Shown one piece after another: positions 1 to 38,896 of a DNA stretch of 38,896 bases (its first letter is position 1; each line of letters begins with the position of its first letter). The stretch spans positions 1-38,896 of the IMG/VR virus record IMGVR_UViG_3300032294_000793; one strand, written 5' to 3'. Below the pieces are notes generated by a model. The model was not told where the DNA came from and searched no databases. It saw only the letters and a program-made list of their open reading frames with translations. The position numbers and the translations under genes were made by a program. This DNA is from a virus.

Positions 1-1143
1 ACCAATAGGGTCTTGAAAGAAGCCAGTAATACCTGTTTGGTAGGATGTAATAGGGGCGTTTCTATTGTCAGAAATTTCGCCCTCACCTTGAAATCCTATG
101 TTTCCAAAGTCTTGGCTAAATGGTCCTGCGCCTCTAGCTGCTGCGTTGGCTGCTTCTACTGCACGAGTACCCTCGTCTTTACCGCCATATGTGGGGTCGC
201 CACCATACGGGCCAATAGAGGTATCAATTAGGCCACCTGCTGCAATTGCAGCCTGATCGCCTGGAGACAGGTCTGCTGTTTGACCACCACTATGACCACC
301 AAGTCCACCACCAGGATCGCCGCCAGCCATGCCGCTAGAGTTTGAGCCGTGGCTATCTGCTCCGGTCGAGCCTTCAAAGAATTCCGGCAGGCCAGTATCG
401 GGGTTGATAGTACCGGAACCACCACGATCTTTAAGAAGCTGTGCTTCTTCTGGAGTGATATGAGCTAGCATAGTATCGCCGTTACGACCAAACTGCTCTA
501 GTTCAGCAGCCATTTGTTTAGGGTCTTGTTCTGTTGCTGCTAAAGGCTTATCCTTCTTGATTTCAAGAGCGTTGTCGATTAGGTTTTCTAGCAACTTTTT
601 GTGGCGCTTTGTAATAGCGCGAAGTGTCTTTTTGTCGTCTATTTTACCTGCTGCTTTAGCCTCGCGAATCATTTCACGAATGGCTTTTAGCTCTTCAATT
701 ACGTCTTTATCCGGCAAAGACGCTACCATATCGGCATCTTTTACCCAAGTATCGTCAGCCGGTGCTTTTTCTTCTGTAAAGAATTCAATAAGCCCGGTAG
801 ATGGGTTTTGTGTGCCAGAACCACCGTTCATGGCTAGCAACAACTTTTCTTCTGGAGTTACGTGCGCTAGTTCCGTATCGCCGTATCGGCCTTCCATAGC
901 TACACGTTGAGCAGCGTCTTCCAAAGAAATATCTTCGATGCTGCTTCTACGATCCCTATTAGGACGGCTAGAAGGGCGTTGGTTTGGCTTTACTTCGTCG
1001 CCACGCCAAAATCCTGGAGCACGAAATCTATCGTACTCTTCAAACGGACGCCACTTTTCTACGGGCGCGTCTTTTCCAGACCGCTCTTTTTCTGGAGGGT
1101 TACGAGTGTCTTCTTCACGCTTACGTACTAGTGGTTCCGACAT
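1..1143 (-). CDS. Putative phage structural protein, C-terminus outside window
   Basis: This reading frame opens at an ATG at 1143 and stays open to the window edge, giving at least 381 residues, so it is partial. The start has an AGGAAA ribosome site a few bases upstream, 11 bases after the preceding stop. The N-terminus is charged. A motif of about 35 residues occurs twice, at residues 88-122 and 222-256. Its core is GDT-LAH-TPEE then GGSGT-NP-TGL-EFF. Between the copies lies a lysine/glutamate-rich, probably helical segment (about 145-200), and after the second copy a Gly/Ser-rich linker. I have seen this motif type in virion-associated phage proteins, but its function is unknown to me. 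Position downstream of portal suggests a scaffold, internal virion or injection protein; this is inference. Confidence 0.75.
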   Translation of the reverse strand, partial: MSEPLVRKREEDTRNPPEKERSGKDAPVEKWRPFEEYDRFRAPGFWRGDEVKPNQRPSSRPNRDRRSSIEDISLEDAAQRVAMEGRYGDTELAHVTPEEKLLLAMNGGSGTQNPSTGLIEFFTEEKAPADDTWVKDADMVASLPDKDVIEELKAIREMIREAKAAGKIDDKKTLRAITKRHKKLLENLIDNALEIKKDKPLAATEQDPKQMAAELEQFGRNGDTMLAHITPEEAQLLKDRGGSGTINPDTGLPEFFEGSTGADSHGSNSSGMAGGDPGGGLGGHSGGQTADLSPGDQAAIAAGGLIDTSIGPYGGDPTYGGKDEGTRAVEAANAAARGAGPFSQDFGNIGFQGEGEISDNRNAPITSYQTGITGFFQDPIG

Positions 1144-1154
1144 TTAATTTCCTA

Positions 1155-1577
1155 TTAGCAGTCCCATTTTTTGAGATATGCTGATAATTTTTCTGCTCTT
1201 TCGGAGCTATCTTTTACATTACCAGCAGCTAAATTACATGTGGAGCATAAAACACCACGAATAGCTCCTGTTTTATGGTTGTGATCTAAACAGGCACGTT
1301 CTGAGTACTTATTTGAGTTTATGTTAATAGCTGTGCCACAACAAGCACATTTACCTTCTTGACTATTGTATATTGCCATAAAATCTTCAAAACTAATACC
1401 GTGACGTTTCTTTAGATTATATCCACGAGTATAAGGCTGAGTGCAAGAACGACAAGCGTAATTTATTCCAGACCTTTGTTTTTTGTTTTTATTAAAAGCT
1501 TCTGGAGGCTTCCATTCATTACAGCGACTGCATTTATACTCACCAGTTTCGTTTGGAAGTTTTAGAGCTAATGGCAT
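1155..1577 (-). CDS. HNH endonuclease, T4 endonuclease VII-like
   Basis: A 140-residue protein of the recombination endonuclease VII family, which in T4 resolves branched DNA before packaging. The N-terminal half has two Cys pairs (CSRC and CRSC) that should bind zinc. A third pair CACC and a fourth CSTC flank the catalytic segment LDHNHKTGAIRGVLC, whose DHNH residues are the family signature. A longer form would need a TTG start at 1586. I chose the ATG at 1577 because it overlaps the upstream stop as TAATG, like other junctions in this operon. It lies just downstream of portal, so it could act in DNA debranching during packaging, or be a free-standing homing nuclease. Family call is firm; role is inferred. 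Confidence 0.88.
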   Translation of the reverse strand: MPLALKLPNETGEYKCSRCNEWKPPEAFNKNKKQRSGINYACRSCTQPYTRGYNLKKRHGISFEDFMAIYNSQEGKCACCGTAININSNKYSERACLDHNHKTGAIRGVLCSTCNLAAGNVKDSSERAEKLSAYLKKWDC

Positions 1578-1825
1578 TACGCACAATCCCAGGCTCGTAG
1601 GGCCAAGGCTTTGCGGGTTGGTCTACCTTTTTCGTCTTTCATAGGGCCTTTTACTCCAGACATGCGAGCACAGAAGGATTTACGACGTGCTGCTGCTGTT
1701 GGGCTCTTGGCCGCTTCCTTGGCCTTGACAGGAGGCTTTAGATTGGCACCTTCTGTCTTTTTGTAGTGTGCCCGTCCTGCGGCGTTAAGACCGCCTTTTG
1801 GGTTTTGGTGTTTCTTTAGAGGCAT
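1577..1825 (-). CDS. Small conserved phage protein, DUF6321-like
   Basis: An 82-residue, strongly basic protein with the pattern LNAAGRAHY, then LKPPVK, then RRKSFCARMSGVKG, and a C-terminal RKALALRAWDC. From memory this matches a small phage family annotated as DUF6321, with no known function. Its start overlaps the stop of the 72-residue gene upstream as TAATG, and its stop overlaps the endonuclease VII-like start in the same way, so the three are translationally coupled. High lysine/arginine content and location next to portal make a DNA- or packaging-associated role possible but unproven. Confidence 0.82.
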   Translation of the reverse strand: MPLKKHQNPKGGLNAAGRAHYKKTEGANLKPPVKAKEAAKSPTAAARRKSFCARMSGVKGPMKDEKGRPTRKALALRAWDCA

Positions 1826-2043
1826 TATTTGCTTTCCGCGTATGCTTTAATTTTACTGGGCAAGTCCACCAGTGTTAGCAGAGAAGCCAGCTTGCCCCGG
1901 TTGTGGAACACTTCCAGTTCCGATGTTGCCCCCACCAGCGCCCGTAGGGTCGCCTGGGTTTGCTCCTGGAGCCATGCTTCCATTTCCGGCCATTGGGGGT
2001 GCTGCATTAGCACCTGGAGCCTGCGGGCTCTGTCCTTGTCCAT
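1825..2043 (-). CDS. Small protein overlapping the portal gene 3' end
   Basis: A 72-residue protein of unknown function. About 190 bases of it lie inside the 3' end of the portal gene in another frame. Evidence that it is real: an AAGGAA ribosome site sits just before the ATG, the stop is fused to the next gene as TAATG, and the sequence looks like a folded helical protein (QWPEMEAWLQEQ, LRALVGATSELEVF, LLTLVDLPSKI). The portal frame over the same bases encodes a low-complexity Pro/Gly/Ala tail, which leaves room for overprinting. Small proteins of this style are common after phage portal genes; no function is assigned. Confidence 0.75.
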   Translation of the reverse strand: MDKDRARRLQVLMQHPQWPEMEAWLQEQTQATLRALVGATSELEVFHNRGKLASLLTLVDLPSKIKAYAESK

Positions 2044-4075
2044 TAGTTCCTTGCTTTCCGATAATGGCTGCGTAGATAGCAGCCTCTTCTGGGTTGGCGA
2101 TAAGCTCTTCTGGATCGATATCCAAAGTAACTGCCAACTCCTTGAGTACAGTGTGCCAGCGAATGAATGGTGCTACTTGTGGGTTTGTTCCTACTTGTAG
2201 CAACGTCATCAATCGCTGAGAACGTACTTCCTTCATCATAAGAGCGGAAGTACCGCGAGCCTTTACTTCTAGGTCGCCACGAATTTCCAAGTCCTCTTCG
2301 TTAAACTGCATGTTCCACTGGTAATAGCTTTCGCCTAGTGGACGAAGAAGGTACTCGTCGATATTCTTGATAACAGTCTTGATGTTTAGTGCGGCTGCGC
2401 CCATAAGCATCGACATGCCGGATGCTGTACGAGTTGTGCCGCCAACGTTCGTAGCACCGTGCGAGTACGAAGGAATACCTGTTTCCTCGTCCGCAAACTG
2501 ACGGAACTTGTCGAACGCAAACATGTTCTCTTGGGCTGTGCTTGGAAACTTGATGCCGAATACGGACTGTCCAGGCTGCCCTTGCTGACGGCGGAAGATT
2601 TGGCCGGGCTTGATCTTCATATCCTGGCCCGCTACCATGGAGTCTTCCGAAACGTCGAATACTAGATGGCCAGCATAACGTAGGTTATCGACCGTCATAC
2701 GAGCAAAACCGTTCATCATAGTTTGGCTGTCTTCCATGTTTTGTGGAAGACCGACGCCCCAGATGTTGTACGGGTCTACTTCATAAGGGCAGACCATATA
2801 GGGAATACGTGCTGGTGTAAATGGGTTAAGAACCAAACGAAGTACGTAATTGCCGCATACCCAAATGTTTACTTGAAGTTCGTCTTCTGTAGTGTCAATT
2901 TGGTACTTGTTCTTAAGATCGATACCAAACGAGTCGAGCAATTTACGATCAACGACACCCCAATATTCCAATACTTCGAAACGCTCCTTGGGAGTGTTGC
3001 CTAGATCGTTAGGACGTAGCTGATCTTCGTATGTACGCTTTTCGTAGTTTGGACCTTGAGCAATGGCTGCGGCAATAGCTTCCTTATCGAACAGCGGGCG
3101 ATTCATAAGGTCGCGCATACCGGATTCGTTAAGGTGGTAGCGCTGAACTGCCCAGCCAAGTTCGCTAGGTGTACGAGCCGAGGGGTCTGGGTAAAAGTCC
3201 CATACGCTTACTTGATCTAGACGAGGAACTTCCTTTACAGTAGCCGAGTAGATACGACGAGGCCCCTTTTCATCTGGGTTCTTTTTCCAGGTGTGATAAA
3301 TCTTTTCGTAGTTAAACGGGCCTTTAAGAATGCCTGTACCGAGCAATACCATTTCGAAAGCTGCATTACGCAAGCTTGTAGTGGCGTTTGTCTCGTCTAG
3401 CTGATCCCAAATAACCTTCTGCATCTTTCGTGCAGCTTCCTTGGCAGGAGAGATTTGGGGCATCTTCATTTTGTCTGGAGAAGGGCCAGCCTTCCAGTTG
3501 CCCTGTCCTAGAATTTCATTTTCGGACAGGCCAGCTAGTAGAACATCGACGGTCGCCCCAGGAGGAATAGAACGACCGTCGCCTTCATAACCAATGGCTG
3601 ATGCAAGCGAATCTGCGGGGTTTGGCGCTTGGGCCTGTTCTCCCCCTTGTGCATTGGCTGGATCAAGATGGGCATATTCAGCTATGCCTTCTGGTTTTTC
3701 TGACGGTTCGATACTGATTGGAAACTTAGATGTACCGAATAGTACGTCGATAATTTGGCCGTAGGCTGCTACTACTTTTGTCTTCGTAATCTTGACGAAT
3801 ATACGCGACTGATTTACATCGTCGAACGTAATCTCAGGGCCATATACTCCTTTGTAGTTTCTATAGGCTGCCAGCCACTCCTGCTCTTTGGCTGAGCGAG
3901 CATCCTCGGCGGTTACAAGCTTCTGCCGTACAAAACCAGCTAGCCCAAATTGACTGGCTGTAAGCCCTGTCTCAGTGGTCGAGCTTTCCTGCTTAGCCGT
4001 CTCTTTAGCAATAGCCATGCCTGTTACTACGGCACGCTCCGCTTTAGTTTCGGGTCTTTGTACTAGAGAAGCCAT
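1853..4075 (-). CDS. Portal protein (head-tail connector)
   Basis: A 740-residue protein with features of large podoviral portal proteins. The portal ring sits at one capsid vertex, is the channel for DNA entry and exit, and docks the terminase. Seen in the sequence: a conserved core with YPDPSARTPSELGW, the segment IPYMVCPYEVDP, the GIPSYSHGATNVGGTTRTAS signature typical of the barrel-side helix region, and a long helix near IKNIDEYLLRPLGESYYQW. The last about 75 residues are Pro/Gly/Ala-rich low complexity and overlap a second gene. The start has a TAAGGAA ribosome site. Position just after the large terminase fits. At 740 residues it is larger than typical siphovirus portals. Confidence 0.93.
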   Translation of the reverse strand: MASLVQRPETKAERAVVTGMAIAKETAKQESSTTETGLTASQFGLAGFVRQKLVTAEDARSAKEQEWLAAYRNYKGVYGPEITFDDVNQSRIFVKITKTKVVAAYGQIIDVLFGTSKFPISIEPSEKPEGIAEYAHLDPANAQGGEQAQAPNPADSLASAIGYEGDGRSIPPGATVDVLLAGLSENEILGQGNWKAGPSPDKMKMPQISPAKEAARKMQKVIWDQLDETNATTSLRNAAFEMVLLGTGILKGPFNYEKIYHTWKKNPDEKGPRRIYSATVKEVPRLDQVSVWDFYPDPSARTPSELGWAVQRYHLNESGMRDLMNRPLFDKEAIAAAIAQGPNYEKRTYEDQLRPNDLGNTPKERFEVLEYWGVVDRKLLDSFGIDLKNKYQIDTTEDELQVNIWVCGNYVLRLVLNPFTPARIPYMVCPYEVDPYNIWGVGLPQNMEDSQTMMNGFARMTVDNLRYAGHLVFDVSEDSMVAGQDMKIKPGQIFRRQQGQPGQSVFGIKFPSTAQENMFAFDKFRQFADEETGIPSYSHGATNVGGTTRTASGMSMLMGAAALNIKTVIKNIDEYLLRPLGESYYQWNMQFNEEDLEIRGDLEVKARGTSALMMKEVRSQRLMTLLQVGTNPQVAPFIRWHTVLKELAVTLDIDPEELIANPEEAAIYAAIIGKQGTNGQGQSPQAPGANAAPPMAGNGSMAPGANPGDPTGAGGGNIGTGSVPQPGQAGFSANTGGLAQ

Positions 4076-4087
4076 TATATTTCCTTA

Positions 4088-4333
4088 TTAGAACTTCTTG
4101 ATTAGCGAGTTATCGTCGGCCATCTTGTTCATGGAACCGACACCTGTTACGAGCGAACCGCCCTTGCCAGGAGCGCTCTCGATAAGAGAACCCTGCTTGG
4201 CTTCACGATTGATCGTACCGGCAGCGCTTGTAAACTTCGACATGTTACCGGATGCGGCGCTTTCGATGCCCGAACCGGTAAAGCCGCAACAATCTGCTTC
4301 GAACTTCATATTCATATCGCCTGACTTTTTCAT
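4088..4333 (-). CDS. Small protein between large terminase and portal, unknown
   Basis: An 81-residue protein with a clear AGGAG ribosome site just before its ATG. It fills the gap between the large terminase stop and the portal start with only short spacers, so it belongs to the late operon. It is rich in Gly, Ser, Lys and Asn, with repeated short SGxGS-like turns and a CC pair near residue 15. I do not recognise a family. A small virion or packaging accessory protein is possible from context only. An opposite-strand frame over the same bases has no such context and was rejected. Confidence 0.7.
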   Translation of the reverse strand: MKKSGDMNMKFEADCCGFTGSGIESAASGNMSKFTSAAGTINREAKQGSLIESAPGKGGSLVTGVGSMNKMADDNSLIKKF

Positions 4334-4342
4334 TTTATCTCC

Positions 4343-6070
4343 TTAATACCCGAATACGGGGTCTGCTGGTTTATAGTTTTTAGCTGTACTGGCAAATGTC
4401 CAAACTGCTGTTGCAGAGGCATTGAGGGGTCTAGACATTACCCCGTATCGTAAGGCATCGTACGCATGGTCTTCTGCCTTGGTGTCCACGTCTTCCGAGT
4501 TTGTAGGGTCGATTGGTAGAGTTGGAAGAGTAGATATTAGGTTTGTGCAAGTGGAAAAAATCTTAAGCTTGGTCTGTTGGTTTTCTACTCTTAGTCGTCG
4601 ATGTACTTCAAGCTTTCCTGAAATTCTTGATCCTGGGCTTCTGTCGGAGGGTCGCCATTTACATCCTCGTTTAGCCATAGTTTCAATAATGCTAGGCCCC
4701 GAGTCTCCACGCTTAGCCCAGAGAGACGAATCCATAATTCCATTGATTGGCTTTGGGTCAAGAGTCTCCATTTCTACGATCTTTTGGGCAAAACGCTCGG
4801 CATCAAGCCCTTTACCGTAATATTCACGATAGACGTATAGTGTGTTATCGTAGTCTACCGCAAACCAAAGTACACACGCAGGAGAACTGTAACCCCAATC
4901 AGCAGCCCTAAATCGTGGCCATGTCTTAGGAATATCAAAAGGTTCGATAACATGATATTTTCTATCAAACTCTGGAAAGGCTGCCCCTTCCGTAACGTCC
5001 CAATCGCCTTCCAACCACTGTTTACGCTTATGTTCTGGTAGGTTAGCTAGAGCAACCATGTAGTCGTCGCTCTGCATTAGGTACGGGTTATCACTTAGTT
5101 TAGCCGGAATATACCGTCTAGAAATCTTTTTTACGCCAATTGGTGTGGTTACTTCAATAGTAAATGGCGTATTGGGCGGAGAAGGATCGATGAATCTACG
5201 CTTTACCCAAGAGTGACCGGGACCACCAGGGTTAGCGGTAAAACGCATATGAGTAGGGATAGTAGGATCGATGGAGCGAAGCGAGCCCGATAAGTCATTT
5301 ACGATATCCTCCGAAGGAAACTGAGCAAGCTCGTCGATACCGATCCAGGTGTAAGCTTGACCCTGGTATCTCATTACGTCATCGCGAGACTCGCAGTAGC
5401 CGAACTCCATGCGTGCGCCGGACGGAAATATCCACTCTTTTTCTTGCTCTCTCCACTTGGTTTTTGGACCAAAAGCTTGTGGGTAGAGAATCTTAGACTT
5501 GTGAATAAGGTCTCGAACTTCCGGCATTGTACGCCGTAGAAGCAACGCACGAGCGTTACCGTTGGAAAAGTACCGAAGAGGATCGATAAGCATGGCGTAG
5601 GACTTGCCACCGCCTCGCGCGCCCCCGTATAGAACTTCCTTTTCGGAAGCGGCCAAGAACTCGGTCTGAGGACCGGGATTAGGCTTAAAGGCAATCTTCT
5701 CTTCGTTTGTAGTAAGTTCTTTAACGATAGTCGGTGTTAAAACCTTTAAATCGTCGTCTGTAATAATGGTCGATTCGGCTTTGCCAGCAGCTATATCGGA
5801 AATCTTTTTCTTGGCTTGTACAGCGCTATATCTGTCGCGCTGCGCGTACATTTTTTCCTTATCTAGCTGCTTAATCTTATTTTCAATACGCTTAATCTTG
5901 CGCTGTTGAGTTTTCTTAAGCTCACGAACCGTCTTGCGTCTGCCCGGTAGAAGCTTGTCCGTTGACTGCTTCGCTACCGTCTCTGGCGTTACCCACGCCG
6001 CTCTTGGCTTGGGTGCTGGTGGTTCCACCGGCAAATCGTCTGACTTCGTATTGTCCTTCGTGTCGCTCAT
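4343..6070 (-). CDS. terL: Terminase large subunit (packaging ATPase/nuclease)
   Basis: A 575-residue motor protein that pumps DNA into the procapsid and cuts concatemers. ATPase motifs: Walker A GGARGGGKS (149-157), Walker B IGIDE (243-247), coupling motif RFTANPGG (276-283). RNase H-like nuclease motifs: D391 in RAADWGYSSP, D447 in GIMDSS, and D534/D538 in EDHAYDALRYG. Residues about 42-95 are a basic, probably coiled-coil linker. The annotated ATG has no visible ribosome site. It lies inside the upstream helix-turn-helix gene, which overlaps it by 149 bases in another frame, so either translational coupling or a +1 frameshift could supply translation. The next downstream methionines would remove much of the linker. 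Confidence 0.95.
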   Translation of the reverse strand: MSDTKDNTKSDDLPVEPPAPKPRAAWVTPETVAKQSTDKLLPGRRKTVRELKKTQQRKIKRIENKIKQLDKEKMYAQRDRYSAVQAKKKISDIAAGKAESTIITDDDLKVLTPTIVKELTTNEEKIAFKPNPGPQTEFLAASEKEVLYGGARGGGKSYAMLIDPLRYFSNGNARALLLRRTMPEVRDLIHKSKILYPQAFGPKTKWREQEKEWIFPSGARMEFGYCESRDDVMRYQGQAYTWIGIDELAQFPSEDIVNDLSGSLRSIDPTIPTHMRFTANPGGPGHSWVKRRFIDPSPPNTPFTIEVTTPIGVKKISRRYIPAKLSDNPYLMQSDDYMVALANLPEHKRKQWLEGDWDVTEGAAFPEFDRKYHVIEPFDIPKTWPRFRAADWGYSSPACVLWFAVDYDNTLYVYREYYGKGLDAERFAQKIVEMETLDPKPINGIMDSSLWAKRGDSGPSIIETMAKRGCKWRPSDRSPGSRISGKLEVHRRLRVENQQTKLKIFSTCTNLISTLPTLPIDPTNSEDVDTKAEDHAYDALRYGVMSRPLNASATAVWTFASTAKNYKPADPVFGY

Positions 6071-6344
6071 ACTTTTTATTTCGTTTGCCCCAGGAGCAGT
6101 TACGTGCCACCCACATATGGGATACTTTCTTGTTTAGTTTGGCACTTAGCCAATTGGCTACTTCTCTGGAGGAACAAGTCTTGGCGTATTCTTTGGCTTG
6201 CTTAATGGCATCCAGTTCTTCTGGAATTGGCACTAGCCATTTTGGGTCTTCTGGATGTTCTTTGTAGCCAAGAGGAATAAGACGAGACTCTCGTAAAACA
6301 AGTCTATCGTCGTTATTTGGAGGAATTAGTTTCTGGATCGTCAT
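5922..6344 (-). CDS. Helix-turn-helix packaging module, split from large terminase
   Basis: A 140-residue protein starting at an ATG inside the end of the small terminase gene (32-base overlap) and ending 149 bases inside the large terminase gene. Residues about 30-75 contain PKWLVPIPEELDAIKQAKEY, then SREVANWLSAKLNKKVSHM, a helix-turn-helix-like pattern. From memory this segment occurs fused to the N-terminus of large terminases in other phages. Here it is a separate frame. The last 35 residues are low-complexity (Gly, Ser, Thr, Gln, Ala). It may recognise packaging sites, or be joined to the terminase by frameshifting; both are inferences. Confidence 0.72.
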   Translation of the reverse strand: MTIQKLIPPNNDDRLVLRESRLIPLGYKEHPEDPKWLVPIPEELDAIKQAKEYAKTCSSREVANWLSAKLNKKVSHMWVARNCSWGKRNKKYERHEGQYEVRRFAGGTTSTQAKSGVGNARDGSEAVNGQASTGQTQDGS

Positions 6345-6717
6345 TTGGAACCGGATTCTTAGCAGGAAGAATAAAAATTGAGTTGGCTCCTGTGCCTTCG
6401 ATCTGTAGACGCTCTTTCTTTGCAATACCTACACGATCAAGAACTTCTTTAGCCGCTGCTAGGCGAGTGTTTACGCCTGGAGCAGTGGATTCTTCCGTAT
6501 CCATAGCGCTAGAAATCTTACGAGCAGCTTTAGGAGCATTTAATGCTAGTTCATACTCTGTACGCTCAAGAATTTCTTCTTTTAGCGCCGCTACAACCTT
6601 ATTCCACGTAGTAGGAGCATAACCAGCCATGCTGGCAGCAAGCTTTACGTCCCCTTCTGCATCACCAAAAAGGGCATCCAAGAACTTTTCTTGCATTTCC
6701 GTAAGCTGTCTTGCCAT
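6313..6717 (-). CDS. terS: Terminase small subunit
   Basis: A 134-residue protein with the layout of small terminases, which bind the packaging site and load the large subunit. The N-terminal LTEMQEKFLDALFGDAEGD followed by KLAASMAGYAPTTWNKVV is the helix-turn-helix DNA-binding region. The middle ERTEYELALNAPKAARKI and RLAAAKEVLDRVGIAKKERLQ is the typical oligomerisation/linker segment. The C-terminus includes IFILPAKNPVPNDDPE, as in other small subunits. Its start overlaps the preceding stop as TAATG. It sits two genes upstream of the large subunit, the usual order. Confidence 0.9.
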   Translation of the reverse strand: MARQLTEMQEKFLDALFGDAEGDVKLAASMAGYAPTTWNKVVAALKEEILERTEYELALNAPKAARKISSAMDTEESTAPGVNTRLAAAKEVLDRVGIAKKERLQIEGTGANSIFILPAKNPVPNDDPETNSSK

Positions 6718-7118
6718 TATAGAGTTGCCCCGTTAATGAAAATAGCATCGATTTGCTCTGGCGTCATGTTAAGTTGGGCTGCCGTAGCCAACAAAGTTGG
6801 GTTATTACGCTCAATAGTAATGGCATATTCCCACTCTTCCTGTACATTTTCAGGTGCTGCTGCTAGTAGAGCGTCTACTTGTTCTTTAATACCGGCAGCA
6901 CGCAACGCCTTACGAGCCTGTAAAGGAGTTAGAGAAGACGGAACTACAGGTGGAGCAGGAGTAACTGGCGCTATAGGTTCTGGCAGTTCGACAGCACCAA
7001 ATGCTTCTCTGTCCGCAGGAGACATTTGACGCAACCATTCCGCAGGATAACGAACACCATTATACGTAAATGGAGTATCGATCCTTACTTCTTGTCCATC
7101 TGCTAGTCTAAATATCAT
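6717..7118 (-). CDS. XkdW-like tail fibre-associated protein
   Basis: A 133-residue protein with an AAGAGGAA ribosome site. The N-terminal part is a short beta-rich segment (FRLADGQEVRIDTPFTYNGV). A Pro-rich linker follows. The C-terminal part has SLTPLQARKALRAAGIKEQ, then EEWEYAITIERNNPTLLATA and TPEQIDAIF. This C-terminal pattern resembles the XkdW-type domain often encoded next to phage tail fibre genes. It lies between the large tail fibre and the terminases, which fits a fibre assembly or baseplate accessory role. The family link is from pattern memory, not a search. Confidence 0.68.
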   Translation of the reverse strand: MIFRLADGQEVRIDTPFTYNGVRYPAEWLRQMSPADREAFGAVELPEPIAPVTPAPPVVPSSLTPLQARKALRAAGIKEQVDALLAAAPENVQEEWEYAITIERNNPTLLATAAQLNMTPEQIDAIFINGATL

Positions 7119-7127
7119 TTATTCCTC

Positions 7128-9440
7128 TTAACGGGCGTTTGCGAATTTGAAGGGGTGTTCAGCGAAGGCGGCGAAGATGTAGTTGGTCGAGCCGCCGTTG
7201 ATGTTGGCGTTGTTCTCGCGAAGCTTGAACCCGTTGGCTGTGATGTCTAGGACGCCGTCAGTTGCCTCGGCGTTCGGAAGGTTGGGTATCAAGCGGGGGC
7301 CGACTTGGTTTGTCGGATTGATGGCGGTATCGTAGATCGCCCAAGAGGTCGCGCCGATCACATTTTTGATCATAATGAAGCGCGGCCTAAACCCGCACCA
7401 CACGAACGGGCCGTCCACGCTACCGTTGCCGGTGTACGAGCCGAACAGCGAGAAGCCGGGGATCGAGGTCCAGAGATAGGTGACGTAGGTGTCTGTGTTG
7501 CCGTTGACCGCCGAAATGTCCGTAACGCCAGCGACGACGCGGAAAGTGGACGACGACGAAAAATCAGCAAGCCCGCCGAACGCAGCGGCGGTCGGATTAA
7601 ACTGCGCGTCGGTTCCGTCGAGAACGAGGTTATTGCTCGCCGCCTGGGAACGATGCTTCACCATCCAGCGCCGCCCGCCATCAGCGTTACGCCGTTTCAC
7701 GATGCCAAAATGCGGGATGGCATTAAGGCTGTGCGCGATGTCTCGGTTGTTCACGCCGTTACCTGTATAGGTCACGATGTCGAACCCATAGGCCGCGCCC
7801 TCGCGCCACGCCCAATCGACGTAGGTGTTAGTGTTGATGTTGACGCCGCGAGACGAGCCGTCGGTGCCGAGGCTATAGCCGTTACTGTTGAAAGCCGTCA
7901 GAGAGTTTGCGTCCGCGTACTCCGCCGCCGTGCTGTTGGACACGAGGCCGTTGTTCACGCCGCGCACGGCATCGAACAGGTTGTGGTTGGTGGCGTTGGA
8001 ACGGCTCTTGATCCACACCAAGTCGGGCTGGAAGCGAAGCGACGAAACGCTGGCCGACGCGCCCGTGCCGGTGCGAAGCGTGGCTTGCATCCCATCATCC
8101 CCGCGCTGGATCGTCGGCGTCGGGATATTGGCCGTGTTGAGCGCGGCGAAGTCGGTCGGCGGGGTGTAGGCGAACGCGCGCTGGCCGAAGTTCACGTCAC
8201 CTGTCGAAGTGCTGACGGACGCGCAAGGGAAGAACGGGTACTCGGACGACGATATGCCGGAGAACGCCACGCCCTGCGAGACGTTGTTCTTGTAGAACGT
8301 GATGCTGCCCGCGTCAGCGTCGAACGCAACGCCAATAACATCGCCAGAAGTCCACGACGCGCCGTAGGCCACAGGGCCGGGGCCATCGCTGCGCTTGTTG
8401 CCGTCCGAGCTATAAACGTAGTGCTTCTGCCCCGCAGGATAGCTGCTCATGTTGCCGGGCAACTGAATGATCCCAACGTCGGGCGTCGTTCCAAGCGTCG
8501 AATAGACGACTTCCCAGTACCATTTACCCGACGACATGCCCTGTGTGCCGATGGCGCTTTCGCCCGAGCCGCCATTAAGCCGAAGGTTTGCTGCCGACAG
8601 AGTGGCTATGCCCGAACCCGACTGCTTGAGCGGCGACCAAGTGCAATAGTTGTTCGTCGGGCTGTCCAGCATCTGATCGAACGTGGCGCCCGCCGTGACA
8701 CTGATGCCGCTGCTCGTCCAGTTGTTGCCGTTGCCCGAGCGGTCCTGCGAGATCGTCGTGGTGCTGGCCGCGTCGTTGAAGGGCAGATAGAACCCATTGG
8801 TGCCGTAGGTGCCGGTGTAGCGACGCGGAACCCACTGGTTCGTCGCGGGGTTGATCTGACCGAAAGCGCCGACGCCGGGATTGGTCGTCATCTGGCCGGT
8901 GAAAATAAACTCTGCCAGATAGCCGTCGAAATAGTTCGTCACCGTGTCGAACGTGCCGATGTATTGGGTAAAATTGTCGCCCCAATACATGCCGCTATTT
9001 TGCGCCAACGTGTTCGTGCTGGTCGCAAACGAAGTGACGCGCGAGCCGTTGACCCAAATTTGGTATCGGTCGGAAGCCGTCGATAGCGTCGTGTCCACGA
9101 CAATGGCGACGTGATACCAAGCGGTCGGATCGCGATAGACGGCGTTGGTGATGAACTGAACTTGCGTAGACCCGCCGCCGACCACCGTAAAATTCAGTTG
9201 GTTCGACGGGCTGGTACCGCAATAGGTGTAGTTGTTGCCGTTCGAGTATCCGCAAAACAGCGCTTGGTTCGAGCCCGCACCCAGCTTTGCCCAGAACGAG
9301 ACGACATGCCGATTGGCCGTGACGGACGTTAGGCCGGTGCGAGACAGCCGCGCGCTGTTGCTCGCGCGGAAACGAAGCGACTGGTTGATTCTATAACGTG
9401 TAGAACCGCCGCCAACAGCTAGAAATTCAGGGCTAAACAT
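7128..9440 (-). CDS. Tail fibre/receptor-binding protein with LamG- and SPRY-like domains
   Basis: A 770-residue protein. I use the ATG at 9440, fused to the upstream stop as TAATG, rather than a longer frame. After about 20 residues comes a concanavalin A/LamG-like domain (to about residue 200: WYHVAIVVDTT, YFDGYLAEFIFTG). A SPRY-like domain follows at roughly 285-430 (SGKWYWEVVYS, GDVIGVAFDADAGSITFYKN). Then comes a long beta-rich region (VWIKSRSNATNHNLFDAVRG, YTGNGVNNRDIAHSLNA) like domains repeated in phage fibres. Such modules bind host surface glycans. Base composition is sharply different: sampled 60-base blocks are 58-70% G+C versus 37% just downstream. This marks a recently exchanged host-range module. 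The large opposite-strand frame here is a composition artefact. Confidence 0.85.
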   Translation of the reverse strand: MFSPEFLAVGGGSTRYRINQSLRFRASNSARLSRTGLTSVTANRHVVSFWAKLGAGSNQALFCGYSNGNNYTYCGTSPSNQLNFTVVGGGSTQVQFITNAVYRDPTAWYHVAIVVDTTLSTASDRYQIWVNGSRVTSFATSTNTLAQNSGMYWGDNFTQYIGTFDTVTNYFDGYLAEFIFTGQMTTNPGVGAFGQINPATNQWVPRRYTGTYGTNGFYLPFNDAASTTTISQDRSGNGNNWTSSGISVTAGATFDQMLDSPTNNYCTWSPLKQSGSGIATLSAANLRLNGGSGESAIGTQGMSSGKWYWEVVYSTLGTTPDVGIIQLPGNMSSYPAGQKHYVYSSDGNKRSDGPGPVAYGASWTSGDVIGVAFDADAGSITFYKNNVSQGVAFSGISSSEYPFFPCASVSTSTGDVNFGQRAFAYTPPTDFAALNTANIPTPTIQRGDDGMQATLRTGTGASASVSSLRFQPDLVWIKSRSNATNHNLFDAVRGVNNGLVSNSTAAEYADANSLTAFNSNGYSLGTDGSSRGVNINTNTYVDWAWREGAAYGFDIVTYTGNGVNNRDIAHSLNAIPHFGIVKRRNADGGRRWMVKHRSQAASNNLVLDGTDAQFNPTAAAFGGLADFSSSSTFRVVAGVTDISAVNGNTDTYVTYLWTSIPGFSLFGSYTGNGSVDGPFVWCGFRPRFIMIKNVIGATSWAIYDTAINPTNQVGPRLIPNLPNAEATDGVLDITANGFKLRENNANINGGSTNYIFAAFAEHPFKFANAR

Positions 9441-10624
9441 TAGGAAGCGACTACGCGACGGCCCCACTCACGTAGGTTTGTACCATCGGAGCGAAATACA
9501 AGATGAAGTCTGGACGAAGCTGGAAACGAGCTTGGAGTGCCATCGTTGCTGTCAAAGATAAATACTGCGTTAAAAGCGTGAGCAAATGAACCACCAGAAT
9601 TGGTGATCGACAAAGCGTAAAATGTGTTGGATACTTGGTTTGTAGGCGCAGCAAATGTGCGTGCAGCCGTGCAAGTAACAGCAGCTACCTGTGCCGTAGC
9701 CGTGTCCCAGTTAACTGTAGCGCCATCTGTAAGCGTACCAGTAAGGGGAGTTTGTCTGGCAGTCCATGTCTGAGCTACCGTATAACGAGCTACAACAGCA
9801 GTATCGATGGCAATTGTACGATCAGCAGATAGGTTGCCGATAGTGGCAATACCAGTACCGGCAGTCAGCGTACGAGTGGATGGAACGGCATCAGTAATGC
9901 CATAACCGGATAAAGTCGTAGGTGTAGACGTAATGCTAGACCAGGGAATTGAAATGCCTACGAATGTACCACCGGTAATCGTCTTACCTGTAAAGGTCAA
10001 TGCAGCAGGTAACGATAGCGTCGGGTTGCCAGCAACACCATCGCCGTTGGTAACTGTAATTTCGTTGGCAGTGCCAGTAACCGTACGAGTGGCTGCTGTA
10101 CCGGCGCCAGTACGAGCAATAAGACCAGTCGTGGCAAGACCGGCTACAGCAGTCAAATCTGCGTCTAGAGGCTGAGCGTCTGTGATGCCGTAGCCAGATA
10201 GAGTCGTAGGCGTGCCGCTAATAGTAGACCAAGCGATAGACGAAAGGCCGGAAATAGTAATACCGGTAAACGTACCTCCGGTGACGGTTTTGCCTGTAAA
10301 TGTTAGAGCCGAAGGAAGGCTAACAGTTGGAGCGCCAGCAACACCGTCACCATTGGTAACTGTAATCTCATTGGCAGTACCCGTAAGTGTACGGGCAGTA
10401 AAAACAGTACCGCTAGTAGCTACGACAATGCCTGTGTTGGCACCAAAGCCAGCCAGTGCAGAACGAGTTAAAGGCGCACCTTCGCCAACACCTCCACCGT
10501 GAGCATGGCCAGCAGTAGCATCCATAGCTGCCTGCATCTGGTTGAATTCGTCGTTAAGGTCGGCAGCTTCGATAGTGTTGCCAGTGACGATATCAGCAGA
10601 GCTTTGTCGTACATAACCAGTCAT
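9440..10624 (-). CDS. Tail fibre or spike protein with internal repeats
   Basis: A 394-residue fibre protein. The N-terminus (ADIVTGNTIEAADLNDEFNQ) is the virion-attachment type often seen in podoviral fibres, followed by GHAHGGG. Two long repeats occupy about residues 80-150 and 182-246. Each carries TGTANEITVTNGDGVAG, then ALTFTGKT, TGGTF-GI, and PTTLSGYGITDA, a pattern typical of trimeric beta-helical fibre shafts. The C-terminal 130 residues are beta-rich and may cap the shaft. Start and stop are both TAATG overlaps with neighbours. It precedes the large GC-rich receptor-binding gene and may anchor it to the particle; that link is inferred. Confidence 0.85.
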   Translation of the reverse strand: MTGYVRQSSADIVTGNTIEAADLNDEFNQMQAAMDATAGHAHGGGVGEGAPLTRSALAGFGANTGIVVATSGTVFTARTLTGTANEITVTNGDGVAGAPTVSLPSALTFTGKTVTGGTFTGITISGLSSIAWSTISGTPTTLSGYGITDAQPLDADLTAVAGLATTGLIARTGAGTAATRTVTGTANEITVTNGDGVAGNPTLSLPAALTFTGKTITGGTFVGISIPWSSITSTPTTLSGYGITDAVPSTRTLTAGTGIATIGNLSADRTIAIDTAVVARYTVAQTWTARQTPLTGTLTDGATVNWDTATAQVAAVTCTAARTFAAPTNQVSNTFYALSITNSGGSFAHAFNAVFIFDSNDGTPSSFPASSRLHLVFRSDGTNLREWGRRVVAS

Positions 10625-10827
10625 TAGTCTTCCATAGCTGCTTTCTGTGCCAATGCGGCCAAATAATGAATTGTAGCTTTTTTGCCGGTAGACGAGGCTA
10701 AATAAACCTCACCATCTTTTGTATACCCCATAACGACTACAGTTTTAAGCTTACCTACAGCAGCTTCCAAAACTCTATCGGTAGGAATGTCTAGTGTAGT
10801 TTTTGTATTAATATATTCGACAGTCAT
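10624..10827 (-). CDS. Small unknown protein upstream of tail fibre
   Basis: A 67-residue protein whose start and stop both form TAATG overlaps with neighbouring genes, strong evidence that it is translated. The sequence has two beta-like segments (LKTVVVMGYTKDGEVYLAS) and a C-terminal helix (ATIHYLAALAQKAAM). I do not recognise the family, although small proteins of this shape often sit next to phage tail genes. No function is proposed. Confidence 0.75.
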   Translation of the reverse strand: MTVEYINTKTTLDIPTDRVLEAAVGKLKTVVVMGYTKDGEVYLASSTGKKATIHYLAALAQKAAMED

Positions 10828-11090
10828 TAGTCGGTTGGGTTTTTCTTTCCAGCGTTTTTAGTTCTAGGATAAGAACGATTCTTACGAGCGACCATCGGCT
10901 CCAGGTTATGACGCCGATTATCAAGAGCGTTACCGTTCTTATGGTTTACGTCTTTGCCATCACCTTTACGAACGATACCTTCTCGCATAAGCATACGCCG
11001 AGCACGATTTCTAGCTACACGCTTTTTAATCTGCTCGGGTCTGCGCTTGTAAAGGTTTTCCTGTTGGTAATCTCTGTTCTTGGATGGCAT
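10827..11090 (-). CDS. Small HNH endonuclease-like protein
   Basis: An 87-residue, very basic protein. The signature is GKDVNHKNGNALDNRRHNL, the D-H-x-N core of HNH nucleases of the type annotated in many phages, followed by ARKNRSYPRTK. The N-terminus is Arg/Lys-rich (RRPEQIKKRVARNRARRML) and probably contacts DNA. It lacks the Cys zinc pairs of the endonuclease VII-like gene. No strong ribosome site precedes the ATG; a strong inverted repeat lies just upstream. It may nick DNA during packaging or be a selfish nuclease. Confidence 0.8.
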   Translation of the reverse strand: MPSKNRDYQQENLYKRRPEQIKKRVARNRARRMLMREGIVRKGDGKDVNHKNGNALDNRRHNLEPMVARKNRSYPRTKNAGKKNPTD

Positions 11091-11100
11091 GGTATAAGAT

Positions 11101-11185
11101 AGGCCGGTCTGGTTCTGTGAGTCGCTCTAGTGTTGTTGGTGTAGCGTCTTTAGCCAGCGACCGGCCTGCCCTCTCAGGCAAACTG
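11101..11185 (-). other. Structured leader between 13-codon peptide and HNH gene
   Basis: A perfect 9-base inverted repeat (AGGCCGGTC at 11101-11109, GACCGGCCT at 11159-11167) encloses a competing inner pairing of GTCGCT (11121-11126) with AGCGAC (11156-11161). A small hairpin GCCTG/CAGGC follows on its promoter-proximal side near 11166-11181. There is no U-run expected of a terminator. In the leftward transcript this would form a stable fold just ahead of the HNH gene, which lacks a clear ribosome site, so translational control or RNA processing is possible. Confidence 0.5.
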
Positions 11186-11189
11186 TATG

Positions 11190-11231
11190 TTACTTCTTCT
11201 TAGGCTGTTTCTTTTTAGGTCCGCAGGCCAT
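11190..11231 (-). CDS. 13-residue basic micropeptide
   Basis: An ATG at 11231 is preceded by a strong AAGGAG ribosome site at good spacing and lies about 28 bases downstream of the predicted start of a near-perfect promoter. The frame is 13 codons and a stop: MACGPKKKQPKKK. It would be the first translated product of the second leftward promoter. The placement is better than chance, but a peptide this short cannot be confirmed from one sequence. It could also act as a leader that sets translation of downstream genes. Confidence 0.5.
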   Translation of the reverse strand: MACGPKKKQPKKK

Positions 11232-11265
11232 AAGCTTAAGCTCCTTAAAATATTACGTACTTACC

Positions 11266-11293
11266 ATTATACATCCTTGTAAACTATTGTCAA
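11266..11293 (-). promoter_or_regulatory. Leftward late promoter 2 (sigma70 consensus)
   Basis: On the minus strand TTGACA (11293-11288) and TATAAT (11271-11266) are separated by 16 bases, a perfect match to both sigma70 boxes. Transcription should start near 11259, just before the AAGGAG site of the 13-codon peptide. It separates the HNH gene at 11326-11871 from the structural operon. Confidence 0.82.
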
Positions 11294-11325
11294 GTGTTAT
11301 TTTACATATCTTTATATGTTACAAG

Positions 11326-11871
11326 CTAACTACTTGATTTTATTAAAAAGAATTTTAGATTTGTAGCTAGTAATTCTAGTTCTTCTGGTGTAGCATTGCT
11401 TTTAAGTGTGTTAGCTCTATAAGAAATTACATGGACGTTGCCCTTTATATAACCTTTTGAGCTATCTATACGATCTACAGATGGTGAGTTATGAACTGGG
11501 CCTTTTGTTGGTACGTCCCAAACAATCTTTATTCCTAGCAATGGGCAAACATCTGGAATAGTTAGGTCTTCATAAGTTATATCAAACTCTATACCTTTAC
11601 GTAGAGCCCTATTCTTGATAGTAAACAGCATGTGTTTAATTCTATTTTCTTTTGAGCTATATATCTTTTCGTCTCTATACTTTGCTTGATAAGCATTTCG
11701 TTTTTCTTTCTTTGTTAAGATAGGAGCATTTGGGTCTACAGGCTTTCTTGGTTTCTTAGGAACATATTTATTTTTAGCTTTTGCCAAAACCTTTTCTCTG
11801 TGCTTTTCGTAATAGCGTTTAGCCGCAGCCTTTCTCTGTTCTGCTAGTCGTGTAAAGCTTAGTTCCATCAT
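11326..11871 (-). CDS. HNH-type homing endonuclease-like protein
   Basis: A 181-residue protein, basic in its N-terminal half (KRYYEKHREKVLAKAKNKY). The C-terminal half has the pattern VCPLLGIKIVWD, then SPSVDRIDSSKGYIKGNV, VISYRANTLKSNATPEEL. This is the core of a family of phage HNH-like nucleases with conserved Asp-Arg-Ile-Asp and Gly-Asn-Val motifs. Two adjacent ATG codons are possible starts, both served by an AAGGAAG site. It is AT-rich, stands alone between two consensus leftward promoters, and looks like a mobile insertion at the head of the late operon. Confidence 0.82.
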   Translation of the reverse strand: MMELSFTRLAEQRKAAAKRYYEKHREKVLAKAKNKYVPKKPRKPVDPNAPILTKKEKRNAYQAKYRDEKIYSSKENRIKHMLFTIKNRALRKGIEFDITYEDLTIPDVCPLLGIKIVWDVPTKGPVHNSPSVDRIDSSKGYIKGNVHVISYRANTLKSNATPEELELLATNLKFFLIKSSS

Positions 11872-11909
11872 AATAAATACTTCCTTTCTCGAAGTTATGT
11901 ATAGTATTC

Positions 11910-11937
11910 ATTATAATGCTTTATACGAATTTGTCAA
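11910..11937 (-). promoter_or_regulatory. Leftward late promoter 1 (sigma70 consensus)
   Basis: On the minus strand TTGACA (11937-11932) and TATAAT (11915-11910) are spaced by 16 bases. Start near 11903 would yield a short leader before the HNH gene at 11871. The architecture is the same as the second leftward promoter. It is divergent from the rightward promoter at 11999. Confidence 0.85.
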
Positions 11938-11998
11938 GGTTTTTGTGTTTCTATTTTCTTTTGTATATCATGTACTTATAAAATATTTTATTTTGTGC

Positions 11999-12027
11999 TT
12001 GACAAAAGTTAAAAACAACGCTATAAT
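11999..12027 (+). promoter_or_regulatory. Rightward consensus promoter feeding a structured RNA
   Basis: TTGACA (11999-12004) and TATAAT (12022-12027) with a 17-base spacer are a perfect sigma70 promoter, the strongest match on the plus strand. Start is expected near 12034. The next annotated gene is more than 800 bases away, and a terminator lies about 180 bases downstream. Confidence 0.88.
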
Positions 12028-12033
12028 AGACTT

Positions 12034-12233
12034 ATAGGCGCTCCTGGTAATATACATATTTCCCTATACCCCCTTAATATATATTTGAGATAGGGCCAAC
12101 CATGCTTAGCCCTATAATAGCACAAGCTTAGAAGGGCACCCTTGGGTGCTATAGTACAGACCCTATATAACAAAGCATACTCTAGTTACAGTTTAAGCCT
12201 CTAAAGGATTAGGCCCCTTTAGGGGCTATTTTT
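12034..12233 (+). ncRNA. Candidate phage small RNA
   Basis: About 200 bases between a perfect promoter and an intrinsic terminator, without a convincing gene. Visible folds: ATAGGGC (12090-12096) with GCCCTAT (12109-12115), GCACC (12136-12140) with GGTGC (12145-12149), and the terminator hairpin. CTAAAGG (12201-12207) can instead pair with CCTTTAG (12216-12222) inside the terminator, a possible switch. The only plus-strand ATG frame I found is a nine-codon frame at 12102 with no good ribosome site. It could be a regulatory RNA, or an attenuated leader for genes further right. Confidence 0.6.
12212..12233 (+). terminator. Intrinsic terminator after the candidate small RNA
   Basis: GGCCCC (12212-12217), loop TTTA, GGGGCT (12222-12227), then A and TTTTT. 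The stem is six pairs with one G-U. The upstream CTAAAGG could disrupt it. Confidence 0.75.
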
Positions 12234-12348
12234 ATTCCTACTCATTGTAGGCCAAACATATGTTACAAGTGAATCTGATATTTTATCCCGAGTACATACC
12301 TCCATATACCTACCCCCCTCCCTGGCCCCCGCCTGCCCCTATTAGCTG

Positions 12349-12700
12349 GCATGATGCTTGCGTGACCGTTCCATAAAATTTTACCTAAATCTATTTCAAA
12401 TAAATTTAAGTTACGGCATAAATAAAGATCAAGCATGAGATAAAGTATAGCCAAATAAGTCTAAAACTTTAGCTAAATATACCTTAACCCCTTATCAAAC
12501 TTTACCCAAATTTTAGATAAACCATTGACTTGTGGGGATATGCCGATACACTGTAACAAATACAAGCTATGTACTATACACAATGCTTGACCATATAGCC
12601 ATGCAATTTTTGCATATCGTGACCGTACTTGCATAGCTGCTATGCGTATGCAATAAATGCATGATGCTTGTAGCATGTGATTAGCGCATGGTAGTTATGC
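12349..12700 (+). repeat. Palindrome and repeat array, possible origin or operator region
   Basis: The stretch 12234-12868 has no supported gene. It holds GCATGATGCTTG twice (12349-12360, 12659-12670), TGACCGT twice (12363-12369, 12620-12626), an inverted repeat ATGCAA/TTGCAT (12601-12615), and two 15-base palindromes (12631-12645 GCATAGCTGCTATGC; 12686-12700 GCATGGTAGTTATGC). The flanking sequence is AT-rich. The same palindrome recurs after the next gene. A replication origin, a partition-like site, or operators for a phage DNA-binding protein would all fit. Confidence 0.65.
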
Positions 12701-12780
12701 TTTGAAAAAAGATAGGGTAGACCCTTGAATATCCGTTAGGGCTTCCCATATCCATTGTATCGGCAACGGAATTGTGAGTT

Positions 12781-12809
12781 TTGACTTAGCCCCTAGAACA
12801 TGAGATAAT
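12781..12809 (+). promoter_or_regulatory. Promoter for the 321-residue hub gene
   Basis: TTGACT (12781-12786), 17-base spacer, GATAAT (12804-12809). Start near 12816 leaves a leader of about 50 bases before the ATG at 12869. It belongs to the TTGACT family seen repeatedly to the right. Confidence 0.75.
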
Positions 12810-12868
12810 CTCTTAACACTGAGGCAAGGCAATAGTGCCAAGCCCATAACCTAGAAGGAAACAAAACC

Positions 12869-13834
12869 ATGTCTAACCAAAACGCTAACGCTAACAATGT
12901 TACCCTGCCCGATATGACGGCGGAAAAGCCTGTCAATACTCAGACCTTGAATGTGAACGATATTCGCCAAGCTATTCAAGGTTTGGCGGGAGAAGCTACT
13001 AAGGCGCACGATAATCGGGAAAGCCTTGTGGCCAAGCTTGCTAACATTGCCGCGCCTTACGTCCAGGCTTGCGAACATGGGTACACCGAGATTGTTGTGC
13101 GCCCGGAAAAGCCCGAGGTTAAGGATAAGGACGGGAACGTGGTGCAACAGGCTATCCCGGAATATACCGAGCATGTGCAGCACAAGCCCCGTCCTATCAC
13201 GGATAAGGACGTTGCCAAGTTTATTAAGGACTCTTTTGGGTTTAAGCCTGAGAAGCTGGAAGGGGATACGGGCGATAGTGTCAAGTCTCGTATCTCTTAC
13301 AAGAATACCACTGTGGAGCAAACAGCCGCTATTAGTGCGAAGGCTTCTATTCTTATCGCACGGAAGCTTGACGGCTTGACGGTGGCCTATTTTGTGGGGC
13401 GTCGTTCGGTTCAAATTGACGCTAACGGAAAGGCTCCCAAGGGCGCCACTTTGCGCCTTGCCTTGCCTCATAACGTGGCGGAACCCCACTTGAAATTTAA
13501 GGGGAACCCCATTGTCAATCCCAACAAGGAATTGATCGTGGCCGCGCCGTCCCAAGTTTCGACTTCCTGGCAAGCGTGCATCGAAGGCAAGAAACGCGAC
13601 GCCTACGGCAAGATTGTTCGTGGTAGCGTGGGCGGGCGGGTGTTTGACTGGTCTAAGGCTATCGGAGATTTGTCTAAGGCCATGTTTGACGACGCGAAAG
13701 ATCAAACGGCGCCTTATGGGGACATTGTTACTAATCGCAAGGCATTGGAAAATCTTGCCGGGCTTATCGATAGCCTTTTGACTAAAGCACAAGATGAATA
13801 CCCCGAAGAATTTGAAGAAAAGAAAGTAGCCTAA
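12869..13834 (+). CDS. Unknown 321-residue protein flanked by palindromes
   Basis: The first rightward gene, with its own promoter, an AGAAGGAA ribosome site and a strong terminator, so it is a single-gene unit that should be well expressed. The product starts with an Asn/Thr-rich segment, has a mixed helix/beta middle (AISAKASILIARKLDGLTVAYFVGRR), a basic segment near KGKKRDAYGKIVRG-like residues 245-260, and an acidic C-terminus (DEYPEEFEEKKVA). I recognise no family and no nuclease, ATPase or classical helix-turn-helix signature. A sampled block is 55% G+C, higher than nearby small genes. Because four copies of a 15-base palindrome flank the gene, a DNA-binding role at these sites is a hypothesis only. 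Confidence 0.85.
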   Translation: MSNQNANANNVTLPDMTAEKPVNTQTLNVNDIRQAIQGLAGEATKAHDNRESLVAKLANIAAPYVQACEHGYTEIVVRPEKPEVKDKDGNVVQQAIPEYTEHVQHKPRPITDKDVAKFIKDSFGFKPEKLEGDTGDSVKSRISYKNTTVEQTAAISAKASILIARKLDGLTVAYFVGRRSVQIDANGKAPKGATLRLALPHNVAEPHLKFKGNPIVNPNKELIVAAPSQVSTSWQACIEGKKRDAYGKIVRGSVGGRVFDWSKAIGDLSKAMFDDAKDQTAPYGDIVTNRKALENLAGLIDSLLTKAQDEYPEEFEEKKVA

Positions 13835-13860
13835 GCCTTAGCTAAAGGTTTAGCGATTAT

Positions 13861-13889
13861 CCCCCTGGCAGAAATGCCGGGGGGTTTTT
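13861..13889 (+). terminator. Strong intrinsic terminator
   Basis: A ten-pair stem (CCCCCTGGCA with TGCCGGGGGG, one T-G pair) closes a GAAA tetraloop and is followed by TTTTT. It ends the single-gene unit 12869-13834. Confidence 0.95.
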
Positions 13890-13912
13890 CGTGCCAAAAA
13901 ACAAAAGGTTAA

Positions 13913-14045
13913 CGCATGGCTGCTATGCGTTGGACGCATGATACTTATATCGTGCGTTTTTTGCATGGTGGCTATGCGCTAGCCGTTTGCCTTACTTTGT
14001 CGCAAACGAATTTATGACCGTACTAACCGCGCATATAACCGCGCA
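13913..14045 (+). repeat. Second palindrome cluster
   Basis: Two more copies of the 15-base palindrome lie at 13914-13928 (GCATGGCTGCTATGC) and 13963-13977 (GCATGGTGGCTATGC). GCATGATACTT at 13936 and TGACCGTACT at 14015 echo motifs of the first cluster. AACCGCGCA is directly repeated at 14025-14033 and 14037-14045. No gene fits 13890-14065. Confidence 0.65.
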
Positions 14046-14065
14046 AACATGAAGGGAAACAGAAT

Positions 14066-14245
14066 ATGAAAAAGATTAAGACGCTCCTATGGGCGGATAA
14101 TCTACGCGACGCCCGTATTATGGCGGAGTGCGTATCTGTTTTGTCTAGGCGCCGATACATAGGAATAGTCGAGCCTGAACCGTGGTCTAGTGGTTTCTGT
14201 ACGTTGACCTATTACAGAGTTTATAAAGTCAAGCGTTTGACTTAG
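14066..14245 (+). CDS. Small unknown protein, 59 residues
   Basis: The ATG at 14066 follows a GAAGGGAA ribosome-like site. The product begins MKKIKTLLWADNLRDARIMA and ends YYRVYKVKRLT. It is basic and probably soluble; no family is recognised. Its last codons TTG ACT TAG are also the -35 region of the next promoter, so gene end and promoter are fused. It heads the rightward cluster of tiny genes and is a candidate early host-takeover gene by position. Confidence 0.65.
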   Translation: MKKIKTLLWADNLRDARIMAECVSVLSRRRYIGIVEPEPWSSGFCTLTYYRVYKVKRLT

Positions 14246-14265
14246 AACCTCGCGTGTAGTATACT
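14237..14265 (+). promoter_or_regulatory. TTGACTTAGAA-type promoter A
   Basis: TTGACT (14237-14242), 17 bases, TATACT (14260-14265). It shares TTGACTTAGAA and TAGTATACT with the promoters at 15176 and 16471, indicating a copied cassette. The stop codon of the upstream gene lies in it. Confidence 0.85.
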
Positions 14266-14293
14266 TACTAAAGATCGAACAAGGGAGTTTCCT

Positions 14294-14515
14294 ATGCAGA
14301 TCGGTGGTAACTACATCTGTGAAGCCGTTTCTCCTTCGTCTTATGTGAAGGCTGTTCGTAATAAGCCCGGTTCCGGTCGCACGCTTTGTCCGTGCTGCCA
14401 GTTGAATAAGGCTCGTTTGCGTAAGGCTTTCAATAAACCCGGCAAAGGCGATAAGCCCAAGTATAAGGATCAGCGCAACAATAATAAATTGCGCTTTCTG
14501 ATCTATAACCAATAG
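14294..14515 (+). CDS. Small basic protein with Cys pair
   Basis: A 73-residue protein with a GGGAG ribosome site, directly downstream of a promoter. It contains TLCPCCQLNKARLRKAF: a CPCC knuckle after an isolated Cys at residue 9, which might bind zinc. The C-terminal half is rich in Lys, Arg and Asn. No family is recognised; small basic Cys-containing proteins of early phage regions often bind host proteins or nucleic acid, but nothing here proves that. Confidence 0.75.
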   Translation: MQIGGNYICEAVSPSSYVKAVRNKPGSGRTLCPCCQLNKARLRKAFNKPGKGDKPKYKDQRNNNKLRFLIYNQ

Positions 14516-14524
14516 GAGCCAAAC

Positions 14525-14713
14525 ATGGCCTTTCTAGACCGCACGTTCTGCCGTGCGTATGGCATGACTTGTGTCAACCACCAATGCTATCGGGCGCTTA
14601 CCGATACGCTCAAAGAGCGTGGGCGTAAATGGTGGGGCAACTATAACTTTCCCGTATCAAGCGTAGATATGTCGCACAACTGCGAGCATATCGTTCCGAT
14701 GGAGGGCCGGTAA
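14525..14713 (+). CDS. Small Cys-rich protein, 62 residues
   Basis: It begins nine bases after the previous stop, with an AGGAG ribosome site. It has Cys at about residues 9, 16, 21 and 53 (RTFCRAYGMTCVNHQCYRAL; HNCEHIVP), so metal binding or a small disulfide fold is possible. Its stop overlaps the next start as TAATG. The family is unknown to me. Confidence 0.75.
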   Translation: MAFLDRTFCRAYGMTCVNHQCYRALTDTLKERGRKWWGNYNFPVSSVDMSHNCEHIVPMEGR

Positions 14714-14814
14714 TGGACTATCTTAAAATCATCTATGAAGCTGTCGGCTTTGCACTTTTCATAGGTAGTATGGCAGGTGTTTTGTTCTTTCTTAACATCA
14801 TCATCAACGGGTGA
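14713..14814 (+). CDS. Single-span membrane micropeptide
   Basis: A 33-residue peptide whose ATG overlaps the previous stop (TAATG). One hydrophobic stretch covers residues about 10-31 (AVGFALFIGSMAGVLFFLNI), long enough to span a membrane. The next gene starts four bases after its stop. It is probably an inner-membrane peptide. It is too short and out of context to be called a holin. Confidence 0.65.
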   Translation: MDYLKIIYEAVGFALFIGSMAGVLFFLNIIING

Positions 14815-14817
14815 ACT

Positions 14818-14991
14818 ATGGCCCAATGGGTACTATTCCTGATGCTGTCGCATGGTCCTTACCCTGCGATGGTTCCTGTAGAGTTCTATAACAGTAGGGC
14901 CGAGTGCCTAGCTGCTCGTAGGGCTGAGGTAAACGCCAATATCAAGGCTGGTCTTGGCGGCGGTGCAACATACGTTTGTTTGGAGTATTAA
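14818..14991 (+). CDS. Small probable exported protein, 57 residues
   Basis: The start lies close behind the membrane micropeptide. The N-terminus MAQWVLFLMLSHG is hydrophobic like a short signal or anchor. The remainder has two Cys (about residues 30 and 54) around SRAECLAARRAEVNA and ATYVCLEY, which could form a disulfide in the periplasm. Proteins of this plan are frequent among small phage genes, with no known function. Confidence 0.65.
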   Translation: MAQWVLFLMLSHGPYPAMVPVEFYNSRAECLAARRAEVNANIKAGLGGGATYVCLEY

Positions 14992-14993
14992 CT

Positions 14994-15179
14994 ATGCCAA
15001 CACTCGTAAGATTCAGGCCGGAAACTACGCTGCAACGCGAAGCTAATTCCAAAGATAAATGGTGGTGCATAGTGTGGCAAGGTGATCGTAATCTGCGCCT
15101 GAGATATGGTCTTGAAAAGACTACAATTCTAATCGAACGTTCTCAGGTAGTAGAATGGCACTATACCAAACGGTATTGA
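14994..15179 (+). CDS. Small unknown protein, 61 residues
   Basis: I take the ATG at 14994, two bases after the previous stop, over a farther-upstream start inside the preceding gene. The product has an internal WWCIVWQGDRNLRLRYGL segment, then ILIERSQVVEWHYTKRY, a likely small beta fold. The stop TGA lies within the -35 box of the next promoter. No family is recognised. Confidence 0.7.
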   Translation: MPTLVRFRPETTLQREANSKDKWWCIVWQGDRNLRLRYGLEKTTILIERSQVVEWHYTKRY

Positions 15180-15204
15180 CTTAGAACGTAGAGTAGAGTA
15201 TACT
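15176..15204 (+). promoter_or_regulatory. TTGACTTAGAA-type promoter B
   Basis: TTGACT (15176-15181), 17 bases, TATACT (15199-15204). It is nearly the same as promoter A, including TATAAAGAT-like sequence after the -10 box. The stop codon of the preceding gene (15177-15179) is inside the -35 box. Confidence 0.85.
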
Positions 15205-15248
15205 CTATAAAGATGGTGAGAACGCAACCACAAGCAACGGAGAGTGAC

Positions 15249-15404
15249 ATGCAAATGCAATGGTTTGACACGATGGATCAAGCTAACAACACGTATCCTC
15301 GCCTTTTGGCTAAGGTATCCTCGCCTAACACGCGCGATACTCGTGCCATGCTGAATAAGGGACAGGCTGCTATCGGTAGCCCGTACCATGTGCGCGCCAA
15401 GTAG
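15249..15404 (+). CDS. Small unknown protein, 51 residues
   Basis: The ATG at 15249 has a GGAGA ribosome site at short spacing. An in-frame ATG at 15213 sits at the expected transcription start and could give a leaderless longer form. The product starts MQMQWFDTMDQANNTY and is basic at the C-terminus (NKGQAAIGSPYHVRAK). No family is recognised. A terminator follows about 60 bases later. Confidence 0.62.
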   Translation: MQMQWFDTMDQANNTYPRLLAKVSSPNTRDTRAMLNKGQAAIGSPYHVRAK

Positions 15405-15467
15405 GGGTGGCGAAGAATAACAATCCCTACAATTAAACTAAGAGATACTGCCTCTGTTTGAACTAGG

Positions 15468-15501
15468 CTAAGGCCGGGTAGCAATACTCGGCCTTAGTTT
15501 T
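15468..15501 (+). terminator. Intrinsic terminator before tRNA-like gene
   Basis: A perfect nine-pair stem CTAAGGCCG (15468-15476) with CGGCCTTAG (15489-15497), 12-base loop, then TTTT. A weaker GTAGGG/CCCTAC pairing lies just upstream (15401-15430). Confidence 0.88.
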
Positions 15502-15502
15502 A

Positions 15503-15599
15503 CCCCGATAGCACCGGTATGTGCGGGCGGGCCTTATAAACCCGCGAGACTGGCTGGACTGGCTGGAACGGTAGGGTTCAACTCCCTAGTCGGGGACCA
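15503..15599 (+). tRNA. Aberrant tRNA, possibly Ile (anticodon TAT)
   Basis: The acceptor CCCCGAT pairs with GTCGGGG and is followed by ACCA. The D arm is GCAC/GTGC with GG in the loop. The anticodon arm is GCGGG/CCCGC around CCTTATAAA; a C-A pair inside would leave loop CTTATAA with anticodon TAT. The T arm is TAGGG/CCCTA around TTCAACT. Oddities: A rather than T at position 8, and a 26-base variable region made of a tandem repeat of GACTGGCTG instead of a hairpin. It could be functional with an odd insert, or a decaying tRNA. Confidence 0.65.
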
Positions 15600-15636
15600 A
15601 TTTGCCTTGTGTCAACATCTGTGATAGGATATACAA

Positions 15637-15819
15637 ATGAAAGATAAAGAAACACCTATGCCTTTTGATGTTGCTCAAGAGGCTATGCGTAAGTCGCTGC
15701 TTAACTCCGGTATGACATGGACCGAAGCGCGCAACGCAATCAAGACTAACCCAAGACTTCAACAGGTTCTCAAGGAACTTCGTAAGGAATGCAAAGATGC
15801 TGCTGACAAGAAAGATTGA
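15637..15819 (+). CDS. Small unknown protein, 60 residues
   Basis: It starts 38 bases after the tRNA-like gene with an AGGA site. A weak promoter-like TTGTGT/TATACA pair (15607-15635, 17-base spacer) overlaps the start region, so an internal ATG at 15658 is an alternative. The product is helical and charged (AQEAMRKSLLNSGMTWTEAR, LQQVLKELRKECKDAADKK). It overlaps the next gene by 23 bases. No family is recognised. Confidence 0.65.
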   Translation: MKDKETPMPFDVAQEAMRKSLLNSGMTWTEARNAIKTNPRLQQVLKELRKECKDAADKKD

Positions 15820-15997
15820 GAACTGGTACGTTGTTGATCGTGGCGATCACAAGAGCGTATCCGGTCGGCTATATGTCGATGGTGACTTGCGTTTCAGCCA
15901 GTTCGATACGTACAATCCTACCGTAGTTGCTACGGATGAAAAGAGTTGCTATACTGCTGGTGCGGTATATGCACTAGGGAGAAAGAAAGATGACTGA
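15797..15997 (+). CDS. Small protein of the NWY-type family, copy 1
   Basis: A 66-residue protein with ENWYVVDRGDHKSVSGRLY followed by FSQFDTYNPTVV and a C-terminal YALGRKK. The next gene has the same layout (NWYKV, V-GTL, SQF-T). Together they look like a tandem pair of a small beta-rich family common in phages, function unknown. It overlaps both neighbours, as expected in a dense operon. Confidence 0.7.
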   Translation: MLLTRKIENWYVVDRGDHKSVSGRLYVDGDLRFSQFDTYNPTVVATDEKSCYTAGAVYALGRKKDD

Positions 15998-16253
15998 TGT
16001 AATTCATCCGTTTTGGGGTGGACCAAAACAAAATAAAGAAAGTGTCCGAGGAATTATTCGTAATTGGTACAAGGTTTATTACGGCAGCAATTACGTTGTT
16101 TGTGGCACTCTACTTGCACCAAGCGATAGGCGAGTCATGTCGCAGTTCTTTCGTACCAGTCTCGTGCTACACATGAACCAAGACGAAACGGAACTAGAAA
16201 CACTAAATTCTTTGTATAGACTGGAAAAGAAACGTGCGGAAACAACTACCTAA
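15990..16253 (+). CDS. Small protein of the NWY-type family, copy 2
   Basis: An 87-residue protein overlapping the previous gene by eight bases. It has IRNWYKVYYGSNYVVCGTLL, then SQFFRTSLVLHM, and SLYRLEKKR at the end. The alignment with its upstream neighbour (NWY-V, V-G-L, SQF, terminal YRL/YAL) suggests an ancient duplication. The function is unknown. Confidence 0.72.
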   Translation: MTDVIHPFWGGPKQNKESVRGIIRNWYKVYYGSNYVVCGTLLAPSDRRVMSQFFRTSLVLHMNQDETELETLNSLYRLEKKRAETTT

Positions 16254-16293
16254 CGCAGCGGCTACTTGGCTAAATACGCATAAGGATGCGTTG

Positions 16294-16386
16294 ATGCCAA
16301 CTGACGCAGAACTAGATGACTTACCCGAGTCAGACGAGTTTGATTCGGAAGGGTATAAGCTAGTTCCTCGTTCGTTAGACGATTAA
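16294..16386 (+). CDS. Tiny acidic peptide, 30 residues
   Basis: The ATG at 16294 has an AAGGA site at seven bases. The product is MPTDAELDDLPESDEFDSEG and then YKLVPRSLDD, strongly acidic. The same frame is open upstream to a GTG at 16234 that would give 50 residues overlapping the previous gene by 20 bases. I prefer the ATG for its ribosome site. The tRNA-Arg starts seven bases after the stop. Very acidic phage peptides can mimic DNA or bind host enzymes; that is speculation here. Confidence 0.5.
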   Translation: MPTDAELDDLPESDEFDSEGYKLVPRSLDD

Positions 16387-16392
16387 GTGTAC

Positions 16393-16469
16393 GTGTCCGT
16401 AGCTCAACTGGACAGAGCACCGTCCTTCTAAGACGGTGGTTGCTGGTTCGAGTCCAGCCGGGCACGCCA
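16393..16469 (+). tRNA. tRNA-Arg (anticodon TCT)
   Basis: A clean cloverleaf: acceptor GTGTCCG/CGGGCAC, D arm with AGCTCAACTGGACAGAGC, anticodon stem ACCGTC/GACGGT with loop CTTCTAA and anticodon TCT, T arm CTGG-TTCGAGT-CCAG, and an encoded GCCA end. It would decode AGA (and AGG), codons that are common in this phage and usually rare in GC-rich hosts. Confidence 0.96.
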
Positions 16470-16470
16470 C

Positions 16471-16499
16471 TTGACTTAGAAAGTTAAGTATAGTATACT
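16471..16499 (+). promoter_or_regulatory. TTGACTTAGAA-type promoter C
   Basis: TTGACT (16471-16476), 17 bases, TATACT (16494-16499). It starts two bases after the tRNA-Arg and is the first element of a promoter-gene-tRNA-Glu module. Confidence 0.85.
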
Positions 16500-16532
16500 G
16501 CTTAAACAGTTGGAGAACAACGGAGATACTAA

Positions 16533-16904
16533 ATGTTTAAGATTAACGACATAGTAGTTATTCATCCCAGGCTAGTGGCTCTCCATAAGGCTCCTCATAA
16601 TGTTAGAGTGTACACGTTCAATGCAGGAGTACTAAAAGAAGCGCTTCAATGTTTTAGAGACAACGAGTATATGCTAGGGGATACTTGCTCGTTCCTGAAT
16701 AGCTCAGACTTGAATGTCAAGTACAAGATAAAAGGCATACACAAAGTTAACAGCTCTGCGTACACTAAAGAGCTTTTTGTTGTGCAAGTAAAGTCAATTG
16801 ATAAAGGTGTTAGATACTATCAGGACTGGTGGTTTCGTCAAGAAGTCTTACACAGGAAAGCAGAGACATTCGACGAAGAACTAGAATTTTTAGAGCTAGG
16901 TTAA
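16533..16904 (+). CDS. Module protein 1, WWFRQE family, unknown
   Basis: A 123-residue protein with a GGAG ribosome site behind promoter C. It starts with an SH3-like strand (FKINDIVVIHP), has SSDLNVKYKIKGIHKV in the middle and QDWWFRQEVL near the end. The gene at 18046 has the matching pieces (GDIVRV, DSDLLSEYKVVAV, NWWFRQEIM), so the two are paralogues. Both are followed within ten bases by a tRNA-Glu. I do not know the family. The beta-rich pattern could be a small nucleic-acid or protein binding fold. Confidence 0.78.
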   Translation: MFKINDIVVIHPRLVALHKAPHNVRVYTFNAGVLKEALQCFRDNEYMLGDTCSFLNSSDLNVKYKIKGIHKVNSSAYTKELFVVQVKSIDKGVRYYQDWWFRQEVLHRKAETFDEELEFLELG

Positions 16905-16912
16905 ACAGAATT

Positions 16913-16990
16913 GTTCCCATCGTCTAACTGGTCTAGGACACTAGCCCTCTCAGGCAAGAAATAGTGGTTCGACTCCACTTGGGAACGCCA
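16913..16990 (+). tRNA. tRNA-Glu (anticodon CTC), copy 1
   Basis: Acceptor GTTCCCA/TGGGAAC, Glu-like D region TCGTCTAACTGGTCTAGGAC, T arm AGTGG-TTCGACT-CCACT, encoded GCCA. The anticodon arm is odd: CTAGCC pairs with GGCAAG (one A-A mismatch) around a six-base loop CTCTCA instead of the usual seven. Anticodon CTC is read by position. It starts eight bases after the module gene. Confidence 0.85.
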
Positions 16991-16996
16991 AACTCT

Positions 16997-17080
16997 CTAG
17001 GATTGTCGTACAGAGGCAAGACACGAAAACCTGCCCATGACCGTAGCTGACACGATAGCTACGCTGTACGACGATCCTAG
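16997..17080 (+). ncRNA. Candidate three-way-junction RNA
   Basis: A 17-pair stem (CTAGGATTGTCGTACAG at 16997-17013 with CTGTACGACGATCCTAG at 17064-17080, one G-U) closes a 50-base loop. Inside, CGTAGCT (17042-17048) pairs with AGCTACG (17057-17063) and abuts the outer stem, and GGCA (17015-17018) can pair with TGCC (17032-17035). There is no U-run, so it is not a simple terminator. It lies six bases after tRNA-Glu and 33 bases before the next start codon, so it could be a processing signal, a regulatory element or a stable RNA. Confidence 0.6.
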
Positions 17081-17113
17081 CTCGATTGTGACACACAAAA
17101 CAGGAGACAAAAC

Positions 17114-17281
17114 ATGAGTGTCAAACTGGTACAGGTGCATACAGCAGCTACAAGAGAACTGGCAAATAAGATTGCCGAAGAATTACGTGATAAATCAATG
17201 CCTTGTACAAATCCATACGTAACTGATGAGAATTTCTGGCAAGTAGATCAATATGTTAGGACAAGTTATCCAGAAATTTAA
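17114..17281 (+). CDS. Small unknown protein, 55 residues
   Basis: The ATG at 17114 has an AGGAG ribosome site. The product starts MSVKLVQVHTAATRELANKI and ends QYVRTSYPEI; the N-terminal half is helical. No family is recognised. It follows the three-way-junction RNA, which may influence its expression. Confidence 0.68.
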   Translation: MSVKLVQVHTAATRELANKIAEELRDKSMPCTNPYVTDENFWQVDQYVRTSYPEI

Positions 17282-17417
17282 AGGAAAAATCCTTATTAAA
17301 AAATACTTAAAGACTTATTCTATATATTCTTTTATATATTTTTTATTAAAGCTTTTTCCTGGGATACCTAAATATCCTTATAGCACAGTTTCGTGAGTTT
17401 GTCAAGAGGAAAATGTC
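17282..17417 (+). other. AT-rich intergenic segment
   Basis: No gene. It holds AAGGA/TCCTT around AAAA directly after the previous stop, long T/A runs, and GGATA (17362-17366) pairing with TATCC (17373-17377). A weak terminator or promoter may hide here, but no good -35/-10 pair was found. AGAGGA at 17405-17410 is the ribosome site of the next gene. Confidence 0.4.
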
Positions 17418-17834
17418 ATGCCAAATGTTTATGGACTTGTGGATACTGTACAAGGAGTGATGGATAAAGCTAAAAACTGCGTAGAGTTTCAAGAAATACT
17501 ATCTAATAATCTGTATTTTATAGACACTAATGCTTATAACTCTGTTAGCTATAGCACATCTAAGACTAATATTATTACTGCTCTTGAACACGTATTTGGT
17601 AGGGCTAGTGCAGCAAAGAAAAATAAATTTGTTGTACCAAAACACTTCATTGGATTAACTTGCGTTAGAGTTTTAGATTTTGATAGTGTTGTGACAACCA
17701 GAGTTAAAAACGTGAATGGTATCTGTATAAATACTAATTTTAACGAAGTAACAGCTAAATTCTTTTGGAGATTTCATATAAATTATGATTTTGAGTCTGT
17801 TTTAGCCAACACTCCTATCGAAGTATCGGCTTGA
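17418..17834 (+). CDS. Unknown protein, 138 residues
   Basis: It has an AGAGGA ribosome site. The product is mixed helix/beta (VDTVQGVMDKAKNCVEFQEI; PKHFIGLTCVRVLDFDSVVT), with no motif that I recognise. It lies between the two promoter-gene-tRNA-Glu modules. Its stop TGA (17832-17834) is inside the -35 box of the next promoter. Codon use is AT-rich like the surrounding small genes. Confidence 0.72.
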   Translation: MPNVYGLVDTVQGVMDKAKNCVEFQEILSNNLYFIDTNAYNSVSYSTSKTNIITALEHVFGRASAAKKNKFVVPKHFIGLTCVRVLDFDSVVTTRVKNVNGICINTNFNEVTAKFFWRFHINYDFESVLANTPIEVSA

Positions 17835-17859
17835 CTTTGGAAGCAAGTTATGCTAATAT
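17831..17859 (+). promoter_or_regulatory. TTGACT promoter D
   Basis: TTGACT (17831-17836), 17 bases, TAATAT (17854-17859), with TGC just before the -10 box. It overlaps the stop of the upstream gene and opens the second promoter-gene-tRNA-Glu module. Confidence 0.72.
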
Positions 17860-17865
17860 CTACGT

Positions 17866-18045
17866 ACAATGAAATTGGGAAAGCGGTTCGAGCGCGTTCC
17901 TCGTCCAGTAGCAGCCCGGCTGTGAATAGCAATCCCGATGCGCCTTCGTGATAGCCGTACGAAGCAAACCCCGATTGATTGTGGTAGGTCGGTCAACAAT
18001 AGCACTCAGTAGTGCGGCGCAAAACCACCTTGATGGAGATTACGT
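17866..18045 (+). other. Structured leader of second tRNA-Glu module
   Basis: About 180 bases between promoter D and the next gene. Hairpins: CAGC/GCTG near 17915, CTTCGT/ACGAAG (17944-17964), and GCACT/AGTGC around CAGT (18002-18015). A leaderless-looking 18-codon frame at 17869 begins MKLGKRFERVPR, which recalls the N-terminus of a phage methyltransferase family, then stops. It could be a gene remnant, an upstream peptide or a regulatory RNA. Confidence 0.45.
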
Positions 18046-18399
18046 ATGGCAACAAAAGCTTTGTTTAAAAATGGTGATATAGTTAGAGTTAAAGAAAGTA
18101 TATTGAATATACTATCAGCTAATCCAGAAAAGAATAATTTTCATATATACGAGGACGATATTGCCAGCCTTATTGGGCCGGGCATGATTGCAGATACTAT
18201 ATACTGGTTAGAAGATTCTGACTTGCTATCTGAATATAAAGTAGTTGCTGTTGCCCCTTGGGAGAATCTTAAGAACATTCGAGTGGTGCCTTTAGAAGAG
18301 AAAGTACTTTGCAGGACAAATTGGTGGTTTCGACAGGAAATCATGGAAAAAGCAGTTATGAACATTGACATGGAGATACGTATTCTTCCAATCGGATAA
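18046..18399 (+). CDS. Module protein 2, WWFRQE family, unknown
   Basis: A 117-residue protein with a GGAG-like site (TGGAGATTACGT) before the ATG. It starts with GDIVRVKE, has EDSDLLSEYKVVAV and ends with CRTNWWFRQEIMEKAV and EIRILPIG. It is the paralogue of the 16533-16904 product, and its gene is also followed directly (five bases) by a tRNA-Glu. The pair shows a duplicated gene-tRNA unit. The function is unknown. Confidence 0.78.
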   Translation: MATKALFKNGDIVRVKESILNILSANPEKNNFHIYEDDIASLIGPGMIADTIYWLEDSDLLSEYKVVAVAPWENLKNIRVVPLEEKVLCRTNWWFRQEIMEKAVMNIDMEIRILPIG

Positions 18400-18404
18400 C
18401 TAAT

Positions 18405-18482
18405 GTTCCCTTCGTCTAATTGGACTAGGACACTTGCCCTCTCAGGTAGGAAATGATGGTTCGACCCCATCAGGGAACGCCA
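18405..18482 (+). tRNA. tRNA-Glu (anticodon CTC), copy 2
   Basis: Acceptor GTTCCCT/AGGGAAC, D region TCGTCTAATTGGACTAGGAC, T arm GATGG-TTCGACC-CCATC, encoded GCCA. As in copy 1 the anticodon stem (CTTGCC/GGTAGG, six pairs with G-U) closes a six-base loop CTCTCA. Compensating changes between the two copies keep the acceptor and T stems paired, which argues that both are maintained. Confidence 0.85.
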
Positions 18483-18499
18483 GTTTTAGGAATGTGCAT

Positions 18500-18799
18500 A
18501 TGAAAAAGCTGACTAAGTGCCCTAATTTCAAATACCCCGTAGGCTTAAAAGTCAAGGTGGTAAAAGGGTGTAGAAACATAACAAGTACCACCGGACAGGT
18601 ACAAATTGGTGGTGTTTATACTATTTCATATCAGAGCCGATTTCAAGATAACGGCGGTCTTGAGCTTAGGCACGAAGAACACAACTTTTATAACTTTCTA
18701 AATATGTATCAGTGGAACATTCCAGAGGAATGTCTCGAACCTGTAAACATTATGGATTTGTTCGAGTACGAGCTAGGAGCTATAGAGGCATCTAAATGA
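18500..18799 (+). CDS. Unknown protein, 99 residues
   Basis: I start at the ATG at 18500 (MKKLTKCPNF); a longer frame would read back through the tRNA. The product has an SH3-like opening (YPVGLKVKVVKGC), then GGVYTISYQSRF and an acidic C-terminus (NIMDLFEYELGAIEAS). It overlaps the next gene by four bases (ATGA). No family is recognised; it may be another small beta-barrel protein. Confidence 0.7.
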   Translation: MKKLTKCPNFKYPVGLKVKVVKGCRNITSTTGQVQIGGVYTISYQSRFQDNGGLELRHEEHNFYNFLNMYQWNIPEECLEPVNIMDLFEYELGAIEASK

Positions 18800-19272
18800 C
18801 TGTTCTAGTTACCAAACGTAAAGTAAAGATGCACAAGCACGATTTGTACTTGCGCCCTCAAAAGAAAACAGGATTTTGGGCCAAGTATATGCTTAGCTAC
18901 TACGTTTACGCAAGTATGGATACTAGACTTACGTATCCAGATGTTATGGGTGGGTATGGTTTCAATTCAATTTTGTATTCCTTGGTACGTAAGCCTATAG
19001 TAAATAACTACAGAAAAAGTATTCATTTCTCGGAAGAATATATAACCATTGATAAGCATCAGAAAGGTAATTCCTTTTCATTACTTCCAGAAAAAGTTAA
19101 AGATAAGATAATGGCCGAGAGCGGGTTTATAACTACGCTAGATAATGTTTATCTGAAACGTGTAGAACTAGCTACACCAGTTACAAGGAGATTTTATGGC
19201 GAGTATACTAGACTTGATACTCTTCCTGATTTCCTCCATTTTGTAGCTATAGATAGAGTTCCTATAGGGTAA
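18796..19272 (+). CDS. Unknown protein, 158 residues
   Basis: It starts in an ATGA overlap with the previous gene. The N-terminus is basic (TKRKVKMHKHDLYLRPQKKT). A Tyr-rich segment follows (KYMLSYYVYASMDTRLTYPD), and the C-terminus ends FVAIDRVPIG, similar to the RILPIG end of the module 2 protein. I recognise no domain. The next gene begins three bases after its stop. Confidence 0.72.
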   Translation: MTVLVTKRKVKMHKHDLYLRPQKKTGFWAKYMLSYYVYASMDTRLTYPDVMGGYGFNSILYSLVRKPIVNNYRKSIHFSEEYITIDKHQKGNSFSLLPEKVKDKIMAESGFITTLDNVYLKRVELATPVTRRFYGEYTRLDTLPDFLHFVAIDRVPIG

Positions 19273-19275
19273 CAG

Positions 19276-19710
19276 ATGAAGGGTATGCAGTTAGCTTGGA
19301 AGGCTTCCATGAACGCTCCTGGCGTCGGAGGAAGCAGTCGAACCGCCTATCGTATAGGCGCCTGTCTCATGCTTGGAGATAGAGTTCTACAAGTTCGTCA
19401 CAATTCCTACAAGACGCATCCTTATCTGGCCGCGCTAACCAAGTATCCTCACTTGCACGCGGAAAGCTATTGCGTTCTGGCTCAAGGTATAACCGAATGT
19501 CAGGACACCACTATGTATGTTGTACGAACGTTAAAGGACGGTACGTTAGCTAATGCCAAGCCTTGCGAGGTTTGCCAAAAGATAATGCTTGACGTAGGAG
19601 TTCGTTTGTGCTACTATACACAAGATCAGAACAGCATCGGAGTGATGCGGTTCAAACCGATCCCTAACGGGATGCGACGGGGCACGCAATTGTCCTCTTT
19701 AGTACTATAG
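19276..19710 (+). CDS. Deoxycytidylate/cytidine deaminase-like protein
   Basis: A 144-residue zinc deaminase. HAESY (H61, E63) and PCEVC (C97, C100) are the catalytic zinc motif H-A-E plus P-C-x-x-C. The family converts dCMP to dUMP (or cytidine to uridine), feeding dTMP synthesis. It lies before the replication genes and fits the nucleotide-supply set with the ribonucleotide reductase and MazG-like proteins. Substrate is not decided by the sequence; dCMP is the usual phage case. A methionine three codons in is an alternative start. Confidence 0.88.
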   Translation: MKGMQLAWKASMNAPGVGGSSRTAYRIGACLMLGDRVLQVRHNSYKTHPYLAALTKYPHLHAESYCVLAQGITECQDTTMYVVRTLKDGTLANAKPCEVCQKIMLDVGVRLCYYTQDQNSIGVMRFKPIPNGMRRGTQLSSLVL

Positions 19711-19724
19711 AAGGAAGGTTAAAA

Positions 19725-20213
19725 ATGCCTAAGTTGGAGACTCGTATTGAACGCGGCAAGATGACTGCTCGCAAGCGTTCGGAAGTTGGCGCCGGTCTGC
19801 TTTTCCGTCTGGTCAAGACGGACGGTTCGATGGGCGATAAGACGTACGCCTCGATTGGTCGTAACGGCAAGTTCTACTCTATCAATGTTGATACGGGTGC
19901 TCTTGCCTCGACTACAAACGAGGACAAGAACGTTGCCGTTGTCGGCAAGTACAAGTGGGACGTTCGCGTTGCCACTGATCCGGCTCAACGTGTCACGAAG
20001 CGTCGTGGCGATGTTACACACGGCGAAGTGTTCGTTGTCGGTCGTGATGCAGCCGACCCGTCCGGTACGATCACGTACCTCGCCATCGGCAAGAACAACG
20101 AGGGCAAGTTCCTCGCTGTCAATCTCGCTAGCGGCGACTACGCTACCACCCTTAACGCCAGCAAGAATGTTGTCGTTATCGGCCAAGGCTCCCTCAACGG
20201 GACCATGGTGTAA
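19725..20213 (+). CDS. Unknown GC-rich, probably well expressed protein
   Basis: A 162-residue basic, beta-rich protein with a GAAGGTT ribosome-like site. It has two similar halves: TYASIGRNGKFYSINVDTGA and TYLAIGKNNEGKFLAVNLAS, each followed by T-N--KNV-VVG/IG. A sampled 60-base block is 62% G+C with codons typical of high expression (CGT, AAG, AAC, GTC), unlike its neighbours. A terminator-like hairpin follows. The function is unknown; the duplicated beta unit could be a small binding domain. Confidence 0.8.
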   Translation: MPKLETRIERGKMTARKRSEVGAGLLFRLVKTDGSMGDKTYASIGRNGKFYSINVDTGALASTTNEDKNVAVVGKYKWDVRVATDPAQRVTKRRGDVTHGEVFVVGRDAADPSGTITYLAIGKNNEGKFLAVNLASGDYATTLNASKNVVVIGQGSLNGTMV

Positions 20214-20231
20214 CAACACTACCTAACAAGT

Positions 20232-20260
20232 AGCCCCGGAATGTCAGAGGTTCCGGGGTT
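20232..20260 (+). terminator. Hairpin after the GC-rich gene, probable terminator
   Basis: CCCCGGAA (20234-20241) pairs with TTCCGGGG (20251-20258). The tail TTATATTGTTG is U-rich but broken, so termination may be partial and allow read-through to the next genes. Confidence 0.6.
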
Positions 20261-20281
20261 ATATTGTTGTCGGAGACTTTA

Positions 20282-20467
20282 ATGGCAGTAGCAAACATCA
20301 AGGCCAAACCGCTACGCGACAAGATTTGTTTGGCTAACAGCTTGCAGTTCGATCTTTGGAAGGAGAAAGACCTTCCCCGGCTTTCGTCTAAGTACCCTAA
20401 GTTTAAGTATCTGCGCCTTGTAGATACAGGTACGGACAAGAATTACGTGTGGTATTCCATTCGATAA
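20282..20467 (+). CDS. Small unknown protein, 61 residues
   Basis: The ATG at 20282 has a CGGAGA ribosome site; a longer frame would need a TTG start. The product is basic (MAVANIKAKPLRDKICLANS; WKEKDLPRLSSKYPKFKYLR). It lies just after the terminator-like hairpin and ten bases before the 589-residue gene. No family is recognised. Confidence 0.7.
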   Translation: MAVANIKAKPLRDKICLANSLQFDLWKEKDLPRLSSKYPKFKYLRLVDTGTDKNYVWYSIR

Positions 20468-20477
20468 GGAGAAAGAT

Positions 20478-22247
20478 ATGCGCGGCTATCTAGATCACAA
20501 GAAAGAAATCGACAAGCTTACTGCTGTTGCCACTAAGTTTGGAGTCAACATCAACTCGGACGTATTTGATTCGCCCGAGCGACTTGCCTCTCTCGGTATT
20601 CCTGGCCTTACTATGCGTAAGGTTGCAGAAGATACGGTCATCGACATGTTCGCCCGTATCGTAAACTATGCTCGCAAGGACGCTCTACGCTTTCGCGATG
20701 TTGTCAAGTCCTGTGCTAACGATATGGGATTTTCGGTAGAGGACTCGGACTTCGATAACATTCCCATTATGGCCTTGGACCCAAAGGATAACTCCAAGGT
20801 GTTTGTATACCCTACGCTAGTATTGGATAAGCTTGGTCAAGACCCGTTTCACTGGTCGCGCTCGCATCTTGTAGCGCAAGCCAAGACTTTCTTGACTACG
20901 TATTTCAGCGACATTCAAGACGCCAAGCGTAAACAAGCTTGGGCTCCTACTCATCGTGCTAAGTCCAGACTGTTGCGTCGGGAAAGCATGGATATTACGC
21001 GAGCTATTCCTCGTTACCTAACAGCATTAAGTTCGCGGTATAGTGCTGATCGTATTCGCGATTTGGCTATCGCCGTTAAGGAGTTTAACTCTCCTGTAGA
21101 ACTGCTATATGCCGATACGGACCCAGAAGATTTCTACCATATGTATGCCACTGGTCCAGATTCGTGCATGAAGGACAACGGCAATCGTAAGTTCAGCTTC
21201 ATGTCAAAGCTCAAGAAAAAGTGGCATCCTACGTCGATCTTTGCCTCTATTCCGTATGTAAAAGGTGTGTTCATCAAGCGTGGTAATAGTGTTGTCGCAC
21301 GCACCTTTATCTACGATACTGAGCACTTCCTTGGTACGTCCGGGGCCAAGAAGATCGGCGGTAAATGGGCTTATGGCCGAGTGTATTCGTCAACTCCGAA
21401 GTACACTACTCTTTTGATTGGTGCTATGACCAATGTTGGCTACGTGTCCCTGCGTGATAAAGGCTTCTCTTCCGACTTGATGTCGAAAGAGTACACAGCC
21501 GAAATCCAACTTATCAACGTAGATGAAGCTGAATCAGCGGCTTTGGGTATAGCTGCCGGTAAGTATGTTCCTGTTCCCTACTTGGACGATCATCCTGCTG
21601 ACGCTCTAATCGAAATTGATGAAGGCTCCGATAAGCTCCGAGTAACCTTTAACTCTAAAAAGAATAGAAACGTACAATTCCGCAGCCAAGATGGTTTCCT
21701 GCCAGCGTCAACCTTCTTGTCCTGTGTTTGCTACGGATGCGGAGAGGAAATTCCTACCGGTCAGGCAGTCTTTGGCAACGATGGTCGTTCGTTCCATAAT
21801 AGCGCAGAGTGCATTTCCGCAGCAGGATACGTACACGCCTACAACAACATGGGCAATCAAAGTATTGTCAACACAAACACTCCTGGCCTTATCAAGGATG
21901 TTGTAAACGGCAAGTACTTCCTTGCCTCTGCCACTGCACGATACAATATTCTTCCGTTTCTAAGGTCGTTGAAGGAGATTGACGAAGTTCCTGATGGTTA
22001 TACATCGCAAGGAACCATCGTAGAAATCAACGGCTATGTGTGTCGTGTTTCCGCTGCGCTATACGAATCTTTGCGGTCCAATTTCGATTACAGAGCAAAG
22101 AACGTTGATAAGTATGGCACTATCGCATCTTTCTCCCTCCAGCCCAAATACATCACAATCGGTGTGGCTACAGCCGTAGTTATCACGGATGGCGATCTTC
22201 ATATCGACCGCGCCACCCTTCGAGAACTCGAACGTATCGCCGCCTAA
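20478..22247 (+). CDS. Large unknown protein with GPDSCM motif and zinc knuckle
   Basis: A 589-residue protein with a GGAGAAAG ribosome site. Residues 1-200 are largely helical. At 210-231 is YADTDPEDFYHMYATGPDSCM, followed by repeated beta segments (YVKGVFIKRGNSVVARTFIY, KWAYGRVYSSTPKYTTLLIG). Near residues 415-445 a CVCYGCGEE...FHNSAEC segment looks like a zinc-binding knuckle. Motifs of the type G-x-x-S-C-M occur in uncharacterised proteins of other phages, from memory; I know no function. It is followed 14 bases later by the metallopeptidase-like gene, so the two may act together. Confidence 0.8.
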   Translation: MRGYLDHKKEIDKLTAVATKFGVNINSDVFDSPERLASLGIPGLTMRKVAEDTVIDMFARIVNYARKDALRFRDVVKSCANDMGFSVEDSDFDNIPIMALDPKDNSKVFVYPTLVLDKLGQDPFHWSRSHLVAQAKTFLTTYFSDIQDAKRKQAWAPTHRAKSRLLRRESMDITRAIPRYLTALSSRYSADRIRDLAIAVKEFNSPVELLYADTDPEDFYHMYATGPDSCMKDNGNRKFSFMSKLKKKWHPTSIFASIPYVKGVFIKRGNSVVARTFIYDTEHFLGTSGAKKIGGKWAYGRVYSSTPKYTTLLIGAMTNVGYVSLRDKGFSSDLMSKEYTAEIQLINVDEAESAALGIAAGKYVPVPYLDDHPADALIEIDEGSDKLRVTFNSKKNRNVQFRSQDGFLPASTFLSCVCYGCGEEIPTGQAVFGNDGRSFHNSAECISAAGYVHAYNNMGNQSIVNTNTPGLIKDVVNGKYFLASATARYNILPFLRSLKEIDEVPDGYTSQGTIVEINGYVCRVSAALYESLRSNFDYRAKNVDKYGTIASFSLQPKYITIGVATAVVITDGDLHIDRATLRELERIAA

Positions 22248-22261
22248 AACAAGGAACCCAA

Positions 22262-23878
22262 ATGACCAAATCGACCATTGTTCAGTTGTCCGATAAGGTA
22301 CGTACCGTTACTCGTGGCGATGGTACCATGTCGGATTTGCTGTATGATCTACTTACTACTCCTACGCCTCACGGCCACGAGAGTAAGATTCATCATCTGC
22401 TGCCGTTCATGCGCGACGACTGGCAAGGTCAAAAGCCTGTTATCGACGAGGTTGGCAACATTATTCTCGATGTTGGCACTCCCAAGAAAGACTTCCGTAC
22501 CGTGTTTAGCTGCCATATGGATACTGTCCATACCAGCCATGAAACACGTATGGGGTTGATGTATACTCTACAAGACGGTCCTCCAGAGACAGAAGGCATG
22601 ATCTACGCCTTCACTAAGTACACTACAGCCAAAGGCGAGGAAGTAGTAGCTCCGTCTATTCTGGGTGCCGACGATAAGGTAGGCATGTTTATCATGCTTA
22701 ACCTTATCGAGAATAATGTTCCTGGTCGATACATTTTCCACATCGGAGAAGAGCGCGGTGGTATCGGCTCCAAGCATATCGCAACCAAGACGCCAGACGT
22801 ATTGAAGCATATGCGTCGTGCTATCGCGTTTGATCGTATGCACTATTCCGATACTATCTCGTTTCAGGCCGGTGGTCGTTGCTGTTCCACTGAGTTCAGC
22901 ACGGCCCTTGCCAATGAGATTAACGAGTGCCTGTCTACTCGCCAGATTTCTTTCAAGCCCGATGTTCGTGGCGTATGGACTGACACTGCTAACTATACGT
23001 CGTTGGTAGCGGAATGCACCAATCTATCCGTTGGGTATTTCAATCAGCACACTACGCAAGAACACTTCGATCTTATTTGGCTAAAGGATATTCTGCTTCC
23101 TGCACTTCTCAAGGTTAACTGGGAGACTCTGCCCACAGTACGAGACAAGACAGCCAAGGAACCGGAGTATTCGTACAGCTACAACTACGGAAAGAATCAT
23201 AACACTAACTATTCGTATGATTATGGCAAGGTAGCCAACTCGAACGTGCAGTTCAAGGATGTAAACAAAGATACTCCACTTTATCGTTTGCCAAAGTGGA
23301 AGCCTCTTGATGGTATTCCAGAAGAACTGCCTGAGAACATGCTTACAAAGCTGTGCGAAGGCTACGTATTCGAGTACATGTACAAGAGCAACGATGTTGC
23401 TTCCTCTATATCCATGCTGCTTGCAGCCAATAAAAAGTTGCAGGAGACCAACAGGGAAATGCGTCGCCATATAGCAAAGACAGGCGATGAAGTCTATCGA
23501 AACACATCCTTGAAGATGAACGCCATCAAGCGTCTGATGCGAGCGTACAAGGAACTTCGCAACGAAAACAAGATTGTTATCGAAGTGTCCTACGTACCTA
23601 GCAATAAGACTTCCGTTCAGTGCCTAAACGATATGGAGGATATGTATCTAGATTTTGGCATGATGGAAACAGATGTAAACGAGAATTTTATTCGTGCTCC
23701 CGAGTTGCAAGCAAACATCAACAAGTTTCTTGAGGATGTAGCTATCACTTTTCATTCTGCCTGTAGAAGTAGCCCAACATTTACAGCTTGCTTCAAGAAC
23801 TTGGTCAAGGTTATTAAGCGGTTTAAGGACGAGCCGGGTATAACTCGTTTGTATAGAGCCAAGGAGGATGCACAATGA
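22262..23878 (+). CDS. M20/M28-type zinc metallopeptidase-like protein
   Basis: A 538-residue protein with an AAGGAA ribosome site. The N-terminal about 300 residues carry metallopeptidase motifs: TPTPHGHES near 34, HMDTVH (85-90), GADDKVG (135-141), GEERGGIGS (162-170), AFDR with D191, and NQHTTQEHFD (261-270). These match the two-zinc, aminopeptidase-like fold (peptidase T and M28/M42 relatives), which cleaves peptides. A Tyr/Asn-rich linker and a helical C-terminal part of about 230 residues with no match follow. Phages rarely carry such enzymes. It could process host peptides, or bind them without cleavage. The family call is good; the role is unknown. Confidence 0.8.
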   Translation: MTKSTIVQLSDKVRTVTRGDGTMSDLLYDLLTTPTPHGHESKIHHLLPFMRDDWQGQKPVIDEVGNIILDVGTPKKDFRTVFSCHMDTVHTSHETRMGLMYTLQDGPPETEGMIYAFTKYTTAKGEEVVAPSILGADDKVGMFIMLNLIENNVPGRYIFHIGEERGGIGSKHIATKTPDVLKHMRRAIAFDRMHYSDTISFQAGGRCCSTEFSTALANEINECLSTRQISFKPDVRGVWTDTANYTSLVAECTNLSVGYFNQHTTQEHFDLIWLKDILLPALLKVNWETLPTVRDKTAKEPEYSYSYNYGKNHNTNYSYDYGKVANSNVQFKDVNKDTPLYRLPKWKPLDGIPEELPENMLTKLCEGYVFEYMYKSNDVASSISMLLAANKKLQETNREMRRHIAKTGDEVYRNTSLKMNAIKRLMRAYKELRNENKIVIEVSYVPSNKTSVQCLNDMEDMYLDFGMMETDVNENFIRAPELQANINKFLEDVAITFHSACRSSPTFTACFKNLVKVIKRFKDEPGITRLYRAKEDAQ

Positions 23879-24573
23879 ACGATGAAAAATTAATGCACGA
23901 GCTAAGGCTAGGTTTACATTCTAAATATAGCATAGCGGCATTAAGTAGTTTAGCTGCTGTACGTATTCAGGATTTACTTGATAAGTTACAATCATTAGAA
24001 GAACGTGCCCGCGCCGCAGACCTCGTTCGCTCCCTTGCGGACCTCGTGGGGATCGAACTGGCCCCCAAGGCTCCCCAAGAAAAACCGTTCGACTATAAAG
24101 ACTACTCCCAGTTCTCGATCACCAGTCGCGTTCGTTGCGCTGTGATCGAGTATCTACACGCGAGATTTATGGGCCACCCCGAACTCCCGAACATCCTCGA
24201 AGACCGCACCTACCAATCGTGGATCGATAAGGCCCTGGTCGCCTCTGGCGTCCCTTACTCGGTCGTAGAGGCCCCCAAGTTCCTCAAGGCCCGTGGTATC
24301 TCCCATGTGAACGCTTACCGGGATGAAGACCTCGGGCGGGCCATCGCCGCCTACCCCTGGCATGGGTATCAGAACACCAAGAACCCGAAAGCCGCCCCGC
24401 CGACGGAGCCGAGCGAGGCAATTTTCGACCAAGCAAAAGCCGCCGCCGCGCAAATGTGGCCCGACCTGCACGAGGACGACGGTATCCGCAGGAAGTCGAT
24501 AACTCTGTGGTTGGCGGGCTACGACGCCGCCATCGCCGCCCTGCGCGCGGCAAAGGAGAAGGAACATGGGTAA
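23875..24573 (+). CDS. Chimeric protein spanning a composition junction
   Basis: A 232-residue protein overlapping the previous gene by four bases. The first 42 codons are AT-rich like the phage (60 bases before 24001 are 30% G+C); from 24001 the same frame continues at 68%. Thus the foreign block enters this gene in frame. The foreign part contains SWIDKALVASGVPYSVVEAP and ends with a helical LAGYDAAIAALRAAKEKEHG. No family is recognised. The product may be functional, but its N- and C-parts come from different sources. Confidence 0.72.
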   Translation: MNDEKLMHELRLGLHSKYSIAALSSLAAVRIQDLLDKLQSLEERARAADLVRSLADLVGIELAPKAPQEKPFDYKDYSQFSITSRVRCAVIEYLHARFMGHPELPNILEDRTYQSWIDKALVASGVPYSVVEAPKFLKARGISHVNAYRDEDLGRAIAAYPWHGYQNTKNPKAAPPTEPSEAIFDQAKAAAAQMWPDLHEDDGIRRKSITLWLAGYDAAIAALRAAKEKEHG

Positions 24574-24823
24574 GAAGATGACGCTGAAAGAGCGCGCCGA
24601 AGGCTTCGCTGTAAATATTCTGCCTTGGACACACCTTGAAGAGGGGGCAGCCTGCTACATCGCGGGCCACCGCGCGAACAAGCTGACGCGCGCCGAGCGG
24701 GCCGTGGTGAAGGCGGCGCGCGAGTGCGAGCAAGAGTGGTGGTCGCAGGGATCGTTGACGCGGCTACGTCAGCGCATTGCCGATTTGGAAGCCCTCGCCC
24801 GCGCGAAAGGCGGTGCGCGATGA
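24566..24823 (+). CDS. Small GC-rich protein, 85 residues
   Basis: It starts with an AAGGA site, overlapping the previous stop by eight bases. The product is a charged helical protein with an N-terminal KMTLKERAEGFAVNILPW, then CYIAGHRANKLTRAERAVVK and a C-terminal helix. No family is recognised. It lies inside the GC-rich block and its codons match that block, not the phage. Confidence 0.7.
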   Translation: MGKKMTLKERAEGFAVNILPWTHLEEGAACYIAGHRANKLTRAERAVVKAARECEQEWWSQGSLTRLRQRIADLEALARAKGGAR

Positions 24824-25038
24824 CCTGGAAGCCCGAGCAGATCACCGTCAGCGGCGCGGAAGTCGCCGAGTTTAAGCGGCTGATTGAGGAAGGCCACGGC
24901 ACCGGGTTTGCCCTTGCCGCGTTCCTCGCCGCCCGGATGCCGGAGAAACAGGAGGAAGCTCCAGGCGACTATGACGAAGGCCCGGTGATAGCTGCCCATA
25001 ACGACGCGCTCGACGACGTGGCAAGGGGGAAACAATGA
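24820..25038 (+). CDS. Small GC-rich protein, 72 residues
   Basis: The start is an ATGA overlap with the previous stop; a longer upstream frame is a composition artefact. The product starts MTWKPEQITVSGAEVAEFKR and has LAAFLAARMPEKQEE followed by an acidic end. The DNA around AARMP is repeated in the truncated gene downstream (17 identical bases). The function is unknown. Confidence 0.7.
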   Translation: MTWKPEQITVSGAEVAEFKRLIEEGHGTGFALAAFLAARMPEKQEEAPGDYDEGPVIAAHNDALDDVARGKQ

Positions 25039-25252
25039 CCGACAACCACCCGAAATACATACCGGCGAGCATCACCATAAAGGCGTTTGGCTTTTGGCCG
25101 GTGATTTGCCTCGAAAAGTGGACGCTCAAAAGCCAATACGTCAGTAGGCCAAATCACCTTTATGGGGTTCGCCTGCTTTGGTTTCGCTTCCTTTTCGGGG
25201 TTTGTGGAAAATGACCGACAAGCTGCGCGAGGAAATCGCCGCCCGGATGCCG
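24926..25252 (+). repeat. 17-base direct repeat at the block exit
   Basis: TCGCCGCCCGGATGCCG occurs at 24926-24942 and 25236-25252, 310 bases apart. The second copy is close to where composition returns to phage-like, so it may have mediated the rearrangement that broke the gene there. Confidence 0.6.
25035..25214 (+). CDS. Small aromatic, basic protein, 59 residues
   Basis: It follows the previous gene in an ATGA overlap and ends in another ATGA overlap. The product starts MTDNHPKYIPASITIKAFGF and has aromatic stretches (FWPVICLEKW, LLWFRFLFGVC) that could sit at a membrane. It is GC-rich like the block. No family is recognised. Confidence 0.6.
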   Translation: MTDNHPKYIPASITIKAFGFWPVICLEKWTLKSQYVSRPNHLYGVRLLWFRFLFGVCGK

Positions 25253-25359
25253 CGCTGAAAGAAGCGGCGAAGGTGGCAAAAGAATTTGACATTTACAATG
25301 ATCCTGACGAAGGCAAAGTTATTATTGGTGTATATGATGCGATTCGGAGACTCAAATGA
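25211..25359 (+). pseudogene. Broken gene at the right junction of the GC-rich block
   Basis: A start in ATGA overlap gives MTDKLREEIAARMPR and then a stop at 25256-25258. In the next frame the sequence goes on as LKEAAKVAKEFDIYNDPDEG and VIIGVYDAIRRLK to a stop at 25359, now with phage-like composition. A +1 shift joins the two parts into one plausible protein. The simplest reading is a gene interrupted by recombination at this junction. A functional short peptide or a real frameshift product cannot be excluded. Confidence 0.55.
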
Positions 25360-25583
25360 AAACTCTTGTACTGTTATACGCTATCTTCTCCCCAGGTAAC
25401 GGACATATACCAGATAGAAACTACTGGACTAACCTTACCTGTGATGAAGTTTATGCCAACTTTATAATTGAGTTAGCTTTGTCTGGTGGTGGCAACTTCT
25501 CTTTCGACTGTCAAGAGTTTACTATATTTCACGAGGCGGACCTAGAACTAGGTGCATACGACCATGACTTATCCCATCAGTAG
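25356..25583 (+). CDS. Small protein with hydrophobic N-terminus
   Basis: A 75-residue protein with an ATGA overlap to the broken gene. MKTLVLLYAIFSPGNGH is a short hydrophobic start that may be a weak signal peptide. The rest is polar with one Cys in SFDCQEF. It overlaps the next gene by 20 bases. No family is recognised. Confidence 0.62.
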   Translation: MKTLVLLYAIFSPGNGHIPDRNYWTNLTCDEVYANFIIELALSGGGNFSFDCQEFTIFHEADLELGAYDHDLSHQ

Positions 25584-25773
25584 CAATTATATTCCTATAT
25601 TGCATAAGCTTTGCGGTAACACAGCTTTTTACTATAGGCATCTTCCTGTTCCTGGTGAGATTATAGAAGCTAGTAAGGCACTGCTAGTAGATGGTACTAA
25701 GCCTGTTAGGCAAGAACCTATGATCTGCGGCGGCTGTAAACAACAAATAGATATAATCGATTTGAAGGTGTGA
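25564..25773 (+). CDS. Small protein with C-terminal Cys pair
   Basis: I take the ATG at 25564 (MTYPISSNYIPILHKLCGN); a longer frame would need a GTG. The product has 69 residues and ends with MICGGCKQQIDIIDLKV, a CxxC knuckle. An earlier Cys at residue 17 might share metal binding. No family is recognised. Composition is phage-like again. Confidence 0.65.
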   Translation: MTYPISSNYIPILHKLCGNTAFYYRHLPVPGEIIEASKALLVDGTKPVRQEPMICGGCKQQIDIIDLKV

Positions 25774-25774
25774 T

Positions 25775-25981
25775 ATGCATGTTAAAATTAACTGGCTTTA
25801 CGACGAACATGACTGTGAAACTTGTGGAGTAGCCTTTGCTCAAGGGGCAGAAGTATTCTTCGATGGAGAAAAGGTAATTGAGTGCGTTCCTAAAGCTAGC
25901 TGTTTTGGTGGGGCAGATTGGGATACTCAAGACATTTGTGAATTAATTTTCAAAAAGCTTGGTCACACTATTGACATGTAG
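25775..25981 (+). CDS. Small protein with CxxC motif
   Basis: A 68-residue protein starting one base after the previous stop. It has HDCETCGVAFAQGAEVFFDG and then IECVPKASCFGG: two Cys pairs that may bind zinc, as in small treble-clef or ribbon proteins. The last codons include the -35 box of the next promoter (TTGACA at 25971). The function is unknown. Confidence 0.7.
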   Translation: MHVKINWLYDEHDCETCGVAFAQGAEVFFDGEKVIECVPKASCFGGADWDTQDICELIFKKLGHTIDM

Positions 25982-25999
25982 CTTTGTTTGTGCTATATT
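25971..25999 (+). promoter_or_regulatory. Promoter E, nearly leaderless
   Basis: TTGACA (25971-25976), 17 bases, TATATT (25994-25999) with TGC before the -10. The expected start near 26006 is only about three bases before the ATG at 26009. The -35 box is in the coding end of the previous gene. Confidence 0.75.
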
Positions 26000-26008
26000 A
26001 TAAACATC

Positions 26009-26521
26009 ATGAACATATTTGCAACAGACCCCTGCCCATACCAATCTGCCGCTAATCTTGATGATAAGCGCGTAGTCAAAATGTGTCTAGAGACAGCACA
26101 AATGTTGTCTACTGCCGCCCTAGTATTGTGGCGATATGAAGATATATTTGATGCGCCACTTCTAAAGCCAGCGTATCAGAAGCATCCCTGTACACTATGG
26201 GCTGGTGAGAATACCCACCATTTCTATTGGCTTGTTCAGCATGGTATAGCTCTTTGCGAACTATACACACGAGTCTATGGCAAAATTCATAAGAACGCAC
26301 AGCTAATCAGATGGTTTAGCCCATGTACTAATCGTGCAGATTGTCTGCCGCCTTGGAGGTTTGCTAACTGTACACGTAACGAGGCTGCTGGTGTAGACTT
26401 CAAACACGTAGAAGATACGCACTTAGCCTATCGTATGTACCTTAACGCTAGATGGGCTAAAGATAAGCGTTCGCCTACATGGCAAGGCAGACCTACTCCA
26501 AGCTTCTTAGAAAGTGCTTAA
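26009..26521 (+). CDS. Conserved phage protein, DDKRVVKM family
   Basis: A 170-residue protein starting at MNIFATDPCPYQSAANLDDK. The conserved opening (SAANLDDKRVVKMCLETAQM), the HPCTLWAGENTHHFYWLV segment and YGKIHKNAQL match a protein common in many phages from memory. It is of unknown function, although sometimes labelled as a DNA repair glycosylase without proof I know of. A TTG upstream at 25988 lies inside the promoter and was not used. The stop overlaps the primase start as TAATG. Confidence 0.82.
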   Translation: MNIFATDPCPYQSAANLDDKRVVKMCLETAQMLSTAALVLWRYEDIFDAPLLKPAYQKHPCTLWAGENTHHFYWLVQHGIALCELYTRVYGKIHKNAQLIRWFSPCTNRADCLPPWRFANCTRNEAAGVDFKHVEDTHLAYRMYLNARWAKDKRSPTWQGRPTPSFLESA

Positions 26522-27363
26522 TGAACGTTAAAGATTACGTAAAGCAACTGAGCCTACGTTCAGGCCAGACGCATAGAGGCGATTGTCCTACGTGTTTTGG
26601 TAAAGGTACGTTTACAGTTACAAATAAGCTTGGTAATCTTGTGTACAATTGCTACAAGGCTTCGTGCCCTGTATCAGGTACACACTATAAAGGAGCTAGC
26701 CTAGATGATCTTAGATCAATACTTCATATGGAATCTAGCCCTGCTGACAGCGGCCATGTGGCTTTTGAACTACCTGAGTCGTGCGTTATGGTACAAGACG
26801 AGGGAGGGCTGGCAGGAGCGTTTATGCGAAGGTATAACCTCGATGAGCCTTATAATGATGGTAGGATCGACCTTCGCCTTGATATTAAGCTTGATCGTCT
26901 GGTTTTTGTTATTACTGACCCACTTACAGGTATGACCGTAGATGCTGTTGGTCGAGCGCTAAAGCAAGGAGACAAGCCTAAATGGCTAAGGTATGGGAAA
27001 TCCAACAACTGCGCTTTATTCGTGCGCCCCGCATCTACCGTCCTCAACATGTCCGGTCGTTTAATCGACGCTACGCAATGTGCGGTATTAGTGGAGGATT
27101 CAGTAAGCGCCTGTACAGTGTCGCATATTTTAACCGGTATCGCCATCTTAGGTACAAATCTTCCGGTGTCCTTACCTTCGGTGATGCGTACAATGAATAT
27201 ACGAAAGGTTCTAATCGCTTTGGACCCAGATGCGTCGGCCAAGGCCATTGACATGCAGCGTCAGTTATGCTACTATTTCGATACTAAAGTTTGGCTAATC
27301 AAGGACGATCTTAAATACTATTCCAAAGATCGATTGATAGGAGAGGTAGGAAAGTTAATATGA
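26521..27363 (+). CDS. DNA primase (zinc finger plus TOPRIM)
   Basis: A 280-residue primase that makes RNA primers for replication. The start at 26521 is a TAATG overlap with the previous gene. The N-terminal zinc finger has CPTC (C22, C25) and C44 and C49 after VYN. The TOPRIM region has VEDS (E192) and LDPDAS (D235, D237), the DxDxS metal site. It is short compared with bacterial DnaG and lacks a helicase domain; the DnaB-like helicase is encoded separately at 28216. Together they form the primosome. Confidence 0.9.
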   Translation: MNVKDYVKQLSLRSGQTHRGDCPTCFGKGTFTVTNKLGNLVYNCYKASCPVSGTHYKGASLDDLRSILHMESSPADSGHVAFELPESCVMVQDEGGLAGAFMRRYNLDEPYNDGRIDLRLDIKLDRLVFVITDPLTGMTVDAVGRALKQGDKPKWLRYGKSNNCALFVRPASTVLNMSGRLIDATQCAVLVEDSVSACTVSHILTGIAILGTNLPVSLPSVMRTMNIRKVLIALDPDASAKAIDMQRQLCYYFDTKVWLIKDDLKYYSKDRLIGEVGKLI

Positions 27364-27572
27364 AAGTACGAGTATCTATCACATTCAATCACGACCTAAA
27401 CGATAAGGACGAAGGCCAGCGCCTTATTGACGCACTAAAGGAAGATGGCCGAATTGCCGCTGCTATCAATACGTATGGTGGGGATGCAGTGGAAATGTCT
27501 TGGGAACGTCGCCGTGACCGCAAGGTTAAGGTTGACAATGTAGTTACGCTGCCTGTTGCACAGGCTAGCTAA
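27360..27572 (+). CDS. Small protein next to primase, 70 residues
   Basis: It starts in an ATGA-type overlap with the primase stop. The product MKVRVSITFNHDLNDKDEGQ shows a beta strand then an acidic helix (RLIDALKEDGRIAAAINTYG), and a basic end with RRRDRKVKV. A small replication accessory protein is possible by position only. No family is recognised. Confidence 0.68.
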   Translation: MKVRVSITFNHDLNDKDEGQRLIDALKEDGRIAAAINTYGGDAVEMSWERRRDRKVKVDNVVTLPVAQAS

Positions 27573-27575
27573 AGA

Positions 27576-27870
27576 ATAGTCGTAAGACTATGGTAGGAGC
27601 GGTTTGCCGTCCTATCTCTTACCCCGTCAAAGTTGTTATACCGCAGTATTAGCTTATAGATAAAGCGCTCGCAAGAGAGAAGGTGGTTTGAGTCCACCAC
27701 TACTGTATGCAGATCGTGGCCTACTCCGGCACTAGCTGGTGTAGGAGCGTAGTATAGTGGCGAAGGAGCGGGTGATGGTGCTACAGCGTCGGCGGACCCA
27801 ACGAAGTTCTGTATTACAGTTGGTAAGGTACGTGTCTAGCTAGTGTGTGCAGACGCTAGTTACTGTAGCA
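27576..27870 (+). ncRNA. Structured gene-free region with tRNA-like element
   Basis: No gene fits 27573-27886. Visible folds: ATAGTC/GACTAT around GTAA (27576-27591); TAGG-CGG with CCG-CCTA (about 27594-27614); a tRNA-like piece at 27643-27706 with acceptor GCAGTA/TACTGT, D arm GCTT/AAGC, a mini-hairpin CTC-GCAA-GAG where an anticodon arm should be, and T arm GGTGG-TTTGAGT-CCACC; then an imperfect ten-pair hairpin with CCTAC/GTAGG near 27720-27747. It may be a stable RNA, a processing region, or decayed tRNA genes. Confidence 0.5.
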
Positions 27871-27886
27871 ATTTTAGGAGATTTCC

Positions 27887-28219
27887 ATGACTACCAAAGT
27901 TTGCGTGCTAGAAAGTTATAGACTTAAACAAACATTGTACAAGAAGCTTAAGCTACGGTTCAATCTTTGGCGGCATAGAAACATGCCATTAAATTTTAGA
28001 TTATACATAGTAAGATATGGATATTCTTGGTACGTAACTATTGCCAAACCTATTGAAAGCGTAGAAGATCGCTACGTAACTAGGTACACATATATTATTC
28101 TGTGGTCAGAATGTAACTGCCTAAATAAAGGGGATACTCATAAAGTAGAAGTTTGGAACAGTGATCTACTTATTCTTAGACCAAAGCTATACGAAATTAG
28201 CAAGGAAGATATTCTATGA
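27887..28219 (+). CDS. Unknown basic protein, 110 residues
   Basis: It has an AGGAGA ribosome site. The product is basic and aromatic (LKQTLYKKLKLRFNLWRHRN; YIVRYGYSWYVTIAKPI) with two Cys in SECNCLN. No family is recognised. It overlaps the helicase start by four bases, so it is part of the replication operon. Confidence 0.7.
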   Translation: MTTKVCVLESYRLKQTLYKKLKLRFNLWRHRNMPLNFRLYIVRYGYSWYVTIAKPIESVEDRYVTRYTYIILWSECNCLNKGDTHKVEVWNSDLLILRPKLYEISKEDIL

Positions 28220-29439
28220 GCGTAGAAAAAAGCCTTTTGAAGTCGTTGTTTAATCATAACTTCTACATGGAAGTAAAGCCGTTCTGCGTAGACAGGCTAT
28301 TTCCAGATACAGTCCAAATGGTTTGGGGAAGCTTGAAACATGCCCATGAGCACCATACGTCAGACATTAACGCGACTGAACTTAAGGCTATCTTTCTGGC
28401 TACTAATCCAGCAGCTACGTCTGCTCAAAAGCAAGTATTTGATATACTTGTGGCTGAAATCCAGGAAGCAGAGACTATATCGGTCGATGTTGCGAAAAGC
28501 ACTATCCAGGCCATGTGGAAGCGAGAAATGGCCCGTGAGATTGCTGAGAAGGCTGTTGATATCGGCAATGGAGGCACAACATCGTTTGCTGATATCGAGG
28601 CACTGATTTCCAAAGCTGCTGATAATACACTTCCACAGGAAACTTACGTAGAGGTATCTGATGACATTGACAAACTCCTTGAAGAAGCCTCAGATGGTCA
28701 TAGGTGGATGTTTAACATCCCGGGACTTAGGGAAAAGGTCAATGGCATCGGGCATGGAGAGTTTGCCGTGGTATTTGCTCGTCCAGAAACAGGAAAAACA
28801 GCTTTCCACGTATCTCTCAGCGCTGCTCCCAGCGGATTCATTTCGCAAGGGGCTTCCGTCCATTGTATTGTCAATGAGGAACCGGCGTATCGAACAATGC
28901 TTCGGGCCGTATCAGCGTACACCGGGAAGAGCAGAGATGAGATTATTGCTAACCCTGATGAAACTAAGCAACTCTTCTCACCTGTTAAGGGCAAGCTCAA
29001 ATACATTGATAGCGTCGATTTTAGCGTGGAAGGTCTAGATGCTTATGTACGCAAAAAGAAACCAGACATTCTTATCATCGACCAGCTTGATAAAATTCAC
29101 GTGGACGGATCGTTTGCGCGTACGGACGAACGGCTCAAGGCTATATATGTGTATGCCCGTGAGATTGCCAAGCGGAATGGTATCAGTGTTATTGGTCTTT
29201 CACAAGCATCCGCTGATGCGGAAGGGAAAACCATTCTGTCAATGGACCAGCTTGAGAATAGCAGAACTGGCAAGGCAGCAGAAGCAGACGTTATCATTGG
29301 AATTGGCAAATCTCCTATGTCGAACGATGGAGAAGACTCGCCCGCTAGAACGATTAATGTGCTTAAAAATAAAATCACGGGCTGGCACGGTGTTATACCA
29401 TGTATCCTAAGAGGGGCAGTGTCGAGGTATGAGGCTTAA
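28216..29439 (+). CDS. DnaB-like replicative helicase
   Basis: A 407-residue RecA-fold helicase that unwinds DNA 5' to 3' at the fork. The N-terminal 140 residues are helical and resemble the DnaB N-domain. Walker A is ARPETGKTA (188-196), Walker B is DILIIDQLD (D289), and a GLSQAS segment follows as the H3-like motif. RTGKAAEADVIIGI and the C-terminal ILRGAVSRYEA are typical of the family. It pairs with the primase upstream. It overlaps both neighbouring genes. Confidence 0.92.
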   Translation: MSVEKSLLKSLFNHNFYMEVKPFCVDRLFPDTVQMVWGSLKHAHEHHTSDINATELKAIFLATNPAATSAQKQVFDILVAEIQEAETISVDVAKSTIQAMWKREMAREIAEKAVDIGNGGTTSFADIEALISKAADNTLPQETYVEVSDDIDKLLEEASDGHRWMFNIPGLREKVNGIGHGEFAVVFARPETGKTAFHVSLSAAPSGFISQGASVHCIVNEEPAYRTMLRAVSAYTGKSRDEIIANPDETKQLFSPVKGKLKYIDSVDFSVEGLDAYVRKKKPDILIIDQLDKIHVDGSFARTDERLKAIYVYAREIAKRNGISVIGLSQASADAEGKTILSMDQLENSRTGKAAEADVIIGIGKSPMSNDGEDSPARTINVLKNKITGWHGVIPCILRGAVSRYEA

Positions 29440-30370
29440 TCCCTACACAGATGTTAAGGAGTATAAGAGCGGAGACTTCTTAGAGTTTGCTAAGGAGTAC
29501 GGCCTTACTATCAATACCAACCAGCACGATAAGGTTCTGTGCGCTATTGCCTTACTAAGAACATGGTGGAATTCCACCCGTCAAGCTATGTTTGTACAAA
29601 GTGCTGGAGAATTCAATAGAAGATACACTCCTGTAATTGCTGGTGGGGCCATTAGCAGAATCTTTAGGAAAGACGATGGTGGCGATATTGATGTTTATGG
29701 TCGTCATACTAGAAGTATAGCAACTGCTTTTATTAGACAGTATGGTACTCAGTCCGTAATTAATAAGTCAGACCATTCTATGCTTAAGCTTCGTGTCGAA
29801 GCTATGGAGTACAATTTTATCTACGACACAGAAGGTTATCCAGATATTATCTTGGATACGTTTGATTTTAATATCTGTCGTCTAGCCTACTCTGTAGTAG
29901 ACGATAAAATTTACTATGTAGATGAAGCTATTACTGACCTACGTAGAAAGACTTTATCCTTTGCCAAAACCAATTGGGCTAACGTTCAAAATAAAAAGTA
30001 TAAAAACCTAAGACATTCCCGTATTCAGAAATATGCTGCTATGGGATATAATCTAGACTTTGACGAGATAATGGCTACAATTCCTTTAGGTGACGCTGAG
30101 GAAATTAAAGAGGATGATTCGACTACGCTAACAGAGACGGAGCAGTATGATTTGTTTCATGACTTGATGGGTGAAGCGACTAGACTATACTATGAACGGT
30201 ATGGTAGACCTGTAGATACTTCGGGAGATACCACTACTTTGACTAATACTGTAAATAATCCTGTATATGTAGTAACACAACAATCAAGATGGCAAAGAGT
30301 AGAAATCACAGATGGACAACCGATTACTGGTTATAGACTTAGAAACAACGTTTCAAACGTCGTCAGATAA
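29429..30370 (+). CDS. Nucleotidyltransferase-fold protein
   Basis: A 313-residue protein. VIAGGAISRIF (69-79) followed by GGDIDVY (84-90) has the GG/S and DxD pattern of the polymerase-beta-like nucleotidyltransferase fold, and a third acidic position fits ILDTFDFNICR (D143 or D146). LRRKTLSFAKTNW and SRIQKYAAMGYNL follow, as in phage proteins of this type. These enzymes add nucleotides to RNA or proteins; the substrate here is unknown. The gene sits between helicase and polymerase and overlaps the polymerase start by 59 bases. Confidence 0.7.
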   Translation: MRLNPYTDVKEYKSGDFLEFAKEYGLTINTNQHDKVLCAIALLRTWWNSTRQAMFVQSAGEFNRRYTPVIAGGAISRIFRKDDGGDIDVYGRHTRSIATAFIRQYGTQSVINKSDHSMLKLRVEAMEYNFIYDTEGYPDIILDTFDFNICRLAYSVVDDKIYYVDEAITDLRRKTLSFAKTNWANVQNKKYKNLRHSRIQKYAAMGYNLDFDEIMATIPLGDAEEIKEDDSTTLTETEQYDLFHDLMGEATRLYYERYGRPVDTSGDTTTLTNTVNNPVYVVTQQSRWQRVEITDGQPITGYRLRNNVSNVVR

Positions 30371-32420
30371 AAGGATTGACCCTACCCCTTACCACCCTTC
30401 CAATAGAATTGTAAGTATTGGAGCTAGGTTCGTAGAGGGAGATAAATCCGAGTCTCTTTATACTGTGCTGTATCACTCCGCGTATAACAATGGGCCTTGC
30501 CCTACTATCGCGGAGGATATAGCAAAGTTTAAGAACTGGCTGGCTAATGCCGATGTTATCGTAGGCCATAACCTCAAGTTTGATTTGTCTTGGTTACTTG
30601 AGGCTGGCTTCGATATACCTTTCTCCAAAGTCTTTTGGGACACTATGATAGCGGAGTACGTATTGGCTCGCGGACAAAAGCCGGGCATGAGCCTGGATGA
30701 TGCCTGTGAACGATACGGACTTCCGTCAAAGGACAAGGCTATCAGTGAGTTTCTCGACAAAGGAATCAGCTTTGAGAACATACCGATAGACACCGTAATC
30801 AAGTATGGAGCTAACGACGTAGATATTACATATCAGCTTTATCAGCATCAGAGAAGAGCTATGTCAGACCGCACCAATATCGGCCTGACAAAGACTATCG
30901 AAATGATGAACCAGATGATGTTCGTACTTACGGATATCGAGCGTAAGGGTATCAATATAGACCAAGATGCACTTGAACAAGTGCGTAAACAGTACGAAGA
31001 AGAGAGAGTTCAGCTTGATAAGCTTCTTAAAGAGATTTTGGTTGAGGTTATGGGAGACACACCAATCAACCTCGACAGCCCAGAGCAATTATGTAAAGTC
31101 ATCTACTCCCGATCAGTCACAGATAAGGACAAGTGGGCGGATACTTTCGGCCTCGGAGTTGACACAAGAGGAAGCGTCAAGAAACGAAGAAAGCCTAAGA
31201 GACTTACGAAATCCGAATTCGTGGTTGCGGTTAGAGAGCTTACCGTACCAATTTATCGTACAAGAGCAAGCCAATGCCCTACTTGCGGAGGCAGAGGCCA
31301 TATCGTACAATATAAGAAGGATGGGACTCCAGCAAAGCGCCCATCAAAATGTAAAGTTTGCGACGGAAAAGGGATTGTCTATACATCCACTGGCGTTATC
31401 GCTGGCTTACGCTGCGTGCCGACCGGCCCCGAGATTGCTACGGCGCTTGGTTTTTCTACGGATGGGGATACCCTGGACCTACTTAAGTCAAATGGAAAAG
31501 GCAGGGCTGTAGAGTTTCTGACAGCGCTTAGCCGTAAGAACGCGATTGATACATACATAACAACGTTTATCGGCGGTATTAAACGTGGTATTCGAGCCGA
31601 TGGTCTGCTTCACACAAGCTTCATGCAGTGCGTTGCGGCTACTGGACGACTATCTTCTCGCGATCCAAACTTCCAAAATCTACCACGAGCCAACAACTTT
31701 CCCATTCGTAAGACTATTATCTCCCGTTGGCCCGGTGGAAAGATTGCCGATATCGACTTTGCACAGCTAGAGTTTCGTTGTGCAGTAGCTATGGCTAACT
31801 GCCCTCAAGGTCTTAAAGACATTATGGAAGGGGCAGACATTCACTCTAATACTGCAAAGGTATTAACAGATAATGGTCAGTCCACAAGTAGACAAGACGC
31901 TAAGGCGCACACCTTTAAGCCTCTGTACGGAGGCACAACTGGCACGCCTGCCGAGCAAGCTTACTACGCCTCATTTCTCGCTCGCTATAGCGGAATTCGA
32001 GCTTGGCAACAGCACCTACAGGATTCAGCGATTAGGGACAACATTATCAGACTTCCTAGTGGGCGTGAGTATTTCTTTCCGGGGGCTAAGAGAAGATGGG
32101 ATGGAAGTTCCACATTTGCCACCCAAATTAAGAATTACCCTGTTCAGGGGTTTGCGACCGGCGATATCGTTCCAACTGTCGTCATCGCCCTACATGAGTT
32201 TCTCCGAAGCCTCGGATGTAAAACATGTATTATCAATACCGTACATGACTCGATTACTCTGGACGTACATCCAGATGAAATGGACGTGGTTGGTAAGGCG
32301 GTTGGGTATTTCAAAAATGTAAACAGACTTATCGAAGAGCGATACGGATTTACTACAGAAGTTCCTTTTACCGTTGATGCTAAGATCGGACCTAACTGGA
32401 TGGAAGGAAAGACCATATGA
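30312..32420 (+). CDS. DNA polymerase, family A, with zinc-finger insertion
   Basis: A 702-residue replicative polymerase with 3'-5' proofreading. Exonuclease: D9 and E11 in LLVIDLETT, D91 in HNLKFDL, D169 in YGANDVD. Polymerase: TGRLSSRDPNFQNLP (444-458), motif A DFAQLEFR (482-489), motif B R527-K531-F535-YG540, and motif C VHDS (644-647), with Ser where bacterial enzymes have Glu. F535 at the dNTP-selecting position predicts discrimination against dideoxynucleotides. Between them, residues 322-354 carry two CxxCxGxG repeats (C322, C325, C347, C350), a DnaJ-like zinc finger. The start overlaps the upstream gene. Confidence 0.95.
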   Translation: MDNRLLVIDLETTFQTSSDKRIDPTPYHPSNRIVSIGARFVEGDKSESLYTVLYHSAYNNGPCPTIAEDIAKFKNWLANADVIVGHNLKFDLSWLLEAGFDIPFSKVFWDTMIAEYVLARGQKPGMSLDDACERYGLPSKDKAISEFLDKGISFENIPIDTVIKYGANDVDITYQLYQHQRRAMSDRTNIGLTKTIEMMNQMMFVLTDIERKGINIDQDALEQVRKQYEEERVQLDKLLKEILVEVMGDTPINLDSPEQLCKVIYSRSVTDKDKWADTFGLGVDTRGSVKKRRKPKRLTKSEFVVAVRELTVPIYRTRASQCPTCGGRGHIVQYKKDGTPAKRPSKCKVCDGKGIVYTSTGVIAGLRCVPTGPEIATALGFSTDGDTLDLLKSNGKGRAVEFLTALSRKNAIDTYITTFIGGIKRGIRADGLLHTSFMQCVAATGRLSSRDPNFQNLPRANNFPIRKTIISRWPGGKIADIDFAQLEFRCAVAMANCPQGLKDIMEGADIHSNTAKVLTDNGQSTSRQDAKAHTFKPLYGGTTGTPAEQAYYASFLARYSGIRAWQQHLQDSAIRDNIIRLPSGREYFFPGAKRRWDGSSTFATQIKNYPVQGFATGDIVPTVVIALHEFLRSLGCKTCIINTVHDSITLDVHPDEMDVVGKAVGYFKNVNRLIEERYGFTTEVPFTVDAKIGPNWMEGKTI

Positions 32421-32602
32421 GCAAGCTTAGACTTACAGCTACAGTCACTGTCGTAATACATCACGACACTAAGGAAGCTCTTATGATTGACTACCAATCG
32501 GTACAGGCACGATTCAGTCACGTAAAAGCTAAGATGTTAAAAGCAGGAGACGACATTACAATGGATATCAAGGTAGAGAAAGTAGAAACACCAAATGGCT
32601 GA
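32417..32602 (+). CDS. Small unknown protein after polymerase
   Basis: A 61-residue protein starting in an ATGA overlap with the polymerase stop. MSKLRLTATVTVVIHHDTKE is a beta-like start; DDITMDIKVEKVETP ends it. It overlaps the next gene by eight bases. Small beta proteins here may be accessory factors, but no family is recognised. Confidence 0.68.
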   Translation: MSKLRLTATVTVVIHHDTKEALMIDYQSVQARFSHVKAKMLKAGDDITMDIKVEKVETPNG

Positions 32603-32801
32603 CCAATACGCACCAGAACTTAAAGAGGCTATTGCTAGATTAGAAAATCTTATTATAGCGTATAGAGCTAACAACAAGAAGCCTCCAACTAAAGTACTTA
32701 TCAACGACGATGATGAAGATCAAAGCTGGCTTATGTGGGCAGCAAAGACACTTGGTATGCCATATGAAAGAACAACTAAATTTCGTACGAAAGTCGTATG
32801 A
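32595..32801 (+). CDS. Small unknown acidic protein, 68 residues
   Basis: It starts inside the end of the previous gene. The product has a helical start (PELKEAIARLENLIIAYRAN) and an acidic INDDDEDQSWLMWAAKTLG segment. It ends seven bases before the -35 box of the next promoter. No family is recognised. Confidence 0.68.
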   Translation: MADQYAPELKEAIARLENLIIAYRANNKKPPTKVLINDDDEDQSWLMWAAKTLGMPYERTTKFRTKVV

Positions 32802-32807
32802 TTTATC

Positions 32808-32836
32808 TTGACAGTTCAGCTTTTATTTGCTATACT
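32808..32836 (+). promoter_or_regulatory. Promoter F for the recombination/SSB unit
   Basis: TTGACA (32808-32813), 17 bases, TATACT (32831-32836), with TGC before the -10. Start near 32843, then a 36-base leader with CCGGGCATGGTGCCCG hairpin and an AGGAAAGAG ribosome site before 32879. Confidence 0.85.
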
Positions 32837-32878
32837 GTTTAGACAATCCGGGCATGGTGCCCGTAGGAAAGAGAAAAC

Positions 32879-33739
32879 ATGACAACTGATTTGACGACTA
32901 TTGACAATATGACACAAGACGCCTTGATGGAGTTCATCGGGCAAGGCGGACTAAAGAGTGGTCCTAGCGTACCTTCGCTAATGATTAATCGCGATGCGGA
33001 AAACGATGATGGCAAGCAATTGCCAATCGGTACATACGCAGCCTATTCTAACGAACATAAGAAGGTAGTCTATTCCAAGACCGCCACACTTCGCCCTGTT
33101 ATGCGAGTGTTCCAGTATCGTATTTGGGATGAGGCTAAGAAGGAATACAAGAACCGTTCCGTATTCATCAAGCGCTGGAACGACGAGGCGTTCGACGAGC
33201 TAGGCGGTCTAGCTTGCGGTAAGGTATCGCGTAAGAAGGCTGAGACTTTGCCAGAGGCAGAGAAGGTTAAGCAGAAGGCTATCAAGACCCGCGTTGTAGT
33301 ATTTGGTCTATTGTCGATGGTCGGCCAGACCGAAGATGGTGATGCTGTCGAGATTACTGACCAGCTAGTAGCGTGGTCGGCTTCCGGTAGCTCTTTTATT
33401 CCACTGTCCGAGCCAATCGATAAGCTAAGCGAAAAGACTCCCATGTTCACGAAGCGCATGGTACTTACCGCTCCTAAGCGTAACAAGGAAGGTTCTACAG
33501 TCTGGTACACTCCAGAGATTGCATGGTCGGAGGACAACTATCCGTTCGATGCTTCCGTACGTGATGCTATTATTACGGCACAGCAGTACATTGACTCCAC
33601 TAATAGAGAAGTTCTGGATAAGTGGAACAACGCCACCAAAAAGCGTGCTAAGGCTCCAGGTGACGATAAGGTAATCGATATCACTAAGGAACTTGAGCTA
33701 CAGGACGAAGCTCCTTTAAACGATAAGATTCCCTTCTAA
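32879..33739 (+). CDS. Probable single-stranded DNA-binding protein
   Basis: A 286-residue protein with its own promoter. The middle is beta-rich with aromatic and basic strands (YSKTATLRPVMRVFQYRIWD; NRSVFIKRWNDEAF; TRVVVFGLLSMVGQTEDGD), compatible with an OB fold. It ends ELELQDEAPLNDKIPF: an acidic tail with the IPF tip found at the end of bacterial SSB proteins, where it recruits other replication proteins. It lies before two nuclease genes. The tail and context support the call; the fold itself is not certain. The stop overlaps the next start. Confidence 0.72.
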   Translation: MTTDLTTIDNMTQDALMEFIGQGGLKSGPSVPSLMINRDAENDDGKQLPIGTYAAYSNEHKKVVYSKTATLRPVMRVFQYRIWDEAKKEYKNRSVFIKRWNDEAFDELGGLACGKVSRKKAETLPEAEKVKQKAIKTRVVVFGLLSMVGQTEDGDAVEITDQLVAWSASGSSFIPLSEPIDKLSEKTPMFTKRMVLTAPKRNKEGSTVWYTPEIAWSEDNYPFDASVRDAIITAQQYIDSTNREVLDKWNNATKKRAKAPGDDKVIDITKELELQDEAPLNDKIPF

Positions 33740-34689
33740 TGAACCTTATTCTGGCACAAGTCCAGGGCTTTCTACAGGCCGCTATGGATGGTAAGGTCGA
33801 GATTGACCCTAAACTCATAGACGAGTTTGCAGACAACGTTAAGGCGGCGGTAACTCGCCGCTTTAGCGAGCCCAACAAGCACGAGTTTACACTACGAGCG
33901 TCCAACGTAGGTAGACCTACTTGCCAGCTACAGATGGAAGCCGCAGGAGCTACAGGTGATGATCCGGCGTATTCCGACATTATGAGAAACATGTTCGGAG
34001 ACATAATCGAGCAGTTGGCTATTCTCGTAATGAGAGCGGCTAGAGTTGATATTCGTAGCACTCAAGGGCCTATCCGAATTAACATCGGAGGCATCGATCT
34101 TAAGGGTACATATGACATTGACATTGGCGGCAAAATATACGATATTAAGTCTTGCAGTAAATACGCCTTTAACCACAAATTTGGTCCTCGCGGTGGTTTT
34201 ATGGCTATCAAAAATAGCGATGACTTTGGATATGTAGCACAAGGATATCTGTATGCGGAAGCAGAAAAGAAGCCGTTCGGCGGCTGGATCGCCGTCAACA
34301 AAGAGACGGGCGAGTGGGCAGTCACGGAAGCCCCGGACGACGGCGGTCCATATAGACATGAAGCACTTGATAAAGCTGATGCGGCTATTAGGACCATCAC
34401 TACTAAACAGCCGTTCAAAAGATGCTTTGAAGACGAACAAGAGCTATTTAGAGGTAAGCCTACAGGGAACACCGTTCTTGGAACTACATGCTCGTTCTGC
34501 CAATACAAAACGAAGTGCTGGCCGGGAGTGCAGCTAAGACCTCAAGCCTTGTCCAAAGCTATGTCTCCTAAATTAGTTTGGTACACTAAATACGTAGAGA
34601 CTGATAAAATGCAGAAGGGAGACTTAGGTGGCGAAGACAGTACAAAGCCGGAAGGCGAAGGGCCGCAGACTACAGCAACTAGTACGTGA
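33739..34689 (+). CDS. Cas4/RecB-like nuclease with iron-sulfur Cys set
   Basis: A 316-residue PD-(D/E)XK nuclease. GTYDIDIGGKIYDIKSCSK holds the catalytic D126, D135 and K137. C62 (RPTCQLQ) plus C251, C254 and C260 (TTCSFCQYKTKC) match the four-Cys iron-sulfur cluster of Cas4 and AddB-type nucleases. It would process DNA ends during recombination or degrade host DNA. There is no CRISPR array in the window, so this is a phage recombination enzyme. Its end overlaps the next gene by 62 bases. Confidence 0.85.
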   Translation: MNLILAQVQGFLQAAMDGKVEIDPKLIDEFADNVKAAVTRRFSEPNKHEFTLRASNVGRPTCQLQMEAAGATGDDPAYSDIMRNMFGDIIEQLAILVMRAARVDIRSTQGPIRINIGGIDLKGTYDIDIGGKIYDIKSCSKYAFNHKFGPRGGFMAIKNSDDFGYVAQGYLYAEAEKKPFGGWIAVNKETGEWAVTEAPDDGGPYRHEALDKADAAIRTITTKQPFKRCFEDEQELFRGKPTGNTVLGTTCSFCQYKTKCWPGVQLRPQALSKAMSPKLVWYTKYVETDKMQKGDLGGEDSTKPEGEGPQTTATST

Positions 34690-34993
34690 TAGGATCATAG
34701 CTAGCTTTCCAGAACTGACATTAGACGATGTTCGTTCTACTAGTATGGGGGCTGGCGGTACCGATGTACTTCTATCTGCCAAAGCTAAATCTCTATTTCC
34801 CTATGCTGTAGAATGTAAAGCACAGGAAGGCTATAAAAAGCTATACGATGCTTTCGATCAGGCTAATGAACATTCAGCCGGTAAAAACGAAGAGCTTAAT
34901 ACATTCCCACTACTCGTAATTAAATCCAACAATAAGGAGCCACTAGCCGTAGTATCGTTCGATTACTTTATGCGCCTAGTAAAAAGACAATGA
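34628..34993 (+). CDS. Small PD-(D/E)XK nuclease, resolvase-like
   Basis: A 121-residue basic protein. RSTSMGAGGTDVLLS (D46) and PYAVECKAQEGYK (E62, K64) form the PD-(D/E)XK site. The size and layout (basic N-terminus, then the catalytic core) match small phage nucleases such as Holliday junction resolvase-like or VRR-NUC enzymes. It may resolve branched replication intermediates. It overlaps both neighbouring genes. Specific substrate is inferred only. Confidence 0.8.
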   Translation: MAKTVQSRKAKGRRLQQLVRDRIIASFPELTLDDVRSTSMGAGGTDVLLSAKAKSLFPYAVECKAQEGYKKLYDAFDQANEHSAGKNEELNTFPLLVIKSNNKEPLAVVSFDYFMRLVKRQ

Positions 34994-35250
34994 CAGACAC
35001 AACAGCAAAAGAAGCAGCACCAAATACACCAGCTACGTACGAACTTGGTGCTAACGAAATAGCTATCATCTTTAGTGAACAGGAAGGCGGGCTAAACGCA
35101 CGAGTAGTTAATTCGCTAGAAGCAGATCGCCCAACGCTACTTGTTCCCCTAGTTCGTGGTATCTTCGATGCTCTTAACGAGCAGGGCGGTGCCGATACTC
35201 TAATTCAAAAGGGTATGGCTTCCATTAACGCCGGTCAGACGGTACAGTAA
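34990..35250 (+). CDS. Small unknown acidic protein, 86 residues
   Basis: An ATGA overlap with the nuclease stop. An acidic Thr/Ala-rich start, then ELGANEIAIIFSEQEGG, VNSLEADRPTLLVPLVRGIF and LIQKGMASI. The pattern suggests a small alpha/beta protein. Its stop shares a base with the start of the next gene (TAATG). No family is recognised. Confidence 0.7.
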   Translation: MTDTTAKEAAPNTPATYELGANEIAIIFSEQEGGLNARVVNSLEADRPTLLVPLVRGIFDALNEQGGADTLIQKGMASINAGQTVQ

Positions 35251-36029
35251 TGGACATTCTAGTTATTCCCGACAGCCATGCTAGGCCAGACGTATCGAAT
35301 AACAGATACGCATGGCTAGCCAAACTAGCTTTCGATAGAAAGCCAGACGTCATTATAAACATGGGCGACTGGTTTGACATGCCTTCCCTATCTTCGTACG
35401 ACAAGGGTAAGAAGTCCTTTGAAGGCCGTAGATACGCATTGGATATCGAAGCTGGCAATAACGCTATTGCACTATTCGAGATTACACTTAACAAGTTAGC
35501 GAAGGAGGAAGCGCAGCGTACTAAGAAAGCAGCTTATCGGCCACGCAAGATTGCGCTAGCCGGTAATCATGAAGAGCGAATTCTTAGAGCGATTAACAAC
35601 CAGTCCGAGCTTGACGGTACAATCGGGTATCACGATTTTCTGTTTAATACTGCTGGCTGGTCTTTCCACGATTTTCTGGAGCCTGTGGTGGTATCTGGCG
35701 TTGCTTTCAGTCATTATTTTGGCTCTGGAGTTATGAACCAGCCAATTGGCGGAGAAAGCCCGGCAGCCTCTCTAGTAAAGAAAAAGTTCCATAGTTGCGT
35801 GGCAGGGCATAGCCATCTTCGTGACTACGCCGAGCGCACGGATGTAACTGGAAAGCGTTTGCAAGGTCTGGTAGCCGGTTGCTACCTTGAACCAGGGCAG
35901 ACAGAAAGCTACGCTGGAGAAGCTCAGAAGCTCTGGTGGAATGGCCTAGTCTATCTACACAACGTTAAGGACGGTACATTCGATCCTGAGTTTATTGGTA
36001 TGGAGCGTATCGTTAAGGAGTATTCTTAA
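35250..36029 (+). CDS. Calcineurin-like metallophosphoesterase
   Basis: A 259-residue protein with all motifs of the fold: DSH (D8, H10), GDW (D40), GNHEER (N106, H107), and GHSH (H187, H189). Two metals in this site hydrolyse phosphoesters of nucleotides, proteins or nucleic acids. Members next to recombination nucleases can act as Mre11/SbcD-like nucleases, but this one lacks the longer capping domains, so the substrate is open. Start and stop are both fused with neighbours by TAATG. Confidence 0.9.
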   Translation: MDILVIPDSHARPDVSNNRYAWLAKLAFDRKPDVIINMGDWFDMPSLSSYDKGKKSFEGRRYALDIEAGNNAIALFEITLNKLAKEEAQRTKKAAYRPRKIALAGNHEERILRAINNQSELDGTIGYHDFLFNTAGWSFHDFLEPVVVSGVAFSHYFGSGVMNQPIGGESPAASLVKKKFHSCVAGHSHLRDYAERTDVTGKRLQGLVAGCYLEPGQTESYAGEAQKLWWNGLVYLHNVKDGTFDPEFIGMERIVKEYS

Positions 36030-36244
36030 TGGACGATACAGTTGATGTTATTAACGAAGCAGTACGAGAAAAGATTAAGAGACGAGCACAAGTAGGTGCT
36101 AAGAAATATGGAGTGACAATTCTTCGTGACGATATCGACTTGGAGGGATGGCTTATTCACCTACAGGAAGAACTTATGGATGCTTCCGTATATATCGAGC
36201 GCACCCTGTATGAACTTAGAAAGAGACAAGATGACCACAAATGA
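36029..36244 (+). CDS. Small MazG-like/pyrophosphohydrolase-related protein
   Basis: A 71-residue protein with a TAATG start. REKIKRRAQVGAKKYGVTIL, then DLEGWLIHLQEELMDASVYI matches a phage family related to all-alpha NTP pyrophosphohydrolases; the EEL-DA is the likely metal-binding helix. The gene overlaps the MazG-like gene that follows. It could trim dNTP or alarmone pools, or be a non-catalytic partner. The family call rests on pattern memory. Confidence 0.7.
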   Translation: MDDTVDVINEAVREKIKRRAQVGAKKYGVTILRDDIDLEGWLIHLQEELMDASVYIERTLYELRKRQDDHK

Positions 36245-36593
36245 TTATGAAAACAATGTACTAGCTAGAGCTTCTGCCTCTATGCACGTAGTAAATCCAG
36301 GGCTTCTACACGGAGCTATGGGTATCTGCGGCGAAGCTGGTGAGGTTATGGAAATTGCCAAGAAGGCAATGTTCTACGGTAAGCCAGTAGATACGGATAA
36401 GCTTAAGCTAGAGCTTGGCGATGTACTTTGGTACTTAACCTTAGTCACTAAGTCCATAGGCTCTTCTCTTACGGAGATTATGGAGCTTAACGACAAGAAG
36501 CTAGCCGCCCGTTTTGGCGGTACAAAATTTGATGCTGAAAAGGCAATCAATAAGGACGAAGCGAAAGAAGCACAGCTTTCACTTTTGTCTTGA
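36231..36593 (+). CDS. MazG-like NTP pyrophosphohydrolase
   Basis: A 120-residue protein; I start at ATG 36231 (MTTNDYENNV), since a longer frame would run over the previous gene. GICGEAGEVMEIAKKA (E35, E38) and LELGDVLWYL (E61, D64) are the paired metal-binding helices of MazG enzymes, which hydrolyse NTPs or dNTPs (and possibly ppGpp) to monophosphates. Phages use such enzymes to recycle host nucleotides or manage starvation signals. Its stop TGA is inside the -35 box of the next promoter. Confidence 0.88.
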   Translation: MTTNDYENNVLARASASMHVVNPGLLHGAMGICGEAGEVMEIAKKAMFYGKPVDTDKLKLELGDVLWYLTLVTKSIGSSLTEIMELNDKKLAARFGGTKFDAEKAINKDEAKEAQLSLLS

Positions 36594-36618
36594 CTTTAAC
36601 CTAATTCTGTGCTACTAT
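36590..36618 (+). promoter_or_regulatory. Promoter G
   Basis: TTGACT (36590-36595), 17 bases, TACTAT (36613-36618), with TGC before the -10 box. The -10 is weaker than in other copies. The stop codon of the preceding gene (36591-36593) is in the -35 box. Confidence 0.68.
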
Positions 36619-36645
36619 ACACACACTAGCCATCAGGAGGAAAAT

Positions 36646-36906
36646 ATGGCACTCAAGGTATTCATCACAAAGCTAAATCCACAAGTATCGGCCCCAGCTA
36701 AGGCTGCTGCTCCACTACGCGCCGCCAATGGTCGTTTTATTCCAGCCAAGGCTCGCCCTTCGACAAAGGGTACAGTCCGTACAAAGGCCCCTTATCGTAT
36801 CAACGCAGCAGGCTCGGTTGTTCCGTTTAATGGCGGCACAATCCTAGGAGTAATTCTAAAGCCTTCGCTACGTGATGCTATGGTCAAGGCTGGCCTAGCG
36901 GCGTAA
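36646..36906 (+). CDS. Small basic protein, 86 residues
   Basis: It starts at 36646 with a strong GGAGG ribosome site after promoter G. The product is Ala/Pro/Lys-rich (SAPAKAAAPLRAANGRFIPA; TKGTVRTKAPYRIN) with a more ordered end (GGTILGVILKPSLRDAMVKA). High lysine and alanine suggest a DNA- or RNA-binding or host-protein-binding product, expressed well. No family is recognised. Confidence 0.7.
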   Translation: MALKVFITKLNPQVSAPAKAAAPLRAANGRFIPAKARPSTKGTVRTKAPYRINAAGSVVPFNGGTILGVILKPSLRDAMVKAGLAA

Positions 36907-36907
36907 T

Positions 36908-37108
36908 ATGAAATTCATCGTAGTACAGGTAGATAAACAAGTACCGCACTATGATGTAGTCGATAGTCAAGCGGAGTTTCATACTCCCTTGGCTACCTTC
37001 TATAACAATCTAGATGCGGAAGTATACGCTATTCTTCTTAACAATAGATCAGTAGTAAACGTAAAATACGAACTTAGAGAAGGTGACGAAACAGGATATG
37101 GACTCTAA
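36908..37108 (+). CDS. Small unknown protein, 66 residues
   Basis: It begins one base after the previous stop. The product is mixed (MKFIVVQVDKQVPHYDVVDS; VYAILLNNRSVVNVKYELRE), a likely alpha/beta fold. It ends with an 11-base overlap with the ribonucleotide reductase start. A role in nucleotide metabolism is suggested only by position. Confidence 0.68.
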   Translation: MKFIVVQVDKQVPHYDVVDSQAEFHTPLATFYNNLDAEVYAILLNNRSVVNVKYELREGDETGYGL

Positions 37109-38896
37109 CACGCTACCAACACTGTATCAGCAAGTAATTCATAAATCGCGTTATGCCCGTTTCGTAGATGAACTAGGTCGTAGAGAACATTGGGACGAGA
37201 CAGTTGGACGATACTTCGACTTTTTCCAAGAGGAATTAGCCGAAACTATAGGGCCACGTAAATTCAAGGAAGCCCGTACCGCACTTGAACGTGCTGTACT
37301 TGGTACGGAAGTTCTTCCATCTATGCGTTGCTTGATGACTGCTGGCCCTGCGCTAGCACGAGACAACGTATGCGCCTACAACTGTTCCTACATTCCAATC
37401 GACCATCCAAAGGCATTTGACGAGATTCTTGTAATTCTTATGTCTGGTACTGGTGTAGGCTTTAGCGTAGAGAGACATAATGTAGCGGAATTACCGCCCA
37501 TTCCTGACACTCTACAACAGGTAGATACGGTTATCTTCGTAGAGGATAGCAAGCCCGGCTGGCAACGAGCATTTAGACAACTTATCTCCATGCTATACGC
37601 AGGAGAAATTCCCAAATGGGATATGTCGAAGCTCAGGCCAGCCGGTGCTCGGCTAAAGGTTATGGGAGGTAGATCGTCTGGTCCAGAACCACTAAACGAT
37701 CTATTCGCGTTTACAGTAAGTCTCTTTTCTAACGCTAAAGGAAGAAAGCTACTACCAATCGAGTGTCACGATCTAGTCTGTAAGATTGGTGATATCGTAG
37801 TGGTAGGAGGCGTACGTAGATCGGCTCTAATCAGCCTATCCGATCTTGGGAACAACGATCTACGAGTCGCTAAGTCTGGTGAATGGTGGGCCAAACACCC
37901 TCATCGTACGCTAGCAAACAACAGTGCCGTACATTACGACGGTATGGATATCGGGCAATTCATGGAGGAATGGAGCTCGTTGTATGCGTCCAACTCGGGA
38001 GAGCGTGGTATCTTCAATCGTGATGCGGTAGATCGACTAATCGGAACTCTGGCTCCGCGCCGAGAGCTAGGTCATATGTGGGGCACCAACCCATGTTCGG
38101 AGATTAACCTACGGCCCTATCAATTCTGTAATCTAACCACCGTTGTTGTTCGTGCTACGGATACCATCGAGACACTAAAGACAAAGGTGGAAGCTGCTAC
38201 TATTCTAGGTACTATGCAAAGTACGTTGACCAAGTTCCCCTACTTGCGTAGCATCTGGAAGAGAAATACAGAGGAAGAGAGATTGCTTGGCGTATCCTTG
38301 ACAGGATCGATGGACAGCCATCTTCTCAATCCACTACTCAATAAGGACTTTGCCGAAGTTGCAAAGCTACTTAAAGAGACTGCCGTACGTACCAACGAGG
38401 TATGGGCGGCTAAGCTAGGTATCGAGCAGTCTACTGCTATTACTTGTGTAAAGCCCGAGGGCACAACAAGTCAGCTAGTAGATGCGGCCTCTGGTTTGCA
38501 CGCACGGTACGCACCTTACTATATTAGGCGAATTCGTGGGGACTCTAAAGACCCACTAGTAGCCTTCTTGAAGGATGCAGGCGTACCTCATCAAAAGTGC
38601 GTAGTAAAGCCAGATAGTGTTACCGTATTCAGCTTTCCGATTAAGGCTCCCACTGGTGCCGTTATCGGTAGAGATATGACTGCCATACAGCAGTTGGAAG
38701 TCTGGAAGCAATTCCAGCTAAACTGGTGCGAGCATAAGCCTAGTGTCACTATTTCGGTTAAACCCGACGAGTGGCTCGATGTAGCAGCATTCGTATGGTC
38801 GAATAGAAAGATCGTATCTGGTGTAAGCTTTCTACCATTTGATGGTGGAGTATACAAGCAAGCACCTTACGAAGAAATAAACAAAGAACAGTACGA
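37098..38896 (+). CDS. nrdJ: Class II (adenosylcobalamin-dependent) ribonucleotide reductase, C-terminus outside window
   Basis: An open frame from ATG 37098 to the window edge, at least 599 residues, so it is partial. It matches monomeric class II enzymes of the Lactobacillus type, which reduce ribonucleoside triphosphates to deoxy forms using B12. The NPCSEI motif (331-336) holds the thiyl-radical Cys (C333) and Glu335; C344 (FCNL), 11 residues later, and C96 (YNCSY) are the redox pair by comparison with that family. MSGTGVGFSVERH is near residue 115-127. About 140 residues of a usual 740-residue enzyme are missing. It needs no separate small subunit, and works at any oxygen level if the host supplies cobalamin. 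Confidence 0.93.
   Translation, partial: MDSNTLPTLYQQVIHKSRYARFVDELGRREHWDETVGRYFDFFQEELAETIGPRKFKEARTALERAVLGTEVLPSMRCLMTAGPALARDNVCAYNCSYIPIDHPKAFDEILVILMSGTGVGFSVERHNVAELPPIPDTLQQVDTVIFVEDSKPGWQRAFRQLISMLYAGEIPKWDMSKLRPAGARLKVMGGRSSGPEPLNDLFAFTVSLFSNAKGRKLLPIECHDLVCKIGDIVVVGGVRRSALISLSDLGNNDLRVAKSGEWWAKHPHRTLANNSAVHYDGMDIGQFMEEWSSLYASNSGERGIFNRDAVDRLIGTLAPRRELGHMWGTNPCSEINLRPYQFCNLTTVVVRATDTIETLKTKVEAATILGTMQSTLTKFPYLRSIWKRNTEEERLLGVSLTGSMDSHLLNPLLNKDFAEVAKLLKETAVRTNEVWAAKLGIEQSTAITCVKPEGTTSQLVDAASGLHARYAPYYIRRIRGDSKDPLVAFLKDAGVPHQKCVVKPDSVTVFSFPIKAPTGAVIGRDMTAIQQLEVWKQFQLNWCEHKPSVTISVKPDEWLDVAAFVWSNRKIVSGVSFLPFDGGVYKQAPYEEINKEQY

Follow-up and report, generated by a model that had tools for sequence, protein, structure and literature searches.

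Iteron-type or transcription-activated origins of phages and plasmids include ColE1 RNA II, T4 oriF/oriG and lambda ori, and lambda oop and P22 sar are examples of phage small RNAs that possess a promoter and a terminator of their own. The locus described here shares with the origins a strong promoter directed toward AT-rich DNA that contains short direct repeats, placed in a noncoding gap between divergent gene blocks. Unlike them, it has no recognised initiator protein, and its repeats are not conserved in relatives. With lambda oop and P22 sar it shares a consensus promoter, an intrinsic terminator and, as predicted, a short untranslated RNA; it differs from them in that this RNA is not antisense to a known regulator and has no recognised target or structure.

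The locus lies in the window, as we call the whole 38,896-nucleotide stretch analysed, an IMG/VR virus record that represents a divergent HMO-2011-type phage. Its terminase large subunit shows 54–60% identity to those of many IMG/VR contigs and 57% identity to that of Pelagibacter phage HTVC033P. Based on these identities, the window was assigned to the HMO-2011-type phages, a group that includes Puniceispirillum phage HMO-2011, Pelagibacter phages HTVC033P and HTVC104P, and Roseobacter phages CRP-1 and CRP-3 (PMC9038755). These phages are among the abundant ocean viruses. In the 2022 paper describing the group, the words "promoter", "noncoding" and "intergenic" do not occur in the main text (PMC9038755), and no description of promoters, noncoding RNAs or an origin of HMO-2011-type phages was found in the literature searched.

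Architecture of the junction and its promoters

The window has the same terminase and portal types as the other HMO-2011-type phages and the same genome halves, with structural genes running leftward and replication genes running rightward from about 12 kb. It differs from them by an endonuclease gene located behind the divergent promoter, by its longer 5' part and by an intrinsic terminator, which they lack. A DNA search of positions 11500-12800 against phage records returned no match. The features of the junction are listed below.

11266-11293, − strand (leftward): third perfect promoter, TTGACA-16-TATAAT (12/12)
11326-11871, − strand: endonuclease gene (endonuclease VII/HNH type; phrog_3322, 7.4e-32), behind the divergent promoter
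11910-11937, − strand: divergent perfect promoter, TTGACA-16-TATAAT (12/12)
11999-12027, + strand: perfect sigma-70 promoter, TTGACA-17-TATAAT (12/12), predicted start at about 12034
12034-12233, + strand: predicted noncoding transcript of about 200 nt, with no ORF and no global structure beyond chance
12196-12233, + strand: intrinsic terminator, a 12-bp stem (12196-12227, -18.5 kcal/mol) followed by ATTTTT
12263-12342, + strand: conserved core of a noncoding element common to HMO-2011-type relatives (profile match)
12349-12360, + strand: direct repeat GCATGATGCTTG, copy 1 (exact)
12376-12521, + strand: four iteron-like copies of AAAYTTTANMYAAA (at 12376, 12464, 12497 and 12508) in AT-rich DNA of 23-35% GC
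12659-12670, + strand: direct repeat GCATGATGCTTG, copy 2 (exact)
12781-12809, + strand: second promoter-like site, TTGACT-17-GATAAT with a TG extension (10/12), 60 nt before the next gene
12869-13834, + strand: next gene, encoding a 321-aa protein of unknown family, with no family match and no relative in IMG/VR

Perfect 12/12 promoters occur three times in the window, against 0.01 expected from shuffled sequences, which upholds the original prediction of such a promoter at 11999-12027 on the + strand. A consensus or near-consensus promoter is found at the equivalent position in relatives, whose junction contains a pair of consensus promoters, divergent and separated by about 20-50 bp. Where the window has the endonuclease gene, a leader RNA and terminase-side genes occupy the locus in relatives. 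A tiny ORF, MACGPKKKQPKKK (11231-11190, − strand), follows the third perfect promoter (11293-11266) and would encode a short basic peptide.

Elsewhere in the window, a tRNA-Arg(TCT) gene is found at 16393-16469, together with two further, mutually similar tRNA genes at 16913-16990 and 18405-18482; ARAGORN reported this pair without an amino acid, and the loop CTCTCAG, read by eye, corresponds to Glu(CTC). MazG-type pyrophosphohydrolase and pyrimidine-dimer glycosylase domains are present among the replication genes (36126-36593 and 25988-26521). Between 24000 and 25050, inside a + strand ORF (23875-24573), the GC content jumps abruptly from about 45% to 63% over roughly 1 kb, which may reflect a foreign insert, recombination of the gene or a chimeric assembly.

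The conserved core and its distribution among relatives

A noncoding element, about 220 nt in length and with its motifs in a fixed order, is present in relatives. It follows a promoter pointing away from the terminase and holds a constant position, just past one of the two divergent promoters and upstream of the terminase genes. A profile was built from 77 relatives with the window left out, and its top match in the whole window is 12263-12342 on the + strand (E 0.0023; E 2.5e-5 within the 860-bp region). None of 500 regional shuffles reached the score of 12.4 bits, the highest being 7.8. The recognisable core lies downstream of a same-strand consensus promoter, the arrangement expected of the element family, which is defined here from relatives, and downstream of the terminator, outside the segment 11999-12233 described by the original prediction. 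The 5' half of the element, marked in relatives by a CCCC/GGGG block, CCCCCTAGGG and ATATTGTC, is lacking in the window, and a profile of this half gave no significant match in the window region. Judged by its core only, the window is a divergent relative of the element family. Positions 12034-12233 could not be aligned to relatives, so the 200-nt RNA may be peculiar to the lineage of the window. The presence of the element accounts for a perfect promoter without a gene at 11999-12027.

The element was detected at E ≤ 1e-4 in 163 of the 244 loci examined, a collection that partly reflects selection by promoter or leader pattern; a promoter-like sequence stands in front of it in 160 of 162 usable loci. 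Within a set assembled by terminase similarity only, 19 of the 33 contigs having at least 2.5 kb upstream contain it. Among isolates, it is clearest in HTVC033P (E 3.6e-53); CRP-1 has a core match (E 0.0013), and in HTVC104P reading by eye revealed this motif series behind a perfect promoter. For HMO-2011 itself, HTVC104P and CRP-3, the profile matches to the core were weak (E 0.1 to 1). Bacterial genomes yielded no full element; their 96 stretches with the 17-mer correspond to the chance expectation. No published description of the element was found in the literature searched, the coverage of which was partial, so that this absence is no proof of novelty. Its conservation at a fixed place, also in cultivated phages such as HTVC033P, makes it accessible to RNA-seq and origin mapping.

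In most relatives, the first sizeable gene past the element is convergent and ends about 410 nt from the -10 box; in HTVC033P, this convergent neighbour is gp84. Given a convergent next gene, the promoter would make a stand-alone noncoding transcript and not a leader. At one locus, a gene of the same protein family as gp84 (L016:3078-3944, − strand) is co-directional with the element, and since the element is kept with the neighbour family in either orientation, it is not tied to the downstream gene. The gp84-type family was modelled with a pLDDT of 74, and a fold search with it returned nothing significant and no resemblance to a replication initiator. The structure model of the 321-aa protein of the window is poor (pLDDT 36), and its homology to the convergent gene family of the relatives was not supported.

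Past the core, copies of AAAYTTTANMYAAA are confined to the four listed positions in the entire window (0.67 expected), and two sets of regional shuffles (60 and 100) contained no repeat family of four. With at most one mismatch, GCATGATGCTTG matches three times in the window (0.17 expected). Relatives do not preserve the sequence of the window's iteron-like repeats, and their excess of short repeats is mild. Short direct repeats combined with AT-rich DNA, as in iteron-type origins, are present in the window and weakly echoed in relatives. The anatomy of the region after the core hints at an iteron-like origin, a putative start site for phage DNA copying.

Group A relatives (47 sequences) have a mean column identity of 71% with 42 invariant columns, and their consensus structure comprises 7 pairs, 0 of them with a compensatory change. 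A scan of the element for covarying helices yielded none that was convincing, the best ones pairing in about 60% of cells; the same scan on the opposite leader gave an immediate signal (85% of cells, z 18.5). The covariation-supported conserved structure expected of a structured RNA family was not detected in the MAFFT alignments, which limit this test and may hide real helices. In column-shuffle fold tests of the element, z ranged from about -1 to -10 and in most cases differed little between the strands; because of this likeness and the lack of a covarying helix, these tests were not counted as RNA evidence. Conservation of sequence without a covarying helix, with both strands alike, is as expected of a DNA rather than an RNA function. 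No Rfam family matched above its gathering score. A hand-picked helix, TATTCC/GGAATA with variants, performed overall no better than chimeras. Additionally, some subgroups have a small co-varying inverted repeat directly after the -10 box (at least 4 bp in 21 of 50, against about 15% expected); this repeat might function as an operator or form a hairpin in the RNA.

The predicted transcript and the function of the region

The ORF list confirms that no convincing gene lies between the promoter and the terminator. The terminator proposed by the original prediction also proved sound, as a stem this strong followed by a T tract occurred in 0 of 20 window shuffles and in 1 of 1000 shuffles of a 300-nt stretch. 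No comparable terminator precedes the core in the 77 relatives, relatives in general have no consistent one before or just after the core, and a search for the exact terminator pattern in viral contigs gave no match. With its own promoter, a terminator and no ORF, the segment has at the sequence level the composition of an intrinsically terminated small RNA. The idea that this RNA is structured did not hold. Its 202 nt have an MFE of -49.6 kcal/mol, compared with -50.1 ± 4.3 in shuffles (z 0.12), the MFE structure makes up 0.2% of the ensemble, and the fold z without the terminator is +1.3; the RNA is thus structured no more than chance, the terminator excepted, and relatives provide no covariation support.

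Our tentatively favoured reading is that the locus acts in early control or as a replication origin, and that its transcript is short and untranslated. According to this model, a noncoding control region would separate the leftward structural genes from the rightward replication genes, and the host sigma-70 RNA polymerase would initiate at the two divergent consensus promoters. The rightward promoter would give rise to a short untranslated RNA of about 200 nt, stopped by its own terminator and not serving as an mRNA leader. The conserved part, consisting of 12263-12342 and the AT-rich repeats after it, would work mainly as DNA, most likely in early control and as the replication origin; there, the strong promoter could provide transcription that opens the duplex or supplies a primer. 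Both the occurrence of transcription and the role of the core as an origin are inferred here from sequence features. Against this reading stand the repeats, which are unconserved in relatives, the neighbour family, which shows no resemblance to a replication initiator, the inverted repeat that co-varies in some subgroups, together with the possibility that the MAFFT alignments hide helices, and the unalignable 5' part.

A trans-acting phage small RNA, transcribed strongly and early, ended by the terminator and acting through base pairing or host-protein binding, is possible, though we consider it the less probable reading. It would agree with the perfect promoter, the strong terminator and the lack of an ORF, as well as with the stand-alone arrangement and convergent neighbour in relatives and the 42 invariant columns of group A. 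However, fold and covariation signals are absent, the RNA of the window (12034-12233) is unalignable to relatives, and these relatives have no consistent terminator around the core, which in the window lies outside the terminated RNA. The lack of a covarying helix, the position of the core past the terminator and the AT-rich repeats together favour the control or origin region over the small RNA.

An attenuated early leader, in which transcription would stop at 12233 and, upon antitermination, run into the 321-aa gene and the replication genes, is unlikely. The window does resemble attenuators and riboswitch leaders in its order of promoter, short leader, terminator and co-directional gene (12869-13834), but it lacks the mutually exclusive antiterminator that defines a transcription attenuator. 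The pairing of CTAAAGG (12201-12207) with CCTTTAG (12216-12222), originally seen as competing with the terminator stem, is real, yet both segments belong to the upper part of that same 12-bp stem, and no competition arises. A shorter alternative hairpin, GCCCC/GGGGC (-11.3 with one more pair), stops before the same T tract; because both alternative stems precede this tract, both should terminate and neither is an antiterminator. Furthermore, a separate promoter-like site precedes the 321-aa gene, most relatives have a convergent next gene, and no upstream peptide or covarying switch was found. Between the small RNA and the leader or switch that had been offered as alternatives, a short noncoding transcript is well supported, whereas the leader or switch fails on the missing antiterminator, the separate promoter-like site and the variable orientation of the neighbour.

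A packaging element beside the terminase genes, either a pac site or a pRNA-like packaging RNA, is improbable: several relatives have the element shortly upstream of the terminase genes, but in the window the terminase is 6 kb away from the noncoding region with tail genes in between, and neither a pRNA-like conserved structure nor an Rfam match was found. Just as improbable is a lineage-specific promoter–terminator pair of little importance, for example a transcriptional insulator of the intergenic region, which would suit the unalignable 5' part and the lack of a fold signal but not the conservation of promoter and core across many divergent relatives.

The terminase-side leader of the relatives

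It is conceivable, albeit doubtful, that HMO-2011-type phages share an undescribed module composed of divergent promoters, a stand-alone RNA that licenses or primes an adjacent origin and, in the relatives, a structured opposite leader; the window would then hold a diverged version, in which the terminator cuts the RNA before the origin core.

The opposite leader was observed in about 80 distinct relatives, in which the terminase-ward transcript starts with conserved GGACACAC and GGTCATCAC boxes inside variable complementary arms. This motif is absent from the window. In an alignment whose rows were picked by the boxes only, 10 of the 11 pairs of the arms carry compensatory changes affecting both sides, pairing holds in 85% of cells, compared with 27-43% when the arms are slid, and none of 500 shuffles reaches the covariation score. 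The motif matched no Rfam family. The comparison, which covered Rfam families, suggests a structured leader motif that is undescribed; a further marine motif, Ocean-VI, appears in PMC2864571 with no Rfam number. The leader is located in HTVC033P at 51426-51515 on the − strand (L082:1563-1650) with an E-value of 1.6e-15, which is not independent because HTVC033P is among the training sequences of the leader model.
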